Below, piece by piece: positions 1 to 64,000 of a stretch of 64,000 nucleotides of DNA. The notes below the pieces were generated by a model. The model was given only the letters and a program-made list of their open reading frames with translations. It ran no database searches and was not told the DNA's origin. A program made the position numbers and the translations under genes. The stretch is from Hoeflea marina (GTDB lineage Bacteria > Pseudomonadota > Alphaproteobacteria > Rhizobiales > Rhizobiaceae), in contig NZ_QGTR01000001.1 of assembly GCF_003182275.1 (NCBI RefSeq), positions 1,160,215 to 1,224,214 on the forward strand, read 5' to 3'. The number at the start of each line of letters is the position of its first letter. Position 1 is the stretch's first letter.

Positions 1-1
1 C

Positions 2-1186
2 CAACGATTCTACAACGACCCGGACTTTTTCAAGCTGGACATGGACCTGATCTGGCACCGCGACTGGCTGTTCGTCGGCCACGACTGCGAGATCGCCAAG
101 CCGGGAAGCTATTTCACCGTGCAGGTCGGAGACTATCCGGTGGTGCTGGTGCGCGACCGCCAGGGCAGTATCCGCGCCTTCCACAATTCCTGCCGGCATC
201 GCGGAAGCCGCGTCTGCACCGCCGAGCGCGGACAGGCGGCGAAGCTCGTCTGTCCCTATCACAACTGGACCTACGACCTCGACGGCAGTCTGGTGTTCGC
301 CCGCCAGATGGCGGAGGGTTTTGACAAGGGCGAATACGGCCTCAAGCCCGTCGCCTGCGAAAGTGCCGGCGGCTACATTTTCATCTGCCTGGCGAAGGAA
401 CCGGCGGATTTCGCGCCCTTCCGCGCCATGATGGAGCCCTATTTCCTGCCCCATCGCCTGTCCGAGGCCAAGGTGGCATTCGAAAGCACGATCGTCGAGA
501 AGGGCAACTGGAAGCTGGTCTGGGAAAACAACCGCGAATGCTACCACTGCGCCTCCAACCACCCCGAACTCTGCAAGACCTTTCCCGAGGCCCCGCTGGT
601 CACCGGCATCAACGGCGCCGACATGGATCCCGAGATGGTGGCGCACTGGGACAAGTGTGAAGCGGTCGGCTTGCCGTCCCGGTTCGAGATCGACAAGGCG
701 GGCCAGTTCCGCGCCACCCGCGCGCCGCTGCTGCGCGACGCCGTCAGCTACACGTCGTCCGGGCGTCGGGCCGTCAAGAAGAACCTTTCGGACACAGTGT
801 CTGCCGACCGCATAGGCGCACTGCTGCTTTACCACTACCCGACCACCTGGAACCATGTGCTGGGCGATCACGCCGTCACATTTCGGGTGCTGCCGATCAG
901 CGCCGGCGAGACCATGGTGACGACGAAATGGCTGGTGCACAAGGATGCGGTCGAGGGAGTCGATTACGATCTCGCCGAACTCACCCATGTCTGGACCGAG
1001 ACCAACGACGAGGACCGGCGCATCGTCGAGGAGAACGCCTTCGGCATCCGGTCGCCGGCCTATGAACCGGGTCCCTATTCCGAGATCCATGAGGACGGTG
1101 TCATCCAGTTCGTTGACTGGTACGCCGACTTCATCGGGCCGAGGCTGTCGGGCGATGAAAAACCGATTCTGCGAAGCGTGGCCTGA
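2..1186 (+). CDS. gbcA: Rieske non-haem iron oxygenase, glycine-betaine demethylase type (5' truncated)
   Basis: The frame is open from the window edge, so the true start lies upstream; an internal ATG at 41 is not the start. The visible protein has the Rieske 2Fe-2S pair CRHRG...CPYHNW (C-x-H then C-x2-H, about residues 64-87 of the visible frame). It also has a mononuclear iron site in RECYHCASNHPEL, typical of the ring-hydroxylating oxygenase alpha-subunit family. In the GbcA branch this enzyme removes a methyl group from glycine betaine, giving dimethylglycine and formaldehyde. The partner reductase follows after 12 bases, which fits a gbcAB operon. Related quaternary-amine demethylases such as stachydrine demethylase have the same fold, so the substrate is inferred. 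The family assignment is firm; the exact symbol is less so. Confidence 0.8.
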   Translation, partial: QRFYNDPDFFKLDMDLIWHRDWLFVGHDCEIAKPGSYFTVQVGDYPVVLVRDRQGSIRAFHNSCRHRGSRVCTAERGQAAKLVCPYHNWTYDLDGSLVFARQMAEGFDKGEYGLKPVACESAGGYIFICLAKEPADFAPFRAMMEPYFLPHRLSEAKVAFESTIVEKGNWKLVWENNRECYHCASNHPELCKTFPEAPLVTGINGADMDPEMVAHWDKCEAVGLPSRFEIDKAGQFRATRAPLLRDAVSYTSSGRRAVKKNLSDTVSADRIGALLLYHYPTTWNHVLGDHAVTFRVLPISAGETMVTTKWLVHKDAVEGVDYDLAELTHVWTETNDEDRRIVEENAFGIRSPAYEPGPYSEIHEDGVIQFVDWYADFIGPRLSGDEKPILRSVA

Positions 1187-1198
1187 CGGGAGATACAG

Positions 1199-2308
1199 AT
1201 GAACGCGATGACCGAGACCCTGCTCTACCGCCATCTCGACGAGATGACGCCCTGGGATGCCCGTCTTCAGGTGCTCGAGGTGATCGGCGTCGCCGAGGAG
1301 GCTCCGGACGTGAAGACCTTCACGTTCCGATCCGACGCACAGACCTGGTTCCGGTACAAGCCGGGCCAGTTCATCACCCTTGAGCTGCCGCTTGAGGACG
1401 GGCCGCTGATGCGCACCTACACGCTGTCCTCGTCGCCGTCGCGGCCGTTTTCGATCGCCGTGACGGTGAAGGCGCAGCCGGGAAGCGTCGGCACTCGCTG
1501 GATGTTCGATCACCTCGAGCCCGGGACGCATGTCACCGCCTACGGTCCCGCGGGCGATTTCACCCATCACAATCATCCCGCCGGCAAGTATCTGCTGCTG
1601 TCGGCGGGGTCTGGCGTCACCCCGATGATGTCGATGCTGCGCTGGTTCAACGATTGCGCGCCGTGGACGGACGTGGCCTTCGTCAATTGCGCCCGCCTGC
1701 CCGAGGAGATCATCTTCCGCAAGGAACTCGACCTGCTCGGCAACCGCATGCCCGGCCTGACGCTCGGCTTTCTCATCGAGCAGCGCTCGAAGCGGGAGAA
1801 CTGGTTCGGCCCCACCGGCCGGATCGACTTCACCCGGCTGTCGCTGCTGGCGCCGGACTTCCTCGAACGCGAGGTGTTCTGCTGCGGTCCTGAGCCTTTC
1901 ATGCGGGCGGCGCGCGACATGCTCAAGGCGGCGGGCTTCGACATGGCCCATTACCACCAGGAGAGCTTTAGCGCGCCGGTGGCGGAACTGGCTCCGGACA
2001 TCCTGCCTGACGTCGGCGTCGATGGCGATGCGGTCGCCGAGGCCGCATCCTTCCCGGTTCGCTTCGCGCTGTCGGATGTCGACGCCGAAAGCGCTGGCGG
2101 TCAGACCGTGCTGCAGGTCTCGCGGGCTTCTGGCGTGCGCATCCCTGCCGCCTGCGAATTTGGCCTGTGCGGCACCTGCAAGGTGAAGATGACGGCCGGA
2201 ACGGTGGAAATGGCGCACAACGGCGGCATCCTCGACGAGGAAATCGAGGAGGGCTACATCCTCGCCTGCTGCTCTAAGCCTACCGGCGCCATCTCCATCG
2301 AGGCCTGA
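1199..2308 (+). CDS. gbcB: Ferredoxin-NAD(P)H reductase component with C-terminal 2Fe-2S domain (GbcB-like)
   Basis: This 369-aa electron-transfer partner of the Rieske oxygenase starts 12 bases after its stop codon. Domain order is an FAD-binding barrel (RTYTLSSSP, about residues 63-71), an NAD(P)-binding domain (GSGVTPMMSML, about 138), and a C-terminal plant-type ferredoxin (CEFGLCGTC plus a later Cys in ACCSKP) carrying the 2Fe-2S cluster. This order is that of GbcB and related one-component reductases. It should pass electrons from NAD(P)H through FAD and 2Fe-2S to the oxygenase Rieske centre. The ATG at 1199 follows GGGAGA. It runs convergently into the AsmA-like gene with 49 bases between them. 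Specificity for glycine betaine rests only on the pairing. Confidence 0.8.
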   Translation: MNAMTETLLYRHLDEMTPWDARLQVLEVIGVAEEAPDVKTFTFRSDAQTWFRYKPGQFITLELPLEDGPLMRTYTLSSSPSRPFSIAVTVKAQPGSVGTRWMFDHLEPGTHVTAYGPAGDFTHHNHPAGKYLLLSAGSGVTPMMSMLRWFNDCAPWTDVAFVNCARLPEEIIFRKELDLLGNRMPGLTLGFLIEQRSKRENWFGPTGRIDFTRLSLLAPDFLEREVFCCGPEPFMRAARDMLKAAGFDMAHYHQESFSAPVAELAPDILPDVGVDGDAVAEAASFPVRFALSDVDAESAGGQTVLQVSRASGVRIPAACEFGLCGTCKVKMTAGTVEMAHNGGILDEEIEEGYILACCSKPTGAISIEA

Positions 2309-2357
2309 TCGCCGCAGCCTTGTGGATGCGGCGCGCCTGACTTCGATTCGCGGAGTA

Positions 2358-5300
2358 TCAGTTGCGGAATTCGAAGATCGACCGAAAGACGCCCGGTGCG
2401 ATCGCAGACAGGGGATTGATGGTCAGATTCGGCGAGGCGGCCTTGCCCGCCAGCCGGAAGGTGATGCCGAACAGCCCGCGGTCGCGGCCATTGCCAAGGA
2501 TGGCGCCGATAATCGGTAGTTCGGCAAACAGGCTGTTGAGCGCATAGGCCGGCATGAAGGTGCCGGTCATGTCCATGTTGCCCTGCCGGTCGTAGAGAGT
2601 GCCCTGGTAGGATGCACCGATCTCAGGCCCGCGAAGGATGCCTTCCCGAACCACGAGTTGGCCCTGGCCGGCATCAACCCGTGCATTGGCCACGTCGAAC
2701 TTGGCCGTGCTCGAATTGATCCGGCCGCTGGCGACGTCGTTGAGGCTTCGGCCGTCGGCCCCGGTCTTGGTCGACACCAGTGAGTCCAGCCGCTTCTCCC
2801 CGACAACCGAGAAATTGCGGATGTCGATCACGCCGCGGCGGGCCTTGCCGCCGTCGCGGGAGAGCCGGATGTTGAGCAGTCCGCCCTGAACCTTGTCGTA
2901 GACCCCGGCGAATCGGGCGAATGCACCGGCATCACCGCTGGTGATCTCGATGGATTCGCCGCCCCCCTTGCTGCCCGATGCAGCCAGGATCGCCGCCTGG
3001 CCGCTGCTGGTGACCGCCTTGAAATCGATGAGGTCGGCCCTGTCGCCCTGGCCGGAGTAGCGCACCGCCGCCGCCGAGAGCTTCTCGTCGAAGAAGCCGT
3101 AGACCGTGTCGACCTTGCCTTCGACGTCGATGACGGGCGAAGTGTCGTTGCCTCCGTCCGCCTTGGCCACCGACTGCTTGACCGTCGCGATCAACGGCCG
3201 CAGGTCGATGGCATTGCCCGATACCGCCATTCGGTAGCCCTGCTTGGTGCGATCGACGGAGAGGCGATAGTCGTCGCGCGGTGACAGGGCGACCTGCGAA
3301 AACTTCGCCTGCGACAGGCGGCCATCGGAAATTGTCAGCGCACCGACCATGGCGAAACCGTCGCCGCTGAACTTGAAATCGGAGAGGCTCGTGGTCTTGG
3401 GCGTCGCCGCGAGATCGAACGAAGCCTTGGCGGCAATGCCGGCGCTCTTCGTCCACCCAAACCCGGGAATGGTGATGACGGCCCGCTTCAGATCCAGTTC
3501 GACCTTGCTCGCCGCGCTGCCACCGCCGTCCATGGTAAATCCGACGGGACCACTGATCAGCGCGGCCGTGCCCGGCGCCAGTTTTTCGCGTGCCTTGTCG
3601 TCCAGCGTACCGCTGATGACCCGACGGGCGGCAACCTTCGAGGTGCCGACCGGTTGCACCACGTCGAGCGTGAAGGGCACCGAATCCACCAGGGCGTCAG
3701 CCTTCAGCTCGGCCCGGTCAGGGGTGACCACCAGGCTGCCGTTCAATTCCGTCAGGATCCGGCCTTCGACAGGCTGCGAAATATCCACATCGTCGAGTTG
3801 CAGGTCGACCTTCCAGTCCGGGGCCGGCGGCGACTGGGTCTGGATCAGACCGAAGCGCGCCTGCACCCGCGAGGTGATCGCGCCCGAGAGGTCATTCGGC
3901 ACCAGCCCGATCCGGTCGAGCGCCTTGATCGGGTGATAGGTGATCAGTTCGGCCACGGCGTCCGCATCCCCCGAGACGGCGAGGTTGAGATCTGCCATCA
4001 GCGGTTGCTCGTCGGTGTTCGGGATGGCGAACACGCCGTCGCGGACTGCCACGGTCCGACCGGTGGGAAAGTAGGCCGTTGCCGAATTGACATCGACCTT
4101 CACAGAGGTTCCCCGGAGTGTGAGATGACCCAGCGTGTCGCGCAGCGGCGGGATGTCTCCCGCCACGTTGATGCGCGCCCGCTCGATGTCGAAATCGATC
4201 TGAAACTCGTCGTCGGTGAAAGGAACCTTCTCGCCCAGGCGGAAATGGCCGGAGGGAATCGCAAGCTGGATACGGCCGTTGCGGATCGTCCCGCCATAGA
4301 GGTTGTTGAGCACCCACTGCCGCCCCTTGCGGCCGAGCCAGTAGGGCCAGAGCTGGCGGGCCGCCGCGGTGGGCAGCCGCGCCGTCTCCGCATAGAGATT
4401 GATTTCCGGCGATTTGCCCTGGACAAAGCCGAACGACGCCGAGCCGATGACGCTGCCGGCGCCGGCCACGACCGCCAGTTCGTCAGCAATGATCCGGTTT
4501 TCCAACGGCAGGAAGCGACCGAACGCCTTGGCATCGAACCGGATCGGCAGGTCCTCCGAATCCCCGGGCGCGGCGACCCCGTTCTTGACGACAAGATCGA
4601 ATGCAATGCCCTCGCCCTTGGCGCCGGGCAGCCGGTCATTGTCGATCAAGCCGCCGGTGAACGGCAGCACGGTATCGCCGACGGTGATGCGCGACGGCAT
4701 GATCTCGATCTTGCGCGCACTGGCGACATAGGACAGGTTCAGCTCGGCGTTGACCAGTTCGGAGGCGATGCCGCCCATCGTCAGCGTCCCCGGGCTGGCC
4801 TGGGCCGAAATCTCCAGGACTGGGTCCGCTTCGGGGCCTGCGCGCTCGGCCCGAAACGTCAGTCCCACCGTGGTCAGCGCGCCGAACTTTCGATCCTCCA
4901 GTTCACCGAAATCGAAATCGACGTCGAGTCCATCGACCGTGCCCGCGATTCTGGACAGGCTGCTCTCGCCCGGATCGCCCTCGGCCTGGGCGTCGAGGGC
5001 GAACATGCGGCTGCCCTGGCTCACCTGCGCGGCGATCCTGAGCCCGCCATGGGCCGCCCGGGTGAGCGTCGCCTCCCTGACCTGCAAGGGCTCTCCGACA
5101 CCGGCAACCGTCAGGTCGGTCACTTTCATCAGCCGGGTCTGCCGGGCGTCGATCGTCCGCGCCAGCATGTTGAGCGTGACGAAGGCGCTTTCCACGAGCC
5201 CCTCGAGCGCGTCGATGCGCAATCCGGAGAAATTGCTGAGCTGGAAGCTGCGCCCCTGCGGCGCCGTCACTGCAATGCCCGAAATCTCGATCGACGCCAC

Positions 5301-5783
5301 CTCGATGTCGCCGGTGGCGAGCGCCATGGGTTCGAGCACCAGCCGGACCCTCGCAGCTCTGGTCGGCTGGCCGGCGGGATCGGCCGGAGTGATGGTGACG
5401 CCGCGGGCCTCAAGCGCCAGACGTCCGCGGGGCGTAACCCGCACCACGGCCGAACTCAACTCCGTGACGTAGTCGGGGCCCACGGCCTTGGCCAATGCGA
5501 GCCTTGCGCGGTCATAGATGAACTGATCGGCCCAACCGCGCTCGATGACGATGAAAAGGCCGCCCAGGACGATGGCCAACAACGCGGCCAACCCCAGGAT
5601 GAACCCGGTCAGGCGCCTGAGATGGCCGCCGCCCTGCCCCCCGTGATGGGCCTGCACGATGATCGGATCATGCGCCTGCGCCGATGGCAATTCATGCAGC
5701 GAAACGATATCGCGCTTGTCAAACCAGACCTCTTCGATCGGCGTTTCTGGCATCGGACTGGCTGTCTCTCCGCAAATTGACAT
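2358..5783 (-). CDS. AsmA-like / DUF3971 (YhdP-type) large membrane-anchored protein
   Basis: This protein of about 1141 aa has a cytosolic N-terminal tail, one transmembrane segment (about residues 58-80, FILGLAALLAIVLGG) and a very long beta-rich periplasmic part. Its C-terminal stretch (NMDMTGTFMPAYALNSLF, then PIIGAILG) is typical of AsmA-like_C/DUF3971 proteins. The AsmA/TamB/YhdP superfamily forms bridge-like lipid-transfer proteins between inner and outer membranes; that role here is inferred from family. The ATG at 5783 (MSICGETASPMPE) is preferred because an earlier in-frame start at 5921 would run into the divergent bcp gene. MPETPIEEV at 5753 is also possible. Ribosome-binding sites are weak for both. 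Confidence 0.8.
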   Translation of the reverse strand: MSICGETASPMPETPIEEVWFDKRDIVSLHELPSAQAHDPIIVQAHHGGQGGGHLRRLTGFILGLAALLAIVLGGLFIVIERGWADQFIYDRARLALAKAVGPDYVTELSSAVVRVTPRGRLALEARGVTITPADPAGQPTRAARVRLVLEPMALATGDIEVASIEISGIAVTAPQGRSFQLSNFSGLRIDALEGLVESAFVTLNMLARTIDARQTRLMKVTDLTVAGVGEPLQVREATLTRAAHGGLRIAAQVSQGSRMFALDAQAEGDPGESSLSRIAGTVDGLDVDFDFGELEDRKFGALTTVGLTFRAERAGPEADPVLEISAQASPGTLTMGGIASELVNAELNLSYVASARKIEIMPSRITVGDTVLPFTGGLIDNDRLPGAKGEGIAFDLVVKNGVAAPGDSEDLPIRFDAKAFGRFLPLENRIIADELAVVAGAGSVIGSASFGFVQGKSPEINLYAETARLPTAAARQLWPYWLGRKGRQWVLNNLYGGTIRNGRIQLAIPSGHFRLGEKVPFTDDEFQIDFDIERARINVAGDIPPLRDTLGHLTLRGTSVKVDVNSATAYFPTGRTVAVRDGVFAIPNTDEQPLMADLNLAVSGDADAVAELITYHPIKALDRIGLVPNDLSGAITSRVQARFGLIQTQSPPAPDWKVDLQLDDVDISQPVEGRILTELNGSLVVTPDRAELKADALVDSVPFTLDVVQPVGTSKVAARRVISGTLDDKAREKLAPGTAALISGPVGFTMDGGGSAASKVELDLKRAVITIPGFGWTKSAGIAAKASFDLAATPKTTSLSDFKFSGDGFAMVGALTISDGRLSQAKFSQVALSPRDDYRLSVDRTKQGYRMAVSGNAIDLRPLIATVKQSVAKADGGNDTSPVIDVEGKVDTVYGFFDEKLSAAAVRYSGQGDRADLIDFKAVTSSGQAAILAASGSKGGGESIEITSGDAGAFARFAGVYDKVQGGLLNIRLSRDGGKARRGVIDIRNFSVVGEKRLDSLVSTKTGADGRSLNDVASGRINSSTAKFDVANARVDAGQGQLVVREGILRGPEIGASYQGTLYDRQGNMDMTGTFMPAYALNSLFAELPIIGAILGNGRDRGLFGITFRLAGKAASPNLTINPLSAIAPGVFRSIFEFRN

Positions 5784-5872
5784 GATTCCGTTGGACGGAT
5801 GCCGCTGGAATATATATCGCCGTTTGACGCGGTCACCCGATTTCGGCCACCCCGGCACAGAAAGGTTGTTCA

Positions 5873-6340
5873 ATGAGCGAACTTGACGAGGGAATGCAGG
5901 CACCGACATTTGCATTGCCACGCGATGGCGGCGGAACCGTGGCCTTGGGCGACTTTTCCGGCAAGACTTTGGTGCTGTATTTCTACCCCAAGGACGACAC
6001 CAGCGGATGCACGGTCGAGGCGATTGATTTCACTGCGCTTTCCGCAGAGTTTGCGGCGGCGGGAGCGACAGTGGTCGGCGTGTCGCCCGACACGGTGAAG
6101 GCCCATGACAAGTTCATCGGCAAGCACGCGCTTGGCATTATCCTCGGCGCCGACGAAGACAAGGGCACGCTCGCGGACTATGGCGTCTGGCAGGAAAAAA
6201 GCATGTATGGACGCAAATACATGGGCGTGGAGCGATCCACCTTCCTGATCGACGGCAAGGGCGCGATCCGCAGGATCTGGCGCAAGGTGAAGGTCCCCGG
6301 TCACGCGGCCGCCGTGCTCGAGGCCGTCAAGGGCCTCTGA
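5873..6340 (+). CDS. bcp: Thiol peroxidase, Bcp/PrxQ peroxiredoxin
   Basis: This 155-aa cytosolic peroxiredoxin reduces peroxides. The peroxidatic Cys46 sits in PKDDTSGCTVEA, the PrxQ/Bcp motif, with the conserved YFYPKD stretch before it. In E. coli Bcp the resolving Cys lies five residues later; here that position is Ile (GCTVEAID), so the enzyme probably works by a 1-Cys mechanism or uses an external thiol. It is divergent from the AsmA-like gene, with about 90 bases between starts. Length is normal for the family. Confidence 0.93.
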   Translation: MSELDEGMQAPTFALPRDGGGTVALGDFSGKTLVLYFYPKDDTSGCTVEAIDFTALSAEFAAAGATVVGVSPDTVKAHDKFIGKHALGIILGADEDKGTLADYGVWQEKSMYGRKYMGVERSTFLIDGKGAIRRIWRKVKVPGHAAAVLEAVKGL

Positions 6341-6543
6341 ACGCCCTTGCGCTGAGGGCTCATTCCGGGCGCCGGCCGCGCCCGGCCGGACCGGGCCCGC
6401 CGCGGGCACCGGCCGCCAAAGCGGCGCACGTCGTCTTATCTGGCGGCAACATGGCTTTCCTGTCGGACAGTCAAAGCTTTATTAACCTTAACATTGTGTA
6501 ATCGGCCCTCAGTCATGAATGCATTTGCAGTGAGGGTTACTGG

Positions 6544-7830
6544 GTGTCGCAGAGGCAAAACAGTCGCGTATTCGGCAGAAAGCCGAAGCAGCACACGATC
6601 ATTTTTGCCAGTGGCGACCGGGTTCGCCATATCACCGTCCGCCCCTGGCTGACGGGTCTCGGCATTTCCGTGCTCGGCGTCATGGCCATCGGCTATCTGG
6701 CCGCAACCACCTACCTGGTGCTGCGCGACGACCTCATCGGCGCAGCCATGGCCCGTCAGGCCCGCATGCAGCATGCCTATGAAGACCGCATCGCCTCGCT
6801 CAGGTCGCAGGTCGACCGCATCACCAGCCGCCAGTTGCTCGACCAGCAACTGATGGAGGAAAAGGTCGCCAAGCTGATCGAGCGCCAGAACACCCTGTCG
6901 ACCCGCCATGGTCGTCTCGGGCCGCTGCTCGAACGCGCCAGTTCCGCCGGCGCCGTTCCCATTCCGACCCGGAAGCCCGGGACGGAGGCCATGAACGAGC
7001 CCGTCGCGCCGCGCGCCCGGCTGGCCGATCTGGCAGAAAACTCGGTCGTGACTTCCGATCCGCTGACCAGCCGGTTCGAGCCGACCGCCTACGCCGCCGC
7101 CGGGACGAGCGTTGAAACCGCGAGCGAGCGCGCCGACCGCATCTTCTCGAATGTCACCCTCTCGCTCAAGACCATTGAACGCGACCAGATCGAGAAGATT
7201 CAGGGCCTGGCCGCCGATGCCTCCGAGACCGCCAGCGAGATCAACAGCCTGATCCAGTCCGTCGGCTTGCCGGTGGCGAAGGTTGAAGACACGGCCGAAG
7301 GCGGCCCGTTCATCCGCCCGAACGATCCCCAGGCCTTCGAGACCTCGCTCGACGACCTCGACGAGGCGCTCAATCATCTCGACATGGTGCGCCGGCATGC
7401 CAAGACACTGCCCGTGTCGATTCCGGCACCCGGCGCCAAGATCACCAGCGTCTTCGGCAACCGCCGGGATCCGTTTCTGGGCCGCCTGGCCTTCCACGGC
7501 GGCATCGACTTTCGCGTCGCCATCGGCACCCCGGTCCATGCCACCGGCGCAGGCCGCGTCATCACCGCCGGCCGCAGCGGCGGCTACGGCAACATGGTGG
7601 AAATCGACCATGGCGAGGGACTGACCACGCGCTACGGCCATCTGTCCAAGATCCGCGTCAAGGTGGGCGACCAGATCACCGCCGGCGAGACGATCGCCGC
7701 ATCCGGCAACACCGGCCGCTCGACCGGGCCGCATCTGCATTACGAGATCCGGCGCGACGGCGAGGCCATGGACCCTTCCCGGTTTCTCAAGACGGCCCGC
7801 AAGCTGATGCCGCTGCTCTCCGATTCCTGA
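6544..7830 (+). CDS. Membrane-anchored M23 (LytM) family peptidoglycan endopeptidase
   Basis: This 428-aa protein has an N-terminal transmembrane segment (about residues 37-60), a charged coiled-coil stretch (about 75-140), a low-complexity linker, and a C-terminal LytM domain from about 300. The Zn ligands look intact: HGGIDF gives H-x3-D and GPHLHYEI gives H-x-H, so it may be an active cell-wall hydrolase. Rhizobial proteins of this layout include RgsM-like factors needed for polar growth; that link is a guess. The start is GTG at 6544, preceded by GAGGG. The upstream DNA is AT-rich with TTAACCTTAAC at 6482-6492. Confidence 0.85.
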   Translation: MSQRQNSRVFGRKPKQHTIIFASGDRVRHITVRPWLTGLGISVLGVMAIGYLAATTYLVLRDDLIGAAMARQARMQHAYEDRIASLRSQVDRITSRQLLDQQLMEEKVAKLIERQNTLSTRHGRLGPLLERASSAGAVPIPTRKPGTEAMNEPVAPRARLADLAENSVVTSDPLTSRFEPTAYAAAGTSVETASERADRIFSNVTLSLKTIERDQIEKIQGLAADASETASEINSLIQSVGLPVAKVEDTAEGGPFIRPNDPQAFETSLDDLDEALNHLDMVRRHAKTLPVSIPAPGAKITSVFGNRRDPFLGRLAFHGGIDFRVAIGTPVHATGAGRVITAGRSGGYGNMVEIDHGEGLTTRYGHLSKIRVKVGDQITAGETIAASGNTGRSTGPHLHYEIRRDGEAMDPSRFLKTARKLMPLLSDS

Positions 7831-8002
7831 CAGGCACCGGCGCTGGTGCTGCAGCGCGAAGGCTCGCCATCCACACCGGACCATGTCTGCAGCAACGGCG
7901 GAACATGGGTCGTTCCCGGCGGCCGCGCAGGGACCATCGTGACAGGCCGGAGAAAAGCGGTGCGGCTTGTTAACCGGCATCGCCGTCTGGGCCCGGTTCA
8001 CC

Positions 8003-8105
8003 TTGACTTATCGAGGTATAAAGACTAATTCGGCGGCATCGGGCTGGCCAGAAACGGGCCATCTCGTGCATTTTCGCACGCTCCGAAAACGGAAACCACG
8101 CACAA
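8003..8105 (+). promoter_or_regulatory. Candidate promoter and 5' leader of the RhlE helicase gene
   Basis: TTGACT (8003-8008) lies 17 bases from TAATTC (8026-8031), giving a plausible housekeeping sigma promoter and a leader of roughly 70 bases. The leader holds a small hairpin, CGTGC (8065-8069) with GCACG (8076-8080). DEAD-box helicase genes often carry leader-based cold control; nothing more specific can be read here. Confidence 0.4.
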
Positions 8106-9731
8106 TTGACCACATTTGCTGACCTTGGCTTGAGCCAAAAAGTCCTTTCCGCTGTTACCGATGCCGGTTACACGATACCGACGCCGATCCAGGAAGGTGC
8201 CATTCCGCCGGCGCTCGAGCGCCGCGACATCCTCGGCACCGCGCAGACGGGAACGGGCAAGACCGCCTCGTTCGTTCTGCCGATGCTGACCCTGCTCGAG
8301 AACGGGCGCGCCCGCGCCCGCATGCCGCGCACTCTGATTCTAGAGCCGACGCGCGAACTGGCCGCCCAGGTGGCCGAGAATTTCGAAAAATATGGCAAGA
8401 ACCACAAGCTCAACGTCGCCCTGCTGATCGGCGGCGTCTCCTTTGACGACCAGAACCGCAAGCTCGAGCGCGGCGCTGACGTGCTCATTGCCACGCCCGG
8501 CCGCCTGCTCGACCATTGCGAGCGCGGCAAGCTGCTGATGACGGGCGTCGAGATCCTCGTCATCGATGAGGCCGACCGCATGCTCGACATGGGCTTCATC
8601 CCGGACATCGAGCGCATCGTCAAGCTGATCCCCTTCACCCGCCAGACCCTTTTCTTCTCGGCCACCATGCCGCCGGAGATCCAGAAGCTGGCCGATCGCT
8701 TCCTGCAGAACCCGGCGCGCATCGAGACAGCAAAGCGCTCCTCGGCGGCCCTCACCGTCACCCAGCGCCTGGTCTCCTGCTCGGGCAAGGACTTCGAGAA
8801 GCGCGAGACCCTGCGTGACCTCATCCGCGCCCAGACGGACCTGAAGAACGCCATCATCTTCTGCAACCGCAAGAAGGACGTCGCCGACCTGTTCCGCTCG
8901 CTCGAGCGCCACGGCTTCTCGGTCGGCGCGCTGCATGGCGACATGGACCAGCGCTCGCGCACCAACATGCTGCAGGGCTTCAAGGACAACGAGATCACCC
9001 TGCTGGTGGCCTCCGATGTCGCCGCCCGCGGCCTCGACATCCCCGATGTCAGCCACGTCTTCAACTTCGACGTTCCCACCCACGCGGAGGATTACATCCA
9101 CCGCATCGGCCGCACCGGCCGCGCCGGCCGCTCGGGCGCATCGTTCACACTGGCGACACGTCGCGAGAGTAAATATGTCGATGCCATCGAATCTCTGCTC
9201 GGCATGAAGATCGAGTGGCTCAACGAGATGGTTGTGCCCGACGCTGAGGATGACAAGCCGAAGCGTGGCCGTGGTCGTGGTGGCAAGTCCACCGAGAAGC
9301 AGGAAAAGAAAGCGGAACCCGTGCAAGCAGCAGTCGAAGCCGTCGCCGTGGATGACAACACCGAGGTCAAGGCCAGGCCGGCCCGCGCCCGGCGCTCCGG
9401 CAAGGCGAAGACCGAAGCCGCGGCAGCACCCGCTGCCGCCCAGCCAGCAGCTGAAACTGCAGTGCCGGTTGCAGCCATGGCCGCCAATGCCAACGAGGAT
9501 CCGTCAGCCGCCGCGCAGCCTGTCGTCTCCGCGCCGGTCCGGATCGATGAAACCCCGGTCCGCGAACGCAACCGCCCCGCCAATCACCAGGCAGCGCCGC
9601 ACGACCACCATGCCAATGACGACCGGCATCGCCAGCGTCGCGGCGGTCGCGACAATTCCGACCGCGAGCCGTCACCTGTCGGCTTCGGCGACGAGATTCC
9701 CGCCTTCATGATGGTCAGCGGCGTCATCTGA
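8106..9731 (+). CDS. rhlE: DEAD-box ATP-dependent RNA helicase (RhlE-type)
   Basis: This 541-aa RNA helicase has all family motifs in order: PTPIQ (Q motif), AQTGTGKT (I), PTRELAAQ (Ia), TPGR, DEAD (II), SAT (III) and HRIGRTGRAG (VI). The catalytic core ends near residue 380. A charged, Ala/Pro-rich tail of about 150 residues follows, with basic and GRGRGG-like patches expected to bind RNA. The family helps rRNA maturation and mRNA turnover, notably in the cold. The start is TTG at 8106: the conserved opening LTTFADLGLS begins there and no ATG or GTG fits. It is monocistronic, closed by a strong terminator. Confidence 0.93.
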   Translation: MTTFADLGLSQKVLSAVTDAGYTIPTPIQEGAIPPALERRDILGTAQTGTGKTASFVLPMLTLLENGRARARMPRTLILEPTRELAAQVAENFEKYGKNHKLNVALLIGGVSFDDQNRKLERGADVLIATPGRLLDHCERGKLLMTGVEILVIDEADRMLDMGFIPDIERIVKLIPFTRQTLFFSATMPPEIQKLADRFLQNPARIETAKRSSAALTVTQRLVSCSGKDFEKRETLRDLIRAQTDLKNAIIFCNRKKDVADLFRSLERHGFSVGALHGDMDQRSRTNMLQGFKDNEITLLVASDVAARGLDIPDVSHVFNFDVPTHAEDYIHRIGRTGRAGRSGASFTLATRRESKYVDAIESLLGMKIEWLNEMVVPDAEDDKPKRGRGRGGKSTEKQEKKAEPVQAAVEAVAVDDNTEVKARPARARRSGKAKTEAAAAPAAAQPAAETAVPVAAMAANANEDPSAAAQPVVSAPVRIDETPVRERNRPANHQAAPHDHHANDDRHRQRRGGRDNSDREPSPVGFGDEIPAFMMVSGVI

Positions 9732-9780
9732 GCCGATTCGGTTCGGACCTGACCCGACTGACGGTCGGTAGCACGAATTC

Positions 9781-9816
9781 AAACGGCCGCGGCTGACCAA
9801 GCCGCGGCCGTTTCGA
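9781..9816 (+). terminator. Intrinsic terminator after rhlE
   Basis: There is a perfect 14-bp stem (9781-9794 with 9800-9813), a 5-base loop GACCA, and a short T run in the 3' arm. It separates rhlE from the convergent TfoX-N gene and, being flanked by A and T runs, may work in both directions. Confidence 0.85.
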
Positions 9817-9854
9817 TTCCGCGAACCCGTCCCCGTCCATGCGCCCCGCAATCG

Positions 9855-10172
9855 CTAAGTCTTCGCCCTCAGCGCCGCCTGCCATGCAAGGGCGACCCAG
9901 GCGGCGAGTTCGTCCGGATCATCGAGGGCGGCGTCGGGGATCGACCAGTACGGCATCGCCACCCGCTTGCCCTTGCCGTCATAGGTCCACTGTACCGCCC
10001 CTGCCTCGGCGAAGGCCGGTCCGGACACCGCATCAGCCTTGAGCAGGATGTCGCCCTGGTACTCGATCGCGAGAATCCGGCCCTGATGATAGATGCCCTT
10101 GCCGCCGAACATCCGCTTGATGGTGACGGGGCCGAGGCTCGAGAACAGGTCGAGAATGGCGTCATTGTTCAT
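9855..10172 (-). CDS. TfoX N-terminal domain protein
   Basis: This 105-aa protein has a TfoX/Sxy N-terminal domain (opening MNNDAILDLFSSLG, then IKRMFGGKGIYHQG) and no TfoX C-terminal domain. Stand-alone TfoX-N proteins are widespread in alphaproteobacteria and have no firm function; a role in competence should not be assumed. The ATG at 10172 overlaps the end of the upstream MoeA/MocA fusion gene by 11 bases, so it is probably the last gene of that operon. Confidence 0.82.
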   Translation of the reverse strand: MNNDAILDLFSSLGPVTIKRMFGGKGIYHQGRILAIEYQGDILLKADAVSGPAFAEAGAVQWTYDGKGKRVAMPYWSIPDAALDDPDELAAWVALAWQAALRAKT

Positions 10173-11799
10173 GGCGGGGCGCTCCGCTTTCCGTCACGCC
10201 GCCGGCAGCGCGCACCGCATCCGGCGTATCCACGTCGAGCCGTGCGGCCGGTCCGATTTCGACATCGAGCACCGGAAAGGCACCGGCGTCGATGATGGCC
10301 CGGGCGCCGACATCGCCGTCAAGCAGGGTGAGCGCGGCGAAGGCCTTGCGCGGCAGGATCACCGGATTGCCGCGGCGTTCGCCGTCGCAGGCGCGCACGA
10401 TGTTCTCGCCGCCGCTGTCGGCAAACGCGGCGATGAGCATGTTGAGATGGTCCGAGGTCAGTGCCGGCATGTCGCCGAGCAAAATCAGCGCGCCGCCTGC
10501 CTCCGGGGGAAGCGCGGCCACACCGGCCTTCAGCGAGGACGCCATGCCGCTGGCGTGGCGGGGGTTGGGGACGATGGTCAGCTTAAGGCCTTCGAGGGCC
10601 GAGGCGATCGCCTCGGAACGATGACCGGTGACCACCACCGTCCCGCCGGCGCCCGACGCAAGCGCCGTGCGCGCCATGCGCCGGATGAGGGGTTCGCCGT
10701 CGAATTCGGCCAGCAGCTTGTGGCCGGCGCCCTCGCCCATGCGGCTCGCTCGTCCCGCGGCCAGAAGCACGACACCCACCCCGCCTGCGGTCCTGGCGCG
10801 CTTGCCTTGTCGCGGCTGCGGCCGCGAGGGAATCTCCATGAGCAATCCGCCAACGCCCATGCCTGCCATGTCCGCCGAGGAGGGCGTCTCTCCGGCGAGT
10901 ATCCGCGCCAGAACCCAGTCGAAACCGTTTTCCTTCGGGCTGCGCGCGCAGCCCGGCGCGCCGATCACCGGCACCCGGCCCACCGAGCCGAGCACGAGCA
11001 GATTGCCCGGATCGACCGGCATGCCGACGCGCTCGACCACGCCGCCGGCATCGCGGATTGCCTGCGGGATCACGTCGGCGCCATCGGTCACGGCAGAAGC
11101 GCCGAAGACGACGACGAGATCGAGGCTTTCCGCCATGCGGCGGATCTCCGCCGCCACCGCTTCCGCGCGGTGGGGCACCCGCACTTCTTCGACCAGGTCC
11201 GATCCGGACATCGAAAGCCGTGCCGCGATCAGGTCGCGCGTCTTGTCCATCACCGCGGGCTTCAGCGTCGGAAGTTCGGTTGCCACCAGGCCTGCGCGCA
11301 CCGACCGGTATGGCCGCACGGCGGCAAGGCCCCGGGCGGCAATCGCCGCCTCGGCCCTGGCCAGCGATGCGCCGGACACCGCCAGAGGAATGATCTTGAT
11401 GGTCGCCACCATGTCGTCCCGGGCGACGCTCGAGCGGTCATTGAGGCAGGCGAAGGTGATGGCGGGATCGACGGCGTTGAAGGCGTCGACCAGTCCGCGG
11501 TCGGCCCGGAACAGGCCCGCATGTCCCGCATGCAGGTTGACGCGCCCGGTCGCGGCCGCCGCCGCGCGAATTCCGTCGCCGGCAAAGGCCGCCCCCAGTG
11601 CCGCAGCGGCGGCGTCCTCCCCGACATCGCCGGGTTCAAGCACCGCCGCGATCACCTCGGTCTGGCCGGCCGCGGCGAGAATGGCGATCTCGGCGCCGGT
11701 GAGCACATGTCCCTTCTTCAGTCGGGTGTCGCCGACAGAGAGCGAATGGGCCAGAATGGCGCCTGAAGCATCTGCGAGCGGCAGCGGTCCGAAACGCAC
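10162..11799 (-). CDS. Fused molybdopterin-binding (MoeA/MogA-like) and MocA-type nucleotidyltransferase protein
   Basis: This 545-aa two-domain protein has an N-terminal half (about 1-340) that is a MoCF/molybdopterin-binding-like domain (VVFGASAVTDGADVIP, then GAPGCARSPKENGFD). The C-terminal 200 residues form a MobA/MocA nucleotidyltransferase (VVLLAAGRASRMGEG with the G-x-A-x-R-M-G loop, then LLGDMPAL). MocA-type enzymes add CMP to molybdopterin to make the cytosine-dinucleotide cofactor of xanthine-oxidase-family enzymes. GTG at 11799 is chosen: it lies one base after the TAA of the XdhC gene, has GACGAGG before it, and opens VRFGPLPL like relatives. The context of XdhC, CoxE and CoxD genes supports Mo-hydroxylase maturation. 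Confidence 0.85.
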   Translation of the reverse strand: MRFGPLPLADASGAILAHSLSVGDTRLKKGHVLTGAEIAILAAAGQTEVIAAVLEPGDVGEDAAAAALGAAFAGDGIRAAAAATGRVNLHAGHAGLFRADRGLVDAFNAVDPAITFACLNDRSSVARDDMVATIKIIPLAVSGASLARAEAAIAARGLAAVRPYRSVRAGLVATELPTLKPAVMDKTRDLIAARLSMSGSDLVEEVRVPHRAEAVAAEIRRMAESLDLVVVFGASAVTDGADVIPQAIRDAGGVVERVGMPVDPGNLLVLGSVGRVPVIGAPGCARSPKENGFDWVLARILAGETPSSADMAGMGVGGLLMEIPSRPQPRQGKRARTAGGVGVVLLAAGRASRMGEGAGHKLLAEFDGEPLIRRMARTALASGAGGTVVVTGHRSEAIASALEGLKLTIVPNPRHASGMASSLKAGVAALPPEAGGALILLGDMPALTSDHLNMLIAAFADSGGENIVRACDGERRGNPVILPRKAFAALTLLDGDVGARAIIDAGAFPVLDVEIGPAARLDVDTPDAVRAAGGVTESGAPRHEQ

Positions 11800-11800
11800 C

Positions 11801-12511
11801 TTACGCCTCGTCCCGGGCCGGCACAGCAGCAGGAGTCCGCTGGCGCAGCGCGGCGACCACCTGGGCCAGGATCGCCACCGCGATCTCCGGCGGATTGGCC
11901 GCACCGATGTCCAGCCCGATCGGGGCCGCGATCCGACCGATCAGGCTGGCAGCAAGACCGGCCTCGCCGAGCCTGTCGACCCGCCTTGCATGGGTCTTCT
12001 TCGAGCCCAGCGCGCCGATGTAGAAGCAGCCCGCCCGCAGGGCCTCAATCAGCGGAAAGTCGTCGATCTTCGGGTCGTGGGTAACGGCCACCAGCGCGGT
12101 GAAGGCGTCCAGCGGCCGCTCCTTGAGCGCATCCTCGGGCCAGTCGTCCGCCAGATCCGTGCCCTCGAACCGCTCAGGCGTCGCGAAGGCCGTGCGCGGG
12201 TCGATGACCAGCACGTCGAACCCCGCCATTCGCGCCATCGGCGCGAGCACCTGGGATATGTGCACCGCCCCGATGATCACCAGCCGGGCCGGCGGCACAT
12301 GCACATTGAGGAAGAACTCGCGCCCCTCGACCGAGGCCAGTCCGGACTTGCCGGTGCGGAACGCCGCCTCGAGCGCGGCGCCGAGATCGCCCGCCACCGC
12401 ATCGCCCTTGTGCACCAGCCGGTCGCGTCCGTCGCCAAGATCAGTGACGGCGATGACCGCCTTGCGTTCGCGACGGGCCGCATTGAGTTTCTTGAGCAGA
12501 TTCGGGTCCAT
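11801..12511 (-). CDS. XdhC/CoxF family Mo-hydroxylase maturation protein, C-terminal-domain type
   Basis: This 236-aa protein has an XdhC Rossmann domain in its second half (VIIGAVHISQVLAPMARMAG and FYIGALGSKKTHARR). XdhC proteins bind the molybdenum cofactor, help its sulfuration and insert it into Mo-hydroxylases. ATG at 12511 overlaps the stop of the upstream small XdhC gene by one base (TGATG), indicating coupled translation. The two together equal one normal XdhC, in a split form seen in cox-type clusters. Confidence 0.85.
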   Translation of the reverse strand: MDPNLLKKLNAARRERKAVIAVTDLGDGRDRLVHKGDAVAGDLGAALEAAFRTGKSGLASVEGREFFLNVHVPPARLVIIGAVHISQVLAPMARMAGFDVLVIDPRTAFATPERFEGTDLADDWPEDALKERPLDAFTALVAVTHDPKIDDFPLIEALRAGCFYIGALGSKKTHARRVDRLGEAGLAASLIGRIAAPIGLDIGAANPPEIAVAILAQVVAALRQRTPAAVPARDEA

Positions 12512-12846
12512 CAGCCGACACGCTCCACATAGACGCGGATGCGGCCGCCGCAGGATAGGCCCACGCGCCATGCGGTTTCGTCGGCGACGCCAAAATCGAG
12601 CATGCGCGGCTCGCCGCTCGAAATCACGTCCGCCGCCTCGCTGATCACCGCGCCTTCGACGCAGCCGCCCGAGACGGAGCCTGCAAAATTTCCCTCAGCG
12701 TCGATGACCAGATGGCTTCCCACCGGGCGCGGCGCCGAGCCCCACGTCTCCACCACGGTGGCCACCGCCACGTCGCGGCCGGCGAGCATCCAGCTTTCCG
12801 CCGTTGCCAGCGGATCAAGTGTCTCAAGATTGGTTTCGGTCGTCAT
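12511..12846 (-). CDS. Small XdhC/CoxI N-terminal domain protein
   Basis: This 111-aa protein carries only the XdhC_CoxI N-terminal domain, with the motifs ATVVETWGSAPRPVGSH, SGGCVEGAV and GLSCGGRIRV; the two Cys-containing loops are conserved in the family. ATG at 12846 has an excellent ribosome-binding site (GGGAGG). A longer frame to 13038 would overlap the upstream CoxE-like gene and is not family-like. It likely works with the next gene product as a two-subunit XdhC. Confidence 0.83.
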   Translation of the reverse strand: MTTETNLETLDPLATAESWMLAGRDVAVATVVETWGSAPRPVGSHLVIDAEGNFAGSVSGGCVEGAVISEAADVISSGEPRMLDFGVADETAWRVGLSCGGRIRVYVERVG

Positions 12847-12898
12847 CTCGGCCTCCCGAATGGTCTGCTCGTTGTATATGGCGCCTGCCGCCACCCGC

Positions 12899-14152
12899 TT
12901 ACAAGGTCCCCGCGAGATAGCGGCGCGGATCGGCGTCATGGGTACGGCTGTCGCCAAGCGCTGCCACCAGATCAGCCATCGCCTCGATATTGTGCACGGC
13001 GCGGAACTCGTCGACATGACCGAGAATGCTGCGCACACCGCGGGCGCGCGCCTCGAAACCGTCGAAACGCAGCAGCGGGTTGAGCCAGATCAGCCGCCGG
13101 CAGGAACGGTGCAGCCGGTCGATCTCTGCATCGAGCGCATCAATGGAATCGCGCTCCAGCCCGTCGGTGATCAGGATGACGATGGCGCCCTGCCCCAGCA
13201 CGCGCCGCGACCACAGCCGGTTGAACTCGTTGAGCGCCTCGCCGATGCGGGTGCCGCCCGACCAGTCGCGCACTGAGCCGACACACTGGTCGACCGCCTC
13301 GTCGGGGTCCTTGTTGCGCATCTGCCGGGTGATGTTGGTCAGCCGCGTGCCGAACAGGAAGGTGTGCACACCGCGCCGGTTTTCGCTCAGCACATGCATG
13401 AAATGCAGGAAGATCCGCGTGTACTGGCTCATCGAGCCGGAAATGTCGGCGAGAATCACCAGCGGCGGATGCACCTTCCGCTTCTTGCGGAAGCGCGGCA
13501 GGATCAGATCGCCACCGGTGCGCATCGCAGCCCGCATCGTCGCCCGCGGATCGATTCGCGCCGCCGACGGGCTCATCCGGTAGCGTCGCGTCTCGACTTG
13601 GTCGAATGGCAGCGTCAGCCGGGCGATGGCGCGCTTGGCCTCGGCCAGCTCGGACGCCGTCATCTGTGCAAAATCCTGGCTGCGCAGCACCTCGTTGCCG
13701 GAACTGGTCTGGCGCGCATCGATTTCGATCTCCGGTTTTTCCTCCGGCGGTCGATTCTTCTCGCGACCTTCGAACAGCGCCTGGCTCACCCGGGTCTCGC
13801 CGGCCTTGAGTTTTTCCTTCTCGCGGTTGTCGGGCGCCACCGGCGAAAACATAGCGATCATCTTCTCGACCAGATCGCGCGAACGCCAGAACAGCCGGAA
13901 CGCCTGATCGAATACCGCGCGGTCCTCGCGCCGCTTGACGAAGACCGAATGCAGTATCCAGTAGAATTCCTCGCGGCTGCCGATGCCGGCGATCCGCACC
14001 GCATCGACTGCGTCTCGCGTCGAAGCCGGCCCCAGTTTCATGCCGGCTTTACGCAGGATACGGGAGAAAAACACGATATTGTCGGCCAGCCGCCCGTCCA
14101 CCACCACTTCCGGCTCGGTCCGGCCACCAACCGGTGTTGCCGCCTCAACCAT
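12899..14152 (-). CDS. coxE: VWA-domain protein, CoxE-like
   Basis: This protein of about 417 aa has a C-terminal von Willebrand A domain with an intact metal-ion-dependent adhesion site: DISGSMS (about 236), GGTRIGEAL and ITDGLERD. CoxE pairs with the MoxR ATPase CoxD in maturing the active site of CO-dehydrogenase-type Mo enzymes. ATG at 14152 overlaps the MoxR stop by one base (TGATG); a GTG at 14155 is an alternative. The upstream moxR gene supplies the expected AAA+ partner. Confidence 0.88.
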   Translation of the reverse strand: MVEAATPVGGRTEPEVVVDGRLADNIVFFSRILRKAGMKLGPASTRDAVDAVRIAGIGSREEFYWILHSVFVKRREDRAVFDQAFRLFWRSRDLVEKMIAMFSPVAPDNREKEKLKAGETRVSQALFEGREKNRPPEEKPEIEIDARQTSSGNEVLRSQDFAQMTASELAEAKRAIARLTLPFDQVETRRYRMSPSAARIDPRATMRAAMRTGGDLILPRFRKKRKVHPPLVILADISGSMSQYTRIFLHFMHVLSENRRGVHTFLFGTRLTNITRQMRNKDPDEAVDQCVGSVRDWSGGTRIGEALNEFNRLWSRRVLGQGAIVILITDGLERDSIDALDAEIDRLHRSCRRLIWLNPLLRFDGFEARARGVRSILGHVDEFRAVHNIEAMADLVAALGDSRTHDADPRRYLAGTL

Positions 14153-15078
14153 CACTCGGCCGCGGCCAGCTCGGCCTTCACATCGCTCAGGAGCTTGGCC
14201 CCGGCGCTGCCCTGGATGCGGGCGATGTCGTCCTGGTATTTGAGCAGCGTGCCGATCGTGTCCGACACCGTCTCGGGATCCAGCGCCAGCCGGTCAAGCT
14301 CGGTGAGCGCCGTGGCCCAGTCGATGGTTTCGGCAACGCCGGGGCTCTTGAAGAGATCCATCTGCCTGAGCTTCTGCACATAGGCCACAATCTGCTCGGA
14401 CAGATCCGCGCTGCAGCCCGGCGCCTTGCGGCGGACAATTTCCAACTCGACATCCGCCGTCGGGTAATCCACCCAATGATAGAGACAGCGGCGCTTGAGC
14501 GCATCGTGGATTTCGCGGGTGCGGTTGGTGGTGATGATGACGATCGGCGGTTCCTCGGCCTTGATGGTGCCGAGTTCGGGAATGGTCACCTGGTAGTCGG
14601 AGAGGATTTCCAGCAGGAACGCCTCGAAGGCCTCGTCGGTGCGGTCGAGCTCGTCGATCAGGAACACCGGCGCCCTGCCGCCCGTACCCTCGAGTGCCTG
14701 CAGCACCGGTCGGCGGATCAGGTGCCGCTCGGAAAAGATGTTGCGCTCGATCGCGTCGCGATCGCCCACGCCGGTGGCCTCGGCCAGCCGGATTTCCAGC
14801 ATCTGCGCCGGGTAGTTCCATTCATAGACCGCCGAGGACACGTCCAGGCCTTCATAGCACTGCAGCCGGATCAGTGGGCGGTCGAGCGCCTTGGCCAGCA
14901 CCTTGGCGATCTCGGTCTTGCCGACGCCGGCCTCGCCCTCGAGAAACAGCGGCCGCTTCATCCTCAGGCTGAGGAACAGCACGGTCGCCAGCGCCCGCCC
15001 CGCCACGTAGTCGCCGGCCGACAGCATCGCCTGTGTTTCGTCGATGGATTGCGGCAGCGCGTGCGATCTCTCGGGCAT
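14152..15078 (-). CDS. coxD: MoxR-family AAA+ ATPase, CoxD-like
   Basis: This 308-aa AAA+ protein has Walker A GEAGVGKT (48-55), Walker B VFLIDELDR, and a sensor-1-type IITTNRTREI. MoxR ATPases act as chaperones with VWA proteins; CoxD is needed to build the Cu-S-Mo centre of CO dehydrogenase and related Mo-hydroxylases. Its stop overlaps the start of the CoxE-like gene, so the pair is translated together. No Mo-hydroxylase subunits lie in the window, so the client is unknown. Confidence 0.9.
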   Translation of the reverse strand: MPERSHALPQSIDETQAMLSAGDYVAGRALATVLFLSLRMKRPLFLEGEAGVGKTEIAKVLAKALDRPLIRLQCYEGLDVSSAVYEWNYPAQMLEIRLAEATGVGDRDAIERNIFSERHLIRRPVLQALEGTGGRAPVFLIDELDRTDEAFEAFLLEILSDYQVTIPELGTIKAEEPPIVIITTNRTREIHDALKRRCLYHWVDYPTADVELEIVRRKAPGCSADLSEQIVAYVQKLRQMDLFKSPGVAETIDWATALTELDRLALDPETVSDTIGTLLKYQDDIARIQGSAGAKLLSDVKAELAAAE

Positions 15079-15112
15079 GATGACTCCGGCGTTCGATGTG
15101 GTTGGGCCGAAC

Positions 15113-15607
15113 CTACAGCGCGTGATAGCCCCGGTCCAGATAGACGAGCGCCGGCGCGGGCTCGCCGATGCGGACGCCGATCACTTCGCCGAAGAGCACC
15201 GTGTGCGTGGCCATCGACTTCGAATCGATCAGCCGGCAGTCGAACACCGCCGCGGCATCGACGAGGGTCGGCGCGCCCGTGGCGATCGTGTCCCATTTGG
15301 CACGCGCGAATCGCTCATCGACATCGAGATGATTGAGCCCCGAAAAGGCGTTTGCCAGCGCTTCCTGGTCGGCCGTCAGGCTGTTGAGAGCAAAGATCCC
15401 GGATTCGTGAAACAGCGCGTTCTTGGGATTGGAGGCATTGAGACAGACGAGAACGATCCCCGGATTGTCGGAAACCGAGCAGGCCGCCGTCACCGTGACC
15501 CCGCGCCGCAGACCGTCCAGGGCGGTGGTTGCCAGCTGCACATGGCCGGCGTAACGCGCCATGGCGTCACGGTAGTGCTTTGGGTCTGTGGATCGCCTGT
15601 TCAACAC
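15113..15607 (-). CDS. Flavin reductase-like (FMN-binding) domain protein
   Basis: This 164-aa protein of the flavin reductase/HpaC fold shows GVTVTAACSVSDNPGIVLVCLN, then NPKNALFHESGIFALNSL, then HTVLFGEVIGV. Members reduce FMN or FAD with NAD(P)H and often feed two-component monooxygenases. It starts at GTG 15607 with GAGGCG before it. It lies 34 bases upstream of moxR and could head the Mo-maturation operon, although no monooxygenase partner is present. Confidence 0.82.
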   Translation of the reverse strand: MLNRRSTDPKHYRDAMARYAGHVQLATTALDGLRRGVTVTAACSVSDNPGIVLVCLNASNPKNALFHESGIFALNSLTADQEALANAFSGLNHLDVDERFARAKWDTIATGAPTLVDAAAVFDCRLIDSKSMATHTVLFGEVIGVRIGEPAPALVYLDRGYHAL

Positions 15608-15791
15608 GCATGCGCCTCATTGCCGGAATCGTCCCTCTTCCATTACATAAGAAGAATAAGGAAATCTGAAACCCCGTTCGCCCACTTTAACCGGCACCGA
15701 TCTGTCCGCGAGCCGCGAAACGGCGGATTTCGCTTGGAATCAAGCCCCTCGCCGTTCTAAAACCAGCGGACGCCGACAAGGATAAGATCGC

Positions 15792-16898
15792 ATGCTCCGC
15801 ACACTCCTGGCTGTCTTCCTGCTGCTTTCGGGCGGCCTTGCCCATGCGAGACAGCTCCATGTGGGGCTGGTGATTCCGCAGCAGGGCCCCTTCGCGGCCT
15901 TCGGCGCCCAGGCGCGCGAGGCGTTCACCGCCTGGGAACTCGCCAATCCGGGGATCTTCGCCGACACCGTTGAAGGCGATGACGACTGCACCGCGGCCAG
16001 CGGCGCCGATGCGGCTGCGGCGATGAGCGAGGCGGGCGTCGACATCATCGTCGGCTTCGTCTGCACCGAGAGCCTGGCCGCGGCCCTGCCCGTGCTGTCG
16101 GCGGAAGGCATACCGGTGATGACGCTCAGCGTCCGCGCCGACATCATTTCGGAGGAGGCCGCCCGGCTGGGCTGGAGCTTCTTCCGCCTGGCCCCGCGCG
16201 CCGGCGAGGAAGCCGAGGTGGCCTCCGACGCCATCTTCACCCTCTGGGCAGACAAGCCTTTCGCCATCATCGAGGACGGCACCATCGAGGGCCGCGAACT
16301 GGCCGAGGCGGTCCGCACGACGCTGGAAGGCCGCGGCCTCAAGCCATCCTTCGTCGACAACTACCGGCCGGGCCAGGAACGCCAGCCGAGCCTCGTCCGT
16401 CGTCTCAAGGCCGCCGGCGTCAGCCGCGTCTTTGTCGGCGGCGAACGATCCGACCTCGCCATCATCGCCCGCGACGCGAAGGAACAGGGCGTGGGGTTGC
16501 GCTTCATGGGCGGGGACGCGCTTTACGCCGCCCGCGGCGACAATCCGCTGCCGGAAGGCACACTCGCCATCGTCGCCTCCCAGTATCTTGTCGGCGCGTC
16601 GGCCGAGGAAGCCCGCGCCAGCCTGGCCAGTCTCGGCCTGATTGCCGAAGGCCTGCGCGTTCCCGCCTATGCCGCCGCCGACATCCTGGGCGCCGCCGCC
16701 TCGCGCATGCGCTTCGACGACACCTCCATCACCCAGTTCCTGCTCGACCGGCGCTTTGCCACGGCCATCGGGCCCGTAAGCTTCAACGAGCAGGGCGAAC
16801 GCCGGGAACCGGGCTTCACCCTGGCGGAATGGCGCGACGGCGCTTTCCACCGCATCAGCCCCCGTCAGGCGGCGGAAAGCGACAACCGCAGCCAATGA
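15792..16898 (+). CDS. Periplasmic binding protein, ABC-type branched-chain amino-acid family
   Basis: This 368-aa protein has a signal peptide (MLRTLLAVFLLLSGGLAHA, cut near residue 20) and a two-lobed type-1 periplasmic-binding-protein fold (LHVGLVIPQQGPF, IIVGFVCTESLAAALPVL, VFVGGERSDLAIIARDA). The ligand is not readable. No permease or ATPase gene is nearby, so it is an orphan binding protein or works with a distant transporter. Its stop overlaps the start of the S58 peptidase gene by 4 bases (ATGA), suggesting a shared substrate such as a peptide. Confidence 0.82.
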   Translation: MLRTLLAVFLLLSGGLAHARQLHVGLVIPQQGPFAAFGAQAREAFTAWELANPGIFADTVEGDDDCTAASGADAAAAMSEAGVDIIVGFVCTESLAAALPVLSAEGIPVMTLSVRADIISEEAARLGWSFFRLAPRAGEEAEVASDAIFTLWADKPFAIIEDGTIEGRELAEAVRTTLEGRGLKPSFVDNYRPGQERQPSLVRRLKAAGVSRVFVGGERSDLAIIARDAKEQGVGLRFMGGDALYAARGDNPLPEGTLAIVASQYLVGASAEEARASLASLGLIAEGLRVPAYAAADILGAAASRMRFDDTSITQFLLDRRFATAIGPVSFNEQGERREPGFTLAEWRDGAFHRISPRQAAESDNRSQ

Positions 16899-17905
16899 TG
16901 CGCAAGGGCCAGTTCAACCTCATCACCGACGTCGCCGGCCTCACCGTCGGCAACGCCACAAATATCGGACTCAAGTCCGGCGTGACCGCGGTGCTCTGCG
17001 ATGCCGGCGCCACTGCGGCGGTGCAGGTGCTCGGCGGCGCGCCTGGCACCCGCGAGACCGACCTGCTCGAGCCGCACAACACGGTCGAGACCGTCAACGC
17101 CATCGTGCTGTCGGGCGGCTCTGCCTTCGGTCTCGATGCTGCCTCCGGCGTTCAAGCCTGGCTGCGCGAACAGGGCCGCGGATTCGCCGTCGGCGACCAG
17201 CGCATTCCGCTGGTGCCGGCGGCCATCCTGTTCGATCTCCTCAATGGCGGCGACAAGGACTGGGGCCGGTATCCGCCATACCGCGAACTCGGGCACGCAG
17301 CCGCCGTTGCCGCCGTCCGGAAGTTCGAGCTCGGCAGCGTCGGCGCCGGCGCCGGCGCACTCACCGCTTCGTTGAAAGGCGGTCTGGGTTCGGCCTCGGC
17401 CATCACCGCCCAGGGCCACACCGTCGGAGCCCTGGTGGCGGTCAATTCCATGGGCGCCACAACGGTCGGCGACACACGGAATTTCTGGGCGGCGCCCTTC
17501 GAACTCGGTGACGAGTTCGGCGGCCTGGGCTGGCCTTCGCCGATGCCTGCCGACGCCGTGGCATTGCGAATCAAGTTCCGCGACCTGGACCGCGGCGGGG
17601 CCAACACGACGATTGCCGTCGTCGCCACCGATGCGGTGCTGTCCAAGTCAGAGACCAAACGACTGGCCATCGCCGCCCATGCCGGTCTTGCCCGCGCCAT
17701 CTGGCCCAGCCACACCCCGTTTGACGGCGACCTGGTGTTCGCACTCGCCACCGGCGCCTCCCACCGCAAACCCGACACCAACGAATTCCTCGATCTCTGC
17801 GCCGCCTCCGCGTCGGCGCTCTCGCGCGCCATCGCGCGCGGCGTTCACGCCGCCACGCCGGCCGACGGAGACGTGATGCCCGTCTGGTCCTCGCTGACTG
17901 CATGA
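16895..17905 (+). CDS. P1/S58 family peptidase (DmpA/BapA-type aminopeptidase)
   Basis: This 336-aa N-terminal-nucleophile hydrolase has family motifs GVTAVLCDAGA, NAIVLSGGSAFGLDAASGV and GANTTIAVVATDA. By analogy with BapA, which cleaves itself before the nucleophile, self-cleavage would occur between Asn237 and Thr238. The family removes N-terminal D-, L- or beta-amino acids from peptides. ATG at 16895 overlaps the binding-protein stop; the second ATG at 16898 is also possible. No signal peptide is seen, so it is cytosolic. Confidence 0.88.
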   Translation: MMRKGQFNLITDVAGLTVGNATNIGLKSGVTAVLCDAGATAAVQVLGGAPGTRETDLLEPHNTVETVNAIVLSGGSAFGLDAASGVQAWLREQGRGFAVGDQRIPLVPAAILFDLLNGGDKDWGRYPPYRELGHAAAVAAVRKFELGSVGAGAGALTASLKGGLGSASAITAQGHTVGALVAVNSMGATTVGDTRNFWAAPFELGDEFGGLGWPSPMPADAVALRIKFRDLDRGGANTTIAVVATDAVLSKSETKRLAIAAHAGLARAIWPSHTPFDGDLVFALATGASHRKPDTNEFLDLCAASASALSRAIARGVHAATPADGDVMPVWSSLTA

Positions 17906-18091
17906 GCGCGCCGCTGAAGCGGTTGTGCGCGGAGCGGCGCAATGCTACGCCCGTTCCATGTCGGCAGGGCCTGGTGCGGGTCCTCTCGCAGCCACTTGCG
18001 CAATGGGCAGGATGGCCCATCTTCATTCATGGGATCGCCCAGTCGGAAGCCGATCCGAACGCCAATGCCGCATCCGGCTCCTGAGGTGCCC

Positions 18092-18835
18092 ATGACCCCG
18101 CTTCGCCAGATCATCAAGGCCTGCCTGCTTGTCGCCGCGCCGGTCTTGCTGTGTCTTTCGGCCACCACGGGGCGCGCAGGTGATTTCGCCGAGTTCCGCC
18201 CGCTCGGCTTTTCGGCCGACGGCACGGTGTTCGGCTTCGAGGAGTTCGGGGTTCAGGACGGCTCCGGCTTCCCCTATGCCAACCGGTACTTCATCAACAC
18301 GTCCACTGATTCCTATGCCGCGCCTCCCGTCCGCGTTCGGATCGATGACGACACCGCGACGCTGGCCGATGCCCGCGCCACCGCCGCGGCAACGAGCCCG
18401 GCGCTCGCCGCCGGCCTTTCCGACAATCCCGGCATTTTCGCCGCCTACCAGCCCGCCACCGAACTGCGCTCCAACGGCCTCGAACTCAGCTACACGAGCT
18501 TCGCCATGGAGCCCTTCCCCGGTGGCCCCTACAAGGTGCAGCTGAGCGAGAAGCCGCTGCCGGCAAGCGCCGGCTGCGCCGCTTTTGGCGAGGAGTCCGT
18601 CGGCTTCAAGCTCCGGATGACCGAGACCGATGGCGAATTGGCTTCCATCACCCTGCAGGACGACGCATCGGTGCCGGCAAGCCGCAACTGTCCGACATCC
18701 TACCGGCTCGGAGGCGCCCTGACCCACGCCAATCCCGACGGCTCCACCACCCATGTGATCCTGATCCTGGTCCGGTCGCACGGATTCGAGGGAGCGGACG
18801 GCCGCTGGATCGCCGTGACCAGAAGGCTTAACTGA
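18092..18835 (+). CDS. DUF2259 family predicted secreted protein
   Basis: This 247-aa protein has a signal peptide (hydrophobic stretch about residues 8-25, CLLVAAPVLLCLSA) and the DUF2259 signature FSADGTVFGFEEFGVQDGSG. Function is unknown; members are periplasmic. ATG at 18092 follows CTGAGGTG and is the first start that gives a clean signal peptide; an earlier in-frame ATG at 17942 would add 50 unlikely residues. The membrane-protein gene follows 3 bases later. Confidence 0.8.
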   Translation: MTPLRQIIKACLLVAAPVLLCLSATTGRAGDFAEFRPLGFSADGTVFGFEEFGVQDGSGFPYANRYFINTSTDSYAAPPVRVRIDDDTATLADARATAAATSPALAAGLSDNPGIFAAYQPATELRSNGLELSYTSFAMEPFPGGPYKVQLSEKPLPASAGCAAFGEESVGFKLRMTETDGELASITLQDDASVPASRNCPTSYRLGGALTHANPDGSTTHVILILVRSHGFEGADGRWIAVTRRLN

Positions 18836-18838
18836 CCC

Positions 18839-19396
18839 GTGAAACGCAGACCCCGCGCAGCCAATGACAATGACGGATTGTACCGCAGGCTGCGGCTTGC
18901 ACGGCCGGCCTGGCGCGACGCTCTGTTCGGCGCCATAGGCTGGGGCGGCGCCATGGGCTTGTCGGCGCAGGCGGCGCTATGGATCAACATTGCCGCCCAG
19001 ACCAGCCATTACTGGAGCCTTTCGGCGCTGTGGTTCGCCGGCGGCATGCTGGCCTTTCCCTTCGCGCTGTTTGCGATCCGCTTCCTCTCCCGCAACCGTC
19101 CCGGCAAGATCGCCTTTGCCGCCGCCATCGTCTGCCTGTCGCTGGCGACGGTCCTCGTCACAGCGCTGATCTTCGCGGTGGTCTATCGGAATTTTTATGC
19201 GCAATGGCATGGTCCGTTCCCGAGCCGGCTGTGGCTTCTCCAGCTTGTCTTCACCACTGCCGCCGCACTCTACCAGTTCGCCGTCATCGGCATGCGGCTC
19301 TATCTTCCTCTGGGCGCGATCTTCCTGCTGGCTGCATCATTGGGGATCGCGCGCCGACACCCGGACCCGACTCGCCGGCGCGTTTTCCCGTCCTGA
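18839..19396 (+). CDS. Hypothetical membrane protein with four or five TM segments
   Basis: This 185-aa protein begins at GTG 18839, three bases after the DUF2259 gene. After a basic N-terminus (KRRPRAANDND) it has hydrophobic segments at about 28-50, 60-82, 91-115, 128-150 and possibly 152-170. I recognise no family. The tight spacing implies co-transcription with the secreted DUF2259 protein. It is probably an inner-membrane protein. Confidence 0.65.
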   Translation: MKRRPRAANDNDGLYRRLRLARPAWRDALFGAIGWGGAMGLSAQAALWINIAAQTSHYWSLSALWFAGGMLAFPFALFAIRFLSRNRPGKIAFAAAIVCLSLATVLVTALIFAVVYRNFYAQWHGPFPSRLWLLQLVFTTAAALYQFAVIGMRLYLPLGAIFLLAASLGIARRHPDPTRRRVFPS

Positions 19397-19489
19397 TTCG
19401 GCCACCACCGTTCCATTGCGGCGGGATTTGGTCTAGGACCCCTGCCATCACGCCCTGCGGCAGCCGCCGCCCGAAAAACGGACACTGCC

Positions 19490-20818
<1,329 letters not shown>

Positions 20819-21082
20819 GCGACACGCAGACCGCAGCGGCAATCGCCGCCTGAACGCCGCCGCTGGGCCCGGTCCCGAACGGTCGCCGCAGACTTGCCGC
20901 GATGGGACCCGCCTCATCGACTCCCGGCCGTCACGCGCTGCCGCGCCGCAGTGGAGCTCCGCCCCGCTCGGCCCTGCAATGCGGCCGATTGTGACACCGC
21001 GAAACCATATGTGATTTTCCCCGCCGCAATGGCGGCACCATATGAAAGCATAGTCGTCATTCCAACACTGAAGGAGGAAGAC

Positions 21083-21385
21083 ATGACCGACTATCGCGAC
21101 ATTCCGAATTCAAATGACACAGTGAAGAACCGGCGCGGTTACGTCGCCGATACTCCCAGCGGCGGTGGAAACCTTGTCTGGGTGATCATCGGCGCCGCCG
21201 TCATCGCCTTTGGTGCCCTCTTCTTCTTGTCCTCGGGTACCGGCACCGTCGATCCGAACAGCACCACCGGCAGCATCAGCGCACCGGCTCCGACCGATGG
21301 CGCGGGAACGCTTGCCGTTCCGGATGACACTGGCGCGGATACGGCGCCCATGACCGGGTCCGCACCGGCCGCACCGGAGCAATAG
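21083..21385 (+). CDS. Small single-span membrane protein, hypothetical
   Basis: This 100-aa protein has a perfect AGGAGG site 5 bases before its ATG. It has a polar N-terminus, one transmembrane helix (about residues 32-52, VWVIIGAAVIAFGALFFLSS), then a low-complexity acidic Pro/Thr/Ala-rich tail likely facing the periplasm. No family is recognised; such proteins are common in rhizobia. It is monocistronic, with a terminator behind it. Confidence 0.78.
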   Translation: MTDYRDIPNSNDTVKNRRGYVADTPSGGGNLVWVIIGAAVIAFGALFFLSSGTGTVDPNSTTGSISAPAPTDGAGTLAVPDDTGADTAPMTGSAPAAPEQ

Positions 21386-21405
21386 CAGCGCCGGTCGGCG
21401 CACCT

Positions 21406-21445
21406 GATGACCCCGGATCCCGCCGCTGGTCCGGGGTCATCTCTT
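21406..21445 (+). terminator. Intrinsic terminator after the small membrane protein
   Basis: There is a perfect 12-bp stem (GATGACCCCGGA at 21406-21417 with TCCGGGGTCATC at 21430-21441), a 12-base loop, then TCTT. It lies 20 bases after the stop codon. Confidence 0.75.
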
Positions 21446-21615
21446 GTGCATTCTGCTGCGTCCTGCCGCTGCCCGGAAGCCTGATACCATCATCGATGTT
21501 CCATTCCCGCGCGCCGATCCGCCGAGGTCGATCCAATGTCGGCACAAGCACGACAAACCGGCGATCATGCATCGAGCGGGTTGAATTGGTCGCTGAAGCG
21601 GCATAGGTGCAGCGC

Positions 21616-22179
21616 ATGAAAGTTGCTGAAGCCGATATTCTCATAGTTCCGGGATACACCAATTCCAGGCCCGAGCACTGGATGAGCCGCTGGCAGGACC
21701 GGCTCTCCACCGCGCGGCGCGTGGAGCAGGACGAATGGTCAAAGCCGGTGCGTGCCGACTGGACCCGGCGCATGGCTGAATGCGTCAACGAGGCCGAACG
21801 GCCGGTGGTGATCATCGCCCACTCGCTCGGCGTCGCCACCGCCATCCAGGCCTTGCCGGAGTTCAGGCGCCCCATCGCAGGCGCCTTCCTCGTTGCCCCG
21901 CCCGAAGTCGACAATCCGAAGATCCGGCCGCGCCACCTGATGACGTTCGGTCCCTATCCGCGCGATCCCCTGCCGTTTCCCTCCCTGGTGGTGGCGAGCC
22001 GAAACGATCCGTTCGGCAGCTACGAGCATGCGGGCGACATCGCCAATGCCTGGGGCTCGATGCTGATCGACGCCGGCGAATCCGGCCATCTCAACGCCGA
22101 ATCGGGTCATGGACCCTGGCCCGAAGGCACGATGGTGTTCGCCCAGTTCCTTTCCAAGCTCGCCCACCCGGCCAACTGA
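21616..22179 (+). CDS. RBBP9/YdeN-type serine hydrolase
   Basis: This 187-aa alpha/beta hydrolase has nucleophile Ser in IIAHSLGVATA, acid ASRNDPFG and His in ESGHLNAESGHGPWPEG: the compact catalytic triad of the RBBP9/YdeN family (DUF1063-like hydrolases). Substrate is unknown. ATG at 21616 has AGG 8-10 bases before it; a GTG at 21607 would add three residues. It stands alone and is followed by a terminator. Confidence 0.85.
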   Translation: MKVAEADILIVPGYTNSRPEHWMSRWQDRLSTARRVEQDEWSKPVRADWTRRMAECVNEAERPVVIIAHSLGVATAIQALPEFRRPIAGAFLVAPPEVDNPKIRPRHLMTFGPYPRDPLPFPSLVVASRNDPFGSYEHAGDIANAWGSMLIDAGESGHLNAESGHGPWPEGTMVFAQFLSKLAHPAN

Positions 22180-22206
22180 GGCGGCTCGCCATCACCGCTC
22201 CGGCCT

Positions 22207-22232
22207 AAGCCCCGAGAAACAGTGGGGTTTTT
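22207..22232 (+). terminator. Intrinsic terminator after the serine hydrolase
   Basis: AAGCCCC (22207-22213) pairs with GGGGTTT (22224-22230, one G-T wobble), with a 10-base loop and a five-T tail (22228-22232). Confidence 0.7.
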
Positions 22233-22363
22233 CTGGCCTTTCATGGCAAATCAGCCACAGCGCGGGAATATTCGCGCCGCGCGACCCCGCAAGTATTTGC
22301 AGGACTTCTGTTTTGTGATTCTCTTGCAGACGTGCCTGATTTGCAGGCGCATTGGGGACCACC

Positions 22364-23068
22364 ATGAAGTCAGCCATTCTGCTCTGCGCAACTGCCCTCG
22401 CCGTTGCTTCCCTGTCGAGCGCCCGCGCGGAGGATGCTCCAGGTGCCGACGCCGTCCAGTCCAGGATCGACCTGGCATTCGGATTGGCACTAACCTCGAA
22501 TTACATCTCGCACGGCACCACCCAGACCGAGGACGAGCCCGCCCTCCAGGGCTACGTGGAAACATCCTATAATGTGTTTTATCTCGGCGCGTGGGCATCC
22601 AATGTGAGTTTCGACGGCGTCAAGGATGTCGAGATCGACCTCTACGGCGGCGTTCGCCCGACCTTCGGCGCTCTTTCCCTCGATCTCGGCTATGCCCGCT
22701 ACATCTACACCAAGGATTCCGCCGTCTCCGGAGAGATCTACGCCAAGGGCACATATGCGGTGACCGACACCGTCACGCCCGGCATCGAGCTTTACTACGA
22801 TCCGACCAACGAGACCAACTGGTCGGCGGCCAAGATCGAAGTCGGCGGCCTGCCGTGGGAGACCGCCTTCAGCGGCCAGGTCGGCTCCGAGTTCGGATCG
22901 GAGGAGCTTGGCTACACGAAATACGCCTGGGACGCCGGTTTCTCGAAGACCTTCATGGATGATTCCGTCAAATTCGACCTGCGCTACCATGATGCCAATG
23001 ACGAGGACGAGCGCTTCGCCGCGACCCTGTCCTACGACTTCAGCACGCCGCTGACCGGTTCGGACTGA
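22364..23068 (+). CDS. TorF family putative outer-membrane porin
   Basis: This 234-aa protein has a signal peptide (MKSAILLCATALAVASLSSARA) and then the TorF signature LALTSNYISHGTTQTEDEPALQ. The rest is alternating beta strands ending in ATLSYDF, fitting a small outer-membrane barrel. The family (conserved hypothetical in proteobacteria) has no proven substrate. ATG at 22364 has GGGGA before it; an upstream ATG at 22352 adds four residues. No co-transcribed partner is evident. Confidence 0.85.
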   Translation: MKSAILLCATALAVASLSSARAEDAPGADAVQSRIDLAFGLALTSNYISHGTTQTEDEPALQGYVETSYNVFYLGAWASNVSFDGVKDVEIDLYGGVRPTFGALSLDLGYARYIYTKDSAVSGEIYAKGTYAVTDTVTPGIELYYDPTNETNWSAAKIEVGGLPWETAFSGQVGSEFGSEELGYTKYAWDAGFSKTFMDDSVKFDLRYHDANDEDERFAATLSYDFSTPLTGSD

Positions 23069-23201
23069 TGAATGTCGTGCGAGAGCATGCAGCCGTTTCG
23101 GGATCGCGAAACGCGTGATCCAAGAGGGCAAGACCACATCGCGTGAAGCTGAATTCACGCAATGTGGCTTGGGCGGGCCGGCCGGTTCAGTTCCAGGGAG
23201 A

Positions 23202-23963
23202 TCAGCCGCGCGCCATGTCGAGAAAGGCCTTGGCGCCGGCTTTGACCGTGGCGGTGTCGGTGTTGACGGCAATGATCCGGTAGCCCATCGACGCGAACTC
23301 CTGTGAGCGCGCCGGATTGACGGCGAAGATGGCGGCGAACTTGCCGGCGCCTCGCGCCTTGGCGGCCACGTCGACCAGCGTCTGGCGCATGTCATCCCGG
23401 TCCGGCTCGACACCTTCCCCGCCCGACCAGGAGATCGACAGGTCGGATGGCCCGACAAACACCCCGTCGATGCCACCGATGGCGAGGATGTCATCGAGTG
23501 CCGCGAGCGCGGTGCGGGTCTCGATCATGGCGATGGCCAGCGTCTCGCCATTGGCGGCGGCGAAGTAGCTCGCCGGCGTATGCTCCTTGTGCAGCTGCAG
23601 CGCCTGGCCGGGCCCCCAGGACCGCTCGCCCATCGGAGGATACTTCATGGCGTCGGCAAAGGCCTGGGCATCGGCGACGGTGTTGATCATCGGCGCGATC
23701 ACCGCCTCGAACCCCACATCGAGCGCACGGCTGGCGAGATCATTTCGACCCACGGGTATGCGCAGCGCCGCCGGACATCCGGCATGGCTGATCTGCAGCG
23801 CCGCGGTGAAAGCCGAGGCTTCCGCATGAGCGCCATGCTGCATATCGACTGTCACCATGTCGTAACCGCTGCCGGCCAGAATTCCGCAAAGTTCAGGTGA
23901 CGGTATCCCGGACCAGGCTGTCATCAGGATGTCGTCGTCGCGCAAGCGCCTGGCCAGTTTCAT
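23202..23963 (-). CDS. HpcH/HpaI family aldolase
   Basis: This 253-aa metal-dependent class II aldolase of the HpcH/HpaI/citrate-lyase-beta family has DMQHGAH in place of the common DxEHG, APMINTVADAQAFADAMKYPP, IAMIETRTALAALDDI and FVGPSDLSIS, which cover the metal and pyruvate-binding sites. Family members cleave 4-hydroxy-2-oxo acids to pyruvate and an aldehyde. The substrate is not evident. ATG at 23963 has GGGAGGA before it; an earlier in-frame start at 23996 is unlikely. Confidence 0.9.
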   Translation of the reverse strand: MKLARRLRDDDILMTAWSGIPSPELCGILAGSGYDMVTVDMQHGAHAEASAFTAALQISHAGCPAALRIPVGRNDLASRALDVGFEAVIAPMINTVADAQAFADAMKYPPMGERSWGPGQALQLHKEHTPASYFAAANGETLAIAMIETRTALAALDDILAIGGIDGVFVGPSDLSISWSGGEGVEPDRDDMRQTLVDVAAKARGAGKFAAIFAVNPARSQEFASMGYRIIAVNTDTATVKAGAKAFLDMARG

Positions 23964-24038
23964 GTCAGTCCTCCCGTATGGCGATGCCTGGCGCATCGCG
24001 GCGAACGCATTGGATCATGCCAACGCGGCGAGAGCCAC

Positions 24039-24068
24039 AAAAAACCGCTCCCGGCAAGCCGGAAGCGG
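24039..24068 (-). terminator. Intrinsic terminator after the zeta-subunit gene
   Basis: Read on the minus strand, CCGCTTCCGG (24068-24059) pairs with CCGGGAGCGG (24054-24045, one U-G wobble), a 4-base loop lies between, and six T residues follow (24044-24039). It lies 25 bases after the stop. Confidence 0.88.
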
Positions 24069-24093
24069 TCCATGCACCCTATCGGTGAGAGGC

Positions 24094-24414
24094 TCAGCTG
24101 TTCTGGATCTGCTCGACGGCGATGCCCAGCAGCTCCAGCATCTTCGAGCGCAACTGGTGCTCCGACTTGTCGATACCGGCGGCGTCGAAGTCGGCGCGGA
24201 CCTTGCGATAGACGTCCTCGTCACCGGCTTCTTCCAGATCGGCGATCACCACCGTCTTGGCATAGGCCTCGGCCTCGTCGCCGGTCTTGCCCAGGAGCTC
24301 TGCCGCCCACAGGCCCAGGAGCTTGTTCCGCCGGGCCATGGACTTGAACTTCAATTCCTCGTCATGTGCGAATTTGTTCTCGAAGGCTTTTTCACGGTCT
24401 CGCATATCAGTCAT
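24094..24414 (-). CDS. F1-ATPase inhibitor subunit zeta (DUF1476)
   Basis: This 106-aa all-helical protein shows the signature MTDMRDREKAFENKFAHDEE, RRNKLLGLWAAELLG and DVYRKVRADFDAAG. The alphaproteobacterial zeta subunit blocks ATP hydrolysis by F1FO-ATP synthase through its N-terminal segment. ATG at 24414 has GGGGAG before it. It is divergent from purC and ended by a strong terminator. The zeta gene is rarely with the atp operon, as here. Confidence 0.92.
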   Translation of the reverse strand: MTDMRDREKAFENKFAHDEELKFKSMARRNKLLGLWAAELLGKTGDEAEAYAKTVVIADLEEAGDEDVYRKVRADFDAAGIDKSEHQLRSKMLELLGIAVEQIQNS

Positions 24415-24652
24415 GGTTTGGCTCCCCGCCAATGAATCACTTACCCCTATATGGGTATCCAAGCGTTAAAACAAAACCCGGCCGATAGTGCAATGCGCGG
24501 CCGCTCATCCGGCCCGATTTCAGGGGACTGAAGCCACAACGGCGTTGTGATTCAATCTGTGATCGGATAAACCCACGGCAAACCAACAACAACCCAAACG
24601 AAAATGCCGAGTTGCCGCGGCTTCAGCCGGCTGAATTGACAGAGATATCCCC

Positions 24653-25417
24653 ATGAACCGTCGCCGCCGCATTTACGAAGGCAAGGCCAAGATTCTGTAT
24701 GAGGGCCCCGAGCCGGGCACGCTCATCCAGTTCTTCAAGGATGACGCCACTGCCTTCAACAAGAAAAAGCATGATGTGATTGATGGAAAGGGCGTTCTGA
24801 ACAACCGCATTTCCGAGTACATTTTCACCCATCTCAACCGCATCGGCATTCCGACCCACTTCATACGCCGCATGAACATGCGCGAGCAGTTGATCAAGGA
24901 AGTCGAGATCATCCCGCTCGAGGTGGTGGTGCGCAACATCGCCGCCGGTTCGCTTGCCAAGCGTCTCGGCATCGAGGAAGGCACCGTTCTGCCGCGCTCG
25001 ATCATCGAGTTCTATTACAAGGCCGATGCGCTTGACGACCCGATGGTCTCCGAAGAGCACATCACCGCCTTCGGTTGGGCGAGCCCCCAGGAAATCGACG
25101 ACATCATGGCGCTTGCCATCCGGGTCAACGATTTCCTCACCGGCCTGTTTCTGGGCGTCGGCATCCAGCTGGTCGATTTCAAGATCGAATGCGGTCGGCT
25201 GTTCGAAGGCGAGATGATGCGCATAGTCGTCGCCGACGAGATCTCGCCCGACTCCTGCCGTCTCTGGGACGTCAACACCAACCAGAAGTTCGACAAGGAC
25301 GTCTTCCGCCGCGACCTGGGCAACCTGGTCGAAGCCTACCAGGAAGTCGCCCGTCGTCTCGGCATCATGAATGAAAACGAGACCCCGCGCCCGAGCGGTC
25401 CGGTTCTCGTCAAGTAG
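24653..25417 (+). CDS. purC: Phosphoribosylaminoimidazole-succinocarboxamide (SAICAR) synthase
   Basis: This 254-aa enzyme ligates aspartate to CAIR using ATP in purine synthesis. Motifs [51 protein letters not shown] and LVDFKIECG are complete. It heads a two-gene unit with purS (17 bases apart). The 238-base gap to the divergent zeta gene must hold its promoter; no sharp -35/-10 pair or PurR-type site was found. Confidence 0.97.
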
Positions 25418-25434
25418 CTGCAGGATTGAACGAC

Positions 25435-25677
25435 ATGATCAAGGCGCGCGTGACCGTAACGCTCAAGAACGGCGTTCTCGACCCGCAGGGCAAGGCAATC
25501 GAGGGCGCGCTGGGCGGCCTCGGTTTCTCCGGCATCGGCTCGGTGCGGCAGGGCAAGGTGTTCGACGTGACGCTGGAGACCGCCGATCGCATGGAGGCCG
25601 AAGCCAACCTCAAGTCGATGGCCGAAAGACTGCTGGCCAACCAGGTGATCGAGGATTTTTCCGTCGAGATCCTCTGA
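25435..25677 (+). CDS. purS: FGAM synthase subunit PurS
   Basis: This 80-aa small subunit bridges PurL and PurQ in the split formylglycinamidine ribonucleotide synthase complex. Motifs VTVTLKNGVLDPQGKAIEGAL and GKVFDVTLE are typical. ATG at 25435 has GCAGGA before it. Unlike the usual purS-purQ overlap or short gap, here an intrinsic terminator follows and purQ is about 1.5 kb further on. Confidence 0.95.
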   Translation: MIKARVTVTLKNGVLDPQGKAIEGALGGLGFSGIGSVRQGKVFDVTLETADRMEAEANLKSMAERLLANQVIEDFSVEIL

Positions 25678-25707
25678 CCCGGCCGGCCAGACAGCTACCC
25701 ACTCAAG

Positions 25708-25745
25708 ACGCCCCGTCGCCAGCCGCCGGGGCGTTTTGCTTTTGC
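25708..25745 (+). terminator. Intrinsic terminator after purS
   Basis: ACGCCCCG (25708-25715) pairs perfectly with CGGGGCGT (25727-25734), with an 11-base loop, then TTTT and, after GC, another T run. It should end the purC-purS transcript before purQ. Confidence 0.85.
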
Positions 25746-25749
25746 GGAG

Positions 25750-26091
25750 CTACGGTCGGCGCTTTCCTGCAGCGGCCAAGTCCGCGATCTTTTGCGGAAG
25801 GTCTGCCCGCAAATGCTGAAAATCAAGAACTGTTACGCTGTCCGGCTCGTCGAGATAGACTATGAACTGGCTGCCCGCCCTCGCAAACCAGTGCCCTTTA
25901 CCCACCTCGCCAGGAAAGAACTCGCTGCAGCTTTGGCGGAACGCTGTGCCATCAGCAATCGCCTCGCATCGCGCCAGCAGTTCCTGTTGATAGATGTCCG
26001 CCTGACCTGGGCCAATATTGTCAAATGTCCAACGGGCAATCGCGATGAGCAACGTCTCTGCCTGGCGCGTGAGGCGCCAAGACCTGCCCAT
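25750..26091 (-). CDS. parE: ParE/RelE-family toxin
   Basis: This 113-aa RelE/ParE-fold toxin shows RLTRQAETLLIAIARWTFDNIGPGQADIYQQEL in family register, read as two shorter conserved blocks (RLTRQAETLL and GPGQADIYQQ), then SQFIVYL. ATG at 26091 overlaps the antitoxin stop by one base (TGATG). ParE toxins poison DNA gyrase, while RelE cousins cut mRNA; ParE fits the paired CopG-type antitoxin better. It lies inside the purine region, on the opposite strand. Confidence 0.85.
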   Translation of the reverse strand: MGRSWRLTRQAETLLIAIARWTFDNIGPGQADIYQQELLARCEAIADGTAFRQSCSEFFPGEVGKGHWFARAGSQFIVYLDEPDSVTVLDFQHLRADLPQKIADLAAAGKRRP

Positions 26092-26348
26092 CACTGATCC
26101 CGTTTGGCCGCTGCAAATGCGCGCCGCACGGCATCCGCACCGCTGCCATCGGCCAGGTCGCCATTCCGGGCCTGTTCAAGTCCGATGGCAAGTCGCTGGC
26201 GGATTTCACCAATTTCTGCCTCCTCCCGCTCCAGAAGCCGCAGACCGGCGCGTATGGCCTCACTGGCATTCTGGTAACGGCCGGAAGCGACCAGCCGTTC
26301 AACGAGATCCGATTGAGCATCGGTCAGGACCAGGTTTCTCGTCACCAT
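26091..26348 (-). CDS. parD: ParD-family antitoxin
   Basis: This 85-aa antitoxin has a ribbon-helix-helix N-terminus (VLTDAQSDLVERLVASGRYQ, then NASEAIRAGLRLLERE) that binds DNA for autoregulation. A C-terminal helix (QRLAIGLEQARNG) wraps the toxin. ATG at 26348 has GGAGAG before it; a longer frame to 26567 would run into the GNAT gene and is rejected. It precedes the toxin, the usual ParD-ParE order. Confidence 0.87.
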   Translation of the reverse strand: MVTRNLVLTDAQSDLVERLVASGRYQNASEAIRAGLRLLEREEAEIGEIRQRLAIGLEQARNGDLADGSGADAVRRAFAAAKRDQ

Positions 26349-26424
26349 GGCACTCTCCATTGATAGGTGGCATATCATGCCAACACACCAACCATGTCCA
26401 GAATGTCGCCATTCGACCCGCTTT

Positions 26425-26964
26425 TTACACCAGTTGCTTGTACATGATCGTGGTCGAATCCAGTTCGCCGCTGTGGGCATCGATGCAATAGCCGGGAATG
26501 ACTCCCGAGACCTTGTAGCCGAGCGAGGCGTAGAGCGGCTCGGCGCTGTCGCCGGTCCGGGTGTCAAGCGTCAGCAGGGTGCGACTGAGCTTGCGCGCCT
26601 CCATCTCGATCGCCAGCATCAGTTTGCGCGCGATCCCCTCGCGGCGGTAGTCGGGATGCACCATCAGCTTGCGCACCTCGGCGCGGTGCGGCTGGTTCGG
26701 GTTGGTGTCGTAATCGAGCTGCACCGAGCCGACGATGGCGCCGTCGAGAAACGCTACCAGCAGCACCAACCTGCCCCCATCGAGCGAATTGGCGATCTTG
26801 CCCGTCCAGAAGGCGATGCCGTCGGCCAGTTCATAGGGCAGCACATAGCCGATCGATGCCCCTGCATGGACGCAGTCGTGGATCAACCGGCCGAGCTCGG
26901 CCTCGTGGGCATAGACATCATCGACGCTGAACCGGACGATGGTCAATGGGGGTAGTTCGCTCAT
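26425..26964 (-). CDS. GNAT family N-acetyltransferase
   Basis: This 179-aa GNAT protein has motif [21 protein letters not shown] (the R-x-x-G-x-A acetyl-CoA loop) and a C-terminal substrate side ending [12 protein letters not shown]. Substrate is not evident. ATG at 26964 has GAGG before it; an upstream frame to 27177 is rejected because it would cover the purQ promoter region. It sits 76 bases upstream of ParD on the same strand, so it could be co-transcribed with the toxin-antitoxin pair. Confidence 0.88.
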
Positions 26965-27211
26965 TTGGCCTCGCACCATGAAGGGCTCGGCGCGATCCGA
27001 ATCGGCGCGCCGCGCAATGCTTCTGCTCGTCTTGATTGGTAGCCCAGACCCGGCCTGGAATCGAGATGTGGCGCGTGCACTGAGGCGGTATTCCGTTCCC
27101 GGGCGGGCCAGCCCGCTTTTTCCCCGGGACCGCTGCTCGAGGCTATCGCATTTGCCGCGAACTTCGGCTAAAGCCAACCCACCGCGCCCATTTCAAAAGC
27201 GAGCCTGCGCC

Positions 27212-27883
27212 ATGAAAGCTGCCGTCGTCCTTCTCCCCGGCCTCAACCGCGACCGCGACATGATCGCCGCGCTGACACGCATCAACGGCGCGGCTCCGCA
27301 AACCATCTGGCAGACCGAGACCGAGATCGCCGACGACATCGATCTCATCGTCATTCCGGGTGGATTTTCCTATGGCGACTATCTGCGTTGCGGCGCCATC
27401 GCCGCCCGCATGCCAGTCATTCGCGCCGTGGCCGAAAAGGCGGCCAGGGGCGTGCGCGTGATCGGTGTGTGCAATGGCTTCCAGATCCTGCTCGAGGCAG
27501 GCCTGCTGCCGGGCGCGCTGATGCGCAACGCGTCGCTGAAATTCGTATGTCGCGAGATCAAGCTCGAGGTCGGCAATGCCGAGACGGTGTTCACAAGCGG
27601 CTATGCCAAGGGCCAGGTCATCCGCTGCCCGGTGGCCCATCATGACGGCAACTACTTCACCGATCCGGAAACGCTCAAGTCCATCGAGGACAACGGCCAG
27701 GTCGCCTTCCGCTATGCCGAGGGCACCAATCCGAATGGCTCGCTCAACGACATTGCCGGCATCGTCAACAAGGCCGGCAATGTGCTCGGCCTGATGCCGC
27801 ATCCGGAAAACCTGATCGAGGCAGCCCATGGCGGCATCGACGGTCGCGCCCTTTTCGAATCCGCGCTTGGCGCAGCCGCGTGA
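27212..27883 (+). CDS. purQ: FGAM synthase glutaminase subunit PurQ
   Basis: This 223-aa class I glutamine amidotransferase supplies ammonia to PurL. The nucleophile Cys is in [16 protein letters not shown] and the catalytic His-Glu in GLMPHPENL. It must have its own promoter in the 247 bases before it, because purS is terminated upstream. Its stop overlaps the start of the small lipoprotein gene by 4 bases. Confidence 0.97.
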
Positions 27884-28269
27884 GACGGCTGGCCCTGCCG
27901 GCGCTGGTGGCGGCACTCATGCTTTCCGCCTGCAACACCGGCCCGAAGCCGTCCGGCGGAGCGCCGAGCGCGCACTCGCAGGCCGTGGCGCTGCTGCAGC
28001 GGGTCAACTCGTCCGCCCATGACTGCTGGCTCAAGGATGCCGATTTCGCAGCCTACGGCATCGTGCCGGAACTCGACACATCGGCAACCCCGCGCCTGCT
28101 GCTGGTGCCTCGCGGCAAGCCACAGGCGCTGCCCAATCTCGTCATTGCCGCCAGCGGCCGCTCTGTCCAGACCTATGGGCCGCTGGCGCAATCGGCGCTG
28201 GCGCCACGCATCAACGCCGATGTGGCGCGCTGGGCCGGCGGCAGCAAGGACTGCAGGGCCGCAGCCTGA
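27880..28269 (+). CDS. Small lipoprotein, hypothetical
   Basis: This 129-aa protein has a lipoprotein signal: basic start, hydrophobic core ([12 protein letters not shown]) and lipobox LSAC with the lipidated Cys at residue 18. The mature part is short and otherwise unrecognised ([20 protein letters not shown]). GTG at 27880 overlaps the purQ stop (GTGA), so it is co-translated with purQ. It may be a rhizobial conserved lipoprotein of unknown role. Confidence 0.72.
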
Positions 28270-28603
28270 GACCCACCGTGCGGAAAGAGCGTTCTGCCCG
28301 CATCCGGACCGCTGGACGCCCTACCCTCGTTTCACCCCGTTTCCGGCATCCGCGCCTGCTTCGATCACTCCACGCCCGACGCGCGTCCCTTGTGCTGCTG
28401 GCGAATGCATGTGATGTTCCTTCCGAGAAGCGGGTGCTGCGCGGATCAAACAACCCACTGAGAAATGTTGCGCGCGACGAATGATTGCCTCTGCCGGCAA
28501 TCGGCCCTTGTTGTATTTATCCAGTGCGGATAAACTAAGGTTGCTCAATGCCTTATGCTTTCGGCGCCCACGGGTTCAACTTCGGAACCGACTAGGATCA
28601 GAA
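28270..28603 (+). promoter_or_regulatory. Gene-free stretch with a palindrome before the HxlR-type regulator
   Basis: These 334 bases hold no credible gene. Close to the regulator lies an inverted repeat TTTATCC (28516-28522), 5-base spacer, GGATAAA (28528-28534), about 70 bases before the start codon. This is a plausible autoregulatory operator for an HxlR protein. Confidence 0.4.
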
Positions 28604-29095
28604 ATGAATACGTCTCGTTTTGCAGAAATCAACTGCTCGATTTCCCGCACGCTGGCAGTCATGGGGGACGCTTGGACGAGCTTGATCCTGCGCGATGTCT
28701 GGTTTGGGGTTAACCGTTTCGACGATCTGGCCAACGATCTGGGCATTTCTCGCAATCTGTTGACCTCGAGGCTCAAGGCCATGGTGGAGGACGATATCAT
28801 TGTCGCCGTGCCTTATCAGCAGCGACCGGTCCGCAATGAGTATTTCCTCACCACCGCCGGCAAGGAACTGGTCCCCGTGCTGCTCACGCTGGTCGAATGG
28901 GGTGAGCGCTGGCGCATCGAGCCCGGCAAGTCACCGCTTCGTGTCAAGCACAAGGGCTGCGGACACTATACCCACGCCACTGTTGTCTGCAGCGAATGCG
29001 GAGACCCCCTGACCATCGACAACATCGCGCCGGAGCTGGGCCCCGGCGCCACAGCAACGCCCGGAACCAGCGTCGTCGTGCCTCGTTTTTCGTAG
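28604..29095 (+). CDS. HxlR-family winged-helix transcription regulator
   Basis: This 163-aa HxlR/DUF24 regulator shows INCSISRTLAVMGDAWTSLI, then GISRNLLTSRLKAMVEDDI (recognition helix and wing) and YFLTTAGKEL. A C-terminal extension has CGHYTH and VCSECGDPL, possibly a zinc or thiol-sensing cluster. HxlR proteins often respond to electrophiles or quinones; the effector here is unknown. ATG at 28604 has AGGA before it. It is not obviously linked to purL, which follows 144 bases later. Confidence 0.88.
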   Translation: MNTSRFAEINCSISRTLAVMGDAWTSLILRDVWFGVNRFDDLANDLGISRNLLTSRLKAMVEDDIIVAVPYQQRPVRNEYFLTTAGKELVPVLLTLVEWGERWRIEPGKSPLRVKHKGCGHYTHATVVCSECGDPLTIDNIAPELGPGATATPGTSVVVPRFS

Positions 29096-29239
29096 CCGGT
29101 CACCCGACTGGCTTGGAATGCCGCCCGACCGACCACATTTGCGTGGGCGAAGCAGCTCAATGCGCAGATTCCGGGTGCCATCGCCGGATGCATTGCGCTA
29201 TAGCCCCCACATCCCGCATGACCAGAGGGCCCGGCAGCC

Positions 29240-31471
<2,232 letters not shown>

Positions 31472-31493
31472 TCAGCGCAACGGAGAGACACAC

Positions 31494-31727
31494 ATGGCAA
31501 TGAACGCAAACGACATCGAGACGATGATCAAGGCGGGCATCCCCGACGCCAAGGTGACGATCCGCGATCTGGCCGGCGACGGCGATCACTACGCCGCCGA
31601 AGTCGTCGCGGAGAGCTTCCGCGGCAAGAGTCGCGTGCAGCAGCACCAGATGGTCTACAATGCCTTGCAGGGCAATATGGGCGGCGTGCTGCACGCCCTC
31701 GCCCTGCAGACATCGATACCCGAGTGA
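31494..31727 (+). CDS. BolA family protein
   Basis: This 77-aa BolA/IbaG-like protein contains MIKAGIPDAKVTIRDLAGDG and the helix-turn-helix-like FRGKSRVQQHQMVYNALQG. BolA proteins bind monothiol glutaredoxins through a shared 2Fe-2S cluster. ATG at 31494 has CGGAGAG before it, 22 bases after purL. Its likely partner grxD lies 2.6 kb downstream, not adjacent as in many rhizobia. Confidence 0.92.
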   Translation: MAMNANDIETMIKAGIPDAKVTIRDLAGDGDHYAAEVVAESFRGKSRVQQHQMVYNALQGNMGGVLHALALQTSIPE

Positions 31728-31769
31728 ATTGACGAACTGACGACTGAACCCCGGTTCCCGCAGGCTCCC

Positions 31770-32093
31770 ATGGCTGGATTTATCACCGAGATCGTCAAGG
31801 CGGTCATCAAGGGCGTCTCCGACGCGCTGACACCGAAGAAGAAGCGCACCACCCGTGCGCAGACCGCTGCCCCGTCCGAAAAGACCGCCGCGGCCAAGCG
31901 CTCGGCTGCGGCCAGGAAGGGCGCGGCCACCAAAAAGGCGGCCGCGGCCAAGGAGACCAAGGCATCGGCCAAGCCGGCGAAAAAACCGGCCAAGGCCTCC
32001 GCCAAGACGCCAGCGGCTAAGCCGACCAAGAACGCCACGACCCGTGCCGCGGTGACCAAGGCCCGCGCCGCCCGCAACCGCTCCAAATCCTGA
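31770..32093 (+). CDS. Lysine/alanine-rich histone-H1-like protein
   Basis: This 107-aa protein has an amphipathic start (MAGFITEIVKAVIKGVSDAL) and then about 80 residues of Lys, Ala, Thr and Pro with repeated A/S-K-x-A-A/K patterns (AAKRSAAARKGAATKKAA, KPAKKPAKASAKTP). This composition resembles eukaryotic H1 tails and bacterial H1-like proteins such as HC1 and BphH1, which bind DNA. The N-terminal segment is not typical of those. Predicted nucleoid or RNA binding is an inference from composition. Confidence 0.68.
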   Translation: MAGFITEIVKAVIKGVSDALTPKKKRTTRAQTAAPSEKTAAAKRSAAARKGAATKKAAAAKETKASAKPAKKPAKASAKTPAAKPTKNATTRAAVTKARAARNRSKS

Positions 32094-32195
32094 ATCCAGG
32101 GCGCCGGCCGCCTAGGTGCATCCGTGCCCGGGTTGATGCATCTCGCGCGAAAGTCCGCGGCGGTTTCGGGCGCACGGCGTTAACATCACCAACTC

Positions 32196-33161
32196 CTAAA
32201 GCACATCGCTCTGATCTGAAGCCGCGTGATGGGCTTTGGCGGGCGATTGCGGCGCCATGAGCGCATCTGCAGGAAGCGCCCGCGCCCTCAGCGTGTCGAA
32301 GTAACGCCCCAGAAACGCCATCACCGAGCGCACGCGTGCTGTCTGCCTGTGCCGATCATGGGTGAGAAGCCACACTTCCGACTGACTGAACTCCGGTGGC
32401 GTGAAGCAGCAGACGAGATCCGTGTCACCGGCTGTCAGGAAATCCGACAACAGCGAGACGCCCACGCCCGCCTTGACGCCATAATAGATGGGCGCCATGC
32501 CGGTGTGCCGTACGACGACCGCGCTGTCGGGAACGTGGCGACGAAACCAGTTGGTGATCTCGACCGGAAAGCTCTTGTCCTGCGGTACCAGCACGGCGTG
32601 GCTGTGCAGATCATCGATGCCCTGCGGGATGCCGTTCTCACGCGCATAATCCTGGCTGCAGTAGAAATTCCAGGTCTCATGAGCGAGCCTCCGCCCGAAC
32701 AGCATGTTGTCCTGGGGACGGAATCCAGCCCGGATCGCCACGTCGGCTTCGCCCACCGCGAGATTCAGGGTTCGTCCCGAAGCCAGCAGATCGATGCTGA
32801 TGGCCGGATGCTCCCGGCGCAACTGCGCGATGGCCTTGTTGAGAAAGATCGAGCACACCAGCTCGGATGCGGTGACAGTGACCGTGGTCGACACTTCGCG
32901 GCCAATGGCTTCCACGCTGTGCTCGAAATCAAGATGTGCGGCTTCCACCGCCTCGAGCCTGGGCAGCAGTGTCGCCAGCAGGGGCGTCGCCGCATAGCCG
33001 GTGCGTCGCTTGTCGAACAACTCGACATCGAGCTCCTTTTCCAGTGCCGCGATCCGCCGCATGACCGTTGCCTGGCTGACCCTGAGCTGGCGGGCGGCGG
33101 CCAGAGATGTTCCGGTCCTCAAAACCTCCAGCACATAACGGATGTCGTTCCAGTCGCTCAT
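32196..33161 (-). CDS. LysR-family transcription regulator
   Basis: This 321-aa LTTR has an N-terminal winged helix (RTGTSLAAARQLRVSQATVMRRIAALEKELDVELF) split across residues 15-50, and a C-terminal effector domain. ATG at 33161 (MSDWNDIRYV) is chosen over a start at 33260 that would extend into the divergent gene's control region. It is divergent from the dihaem cytochrome gene with 157 bases between, the classic layout for a LysR regulator and its target. Confidence 0.9.
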   Translation of the reverse strand: MSDWNDIRYVLEVLRTGTSLAAARQLRVSQATVMRRIAALEKELDVELFDKRRTGYAATPLLATLLPRLEAVEAAHLDFEHSVEAIGREVSTTVTVTASELVCSIFLNKAIAQLRREHPAISIDLLASGRTLNLAVGEADVAIRAGFRPQDNMLFGRRLAHETWNFYCSQDYARENGIPQGIDDLHSHAVLVPQDKSFPVEITNWFRRHVPDSAVVVRHTGMAPIYYGVKAGVGVSLLSDFLTAGDTDLVCCFTPPEFSQSEVWLLTHDRHRQTARVRSVMAFLGRYFDTLRARALPADALMAPQSPAKAHHAASDQSDVL

Positions 33162-33318
33162 CGGCGCGTTCCGGCGTTTCGCGCCCGCATTATGCAGTTT
33201 TGTCCGATTGCTTGGCAAGATTGGTGTTTGAAGCGAAATTGCAACCGCTGCTATTGGCACGCCACCGATCAGGCCGGCTGTTCCGCCCGCCGAAATCTCT
33301 CAATTCAGGCAGAATCCC

Positions 33319-34164
33319 ATGACGAAGCTGATCCGCAAAACAGCATTGATTGTCTTGTCCGTCGTCGTGCTCGCGGCCGCCGCCACCTATGCCGGCTCCG
33401 AGCGCAGGCTGCACAAGCGCTACCCGCTGCCGGTGGCCGAGTTCCATGCCGACAGCGGGCTGCCCATTGAAGAAGCAAGCCGCCGCGCCAGGAGCTTCAT
33501 GTGCCTCGGCTGCCATCAGTCCGCGGGAAATGTGCTGTTTCAGGCACCGCTGGTCGGGACACTGGTGGCGCCCAATATCTCCCGGATCGCCCCCGCCTAT
33601 TCCGACGGGGAACTCGAACGTCTGATCCGCCACGGCATCAAGAAGGATGGCACTGCGGCACTGGTGATGCCGTCCGCCACCCTCGCCCATCTGGCCGATG
33701 ACGACGTCGCCAACATCATCACCTGGCTGCGCAGCTTGCCCCAGCAACCCGACGCCGAGCCGTCCACCTCCAGCTTCGGCCCGCTCGGCCGCGTTGCCCT
33801 GGCGCTCGACAAGCTGCCCTTTGAGGCGGACCACACGCCATCCGACCTGCCGGCGCTTCGCCATCGACCAGACGACCTCGGCAGCTACCTGGTGGCCAAC
33901 ACCTGCAGCCACTGCCATCGCCTGCAGACCGACTCCGAAGTCGATGGCCGGATCACGCCGCCGCTCGCTGTCGTCGCCCAGGCCTATTCTCTGGCCGAAT
34001 TCACAACACTGCTCCGCACAGGAAAGGGCATCGGCAATCGTGAGCTCGGCCTGATGAGCCTGGTCGCCCGCGCCGACTTCTCGAACTTCGATGACGCCGA
34101 GATCGCAAGCATCCATGAATGGCTGCAAACCGATCCCCAGGATGGCAGTCCCGCCCACCCCTGA
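33319..34164 (+). CDS. Dihaem cytochrome c, membrane-anchored or periplasmic
   Basis: This 281-aa protein has an N-terminal hydrophobic segment (about residues 7-24) with no clear cleavage site, so it may stay anchored. There are two cytochrome c domains, with haem sites CLGCH near residue 62 and CSHCH near 197. The partner oxidase or dehydrogenase is not nearby. The divergent LysR gene is a probable regulator. Such proteins often pass electrons from periplasmic dehydrogenases. Confidence 0.87.
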   Translation: MTKLIRKTALIVLSVVVLAAAATYAGSERRLHKRYPLPVAEFHADSGLPIEEASRRARSFMCLGCHQSAGNVLFQAPLVGTLVAPNISRIAPAYSDGELERLIRHGIKKDGTAALVMPSATLAHLADDDVANIITWLRSLPQQPDAEPSTSSFGPLGRVALALDKLPFEADHTPSDLPALRHRPDDLGSYLVANTCSHCHRLQTDSEVDGRITPPLAVVAQAYSLAEFTTLLRTGKGIGNRELGLMSLVARADFSNFDDAEIASIHEWLQTDPQDGSPAHP

Positions 34165-34329
34165 GAGCGAGCCAGGTCCGCTTCCCCGGCATGGCGCACG
34201 GAAGTGGTGGCGGACAGCGCATCGCCGGGTTTTTTCGCCGCACCCGCTGGAATTTGCCCGCCGCCATGTTATCTAGGGGGCACAACATTCAGCAGCGGAT
34301 CTTGACCCCGCGTGTGAAAGGACAATCCC

Positions 34330-34665
34330 ATGGCCGGCATCAGTGATTTCATCGACAACGAAGTGAAAACCAACGACGTCGTGGTGTTCATGAAGGGCAC
34401 GCCGCAGTTTCCGCAATGCGGTTTCTCCGGCCAGGTCGTGCAGATCCTGGATTATCTCGGCGTGCCCTACAAGGGCATCAACGTGCTGGCCGATGACTCG
34501 CTGCGCAACGGCATCAAGGAATACTCCAACTGGCCAACCATTCCGCAGCTCTATGTGAAGGGCGAATTCGTCGGCGGCTGCGACATCATCCGTGAGATGT
34601 TCCAGAACAACGAACTGCAGTCGCACCTCACCGAGGCCGGCATTCCGGTCAAGGGCGCTGCCTGA
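34330..34665 (+). CDS. grxD: Monothiol glutaredoxin
   Basis: This 111-aa CGFS-type glutaredoxin has its active-site Cys30 in FPQCGFSGQ and the glutathione-binding motifs [17 protein letters not shown] and CDIIREMF. It carries a glutathione-ligated 2Fe-2S cluster for iron-sulfur transfer and pairs with BolA. It ends in a strong terminator. Confidence 0.96.
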
Positions 34666-34689
34666 ATCAATTTCGCAGAGAATGACGGC

Positions 34690-34717
34690 AAGAGGCGGAT
34701 TTTCCGCCTCTTTTCGT
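34690..34717 (+). terminator. Intrinsic terminator after grxD
   Basis: There is a perfect 10-bp stem AAGAGGCGGA (34690-34699) with TCCGCCTCTT (34703-34712), a 3-base loop TTT, and a T-rich tail, 24 bases after the stop. Confidence 0.92.
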
Positions 34718-34786
34718 TTCAGCGCCGCCACCGCTTGGAGCCTGAAAGACGGCTCGATCCGCGCGGACGTGAATGGGAGCAAGATG

Positions 34787-35266
34787 ATGACATGGACGGT
34801 CTATCTGTCGGGAGAGATTCATAGCGACTGGCGTGACGAAATCGCCCGCGGTTCGATGACTGCCGGCCTCGCCGTGATCTTCACGCGCCCCGTCACCCAT
34901 CATGAAGCCTCCGATGATGTCGGCGTGGCGCTGCTCGGATCCGAGCCCGACAAGTTCTGGCATGACCACAAGGGGGCACAGATCAACGCCATCCGCACCC
35001 GCTCGCTGATTGAAAAAGCCGATATCGTCGTCGTCCGCTTCGGCGAGAAATACAGGCAGTGGAACGCAGCCTTCGACGCCGGGTTCGCCGCTGCTCTCGG
35101 CAAACCCCTCATCGTCATGCATCAGGATGAGCATGCACACGCGCTCAAGGAAGTCGACGCCGCGGCCCTCGCTGTAACCAGCAGTCCTGAGCAGGTCGTA
35201 GCGATCCTGCGATATGTCATCGACGGCGACCTGCCGGGTTACACCGACAAGGCGGCCAGCCGATGA
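34787..35266 (+). CDS. YtoQ family protein
   Basis: This 159-aa protein opens with MTWTVYLSGEIHSDWRDEI, the YtoQ signature, and continues VTHHEASDDVGVALLG and KPLIVMHQDE. The family is nucleoside-2-deoxyribosyltransferase-like in fold; its function is not established. ATG at 34787 is preferred because GGGAG lies 7 bases before it; ATG at 34784 is an alternative. Its stop overlaps the next start by 4 bases (ATGA). Confidence 0.85.
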   Translation: MTWTVYLSGEIHSDWRDEIARGSMTAGLAVIFTRPVTHHEASDDVGVALLGSEPDKFWHDHKGAQINAIRTRSLIEKADIVVVRFGEKYRQWNAAFDAGFAAALGKPLIVMHQDEHAHALKEVDAAALAVTSSPEQVVAILRYVIDGDLPGYTDKAASR

Positions 35267-35976
35267 ACTGGACCACCTATTCCGGCTTCGGCGAAAAGGC
35301 CCTGCCTTTCCTCAAGGCGCTCGGTTTCCATCAGGACAGGGGGTGGTTCCAGGAAAACAAGGCGCTCTACGAATCCGAACTGCAGGAGCCGCTCGGCAGA
35401 CTTGTGGACGATCTTGCCGAGCGGCTTGCCGCCGACGGAATTCCGCTCACCTGCACGCGCAGGACATCTGTTTTTCGCATCAACCGCGACGTTCGCTTCG
35501 CCAAGGACAAGAACCCCTACAAGACCCATGTCAGCGCCGTCGTCACCCGCACCGGCCTGAAAAGCGATCCCGGCCTGCTCTATGTCCATGTCGGGCCCGA
35601 TGTCTGCCGTCTGGCCGCAGGCTTCTACTTCATGGAACCTGACGAACACCGCGCCTTTCGCGAAGCGATCGTCAGGCGCTTCGACGAATACAAGGCGAGT
35701 CTCGCGCCGCTTGAGGCTCTCGGCCTCGCGATGGATGACGAAGACTCGCTCAAGCGCACGCCGCGCGGCTTCGAAACTGTTGTCGAACCAGAATTGCTGG
35801 CCCATCTCAGGCGCCGCCACCTGACGGTGTCGAAGCGATTCGATCCCGAACGCCTGTCGGGAACGCAGCTTCTCGACGACATCGTCGAACTCGCCGCGGC
35901 GGCCCAGCCCTTTCTCAATTTCGGCTGGCGCGCGGTCGACCCGGTGCGCGCCGCCCGCGACGAAACCACCCGCTGA
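35263..35976 (+). CDS. DUF2461 (TIGR02453) family protein
   Basis: This 237-aa protein has the family blocks ALPFLKALGFHQDRGWFQEN, then TSVFRINRDVRFAKDKNPYKTH and LYVHVGPDVCRLAAGFYFME, split as shown in three segments. Function is unknown. It overlaps YtoQ by 4 bases, so the two are probably one operon. Length is normal for the family. Confidence 0.88.
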   Translation: MNWTTYSGFGEKALPFLKALGFHQDRGWFQENKALYESELQEPLGRLVDDLAERLAADGIPLTCTRRTSVFRINRDVRFAKDKNPYKTHVSAVVTRTGLKSDPGLLYVHVGPDVCRLAAGFYFMEPDEHRAFREAIVRRFDEYKASLAPLEALGLAMDDEDSLKRTPRGFETVVEPELLAHLRRRHLTVSKRFDPERLSGTQLLDDIVELAAAAQPFLNFGWRAVDPVRAARDETTR

Positions 35977-36286
35977 GCCTTTGAGGCCGGTCTCCCGGCA
36001 GGTTACGCTGCGGCCGCCGGTCGATCCGGCGGCAGACCGTTGCACCCAGTTCCGCGGAAACACTAATGTGAGAGTGGATTCGTAGTGTTTCCTCCTTGAA
36101 GACTTGCCTGGCGTGGCCACCGGCGGTATGGACGCGGTCATGGTCCGTATCCCGGACGCACCGCCTGCTGCTTCCCGCGCGCACCGCCACCCTGATGACA
36201 CTGCCCCGGGATCCCGGTCAGCGGAAACGGGATCGGTTTCAATCGAACGCCGGAACGGACCGGGCGCTCGCCACCGGATGGATTTC
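35977..36286 (+). promoter_or_regulatory. Upstream region of the MFS pump with a perfect 10-bp inverted repeat
   Basis: There is no credible gene in these 310 bases. GGAAACACTA (36056-36065) and TAGTGTTTCC (36083-36092) form a perfect inverted repeat with 17 bases between them, about 195 bases before the chosen start of the transporter gene. It looks like a dimeric regulator site (TetR-, MarR- or LysR-like spacing). There is no T tail, so it is not a terminator. Confidence 0.5.
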
Positions 36287-37525
36287 ATGAACATGCAGAC
36301 CGCGCCGACCCCTGAGCAACCCACCATCATGGGGATTGGCCGCAGGCAATTCATTGCCATCATCGCCGCCCTGATGGCGCTCAATGCGCTTGCCATCGAC
36401 ATCATGCTGCCGGCATTTCCCAACATGGCCGCGAGCCTCGGCCTCGCCGATCCGAACAAGGTGCAGTATGTGCTGCTCGCCTATGTCATCGGCTTTGGTG
36501 GTGCACAGCTTTTTTTCGGGCCGATTTCGGATCGCTACGGGCGCCGCGCGCCGCTGCTCATCGGGATCTGCCTCTATGTCGCCTGCGCCGCCGCCGGCGC
36601 CTATGCGCCGAGCTTCGAGTTCCTGCTCGCCGCCCGCGTCCTGCAGGGCATCGGCGCCGCCGCCACCCGCGTCATCGCCATCTCGATCGTCCGCGACACC
36701 CATCACGGCCGCGGCATGGCCGCCACGATGTCGCTGGTGATGATGGTGTTCATGGTGGTGCCGGTGATCGCGCCGCTGACCGGCCAGGGCATCATCCTGT
36801 TCGGCGAATGGCACCTCATCTTCCTGTTCATGGCGGTCGTCGCAGCGCTCGTCGGCGCCTGGGCGCTCCTGCGCCTGCCCGAGACACTGCCGCTCGACCA
36901 GCGCCGGCCGCTGACCGTGGCAAGCGTCGGCCAGGCCTTCGCGCTGGTGCTGTCGAACCGGCAGACGACCTTCTACACGCTGGCGACGGCCTTCTATTTC
37001 GGTTCGCTCTTCGGCTTCCTCAATGTCGCCCAGCCGATCTATGTCGACATCTACGGCCTGGGCGCCTGGTTCCCGATCGCCTTCGCGATGGTCGCCGTGG
37101 TGATGGCGGGCTCGTCCTTCGTCAATTCGCTGCTTGTCGGACGGTTCGGCCAGCGTCGGTTGTCGCACACGGCGCTGGCTGCCTATTTCGTCCTGGCCGT
37201 GCTGCTGGCGGTTCTGGCCTCGATGGGGCCGGTTCCGTTCTGGCAGTTCTACGGCATCGCGCTTCTGATGATGCCGCTGTTCGGCTTCGTCGGCGCCAAT
37301 TTCAATTCGATCGCCATGGAGCCGCTCGGCGCGGTGGCAGGAACCGCCTCCTCCGTGCTCGGTTTTGCCCAGACTGTGGGAGGCGGACTGGTGGGCGCGC
37401 TGATCGGCCAGGCCTATGACGGCACCATATTCCCGCTGGCCATCGGCTATGCCGCTGTTGCGGGCATAGCCCTGGTGATGGTGTTCATCGCCGAAAAGGG
37501 CGTCCTGTTCGGCACCACGGAATAG
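36287..37525 (+). CDS. MFS drug transporter, DHA1/Bcr-CflA type
   Basis: This 412-aa protein has 12 predicted hydrophobic segments and the DHA1 hallmarks: ALNALAIDIMLPAFPNMAASLG in TM1, GPISDRYGRRAPLL between TM2 and TM3, and VLQGIGAAATRVIAISIVRD in TM4. Bcr/CflA proteins export drugs such as bicyclomycin; the substrate here is unknown. The start is uncertain: ATGs at 36278, 36287 and 36293 all fit; 36287 is taken because GGA precedes it. The perfect inverted repeat upstream may control it. Confidence 0.85.
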   Translation: MNMQTAPTPEQPTIMGIGRRQFIAIIAALMALNALAIDIMLPAFPNMAASLGLADPNKVQYVLLAYVIGFGGAQLFFGPISDRYGRRAPLLIGICLYVACAAAGAYAPSFEFLLAARVLQGIGAAATRVIAISIVRDTHHGRGMAATMSLVMMVFMVVPVIAPLTGQGIILFGEWHLIFLFMAVVAALVGAWALLRLPETLPLDQRRPLTVASVGQAFALVLSNRQTTFYTLATAFYFGSLFGFLNVAQPIYVDIYGLGAWFPIAFAMVAVVMAGSSFVNSLLVGRFGQRRLSHTALAAYFVLAVLLAVLASMGPVPFWQFYGIALLMMPLFGFVGANFNSIAMEPLGAVAGTASSVLGFAQTVGGGLVGALIGQAYDGTIFPLAIGYAAVAGIALVMVFIAEKGVLFGTTE

Positions 37526-37546
37526 TTCGGAGGCTGGACGCGGCCG

Positions 37547-38377
37547 CTACAAAGGCCGCCAAAGCACCTCGCGCAGCGCATGCCAGCTGTCGGGATCGGA
37601 CGCCGCCAGCAGGCCGCCGTCGACATGGTCCGGCCGGTAGACGCTGCCGTCGAAGCGCCGGACATAGCCGCCGGCCTCCTCCACGATCAGCGTGCCCGGC
37701 AGGTGGTCCCACGGCATCAACTTGTTGTAGACGATGAAGTGAATCGCACCCTCGGCCAGCAGCCGATACTCCTGGGCGGCGGCGCGATAGGCGACCTGCC
37801 CCATGCAGGCCGTCTGGTTGCGCGCCAGCATGGCCCGCTCCGGCTCGTCCATATAGGACCAGGACACTGCCCCGATCATCTGGCTGACTTCACGTGGCGT
37901 CGCCACGCTCATCGCCCGCTCGGCCCCGGCCGATGGGCGCCAGCGCGCGCCGCCGCCCTTTTCCGCCATGATGAAATCCTTGCCGACCGGATCATGGATG
38001 ATCCCGCCGATTGTCTCGCCGTTCTGCACCACCGCCAGCATGACCCCGAACACCGGCACGCCTGAGGCGAAGTTGAAGGTGCCGTCGACCGGGTCGATGA
38101 CGAAGGCAAGGCCCTCGCCGACCCAGCCGTCGAGCAGCGTTGCGTTGTCCGACACCGCCTCCTCGCCGAGCACGGTGGCACCGGGATATCGCGCCTTCAG
38201 CGCCGCGGTGATCACCCGCTCGGCGTTGACGTCGGCCTCCGTCACCAGGTCGGCGGCCGACGTCTTCTGGCGGATGTCACCCGAATCGAGCCGCCGGAAG
38301 CGCGGCATGATTTCGGCCGCGGCGGTTTCGGCCAGCAGGTTCGCCAGCCAGTCCATGTCGGAAGATGCAAAGCTCAT
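37547..38377 (-). CDS. Inositol monophosphatase family phosphatase
   Basis: This 276-aa Mg-dependent phosphatase has metal-binding motifs GEEAVSDN (motif 1), [13 protein letters not shown] (motif 2) and [17 protein letters not shown] (motif 3). Family members act on inositol-1-phosphate, 3'-phosphoadenosine-5'-phosphate or histidinol phosphate; the substrate cannot be assigned. ATG at 38377 overlaps the ttcA stop by 4 bases, so it is the second gene of that operon. Confidence 0.9.
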
Positions 38378-39294
38378 TCGGGAAGTCCGTCCTTGGGTGG
38401 GGCCGCCAGAGCGGTAAAATCAAACAGCGTCCTGTCCATCAGCTGCGATGGCCGCACATGGGCCAGTGCCCGGATCATCGATTCCTTGCGCCCCGGCATG
38501 CGCCGCTCGATGTCGGCGATCATGTCCTTCATCGCATTGCGCTGCAGCCCGTCCTGCGAGCCGCAGAGATCGCAGGGAATGATCGGGAACGCCATCGCCT
38601 CGGCAAACCGCGCCAGATCCTCTTCGGCGCAATAGGCCAGCGGGCGCAGCACCATGACGTTGCCGTCGTCATTGAGCAGCTTGGGCGGCATCGCTGCCAG
38701 CCGACCGCCATGGAAGAGGTTGAGAAAGAAGGTCTCGAGAATGTCCTCGCGGTGATGGCCAAGCACCAGGGCGTCGCAGCCCTCCTCGCGGGCGATCCGG
38801 TAGAGATTACCGCGCCTGAGCCGCGAGCACAGCGCACAATAGGTAGCCCCCTCCGGCACCTTCTCGGTGACGATGGAATAGGTGTCGCGGTATTCGATCC
38901 GGTGCGGGATGCCGTGGCTCTTGAGATAGTCGGGCAGGATGTGCTTGGGAAAGTTCGGCTGGCCCTGGTCGAGATTGCAGGCAAGCAGATCCACCGGCAG
39001 CAGGCCGCGCCATTTGAGATCCATCAGCACCGCCAGCAACCCGTAGGAATCCTTGCCACCCGACAGCGCCACCAGCCAGCGCTGCGGCTTCCCCCCTGCG
39101 CTGGCTGGTGGCGGCAGCATGGTGAAATCCTCGATCGCCTGGCGGACCTGGCGCACCAGCCGTTTTCTCAGCTTGTTGAACGACACCGAGCGCGGCGCAT
39201 GGGCAAACAGTTGCGGTCCGCCGCCGTCGACCACCTCGTCGTCGGAGCTTGCATCGGCCGGGTCCCGGCGGCTGTCTGCCAATTGCTGATCCAT
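38374..39294 (-). CDS. ttcA: tRNA 2-thiocytidine synthetase TtcA
   Basis: This 306-aa PP-loop ATPase (SGGKDSYGL) has paired Cys sets CALCSR and CDLCGSQ for an iron-sulfur cluster; it makes s2C at position 32 of tRNA. ATG at 39294 ([11 protein letters not shown]) has GGAAGGA before it. A longer frame to 39471 would add 59 residues unlike the family. The adjoining phosphatase gene has no clear link. A TrmJ-like gene near 52 kb would modify the same tRNA position. Confidence 0.93.
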
Positions 39295-39376
39295 CGGGCC
39301 GGTCCTTCCGAGCTGCGCGCGGCTCCCCCATAGCGCGGATCGATCCGGGGGGAAAGCGCCTCCGGTTGGCTTGGGC

Positions 39377-39901
39377 TCAGCTCTTGTCGGGGACGCGCCT
39401 GCCAAAGCCTCCGCTCTTGCGCTCCCCATGTGCGGGCGGCGGCGCTGCAGGCCCCGCCGGGGACGCTGCACGCCGTGCCGGGGAATCTGCAGGCCGTGCG
39501 GCAGCCTCGTCAGGCGGATGATCTTCGCTCAGAGCCTGCTGCCGTTGCGGGCCGGACGGGATCTTCGGACCGACGAAGCGCACGCCGCAGCTCTTGCCCT
39601 TCTGCCAGACGCGTTCACATTCGATCTTGTAGCCATCGACATCGACGAAGAGAAAGAACCGGTCGGGCACGAACCAGCCATCCTCGAAATCGAGGCGCGT
39701 GCCAGTGTCACTGAGATTGCGCATCGTGCACGGGATCGAACTGAACTCGTGGTTGATGGCGACAAGGGCGCCCTTGAGCACCCGCCTGCGGAGCGCTCGT
39801 TCAGCTTCGGGCGCCTGCTCGTCTGTCTGTGATTTGCTGCCGTCCACTCGAATCCGCGCTTCCCGGCCTGTTCGAACGCACGCGGCGATCCTGGCCTGCA
39901 A
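39377..39901 (-). CDS. PilZ domain protein (c-di-GMP effector candidate)
   Basis: This protein of up to 174 aa has a PilZ domain: the R-x3-R motif at 35-39 ([12 protein letters not shown]) and N-x-S-x2-G at 62-67 (NLSDTGTRL), both needed to bind cyclic di-GMP. The last 60 residues are a Pro/Ala-rich low-complexity tail. The start is unsure: TTG at 39901 has no good ribosome-binding site, and a GTG at residue 19 (IRVDGSK) is possible. It could link c-di-GMP to surface structures such as the pilus near 46-49 kb, though that is speculative. Confidence 0.8.
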
Positions 39902-39997
39902 GCATAAGGACCGGAGAGTGTTACCAACACACCCTCAAGTGGCGCGAAATGCAGCCAGATGCACGATTAACAGGGAAAGCCGGACCGCACCGGTGCG

Positions 39998-40951
39998 TCA
40001 GGCGCCGAAGACCGACCAGCCGGTGCGCTGTGCGAGCATTTCGAGCGCTTCGGCCCCCAGCTTGGAGTTGCCGACCGGGTCCAGACCTGGCGACCACACA
40101 GCGATCGCCGCCTTTCCCGGTGCCACGGCGAGTATGGCGCCGCCGACGCCGCTCTTGCCCGGCAGGCCGACGCGATAGGCGAATTCGCCGGACCCGTCAT
40201 AGTGGCCGCAGGTCAGCATCAGCGCGTTGATGCGCCGCGCCCGCTCGGCCGAGATCACCCGCGTCCCGGTCATCGGATTCATGCCGCCTGCCGCCAGATA
40301 CAGGCCGGAGACAGCCAGCTGCCGGCAGGTCATGGCGAGCGCGCAATGGTGGAAATAGACGCCCAGCACATGGTCGACCGGATTGTCGAGCCGTCCGAAG
40401 GAGCGCATGAAATGCGCCAGCGAGGCATTGCGGTCGCCATGGTCGAGCTCGGACCGCGCAACCTTTTCATCGATTGCGATGGTCTCGTCATCGGCGAGGA
40501 AGCGGACAAAGCGGATGATCTCGCCGATCGCCTCGCGCGGCGCGTGCCCGGCCAGGATCAGATCGGCAACGGTGATGGCGCCGGCATTGATGAAGGGATT
40601 TCGCGGCCGGCCCTTCTCGTGCTCGAGCTGCATGATCGAGTTGAAGGCATTGCCGGATGGCTCGCGCCCCACCCGGCTCCAGATCGTGTCGCCGAGCTTG
40701 CCGAGCGCCAGCGTCAGGGTGAAGACCTTGGAAACGCTCTGGATCGAGAACGGCGTCCCCACGTCGCCGCCGCAGAACACCTGGCCGTCGACGCCCGCCA
40801 CCGCGATGGCGAACTGGCCAGTGTCCACGCAGGCAAGCTCGGGGATATAGCCCGCAGCCTTGCCGCGGTCGGTTCGGCTCGCCATCGCCGCCGCGATCTC
40901 GTCGAGGATGTCCTGGATGCCGTCCAGCTCGGAGCTTCTGTGAATGTTCAT
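39998..40951 (-). CDS. glsA: Glutaminase A
   Basis: This 317-aa serine-dependent glutaminase has nucleophile Ser72 in SIQSVSKV (S-x-x-K with Lys75), followed by [20 protein letters not shown] and [14 protein letters not shown]. It hydrolyses L-glutamine to glutamate and ammonia. ATG at 40951 is chosen because a 29-residue extension to 41038 crosses a hairpin and is not conserved. The 5' region up to rpsD is 383 bases and holds a hairpin terminator. Confidence 0.94.
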
Positions 40952-40983
40952 GCAGGTTTCATGCTGGAAAGCGGGATGCTGCG

Positions 40984-41014
40984 TCAACAACAAAAGCCGC
41001 CCGGGAGGCGGCTT
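40984..41014 (-). terminator. Terminator-like hairpin just upstream of glsA
   Basis: On the minus strand, AAGCCGCC (41014-41007) pairs with GGCGGCTT (41001-40994), with a 5-base loop and a tail TTGTTGTTG. It lies about 45 bases before the glsA start, so it could be an attenuator or the end of a small RNA. Confidence 0.6.
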
Positions 41015-41284
41015 GAGCAATCGTCCACGCAAATCCAAGGCGCGCCGGGGCCAGTTCGCTGTCCGCGTCCGCGCGGCGGCTTGCCTGCAATAGTCGACGG
41101 TGCGGTGGCCTGCTGCGAAGCAGGACGGGCTCCGTCTGCCAAGGCGTCAGGCGGGAGATCCGCCGCCACCGCCGGGAAACAGGCCAATGCTGCCAATTCT
41201 CAATGCGATCAGCTCAGACCTCCAGCTCTCTTCCGGACCATTCGGCCCGATCCGGCCCCTGATATAGGACAGTATCGGCCCAAC

Positions 41285-41310
41285 AAAAAGGCCGCCCCTG
41301 GGGGCGGCCT
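41285..41310 (-). terminator. Intrinsic terminator after rpsD
   Basis: Minus-strand AGGCCGCCC (41310-41302) pairs with GGGCGGCCT (41297-41289), a 4-base loop lies between, and a T run follows. It lies 25 bases after the rpsD stop. Confidence 0.88.
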
Positions 41311-41334
41311 GATTGGCAGTCGATCCGGTTGGGA

Positions 41335-41952
41335 TCAACGCGAGTAGAATTCGACGACCAGGTTCGGTTCCATCACCACCGGATACGGCACGTCGGCCAG
41401 AACCGGGTTGCGGATATAGGTGGCGGTCATCTTGTTGTGATCCGCCTCGATGTAGTCGGGCACATCGCGTTCGGCCAGCTGCACGGCATCGAGAACGATG
41501 ACCAGCTGCTTGGACTTTTCCTTGACGGCGACGACATCGCCGGCCTTGACGCGGTAGGAGCCGATGTTGACGCGCTTGCCGTTCACGGTGACGTGGCCGT
41601 GGTTGACGAACTGGCGGGCGGCAAAGACGGTCGGTACGAACTTGGCGCGGTAGACCACGGCGTCGAGACGCGACTCGAGCAGGCCGATCAGGTTCTCGGG
41701 CGTATCGCCCTTCATCCGGTTGGCTTCGTCATAGGTCTTGCGGAACTGCTTTTCCGAGATGTCGCCGTAGTAGCCCTTCAGCTTCTGCTTGGCGCGCAGC
41801 TGCACGCCGAAGTCGGAAAGCTTGCTCTTGCGGCGCTGACCGTGCTGGCCGGGGCCGTATTCGCGACGGTTGACCGGGGACTTGGGACGACCCCAGATGT
41901 TCTCGCCCATGCGGCGGTCGAGTTTGTGCTTGGATGATTCGCGCTTGCTCAT
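41335..41952 (-). CDS. rpsD: 30S ribosomal protein S4
   Basis: This 205-aa primary 16S rRNA-binding protein starts [21 protein letters not shown] and has the S4 RNA-binding domain ([14 protein letters not shown], then [18 protein letters not shown]). ATG at 41952 has GAGAGGA before it. It is monocistronic, with its own sigma70-like promoter and a structured leader, and closed by a terminator. A stand-alone rpsD is normal in rhizobia. Confidence 0.98.
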
Positions 41953-42120
41953 CGCATTTCCTCTCAAAGGTTGGCGCCGGCTGAACCAGCCGGCACAAGG
42001 GAAACGCGCCCTCCTCTGGCCCCCGTTTTCGGGACCTGACAGGATGGTTCACGCACGCTTTGTGACAAACCATCCACGGGACACGTAGGAATGCACAGGA
42101 TGCGGATGCGCCCCGTGCTG
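41953..42120 (-). promoter_or_regulatory. rpsD 5' leader with two hairpins
   Basis: The leader is about 165 bases. GCCGGCTG (41994-41987 read on the minus strand) pairs with CAGCCGGC (41983-41976) around a 3-base loop just ahead of the ribosome-binding site. Further out, GGATGGTT (42075-42068) pairs with AACCATCC (42049-42042). Ribosomal protein S4 often represses its own mRNA, so this may be an S4-binding leader; no known family matches. Confidence 0.45.
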
Positions 42121-42125
42121 GCGGT

Positions 42126-42154
42126 GATCTAGGCGATCGTCGACGTCTTGTCAA
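42126..42154 (-). promoter_or_regulatory. Sigma70-type promoter of rpsD
   Basis: Minus-strand TTGACA (42154-42149) is a perfect -35. It sits 17 bases from TAGATC (42131-42126), giving a start near 42120. It lies inside the gap between rpsD and the epimerase gene. Confidence 0.75.
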
Positions 42155-42202
42155 CGCGGAAGGCGCTGTTCGAGCCTGGTTGGGCCCCAGGTTGCTTCCG
42201 GA

Positions 42203-43204
42203 TCAGGGAGCGGGGTCGCGATGACCAGATCCTGCATCGGCGATCCTGTGGGCAAGGTCCGCCGCCAGCCCAAGCCGCGCCGAAAAATCTGCGATGGTCA
42301 GGCGGAGCCCTGCCCTGAGGTCCAGCTTCGGCTCCCAGCCCAGCAGACTCCGCGCCAGCGTGATGTCGGGGCAGCGCAACGCGGGGTCGTCCGACGGCAG
42401 CGGCCGATGCTCGAGCCGCGACACCGATCCCGTGAGTTCGATCACCATCCGCGCCAGTTCCACCATGGTGAATTCCACCGGATTGCCGAGATTGACGGGA
42501 AAGCCGACCTCGTCGTCCGCATCCATCAATGCGATCAGCCCGGTCACGAGATCGTCGCGATAGCAGAACGAGCGAGTCTGGCTGCCATCGCCATGGATCG
42601 TCAGGCTGTCGCCCCTGAGCGCCTGCACGATGAAATTCGACACCACGCGGCCGTCATCGATGTCCATGCCGGGGCCATAGGTGTTGAATATGCGCGCCAG
42701 CCGGATACGGACGCCGCGGCTGCGCTGGAAATCGCAGAACAGCGCCTCGGCCGCGCGCTTGCCCTCGTCATAGCAGGCGCGGACACCCGTCGGATTGACA
42801 TTGCCCCAATAGCTTTCAGGCTGGGGATGAATTTTCGGATCGCCGTAGACCTCCGATGTCGACGCCTGCAGCACCTTGGCGCCGCGGCGCTCGGCGAGTT
42901 CCAGCACGTGCAGCGCGCCGGTGACATTGGTCATCATCGTGCCGACCGGATCGGCCTGGTAGCGGGGCGGCGAAGCGGGCGAAGCCAGATTGTAGATCTC
43001 GTCGACGTCGAAGTCGAAAGCGGCCCGCACATCCGAGCGCACCAGATCGAAGCGGTTGCTGGTCTTGAGCGGCGCCACGTTGGCGGCCGAACCGCTGGAT
43101 AGATTGTCGAGACATGTCACCCTGTCGCCGCGTTCGACCAGACGCCTGCAGAGATGCGCTCCGACGAATCCCGCGCCTCCGGTAACCAGCACACGTTTTG
43201 CCAT
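42203..43204 (-). CDS. NAD-dependent epimerase, UDP-glucuronate decarboxylase-like
   Basis: This 333-aa extended short-chain dehydrogenase has the NAD loop [30 protein letters not shown], catalytic Tyr-Lys in [12 protein letters not shown] and [19 protein letters not shown]. These blocks resemble UDP-xylose synthase and dTDP-glucose dehydratase relatives, so it likely makes a nucleotide sugar for surface polysaccharide. ATG at 43204 is preceded by GGGAC. No other polysaccharide gene adjoins it. Confidence 0.87.
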
Positions 43205-43371
43205 ATCGTCCCAACGTCCCCCACCCATCGGGCGCGATGCCGATCAAGCCCGCAAAGCGGGCAAACAATGGTCCGGCAGGTGATCGCCGCGACCTTATCC
43301 GCATTCCGGACGCCAAACACAAGGGGTCGGCATGCGTCGGTCCGCGTCCGGTCAGACAGGCCTCGCGGCAC

Positions 43372-44871
43372 CTACTCGGCCGCCTGTGCGCTGCCGTCGT
43401 TCTCGGCGGCATCCGCGGCCCCAGGGGCCGTCTCGGCCTGCAGTTCGGGAATGCCGACGATGCGCTTGCCGGAGAAATCCGCATGCACGATGATCAGTCC
43501 CTGCTCCTCGAAATAGCCGAGCAGCCGGCGGGCCCGGCGTGCGGAATGGGTGCCGTAGGCGCGCGCGATCCGGGCGTCCGACGGGCAGGCATCGCCATGC
43601 AGCGCGGCATTGGCCAGCATCAGGAAAACGCCCTGCAGGTCTTCCGAGACACCGGCCGAAAGCGCCAGCGCTGTGGCCCAGGCCTCGGATGCCGCCGTTT
43701 CAGGATCGACGCCGGATCGGATGACGGCGACCCGGCGGCGGAACTCGCCCATAGGCATCGGCGGGCCGGACACCCGCCGCATCCGCGCCCGCACCAGGAA
43801 GTCCTGGTAGAGCAGTGCGTCGGTCCGATAGGCGGACTGCGGATCGGCGAGGATCTCGCTCAGCACATCGGCAAGGCGCTGCTCGCGCTCCTTGGCCGAC
43901 AGGACGGGCGCGCCGGACTGGACGGGCTTGACCAGAGGCTGGTCCGCCATCGGCGTCGCCCGTGACAGCTCCGCCAGGATGTCCGTTGTCGGCCGCGGCG
44001 CGGGCCGCGTCCGCCGTGCCGTCAGCCGGCTGAATTCCTCGGGATCCGGCGTGAAGATCAGATCCTCGACGTCGGCGACAGCCTCCGGCATCGGCATCAG
44101 CTTCGGGCTCGACGAGCGCGCCTGGGTCTGCACCTCGCCGATGGAGATCGGCAACGGCCGCCGCGACAGCGCCGGGCCGAGACCGACGAAATTGCCGCGC
44201 TTCAGATCCCGGAACATCTCCGCCTGCCGGCGGTCCATGCCGAGCAGGTCGGCGGCGCGCGCCATGTCGATGTCGAGAAACGTTCGTCCCATCAGGAAAT
44301 TGGAGGCTTCCGCGGCCACGTTCTTGGCAAGTTTTGCCAGCCGTTGCGTGGCGATCACACCGGCCAGTCCGCGCTTGCGGCCGCGGCACATCAGGTTGGT
44401 CATGGCGCCGAGCGACATCTTGCGCGCGTCCTCGGAAACGTCGCCGCCCACGGCCGGAGCAAACAGCTGCGCCTCGTCGACCACCACCAGCACCGGAAAC
44501 CAGTATTCATGCTCCGCATCGAACATGGCGTTGAGAAAGACAGCCGCCGCGCGCATCTGCTGCTCGACGTCGAGGCCTTCCAGCGACAGCACGCAGGAGA
44601 CCCGGTGCTGGCGGATGCGGCTGCCGATGCCGGCGAGTTCCGCCTCGCTGCGCTCGCCGTCGACAACGAGATGACCGTACTTCTCCGACAGCGTGACGAA
44701 ATCACCCTCAGGATCGATGATGACCTGCTGGACCCATTGCGCCGACTGTTCAAGCAGACGGCGCAGGAGATGCGACTTGCCGGAGCCGGAATTGCCCTGC
44801 ACCAGAAGACGGGTGGCCAGCAACTCCTCGATGTCGAGCATGGCCGGCTGCCCGCCGGTCAGGCTACCCAT
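43372..44871 (-). CDS. HerA-like AAA ATPase (DUF87 domain)
   Basis: This 499-aa P-loop ATPase has Walker A VQGNSGSGKSHLLRR, Walker B PVLVVVDEAQLFAP, and RGRKRGLAGVIATQRLAKL: HerA/FtsK-superfamily features. A C-terminal part (residues about 330-480) is helical and ends in a low-complexity acidic tail. HerA proteins unwind DNA and often pair with the NurA nuclease, but no NurA gene is here. ATG at 44871 has AGGTCGG before it; GTG at 44889 is an alternative. Confidence 0.82.
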   Translation of the reverse strand: MGSLTGGQPAMLDIEELLATRLLVQGNSGSGKSHLLRRLLEQSAQWVQQVIIDPEGDFVTLSEKYGHLVVDGERSEAELAGIGSRIRQHRVSCVLSLEGLDVEQQMRAAAVFLNAMFDAEHEYWFPVLVVVDEAQLFAPAVGGDVSEDARKMSLGAMTNLMCRGRKRGLAGVIATQRLAKLAKNVAAEASNFLMGRTFLDIDMARAADLLGMDRRQAEMFRDLKRGNFVGLGPALSRRPLPISIGEVQTQARSSSPKLMPMPEAVADVEDLIFTPDPEEFSRLTARRTRPAPRPTTDILAELSRATPMADQPLVKPVQSGAPVLSAKEREQRLADVLSEILADPQSAYRTDALLYQDFLVRARMRRVSGPPMPMGEFRRRVAVIRSGVDPETAASEAWATALALSAGVSEDLQGVFLMLANAALHGDACPSDARIARAYGTHSARRARRLLGYFEEQGLIIVHADFSGKRIVGIPELQAETAPGAADAAENDGSAQAAE

Positions 44872-45079
44872 GTCAATTCCGACCTGCACCTGGCTCTACC
44901 CCGTGAACTGTACGCATCGACCGATTCCCCAAACGGCCGGCCACCGCATCCCCTAGCAGAATTTTGGCATGGCGGTGTCCGCGATCTCGGAAATACACAG
45001 GAATTCGGGCTGCGGCTTTCGGCCCCACCCTGATCCCGGAGGCTCCGGAGACTCCCGGTCCGCGTACCGCCCTCGCCGC

Positions 45080-45292
45080 TCAATCCCAGAACCACCGCCG
45101 CGCCTCGCGCAGCGCCTGGCATTTCGTCTTGCCGATATCCCGCAGCCCTTCGGCGTCCAGATCCGATAGATGCCGCCGTTGACGCCGCCGCCCGGGCCAG
45201 GTCACCAGCACCAGCCTGCACACTTTGCGAATCGGCCGCTGCTTCACGCGCCGTGCCTCTCGCCCGGCTTCCAAGTCTCTGTCTTGCGCCAT
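45080..45292 (-). CDS. DUF1127 (YjiS-like) small protein
   Basis: This 70-aa protein has a DUF1127 C-terminal motif: RRQRRHLSDLDAEGLRDIGKTKCQALREARRWFWD, read in short blocks as RRHLSDLDAEGLRDIG and then EARRWFW. Some alphaproteobacterial DUF1127 proteins bind RNA and affect phosphate or small-RNA metabolism; members are often stress-induced. This one is larger than minimal forms, with a charged N-terminus. Confidence 0.75.
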   Translation of the reverse strand: MAQDRDLEAGREARRVKQRPIRKVCRLVLVTWPGRRRQRRHLSDLDAEGLRDIGKTKCQALREARRWFWD

Positions 45293-45383
45293 GTCCGCGC
45301 TGTCTCCCGCATCTGCAAAGCAGACGGTTAGCGCGGAACGGTGCAGCCATGTTTCGGTGGTCGTCGAAGTCTTGAGGCGGCAT

Positions 45384-46364
45384 TCAGTTGTAGGTGATGG
45401 TCACCACCACGGTGTCGCTGTACTGGCCCGGTGCAGCCGCCTGCGGCGCGACACGGCCGTAGACCGGGAGCGCCTGTTCCGATCCCGCGCCGGTGCCGGT
45501 AACCTGGGTGCCGCCATCCATTCCCCAGGGCATGGTGAAGGCGGCATCGGAATAGAGCCCGTAGATGATGGTGTCGCTGCCCGATTGCATCAGCCGCTGC
45601 TCCGGGTCGGCGACCCCGCCGAGGCCACCGCCCATGGTGACATGGTAGTTCGTGCCTGGCGTGCAGGTCACGTTGATGCTGCCGCTGGCGGTCACGTCGC
45701 TGTCGATGATGCCGTGCAGACCGAAATCGATGTCCTCCACCTCGATGAGGCAATTTGCATCCACGCTCGCCGTCACGCTGAAGCTTGCCTGGGTCAGGGT
45801 TCCGGTGGCGGGTGCGGCGCAATCAAGCGTACTGCCCTCGGCATAATAGAAGGCCGCGCCGGCACCCGTGAAGGTTGACAGATAGCTGCCTGTCGCCGCG
45901 CCGACCTGGCCGGCCGAGACGCTTCCGTACAGCGTCACCTCGCCGCTTGCCGTACCGCTGGAGGCCGACAGCTGGATTGTCTTGGGCTGGCCCAGCGTCG
46001 TGTCGTCGAACGATCCCCAGGAGGCGCCGCGGCCGCTGTCGCCGAACAGCTGGTAGTCGAGTGAATTGCCACCCGAAACGAGGCGCCGGATGCTGCCATT
46101 GGCGCCGCCGCTGCCGGCGCCCAGATTGCCGCAGACGGTCACAACCGTTGCGGACTCGGTCACGCCGTCGCAGCTGATGGCCACCTGGGCGCTGCCCTCG
46201 GAGGACAGACCCGCCAGGGTATCGACAGCGCCGAAATTCATGTCGTCGATGCTGGCGGTGCAGCTGGCTGCCGCCGCCACCGTGATGCTGGCAGCCAGCG
46301 CGGCGGCCGCAAGGATGGCGCGGAGCGCGAGGCTCGGCGGGAGACTATGGCTGGCATATGGCAT
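45384..46364 (-). CDS. Spore-coat-U (SCPU) two-domain pilus tip adhesin, CsuE-like
   Basis: This 326-aa protein has a signal peptide (hydrophobic stretch about 17-33) and two SCPU/PF05229 domains, each with the pattern C...FG...V...C and a closing beta strand; the second ends TVVVTITYN. In archaic chaperone-usher systems (Csu, sigma-type) the two-domain subunit is the tip adhesin and one-domain subunits form the rod. ATG at 46364 overlaps the usher end by 20 bases. It is the last gene of the pilus operon. Confidence 0.85.
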   Translation of the reverse strand: MPYASHSLPPSLALRAILAAAALAASITVAAAASCTASIDDMNFGAVDTLAGLSSEGSAQVAISCDGVTESATVVTVCGNLGAGSGGANGSIRRLVSGGNSLDYQLFGDSGRGASWGSFDDTTLGQPKTIQLSASSGTASGEVTLYGSVSAGQVGAATGSYLSTFTGAGAAFYYAEGSTLDCAAPATGTLTQASFSVTASVDANCLIEVEDIDFGLHGIIDSDVTASGSINVTCTPGTNYHVTMGGGLGGVADPEQRLMQSGSDTIIYGLYSDAAFTMPWGMDGGTQVTGTGAGSEQALPVYGRVAPQAAAPGQYSDTVVVTITYN

Positions 46365-48780
46365 CGGAAATACTCACTGGCTTGCCCGGCTGGGCGATGT
46401 AGTTGAACGCTGCGACACAGGTCGTGCCATCCTGGAGTTCCAACGTGACACGGTTGGTCGCCTGCAGGTTCTCGACGAGGGCCTGGCCGTCATAGCCGAC
46501 CACAAAGGGCTCCGCGTCCGCCGCGATCCGGCCGATCGCCCCCATCTCGACGGCGGACCCGTCCGGCCTGGTGAAGGCAACAAGGGCGGCGGCGGCATCG
46601 GTGTCGACATCGAACTTCACCACGATGCCGGACCGGTCGGCCGGCATGACGACATCCCGGGTGTTGTTGACCACTGCGTCGAGCGGCAGGTCGGTCGGAT
46701 CGATGGAGATGCGGTTGCGCTGGTAGGAGCGCAGCCGCGGCAGCAGGAGCTTCCCGTTGCGGTCCGTCACGCCAGCGGGGCGGTTTTCGTACTGCACATC
46801 CACACCGGGCGCCCCGGCGTCGACGATGGCGAAGGCGTCGCCGATCCGGTTGGAGAAGAACACCCCACCACCCGCGGCTATCACCGCGCCGTCAAGCCTG
46901 AGGCTCGCCTGGGTGCCGGTCTCGCGCTGGGCGGCACGGCCGGTGATGTTGCCGACCGAGGTGCGGTAGCTCGCCGAAGCCTGCGTCACCGAACTGTCTG
47001 ACTGCTGGCGGGCCACGCTCCATCCGTAGTCGCCGATCTTCTGGCCCTGCGAGCGGGTGAGCCGCTCGGTGATGGCATAGTCTCCCTCCTGGTAGGCGGC
47101 CGCAGTGGCGGACGTCGTGTCGGCTCCGATCGGGATCACCAGGCTTGCATAGACACCGACGTTTCCTGCCTCCAGGTCCTTGAGTGCCGACACCGAGAAC
47201 GAACTGCCGCCGAAGACCGGCCGGTTGTAGGATACGCCGACAATCCGGGTGTGGTCTCCCTCCGTTGTCTCGAGATGCGTGTAGCTGAAATTGAGGTTGG
47301 AGCTGTCGAACGCCAGCGGCACCGAGACAGCGACCTGCTCCAGCGCCCGGGGCGGATCGGCGGACATCGAAAACAGACCGGTCTCGATGTCGACATCCGC
47401 CGCCGTCACCGAGGCGATGTCCTGGTAATGGCCGAAACTGCGCTGCACCCGCGCCGAAAGGTGCAGGCCCAGAAGGTCCCTCTTCAGCGAGGCGACCAGC
47501 TGGTGGCCGCGCTCGCCGGAGCTGTAGCTGCCCGCGGCCGACACGGACACGACGCCCAGCACGGGGGCCGCGATCACCACCCCGCCACCGCCGTTGATGA
47601 GATCGGCGCCACCCTCCGCATGAGCCTCCAGCGTCAGCCGGTTGGTGATGCCCGTACGGAAGGTGGCCGAGCCATAGGGGCGGCGATCGTAGACATTGGA
47701 CTCAACGCCGTAGCCGATCCGCGCGAAGCCCACCTCGGCGGAGAAGTCCATCAGGCCCGGGGACAACAGCTGGTTGGAGGTGATGAAGCTGCTTTCGCTC
47801 ACCACCTCCTGGCCCTGCGCATCCGTGACGACGATACGCGCATTGCCGGCGCCGTCGACGATCGGCAGGTTGGTAATTTCGAAAGGTCCCGCATCAACCG
47901 GGCTCGTGAAGCGGCGCGCATTGTTGAGATAGACCTCGACCGTCGAGGGCACGGCGGCGCTGCCCGACAGGCCCGGCACCGGGAAGGTGACCAGGTCGGA
48001 GCGCAGCGCGAAGTTCCGTTGGATCTGGAAGCCGCCGAGCCGGGTCGACCGCGTCCACGACAGTCCGCCGGTGATGATGTCGCCTGCGCTGTAGCTCAAC
48101 ATCCGCGACTGGTCCGAATAGCGCCAGGTGGTCTCCAGCCGCGTGTTGTCGAAATAGACATTGTCGGAGGTGCTGGCGATGAAGGATGTGGCGAGCACGC
48201 CCAACGGACCGAAGGCGCGAGCCTCGAAGGCGCCGCTGAGCCCGGAAAAGTCGAAGCGCCCGCCGTCGTTGGAATTGTCCATGGCGCCGACCAGCGAATA
48301 ATTCAGCAGTGCGCCGTAGGAAGACTGCGCCTGCTCTGGCTCCGGCTTCTTGCCGCCGCCGCGCCGCAGCCTGGCGTCGATGATGCGGGGCGCCTGCTGT
48401 GCATCATCGGCCGTGAACGCGATGCTCTGGTTGAGTTCGTCAAAGACGAAGCGCACGCCGGGCAGCAGGTCGATCCGGATGCGCCCGTCCGGCAGCGTCG
48501 CCACGGCGACCGGCAGGATGCCGACATTGCGTAGCTGGTCGGCTTCGATCGTCAGCGTGCCGTCGGCGTCCTGGTGAAAGGCCGCCACCAGTTCCGTGTC
48601 CCTGCCGTTCACCGACACGACCAGGAACAGGTCGCGGCCGACGGCCGGACCGGCGCTTGCCTGGCTGTCAGGCAGATCGCGATCCGGAGACACGTCCCCG
48701 GATCGCGCCATCGCCGCGGCGGGCAGGCACATCAGTGCCAACCCGGCAACGGCCAGCCTCAGGCCGGTGGAGCTCGTCAC
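46345..48780 (-). CDS. Outer-membrane usher of an archaic chaperone-usher pilus
   Basis: This 811-aa usher has a signal peptide (GLRLAVAGLALMCLPAAAMA, cut after about residue 26), N-terminal domain, 24-strand barrel with plug, and C-terminal domains that include DRNGKLLLPRLRSYQRNR and VSISDAICQP. It exports and assembles subunits. It starts at GTG 48780, 6 bases after the chaperone stop. Length fits the archaic usher class. Confidence 0.92.
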   Translation of the reverse strand: MTSSTGLRLAVAGLALMCLPAAAMARSGDVSPDRDLPDSQASAGPAVGRDLFLVVSVNGRDTELVAAFHQDADGTLTIEADQLRNVGILPVAVATLPDGRIRIDLLPGVRFVFDELNQSIAFTADDAQQAPRIIDARLRRGGGKKPEPEQAQSSYGALLNYSLVGAMDNSNDGGRFDFSGLSGAFEARAFGPLGVLATSFIASTSDNVYFDNTRLETTWRYSDQSRMLSYSAGDIITGGLSWTRSTRLGGFQIQRNFALRSDLVTFPVPGLSGSAAVPSTVEVYLNNARRFTSPVDAGPFEITNLPIVDGAGNARIVVTDAQGQEVVSESSFITSNQLLSPGLMDFSAEVGFARIGYGVESNVYDRRPYGSATFRTGITNRLTLEAHAEGGADLINGGGGVVIAAPVLGVVSVSAAGSYSSGERGHQLVASLKRDLLGLHLSARVQRSFGHYQDIASVTAADVDIETGLFSMSADPPRALEQVAVSVPLAFDSSNLNFSYTHLETTEGDHTRIVGVSYNRPVFGGSSFSVSALKDLEAGNVGVYASLVIPIGADTTSATAAAYQEGDYAITERLTRSQGQKIGDYGWSVARQQSDSSVTQASASYRTSVGNITGRAAQRETGTQASLRLDGAVIAAGGGVFFSNRIGDAFAIVDAGAPGVDVQYENRPAGVTDRNGKLLLPRLRSYQRNRISIDPTDLPLDAVVNNTRDVVMPADRSGIVVKFDVDTDAAAALVAFTRPDGSAVEMGAIGRIAADAEPFVVGYDGQALVENLQATNRVTLELQDGTTCVAAFNYIAQPGKPVSISDAICQP

Positions 48781-48786
48781 CTCGGC

Positions 48787-49215
48787 CTATTCGGTAAAGC
48801 GGACGGGTATCGAATGACGGACCAGCACCTTGACCTGCCCCGGCACGCGCTTGCTGGCATCCGGGAGCTCGTCGATGAGCAACCGGTAGGCCTCCGTGCC
48901 GGAAACCGGCTTCTTGCTGACGCGGACAACCCGGATGACATTCTCGGACCCGGGCGCGAGCTTGGTGATCGGCGGGCTGGCCACCACATCGGTCGTGGGC
49001 TCAAGGCGATCCTTGCCGTTCACCTTGGTCCAGCGGAACACCCGCACCTGGACATTGGTCGCGGTCCGGTCCTCGTTCCAGAGCCTGACGGTGGAAGCCG
49101 AAGCCCCCATCTTCAGGTCCAGGGTGATCGGCGAAACCCGCAGGGAGGCAGCCTGTGCTGCCCCCGCAATCAGGCAGGCGGCGAGGCTCGCAGCGATAAG
49201 GCGCGTGAAGGTCAT
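48787..49215 (-). CDS. Pilus periplasmic chaperone, N-terminal domain only
   Basis: This 142-aa protein has a signal peptide and one PapD-like immunoglobulin domain (ASLRVSPITLDLKMGASAS, then RLWNEDRTATNVQVRVF, LEPTTDVVASPP and VIRVVRV). Family members are about 230-240 aa with two domains. Here the frame stops just after HSIPVRF, where domain 1 normally ends, and the usher begins 6 bases on. The second domain, which normally completes the L-shaped chaperone, is absent from the sequence. Confidence 0.82.
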   Translation of the reverse strand: MTFTRLIAASLAACLIAGAAQAASLRVSPITLDLKMGASASTVRLWNEDRTATNVQVRVFRWTKVNGKDRLEPTTDVVASPPITKLAPGSENVIRVVRVSKKPVSGTEAYRLLIDELPDASKRVPGQVKVLVRHSIPVRFTE

Positions 49216-49239
49216 GGGATCATCCTTGTCGATGCGGGA

Positions 49240-49752
49240 TTAAAGGCTTGTGCCGTAGGTGATCGTGGCAACCACGGTGTCTTCGTAGGTGCCCGTTGGG
49301 ACATTCTGCCCGCCATCGACCCGGCCGTAGACCGGGATGATTTCATCTACGCCTGTGGCCACCGATGCGGCGGGAGTGTCGACGCCGGCTTCACTGCCCC
49401 ATACGACAGTGCGCAAATCGTCCTGATAGAGCGAATAGGTGGCAAAATCGGCAGTGGTCGTGTTGGTCAGTTCGCGCGCAGCCGTGGTCGCAGTGGCGCC
49501 AAGGCCGTCTCCGAAGGAAATCACATAATCCGAACCTGCGGTGCATTGAACGGTGACGCTGGTATCCACGTCAATATCGGCATCGACGATGCCGACCGTG
49601 CCGAAAGGAAGCGCCTCGGCAGCGATCGTGCATTCGGCCGCAACCGTCATGGATACGGCCATATTGTCGGTTGCCGTCTGCGCGAAGACTGAAGTCGCAG
49701 AAAGAATTGTTGCAGCCGAGAGAACTGTAGAGGCAATGAAATACTTCATCAT
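49240..49752 (-). CDS. Spore-coat-U (SCPU) domain pilus major subunit
   Basis: This 170-aa protein has a signal peptide (cut after SATSVFA) and one SCPU domain: CTIAAEALPFG, VQCTAGSDYVISFGDGL, VYGRVDGGQNVPTGTYEDT and a final strand VVATITYG. It resembles the CsuA/B-type rod subunit and is first in the operon, the usual place for a major subunit. ATG at 49752 has AAGGA before it; the second ATG at 49749 is also possible. Confidence 0.87.
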   Translation of the reverse strand: MMKYFIASTVLSAATILSATSVFAQTATDNMAVSMTVAAECTIAAEALPFGTVGIVDADIDVDTSVTVQCTAGSDYVISFGDGLGATATTAARELTNTTTADFATYSLYQDDLRTVVWGSEAGVDTPAASVATGVDEIIPVYGRVDGGQNVPTGTYEDTVVATITYGTSL

Positions 49753-50357
49753 GAAGTCCTTACATTAGAGAGATTTTGGAACAGCGAAGTCATTGCGATG
49801 GCTTGGCAACATTGAAAAGGCGCCTCAAACATTAACAAAACGTCAACGTGCCAGTTTTATCTCCGGATGGGACACCAGCCGTCGCAATGGAAATTCGTTC
49901 CATTTCAAACCCGCCCCCTCGCCTGAGGGTTAACGAATTGCGCATTGATAATATACGGTTTTCTTGGATTGCCCCGCTTCGTCCGGCAGAATTATGCCGC
50001 CCAACGCATTGGCTGCGCGACCATTATCTCCAATGCAGCGGTGCCGAGGAGATCCCGGCGGAGGAGATCGACCGCAGCGCCGGGAGGCTGAATAACCGCG
50101 TGTCGCAACGGGGATACTTATACTTAATATTGCTTTTGCACCGAGACAAAAACACCTGCTTACCTTGACTGGCTCGCGCTTCCCCTTGCCCGCGCGGCTC
50201 GACCTGATGCACGGCGCCCCGACAGGCCTCACATCCATGCCTCCGCCGTTCCTGCGATCCCAGGCGCCCCGACGGACGCCCGGATCCGTGCCACGCTTCG
50301 GTCATGGCCGAAGCATCGGCCGGTGACTTGGACGCCGCGGCGCGCTAGGCTTCTGGC
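49753..50357 (-). promoter_or_regulatory. Gene-free stretch upstream of the pilus operon
   Basis: These 605 bases have no convincing gene, although small open frames exist. Within them lies an inverted repeat AATGGAA (49886-49892), 5-base spacer, TTCCATT (49898-49904), about 135 bases before the pilus subunit gene. The stretch is AT-rich compared with its surroundings, as expected for a pilus control region. A clear -35/-10 pair could not be fixed. Confidence 0.4.
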
Positions 50358-51074
50358 ATGACAAACCAGGCAACAGGACTGAGCATAGCGACCGTCGCCG
50401 CCTTGATCGGCGATGTCGCGCGCTCCAATATTCTGCATGCGCTGATGGGCGGCAAGGCGCTGACGGCAACCGAGCTCGCCCACCACGCCGGTGTCAGCGC
50501 CCCGACAACGTCGGGCCATCTGGCCAGGCTTGTCGACGGAAAGCTGGTGCTGATGGAGAAACAGGGCCGCCACCGCTATTTCCGCCTCGCCTCGCCCGCT
50601 GTTGCCGAGATCCTGGAAGGGCTTGGCAATCTTGCCGCCGCGGGCCCGGCGCGGCACCGGCCCACCGGGCCGAAGGATCTGGCCATGCGCCACGCCCGCA
50701 CCTGCTACGACCACATGGCGGGGCGGATCGCGGTGGCGCTGACCGATTCGCTCACCGAACGCGGCCTGATCATCATCGAGGACCGGTCGGGCCTTGTCAC
50801 AGACGACGGTCGCCGCTTCTTCGCCGGGTTTGGAATCGATCTCGAGTCAAAGCCGAGGACGGCCCGGCCACTCTGCCGCACCTGTCTCGACTGGAGCGAG
50901 CGCCGCATGCATCTGGGCGGCCGGCTCGGCGCCTCGTTGCTGGCCAGGTCGATCGAGCGCGGCTGGGTGCGCACCATACGCGACTCCCGCGCCCTGGAGG
51001 TCACCCGCGCCGGCGAGCGCGGTTTCACCGAGACATTCGGGATTGCCTCGGAGATGCTGCGGCCTCCCCGCTGA
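50358..51074 (+). CDS. ArsR-family winged-helix transcription regulator
   Basis: This 238-aa protein has an N-terminal ArsR helix-turn-helix (ATELAHHAGVSAPTTSGHLA, then LVLMEKQGRHRYFRL). Its longer C-terminal half (about 95-238) is outside the small ArsR group and has CRTCLDWSERRMHLGG. The effector is unknown. It is divergent from the pilus operon with 605 bases between, so it may regulate that operon, but the gap is wide and this is only positional. Confidence 0.85.
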   Translation: MTNQATGLSIATVAALIGDVARSNILHALMGGKALTATELAHHAGVSAPTTSGHLARLVDGKLVLMEKQGRHRYFRLASPAVAEILEGLGNLAAAGPARHRPTGPKDLAMRHARTCYDHMAGRIAVALTDSLTERGLIIIEDRSGLVTDDGRRFFAGFGIDLESKPRTARPLCRTCLDWSERRMHLGGRLGASLLARSIERGWVRTIRDSRALEVTRAGERGFTETFGIASEMLRPPR

Positions 51075-51083
51075 CGCCCCGCT

Positions 51084-51875
51084 TCATCGCGCCTGCAGGC
51101 CGAAGCCGTGCATCAGGCGCTTGAGCTGCTGGTCAGGATTGCCGGACGTGAACACCGCCACATCTGGCCCCTCCGGGAACGCCGTGCCCTGCGGCAGGGT
51201 CTCGAGAATCGACAGCGCCCGCCGGGCGATCGCCTCGGCCGGATCGATCCAGTCCACCGGCCAGGGCGCGGTCTTGCGCATGCGGTTGGCGAGGAAGGGA
51301 TAATGGGTGCAGGCCAGCACCACGATGTCTGTGCGTCTGCCGTCGAGTTCAACGAAGCACGGCGCGATCTCTGCGCGCACCGCCTCCTCGTCGACGAAGC
51401 CGCGCCGCATATAGGTCTCGGCAAGAGCCGCCAGGTTCTCGCTGCCCACCAGCCGCACATGCACCAGCGTGGCGTAGTCGCGGATCAGGTCGCGGGTGTA
51501 TTGACGCTTCACCGTGCCGGGTGTCGCCAGCACCGAAACCAGGCCCGAGCTCGTGCGCTCGGCGGCTGGCTTGATCGCCGGCACGGTGCCGACGAAGGGA
51601 GTGGCCGGATAGGCGGCGCGCAGGTCGGCCATCACCACGGTCGAAGCGGTGTTGCAGGCAATGATGACCAGTTCGGGATCGTGTTCGGCGATTAGGCCCG
51701 CGAACAGACGGACGATTCGCGCGCACAGCTTCGACTCCTCCCAGGCCCCATAGGGAAAGCCGGCGTCGTCGGCGACATAGACGAAGCGCCGCTCCGGCAT
51801 GATGACTCGCGCCTCGCGCAGCACGCTCAGGCCGCCGATGCCGCTGTCGAAAACCAGGACCGGACGCTCAGTCAT
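51084..51875 (-). CDS. murI: Glutamate racemase
   Basis: This 263-aa cofactor-free racemase makes D-glutamate for peptidoglycan. The two catalytic Cys lie in IIACNTAST and LACTHYPFL, with the N-terminal [12 protein letters not shown] at 51875 overlaps the end of the TrmJ-like gene by 8 bases. It is convergent with the ArsR gene with 9 bases between. Confidence 0.96.
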
Positions 51876-52695
51876 GGCCAGGCTCCGTCCTTGCAGTCCG
51901 GCGCGGCGGCGATTCTAGCCGCGAGCTGCCGTCGTTGCGTTGAAAGCGGTCGAGCGAGGCCACCAGGCCGCGCAGCACGCTGATCTCCAGTGTCGTGAAT
52001 CCGGGACGGGTCAGCACCGCGCGCAGGTTTTCCGTGGCCTTTGCCCGCTTGCCCGCGGAGCGAAAATAGCCGCGCGCCGACAGCGCCTCCTCGATCTGCT
52101 CGAACAGGCCGTAGAGCTCCTGCTTCGGCGCCGGCTCGATCGCCGGTCCGGCGAAGGCCGGTGCGGTCGCGTCGGAAAGCCCCGAACTCATCCATTCATA
52201 GGCCATCAGCAGCACCGCCTGGGCGAGATTGAGCGATGCGTGCGAGGGATTGACCGGAAACGTCACCAGTTCGTCGGCAAGCGCGATCTCGTCGTTGTGC
52301 AGGCCCGTCCGCTCGCGCCCGAAGATGATGCCGACCTTCTCGCCGCCCGAAAACCGCTGCCGCAGCGTCCGCCCCGCTTCCACCGGCCCGCGCACCGGCT
52401 TGTGGCCGTCGCGTTCGCGCGCCGTCGTCGCATAGGTGAAATTGAGATCGGCGAGTGCGGCCTCCAGGGTGTCGAACACCTGCGCACCCTCGATGACATG
52501 GATGGCGCCGGCGGCGGCACTTTCCGCCTTCTCGCTCGGCCAGCCGTCGCGGGGGGCCACCAGCCTGAGATCGGCGAGGCCGAAATTGGCCATGGCGCGC
52601 GCCACCATGCCGATATTCTCGCCCAGTTGCGGCGCCACCAGCACGATCGCCGGGCCTTCCTCGATGCGGGGCCGCAATTTGTCCGTTCCCGCCAT
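51868..52695 (-). CDS. SPOUT RNA methyltransferase, TrmJ-like
   Basis: This 275-aa TrmH/SpoU-family protein has motif 1 [15 protein letters not shown], motif 2 [17 protein letters not shown] and motif 3 [19 protein letters not shown], forming the knotted SAM site. A C-terminal tail after residue 200 resembles TrmJ, which 2'-O-methylates tRNA position 32; rRNA is an alternative. ATG at 52695 overlaps the upstream GNAT gene by one base (TGATG). Confidence 0.88.
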
Positions 52696-53339
52696 CAGTC
52701 AGCCCTGCCCTGCTCCAGGCGCCACTCGTCTTCGAGGACGGCATAGTGAAATTCTTCGTCCCAGCGCCCCTTGAAGATCGCGTGCTCGCGGAAATGCGCC
52801 TCCCGCCGCATCCCGAGCCGTGCCATGAGCTTCCAGGACGGCTCGTTGCGCGCATCGCAGCGACCGCAGATCCGGTGCAGGCCGTAGATCTCGAATCCGA
52901 ATCGCATCAGCGCCGCCACTGCCTCGCTGCCCAGTCCCTGGCCGTGGAAATCCGGGTTGAAGGTGAATCCGACCTCCGCCTGCCGCGCCGCGCGATCGGT
53001 GAACAGCAGCACCATGTCGCCGATGATCCGATCAGATCCCTTCAGGGTCACCCCCAGGACCAGTGCCTTCGCCTCGGGGTCGGTGCCGTCGAGATCGGCC
53101 CATTCCGCCAGCCGGTCGGCCACATCGTCGGCGCTGCGCTCGGTCCACGACTGGTAGCGCGCCACCGCTTCGAGACGGTGATAGGCATGCACGGCCGCGC
53201 CATCTCCCGCCCTGAGGGGTCGCAGCAGCAATCGCTGCGTCGCAATCGGATAACTCAATCCAGGCACCGGCAATCCCGCTCTTCGAAGGCCGTCACCAGT
53301 ACTTGTCCCTTGGGGCACAATCAAGGCTTGCCGCGGCAA
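52695..53339 (-). CDS. GNAT acetyltransferase, RimJ/RimL-like
   Basis: This protein belongs to the Acetyltransf_3 group: [34 protein letters not shown] (acetyl-CoA loop), [11 protein letters not shown] and [23 protein letters not shown]. Substrate is unknown; RimJ-like members act on ribosomal proteins or small molecules. The start is uncertain. The open frame begins at a TTG (53339), but a GTG near residue 25 (position 53267) gives a more usual N-terminus just before LSYPIATQR. It runs in one operon with trmJ-like and murI. Confidence 0.82.
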
Positions 53340-53483
53340 ACGCCGCGCCGGGCGCCGTCAGCCGCGGCTTCGCCGCATTCGCCGGAGCCGCGCTTTGCAC
53401 ATCCGCGCGGGAATGCTATAGCCCAACCATTCGGCCCTGGGGCACCCAGGCATTCTTCAAAACACACTGCGCGGAGCATATTC

Positions 53484-54695
53484 ATGGGCAAGATCAAGGT
53501 GGCCAATCCGGTCGTCGAACTCGATGGCGACGAGATGACCCGGATCATCTGGGACTTCATCAAACAGAAGCTGATTCACCCCTATCTCGACATCGACCTG
53601 AAATATTTCGATCTCGGCATGGAGAATCGCGACCTCACCGATGACCAGGTCACCATCGACGCGGCCAACGCCATCAAGGAGCACGGCGTCGGCGTCAAAT
53701 GCGCCACCATCACGCCGGATGAAGACCGCGTGAAGGAATTCGGGCTCAAGAAGATGTGGCGCTCGCCCAACGGCACCATCCGCAACATCCTGGGCGGGGT
53801 GATCTTCCGCGAACCGATCATCGCCAAGAACGTTCCGCGCCTGGTCCCGGGCTGGACCAAGCCGGTCATCGTCGGTCGCCACGCGTTCGGCGACCAGTAC
53901 CGCGCCACCGACTTTAAGTTTCCCGGCAAGGGCAAGCTGTCGATCAAGTTCGTCGGCGAGGATGGCCAGGTGATCGAGCACGAAGTCTATGACGCGCCGT
54001 CTGCCGGTGTCGCCCTGGCCATGTACAACCTCGACGATTCGATCCGTGATTTCGCCCGCGCATCGCTCAATTACGGCCTGTCGCGCGGCTATCCGGTCTA
54101 TCTGTCAACCAAGAACACCATCCTCAAGGTCTATGACGGCCGCTTCAAGGACATCTTCGAGGAGGTCTACCAGGCCGAGTTCGTCGACAAGTTCAAGGAA
54201 GCCAAGATCATCTATGAGCATCGACTCATCGACGACATGGTGGCCTCGAGCCTGAAGTGGTCCGGCGGCTATGTCTGGGCCTGCAAGAATTATGACGGCG
54301 ACGTGCAGTCCGACACCGTGGCGCAGGGCTTTGGCTCGCTCGGCCTGATGACCTCGGTCCTGGTTACTCCGGACGGCAAGACCGTGGAAGCCGAAGCCGC
54401 CCACGGCACCGTCACCCGGCACTACCGCCAGCACCAGAAGGGCGAGGAAACCTCGACCAACTCGATCGCCTCGATCTTCGCCTGGACCCGTGGCCTCGCC
54501 CACCGCGCCAAGCTCGACGACAACGCCGATCTCGCCCGTTTTGCCGATACGCTGGAGAAGGTCTGCGTCGACACCGTCGAATCCGGCTTCATGACTAAGG
54601 ATCTGGCGCTGCTGATCGGCCCCGACCAGCCCTGGCTGTCGACCACCGGCTTCCTCGACAAGGTCGACGAGAACCTGCAGCAGGCCATGGCCTGA
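53484..54695 (+). CDS. icd: NADP-dependent isocitrate dehydrogenase
   Basis: This 403-aa enzyme of the eukaryotic-type subfamily has [42 protein letters not shown] and [17 protein letters not shown]. It converts isocitrate to 2-oxoglutarate, making NADPH in the citric acid cycle. ATG at 53484 has GGAG before it; a much longer in-frame extension to 52746 overlaps the GNAT gene and is rejected. Confidence 0.97.
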
Positions 54696-54723
54696 GCCTA
54701 GCCTCGCCATCTGATTAAGCCTG

Positions 54724-54757
54724 TCGGGCGCGTCACCTTGTGGCGCGCCCGATTTCA
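54724..54757 (+). terminator. Intrinsic terminator after icd
   Basis: TCGGGCGCG (54724-54732) pairs with CGCGCCCGA (54744-54752), with an 11-base loop and a TTTCATTT tail. Confidence 0.75.
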
Positions 54758-54801
54758 TTTCAGAGCCTTTCGGAGCCGCATGCGCCGGCTGCCGCAAGCG
54801 C

Positions 54802-55965
54802 CTACCCCGCCGAGTCGGGTGCGCGCAAGTTGAGCGAGATCATTACCAGGCCGATCGCCAGCACCGACAGCGCCGCTGTGCCCCAGAAGGCTTGCGCGCC
54901 GAACAGGCCGAAGGCAAGACCGAACAGCGACACGACGATGATCGACGCCGCCTGCTGCATGACCCCGAACAGGCTCTGCGCCTCCGCCGCCACCGATTCC
55001 TCTGTGCGCTTGGTGATGAAATAGAGGCATCCAAGATAGGCGAAGGTGAAGGTGACCGCCTGCCCCATCTGCAGGATCACCAGCACCCAGACCGGCGGTG
55101 ACAACGCCATCACGGCCCAGCGCGCGACCGCCGCCACCGCGCCGACAAGGATCAGGTGGCGCGCCGAGAAGCGCAGATTGATCCGCCGCCATCCGAACAT
55201 CGTCGCCGCCTCCGCGGCGCCGCCGATGGCGATCAGCGTCCCGATCACCGGCCCGGAGATGCCCTGCTCCTTCCAGACCAGCGACGAGAACGCGTTCATC
55301 ACCATGTGGTTGGCAAACAGGATGGCGCCGGCAAATATCGGCAGCAGCACCCAGGGCTCGAAACTTTCGATCAGCCGCCGCGACAACAGCCGCCCGCCCG
55401 ACAGGTTACGCTCGGCATCGACGTCGCGCATCGGCGGCAGCAGCCACGCCATGCCAAAGCGGACAAAGCAGGCAACGGCAAACAGCCAGACAAAAGCATC
55501 CGGCCCGCGCCATTGCACGAAATAGCCGGTGACAAAGCACATCAGCAGGTAGCCCACCGTGCCCCAGGCCCGCGTCGTGCCGAAGGAAAAACCGCGCCTC
55601 AGGGACATCCGCATGGTCGCGGCGTCCGCCACCGGCCCGGCCAGGCCCGCGGGCACGATCGTCAGCGTCCAGACCACCAGGATCAGCCAGAAGCCATCGG
55701 CAAGCCCGAGCAGCAGCGAGGCAACGGCGGCAACGGCGGTGCCGATCATGATCGCCAGCTTCCAGTCCGGCGCCCGGTCGGCAATGCGGCCGAAGAACAC
55801 GCTGGTAAGCAGCAGCGCAAACATCGGCACAGTGTTGATCAGCCCGATCTGGGCGTCGGAAACGCCCTTGTCGTTGAGCCAGATCGGCAGATAAGTGACC
55901 GTCACCGCCACCGAGAGATAGGCCGAGAGATAATAGCGGGTGGCCGCAAACTGGGGTGTCGACAT
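54802..55965 (-). CDS. MFS transporter, PPP/HcaT-like
   Basis: This 387-aa transporter has 12 predicted TM segments. It lacks a classic sugar-porter motif and has the MFS_1-like layout (YLPIWLNDKGVSDAQIGLI, then FFGRIADRAPDWKLAI and RRGFSFGTTRAWGTVGYLL), which resembles the 3-phenylpropionate permease HcaT and rhizobial relatives next to icd. The substrate is unknown. It is convergent with icd. Confidence 0.85.
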   Translation of the reverse strand: MSTPQFAATRYYLSAYLSVAVTVTYLPIWLNDKGVSDAQIGLINTVPMFALLLTSVFFGRIADRAPDWKLAIMIGTAVAAVASLLLGLADGFWLILVVWTLTIVPAGLAGPVADAATMRMSLRRGFSFGTTRAWGTVGYLLMCFVTGYFVQWRGPDAFVWLFAVACFVRFGMAWLLPPMRDVDAERNLSGGRLLSRRLIESFEPWVLLPIFAGAILFANHMVMNAFSSLVWKEQGISGPVIGTLIAIGGAAEAATMFGWRRINLRFSARHLILVGAVAAVARWAVMALSPPVWVLVILQMGQAVTFTFAYLGCLYFITKRTEESVAAEAQSLFGVMQQAASIIVVSLFGLAFGLFGAQAFWGTAALSVLAIGLVMISLNLRAPDSAG

Positions 55966-56670
55966 ATGCGTTGCCTGCGGCCGGTTGGAAAGGTCGGACT
56001 GTCATCCGGCCTGCTTCCGTCGGGGAGGAAGCGCGCAACCGGTGCTTCCGCAGTAATCCGGTTGCGCCCGCAGCACAAGCTTGGGCGAGCAGGCGTTCAC
56101 CGGTCCAAATTGCAGCTCAAGGCTGGCCGCTTCCCTGCTGCCAGCCGGAGAACAAATGCATATGGCCCACTGCTGCCCGCGCTCGCCGATGCAACAATGT
56201 CCGGAGTAAAAACCTTGAGCGCATGGTCAGCTCGCTCGACCTGGCGGCCACCTGTAAAGGTCAGCCGTAAAGACTATTCAAAACATTGAAATAGCTAAAC
56301 ATTTCTTTGCGTTACATTGCGCCACGGATCACGTCAGCGCTGGATGCAACACAAACAACCGTCGGGGTTGAGCTTCCAATCTGGCGCAGGTTGAAAGCAT
56401 TGATTGGATTTGCTTTTGCAAAGATGGAAAATGGACTTGCAAAAAACCTTGTAGATCTTCCCGCCGCTCCATCTCCATTTCAACAAACCTCGCCCAAGGG
56501 TTGAGGGCGAGAGATTCCAAACCATTGATTTTAAATATTTTTCAATTCGCTGCTAAAGACTGGTTGCAATTTATCGTTTAAGAGCGAGGGACATTCCCGT
56601 GCGCTGGATCCCTCCGATTCGCGATGAAACTTATATTTCGACCATCCCTTCGTTGAGCTTTGAGGATCCC
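55966..56670 (+). promoter_or_regulatory. Gene-free stretch between MFS and autotransporter, with a perfect inverted repeat
   Basis: No convincing gene lies here; two 63-65 codon frames around 56.3-56.5 kb overlap on opposite strands and lack good starts. A perfect 10-bp inverted repeat GCGCAACCGG (56033-56042), 15-base spacer, CCGGTTGCGC (56058-56067) lies 67-102 bases upstream of the MFS start at 55965. The 56270-56640 part is markedly AT-rich and probably holds the autotransporter promoter. Confidence 0.45.
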
Positions 56671-60579
<3,909 letters not shown>

Positions 60580-60643
60580 CCCGATCGCAGCTCTCGAAGA
60601 CAGGATTCCCCGGCAGCCAGGCCGGGGAGCCCCCCTCGCCCGA

Positions 60644-61495
60644 TCAGGCGAGCGCCATGTGGATCTCGGTCAGCAGTTCCGGCGGGGCCGCATCGAGCGG
60701 CGTGTTGAGATAGAATTCCATCGGCGGCACTTTTGCCGGCGTTTCCCCGCTGCCGGGCAGCCAGGCGCCGAAGAACCAGCCATAGGCCTTGCCCAGCTCC
60801 GCATAAGGCCCCTTGTGGGTCAGGATGGCATAGCGGCCCGCAGGCAGCTCGCCGGTCTCGAACCCCTCTGACGCACTCTCGCCTTCGGCAAGCAGCAGCC
60901 CCGCGAGCGCCCGCAACTCTTCGGGCGGGGTGATATCTGGATCGTCGAAATACAAAGCCGCCATGCCCTTGCTTTTGGGCTGCAATTGCCGGGCGGCAAG
61001 CTCGGCGCCGAACCGGTCGAACGTGGCGCTGATCTCGATATAGGGGCCGATATGGACGAGGCCCCTGACCGTGCCGGCCGGGCGGGTTTCGGTGCGGACG
61101 TCATACATGGCGGTGTGCTCCTGCCATTGGTCGTTGTCATAGCGCCGGTGACCGCCCTCGGCGCGATAGCGAAGCGGAGGCATACCATAATCGTCACGAA
61201 AGGCCTTGGAGAAGGCCCGCGCATTGGCATAGCCCGAGCGCTCGGCGATTTTGCCAACCGGCTCGGTGCCGGTGGCAAGTTCGAGCGCCGCGCGCTGCAG
61301 CCTTAGCCGCCTGACGGTCTGCCACACGGTCTCCCCGGTCAAACCGCGATAGACGCGGTGCCAGTGGAAGCGGGACAGGCAGGCAATGTCGGCGAGTTCG
61401 TCGAGATGGAGCGGCGTGTCGAGATGCGCGCCGATATAGGCCCGCACCCGGTTGAGCCTCTCACGATAATCCGCTCTCGCCACCCTCTGCGCCAC
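60644..61495 (-). CDS. AraC-family regulator with GyrI-like effector domain
   Basis: This 283-aa protein has an N-terminal AraC DNA-binding domain (IGAHLDTPLHLDELADIACL, then LSRFHWHRVY and SGYANARAFSKAFRDDYGMPP). Its C-terminal GyrI-like ligand domain starts near residue 130 (RPAGTVRGLVHIGPYIE), as in Rob, SoxS-like Mar relatives and DNA gyrase inhibitors that bind small cationic compounds. GTG at 61495 has GGAGG before it and is preferred to an earlier start at 61531. The target is unknown. Confidence 0.9.
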   Translation of the reverse strand: MAQRVARADYRERLNRVRAYIGAHLDTPLHLDELADIACLSRFHWHRVYRGLTGETVWQTVRRLRLQRAALELATGTEPVGKIAERSGYANARAFSKAFRDDYGMPPLRYRAEGGHRRYDNDQWQEHTAMYDVRTETRPAGTVRGLVHIGPYIEISATFDRFGAELAARQLQPKSKGMAALYFDDPDITPPEELRALAGLLLAEGESASEGFETGELPAGRYAILTHKGPYAELGKAYGWFFGAWLPGSGETPAKVPPMEFYLNTPLDAAPPELLTEIHMALA

Positions 61496-61599
61496 CTGAT
61501 GTCCCTCCGTTGGTCGAGACCAAAACAGCACGGACGAAGGTCACAAATCTTGCTGACTTGGTCAGGGACGTCCCTCAAAGAGCTCCTGTTGGCCCGCCA

Positions 61600-61633
61600 A
61601 ACGCAAGACGCCCGGCCTGCTGGTCGGGCGTCT
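61600..61633 (-). terminator. Probable intrinsic terminator after alaS
   Basis: Minus-strand AGACGCCCG (61633-61625) pairs with CGGGCGTCT (61614-61606), with a 10-base loop and a tail TGCGTTT. It lies about 26 bases after the alaS stop codon. The T tail is short, so confidence is moderate. Confidence 0.6.
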
Positions 61634-61658
61634 CACATGTTCGTACAGGGCACGCAGA

Positions 61659-64000
61659 TCAGCCGATGGCAGCTGCCACGGCTTCGATTGCTGCGTCTGC
61701 CTTGTCGCCGTCGGGACCGCCGGCCTGGGCCATGTCGGCGCGGCCGCCGCCACCCTTGCCGCCGAGCGCCTCGGATGCGGCACGAACCAGATCCACCGCG
61801 CTCAGCCGCGCCGTGAGATCGTCGGTGACTCCGATGGCAACCGATGCCTTGCCGTCCTCGCCCACGCCGACAAAAGCCACCACGCCGGAGCCGACCGAGG
61901 CCTTGCCGGCATCGACCAGACCCTTGAGGTCCTTCGGCGCCACGCCGTGCACCACCTTGCCGAGATATTTGACGCCGCCGACATCGCGGCTCTCGTCGCC
62001 ACCGGTCGCCGAGCCGCCGAGCGCAAGCTTCTTCTTGGCTTCGGCCAGTTCGCGCTCGAGCTTCTTCCGCTCATCCATCAGCGCCTCGACCCTGCCCGCC
62101 ACATCCGCAGGCTGAACCTTGAGCATGGCGGCGAGTTCGCGCAGCCGCTCGTCCTGCTCGATCAGGTAGCGCCGCGCTGCCTCGCCGGTCAGCGCCTCGA
62201 TGCGGCGGACCCCGGCGCTCACGCCGCTGTCGGAGAGAACCTTCACCAGCCCGATGTCGCCGGTGGCGCGCACATGGGTGCCGCCGCAGAGCTCGACAGA
62301 ATAGGGCCGGTTGGCCTTGGCGCCGGAGATGCCGGTGCCCATCGACACCACACGCACCTCGTCGCCGTATTTCTCGCCGAACAGCGCCATGGCCCCCTCG
62401 GCGATCGCGTCGTCCACCGCCATCAGTCGTGTGGTCACAGGGCTGTTCTGGCGGATGATCTCGTTGGCCATCGTCTCGACCTCGGCCAGTTCCACGGCCG
62501 AGACAGGCTTTCCGTGCGAGATGTCGAAGCGCAACCGTTCGGGAGCCACCAGCGACCCCTTCTGCGCCACATGGGTGCCGAGCACCTCGCGCAGCGCCTC
62601 GTGCAGCAGATGCGTCGCCGAATGATTGGCGCGGATTCGCGAGCGGCGGCCATGATCAACCTCGAGCAGCACCGGCTTGTCCTTGCTCACCGTGCCCTCC
62701 GTCACCCGGGCGCGGTGCACGAAGACTCCATCGCCGCGCTTCTGCGTGTCGGTCACCTCGAGCTTGAAGCCCTCACCGCTGATCGTGCCGCAATCGCCCA
62801 TCTGGCCACCGGATTCGCCGTAGAACGGAGTCTGGTTGACCACAAGGTCGACGCTCTCGCCGGCACTCGCCGACGCGATCTCCTTGCCGTCACGCACCAG
62901 GGCGCCGATCACGCCCTCGGCCTGTTCGGTCTCGTAGCCGAGGAACTCTGTCGCGCCGATCCGGTCGCGCAGCTCGTACCAGATTGCCTCGGTGGCGGCG
63001 TCGCCGGATCCCGACCAATTGGCACGCGCCTCGGCCTTCTGCCGGTCCATCGCCGTGGCAAAGGCGTCGGTGTCGACGCTGATGCCGCGCGGACGCAACG
63101 CGTCCTGGGTCAGATCGAGCGGAAATCCGTAGGTGTCATAGAGCTTGAAGGCCACTTCGCCGTCGAGGCGACCGCCCTCGCCGATCTCGGCGGTCGCCTC
63201 GTCGAGCAGTCCGAGGCCACGCACCAGCGTCCTGCGGAAGCTGATCTCCTCGAGCTTCAGCGTCTCCGCGATCATCGATTCGGCGCGGACCAACTCCGGA
63301 TAGGCGCGGCCCATCTCGGCCACCAGCACCGGCAACAGCCGGTACATGAGCGGCTCCTGGGCGCCCAGGAGATGCGCGTGCCGCATGGCGCGGCGCATGA
63401 TCCGACGCAGCACGTAGCCGCGGCCGACGGTCGCCGGCAGCACGCCGTCGGCGATCAGGAAGGCGGACGAGCGCAGATGGTCGGCGATCACCCGGTGGCT
63501 TGCCCGGTTCTTGCCCTCGGCCGGCACGCCGGTCAACTCCACCGAAGCGGCGATCAGCCGCTGGAACAGGTCGATGTCGTAGTTGTCGTGCTTGCCCTGC
63601 AGCAGTGCTGCGACCCGTTCCAGACCCATGCCGGTGTCGATCGACGGCCGCGGCAGGTTGAGCCGCTCGCCGGCGCTGATCTGCTCGAACTGCATGAAGA
63701 CGAGATTCCAGATCTCGATGAAGCGGTCGCCATCCTCGTCGGCCGATCCGGGAGGTCCGCCCCAGATGTGGTCGCCATGGTCGTAGAAGATCTCCGAGCA
63801 CGGGCCGCACGGGCCGGTGTCGCCCATCGCCCAGAAATTGTCATTGGTGGCAATCCGGATGATGCGGTCCTCGGGCAGGCCGGCGATCTTGCGCCAGAGA
63901 TCGAAGGCCTCGTCGTCGGTGTGGTAGACGGTCACCAGCAGCCGGTTCCTGTCGATGCCGAATTCGCGTGTGATCAGGTTCCAGGCAAGCTCGATCGCCC
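61659..64000 (-). CDS. alaS: Alanyl-tRNA synthetase (5' truncated)
   Basis: The C-terminal 779 residues are visible; the frame runs off the right edge (first seen residues [16 protein letters not shown]), so about the first 105 residues are missing. Conserved parts include [30 protein letters not shown], the editing-site zinc motifs [16 protein letters not shown] (H-x3-H) and [13 protein letters not shown] (C-x3-H), and a DHHA1 domain ending [15 protein letters not shown]. It charges tRNA-Ala and edits mischarged Ser and Gly. It matches the family over its whole visible length. Confidence 0.97.

Follow-up and report, generated by a model that had tools for sequence, protein, structure and literature searches.

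The 142-residue chaperone encoded in an archaic, Csu-like pilus operon of Hoeflea marina consists of a single immunoglobulin-like domain. We consider it probable that the operon represents a form in which the second domain (D2) of the chaperone has been stably lost and in which the remaining domain (D1) serves the pilus subunits by donor-strand complementation, without the carboxylate anchor that two domains build together. This reading is based on sequence: the anatomy of the operon, the conservation of the short chaperone in 14 systems, their grouping by one loss, the purifying selection acting on them, the lack of a convincing D2 in the 10 one-domain genomes searched, and corresponding changes in D1 and the subunit C-termini. 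From these we infer production of pili and a chaperone that functions unaided, through donor-strand complementation. In descriptions of chaperone-usher pathways the chaperone has two domains and grips the C-terminus of the subunit in its cleft.

The operon and its chaperone

The stretch of DNA analysed here (the window) comprises 64,000 nt of Hoeflea marina GCF_003182275.1 (NZ_QGTR01000001.1, positions 1,160,215-1,224,214, forward strand). On its minus strand lie four adjacent genes in the order SCPU rod, chaperone, usher and two-domain SCPU tip, all with open frames. In window coordinates the features are as follows.

49240..49752 (-), SCPU rod subunit, 170 aa; PF05229, E 2e-32
48787..49215 (-), one-domain archaic-type periplasmic chaperone, 142 aa; PF00345 only, residues 26-138
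48895..48897 (-), chaperone codon Thr107; Glu in the two-domain relatives and CsuC (PapD mature Glu83), from the PapD alignment
48883..48885 (-), chaperone codon Arg111, equivalent of CsuC Arg89, the subunit carboxylate anchor of D1, from the CsuC alignment
48796..48840 (-), region of the G1 donor strand, codons 126-140 of the chaperone, from the alignment to CsuC
48787..48789 (-), TAG stop directly after domain 1, from the open frame
46345..48780 (-), outer-membrane usher, 811 aa, GTG start at 48780; PF00577, E 7e-37
45384..46364 (-), two-domain SCPU tip subunit, 326 aa; PF05229 in two stretches

The matches to PF05229, PF00345 and PF00577 and the order of the genes agree with the earlier note on this DNA, which had read the locus as a four-gene archaic Csu-like operon of rod, chaperone, usher and two-domain tip. 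SCPU pilins that carry a donor segment at the N-terminus (recognised by visual inspection) are combined with an usher and a chaperone in one operon, which is the composition that marks the archaic chaperone-usher pathway. A second usher family, PF13953, matched slightly below its cut-off of 27 (26.2 bits, E 7e-6).

The N-terminus of the chaperone resembles a signal peptide on inspection of the sequence. The C-terminus reads ...VRHSIPVRFTE and is followed by TAG, with the GTG of the usher 6 nt downstream. PapD_N (PF00345) covers residues 26-138 (E 9.9e-16, 58.3 bits, cut-off 23) and no second Pfam family exceeded its cut-off in the chaperone. The closest solved structure is CsuC, and the match is confined to CsuC domain 1 (E 7.8e-14). 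V128, V130, V132 and H134 align with the CsuC donor residues V110, F112, M114 and Y116 (named as such in PMC4654587), so that the protein ends immediately past the G1 donor strand of D1. Frame, Pfam and CsuC alignment thus confirm what had been proposed earlier, namely a stop after D1, a missing second Ig domain and an usher that begins only 6 nt further on.

Measured against known chaperones, the protein has the PapD_N domain with a donor strand that is typical of PapD-like members (PF00345, and the strand from the CsuC alignment) and lacks their arrangement of two Ig-like domains, being 142 aa long with PapD_N only. It possesses the arginine in D1 that marks archaic chaperones (CsuC Arg89) and the superfamily-invariant proline (Pro59); R111, P81 and P82 are each found in 14 of the 14 one-domain systems described below. 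The archaic D2 residues Tyr196 and Arg174 are absent, there being no D2 in the chaperone and none in its own genome at E<=1, and the conserved glutamate of PapD-like chaperones (PapD Glu83) is replaced by Thr107. With the Csu pilus of Acinetobacter baumannii (CsuC, PDB 5d6h) the system has in common the similarity in D1, the donor strand, the invariant Pro59 and the Arg89 equivalent, as well as an usher and a two-domain tip. It differs from it in that CsuC continues into a D2 with Tyr196 and Arg174, whereas the window chaperone ends before D2, and in that Csu has adaptor subunits (CsuA and CsuB) with no counterpart in the four-gene operon. The classical chaperones PapD and FimC would share the PapD_N domain and the donor-strand principle with it, but they have two domains and anchor the carboxylate by two basic residues of D1 (PMC4654587).

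Conservation and descent of the one-domain form

Relatives were taken from public genome contigs (18 loci), from genomes of the family (46 of 394) and from later searches. The earlier note had counted a 142-aa chaperone shared by all close relatives with functional pili as a refutation; the nearest relatives do share a chaperone of 141-145 aa, and this turns the suspected defect into a conserved variant. Counting the window, 14 systems have such a chaperone, ending no more than about 5 residues from the same V-x-F, and in all 14 the order rod-chaperone-usher-tip is maintained and all four genes are open. Besides the window they comprise Rhizobium sp. Leaf306 (L002), Rhizobiales bacterium AFS087364 (L003) and eleven genomes of the window's family (G342, G1433, G1469, G287, G234, G036, G037, G066, G333, G181 and G397); all or nearly all are Rhizobiaceae. 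The spacing between chaperone and usher is -50 to +34 nt in 12 of these systems and +8 in the other two.

The earlier note had also suggested a check of whether related species keep the C-terminal domain. D2 is kept in 36 systems, with chaperones of 232-243 aa, and lost in the 14. The two-domain systems come from other Rhizobiaceae, Phyllobacterium, Mesorhizobium and Bradyrhizobium and are otherwise similar: the 12 placed in alignment A2 are 46-53% identical to the window chaperone, rod, chaperone and usher are collinear, the tip lies downstream in 34/36, and the usher is of similar length in 35/36 (one is split). They differ from the window system in possessing D2, in subunits that end at Tyr or Phe and in the conservation of Q64, E107 and F139. 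Two rows were dropped before these counts, L097 (the same stretch of record as L122) and L124 (a broken two-domain chaperone); L124 was retained as a two-domain row in the trees and in the comparison of lost columns. The split usher belongs to a two-domain operon on the Sinorhizobium meliloti plasmid pMl3 (L098:5120-7566), where it is annotated as two adjacent pieces, a hypothetical protein and an usher; it was left out of the usher tree.

A scan of the family gave matches in 46 of 394 genomes, and 10 of these 46, our own included, contain the one-domain form (30 of the 53 match rows were inspected directly and the other 23 judged solely by open frames of at least 235 aa). In the order, 33 of 397 genomes matched. 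The 30 outside the family have open frames of at least 217 aa, the shortest being that of G770, i.e. the broken L124, and judged by open frame there is no clean member of the one-domain clade among them. Scans of the class (32/385) and the phylum (53/299), judged by open frame alone, yielded frames below 190 aa only in the window, in G795, in G1129 and in G1363, where the match is in two pieces and one of them is this short. Within the genus of H. marina PapD_N was matched in 1 of 18 genomes; two of those without a match are less than 80% complete. Its absence from 17 of the 18 makes the system look accessory. In genus g107 the one-domain and two-domain versions are both present, in different species.

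The short proteins of G795 and G1129, which are distant genomes of the same class, look like possible separate single-domain cases. In G795 a 172-aa PapD_N-only chaperone above the cut-off (L100:3063-3581) is flanked on one side by a DUF4402 subunit and on the other by a usher-like protein of 922 aa, which we took for the usher and which has no Pfam usher match. In G1129 a 157-aa protein (L101:2729-3202), whose PapD_N score of 20.2 lies below the cut-off of 23, has pilin-like genes on one side and a CS1-type (TcfC/CooC_C) usher on the other. No kin of either was found in the other genomes of their orders, where they are the only match of 17 and of 6, respectively. These two cases suggest that reduction to one domain may have happened more than once.

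In a phylogenetic tree based on D1 (51 rows) the 14 one-domain chaperones formed one clade with a support of 97/90. The same clade was recovered in usher trees of 50 rows (86/95) and 34 rows (96/94). In the 50-row usher tree it is bordered by 13 systems of its own family that have two domains and by the long-branched L132, from another family of the order. From this placement D2 was most likely lost once; the grouping needs a single event. The ushers within the clade are deeply diverged, the longest end branch of the 50-row tree amounting to 1.04 changes per site. The dN/dS of the chaperone in three one-domain pairs was 0.117, 0.160 and 0.267, the ratio for the window and L050 being only rough because of a high chaperone dS of 1.24. 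Compared with the other three genes, the chaperone had the lowest value in two pairs; in L054/L055 the usher was slightly lower (0.234). By these branch lengths and ratios the one-domain form is old and under purifying selection.

Subunit C-termini and residues of domain 1

In CsuC the C-terminal carboxylate of the subunit is held by Arg89 of D1 and Tyr196 of D2, aided by Arg174 of D2 (PMC4654587). The exchanges Arg89Ala and Tyr196Phe lowered the recovery of subunit equally, and recovery with the double mutant was near zero (PMC4654587). When domain 2 is absent this anchor cannot be complete, and the tails of the subunits look freed in line with this. In the two-domain systems all 35 rods and all 33 tips scored (of 36 systems) end exactly at a conserved aromatic residue, Tyr or Phe. 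The L122 tip and the L011 rod had been left out for altered or cut tails, and the L004 and L009 tips for want of a collinear tip. The C-terminal ends of the L122 tip (L122:8019-8864, genome G1424) and the L011 rod depart from the family and are possibly frameshifted. Among the one-domain systems, the tip continues past the conserved aromatic in 13/14, by 1-6 residues (a single residue in nine cases), and the rod in 6/14, by 4-11 residues; 8/14 rods and 1/14 tips still end there. The window rod has 4 additional residues (GTSL) after the conserved terminal Tyr and the window tip has one. Fisher values of 1e-10 for tips and 2e-4 for rods were computed ignoring shared ancestry and overstate independence, because the loss of D2 is one event. 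On the usher tree one tail change is required for tips and two for rods.

Changes within D1 were identified from columns conserved in at least 90% of 37 two-domain rows (L124 included), of which there are 32 in D1 and 126 in the usher. The one-domain clade has lost five of the 32, namely A36, P37, Q64, E107 and F139; they were selected by this criterion before being interpreted. Q64 occurs in 36/36 two-domain and 0/14 one-domain chaperones, E107 in 36/36 and 1/14, and F139 in 35/36 and 0/14. Q64 is probably located in the C1-D1 hairpin, which reaches towards domain 2 and closes the cleft (PMC4654587). E107 aligns with CsuC Glu85 and with residue 104 of the PapD precursor, which is mature Glu83 (the numbering offset of 21 residues was taken from the chains of 239 and 218 aa). 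According to PMC4133393, this glutamate is conserved in all chaperone families and braces the anchor residues, including CfaA Arg154; the latter corresponds to CsuC Arg174 in domain 2. F139 occupies the last position but one in the shared block of D1, directly before domain 2 starts.

Other conserved positions are unaltered. Arg111 is retained in 14/14 one-domain and 36/36 two-domain chaperones, and Pro81/82, Tyr110, Asp115, Pro118 and Arg133 are likewise unchanged in all 14. Three of the 14 have Ala at the position matching CsuC Ser117, a bonding partner of Arg89. On the D2 side a GL.GY.L motif, whose Tyr aligns with CsuC Tyr196, was present in 36/36 two-domain chaperones. The usher was also scanned for a compensating change; only 3 of its 126 conserved columns are lost in the one-domain clade versus 5 of 32 in D1, so there is no obvious remodelling of the usher.

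Probable subunit handling by a single domain

In the mechanism we favour, the G1 strand of the single domain would capture each SCPU subunit by donor-strand complementation, and Arg111, the equivalent of Arg89, would still contact the end of the last strand of the subunit (strand F). The complex would then be passed to the N-terminal domain of the usher. The Csu model, which draws on classical systems, has the incoming complex recruited to this domain, and in classical systems the domain interacts mainly with the chaperone (PMC9452303). The two-domain anchor (Arg89 of D1 with Tyr196/Arg174 of D2) would be gone together with the domain hinge, and the C-termini of the subunits would be freed from the requirement to end at the cleft. 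Energy storage by reorientation of the domains has been proposed for non-classical chaperones (PMC4654587, Discussion); with the hinge missing it could not operate here in that form. From the effects of Tyr196Phe and Arg89Ala in CsuC (PMC4654587) a chaperone devoid of D2 should bind weakly unless compensated. The loss of E107 should also cost binding, since in CfaA a change of the glutamate matching PapD Glu83 weakened the stabilisation of subunits (PMC4133393).

As the main rival explanation, the chaperone might act as a homodimer (or as a larger oligomer), with another copy of D1 replacing domain 2 around the subunit. Oligomeric capping is known for other pilus chaperones. Some positions on the D2 side have not been emptied: Phe at position 139 has become mostly Arg (8/14) and Pro at position 37 mostly Gly (12/14). 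In addition, the mean net charge of D1 is 7.2 in one-domain versus 3.0 in two-domain chaperones. However, positions 64 and 107 are highly variable and position 139 is mixed within the clade, which resembles a released constraint more than a new interface, and we regard an oligomer as doubtful.

That a separate protein encoded elsewhere provides the second domain or its anchoring residues was another option in the earlier note, and it now seems quite unlikely. It would make sense in view of CsuC, where D2 gives two anchor residues and the combined change of Tyr196 and Arg89 nearly abolishes recovery (PMC4654587). Yet a D2 profile built from 16 relatives, which detected D2 in 5/5 two-domain control genomes at E<=4.4e-34, found nothing convincing in the 10 of 14 one-domain genomes searched (that of the window included). 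Seven gave no match, among them H. marina itself at E<=1, and three gave short, weak partial matches, the best of which (E 0.0013) lies in a frame of 720 aa that is interrupted by a stop. A partner with no homology to D2 would lie outside the reach of such a profile. PapD_C (PF02753) was also absent from the H. marina genome, which alone is a weak test because this Pfam model may miss archaic D2 domains. The search of the same genome for another chaperone, as recommended earlier, returned a single PapD_N match, that of the window. In the flanks of the operons (2.1-5.4 kb upstream and 1.4-4.5 kb downstream) no gene family is common to more than 3 of the 14 systems.

The same note had considered a dead pilus, and decay of the chaperone gene might be suspected from the PapD_N match in just one of the 18 genomes of the genus. 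We judge this to be very improbable, as 14 systems share the endpoint at 141-145 aa with all four genes open and chaperone dN/dS is 0.12-0.27. The broken-looking chaperone of L124 differs from them: its stop is preceded by a remnant of D2 and followed by the usher only after about 210 nt. It is a two-domain chaperone interrupted inside domain 2 (L124:4643-5116, G770), with the appearance of genuine decay or of a faulty assembly. A sequencing or assembly error concealing an intact D2, which the earlier note had named as a possible refutation, has a negligible probability, because D2 would not fit into the 6 nt that separate stop and usher in the window and because 13 other genomes have the same endpoint, with short chaperone-usher spacing throughout the one-domain systems. 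Among the options raised at the outset it is therefore the minimal chaperone that is favoured by sequence.

On balance we think that these operons belong to a lineage which assembles pili via a chaperone of one Ig domain and has abandoned the carboxylate anchor, so that D2 and interdomain motion would be dispensable and the C-termini of the subunits could evolve freely. No report of a one-domain usher chaperone was recognised in the open-licence PMC literature, covered mostly at the level of titles and the beginnings of abstracts. For archaic chaperones a precise positioning of D2 has been proposed to be necessary, with movement between the domains storing energy and driving the release of subunits (PMC4654587, Discussion). 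A natural lineage devoid of D2 makes this proposal directly testable, and the anchor model can be checked in evolution against the linked change in the C-termini of the subunits. At about 120 mature residues, the protein would be a minimal chaperone useful for structural and engineering work. More generally, a helper protein of about half the usual size may reveal which part of the machinery is truly essential.
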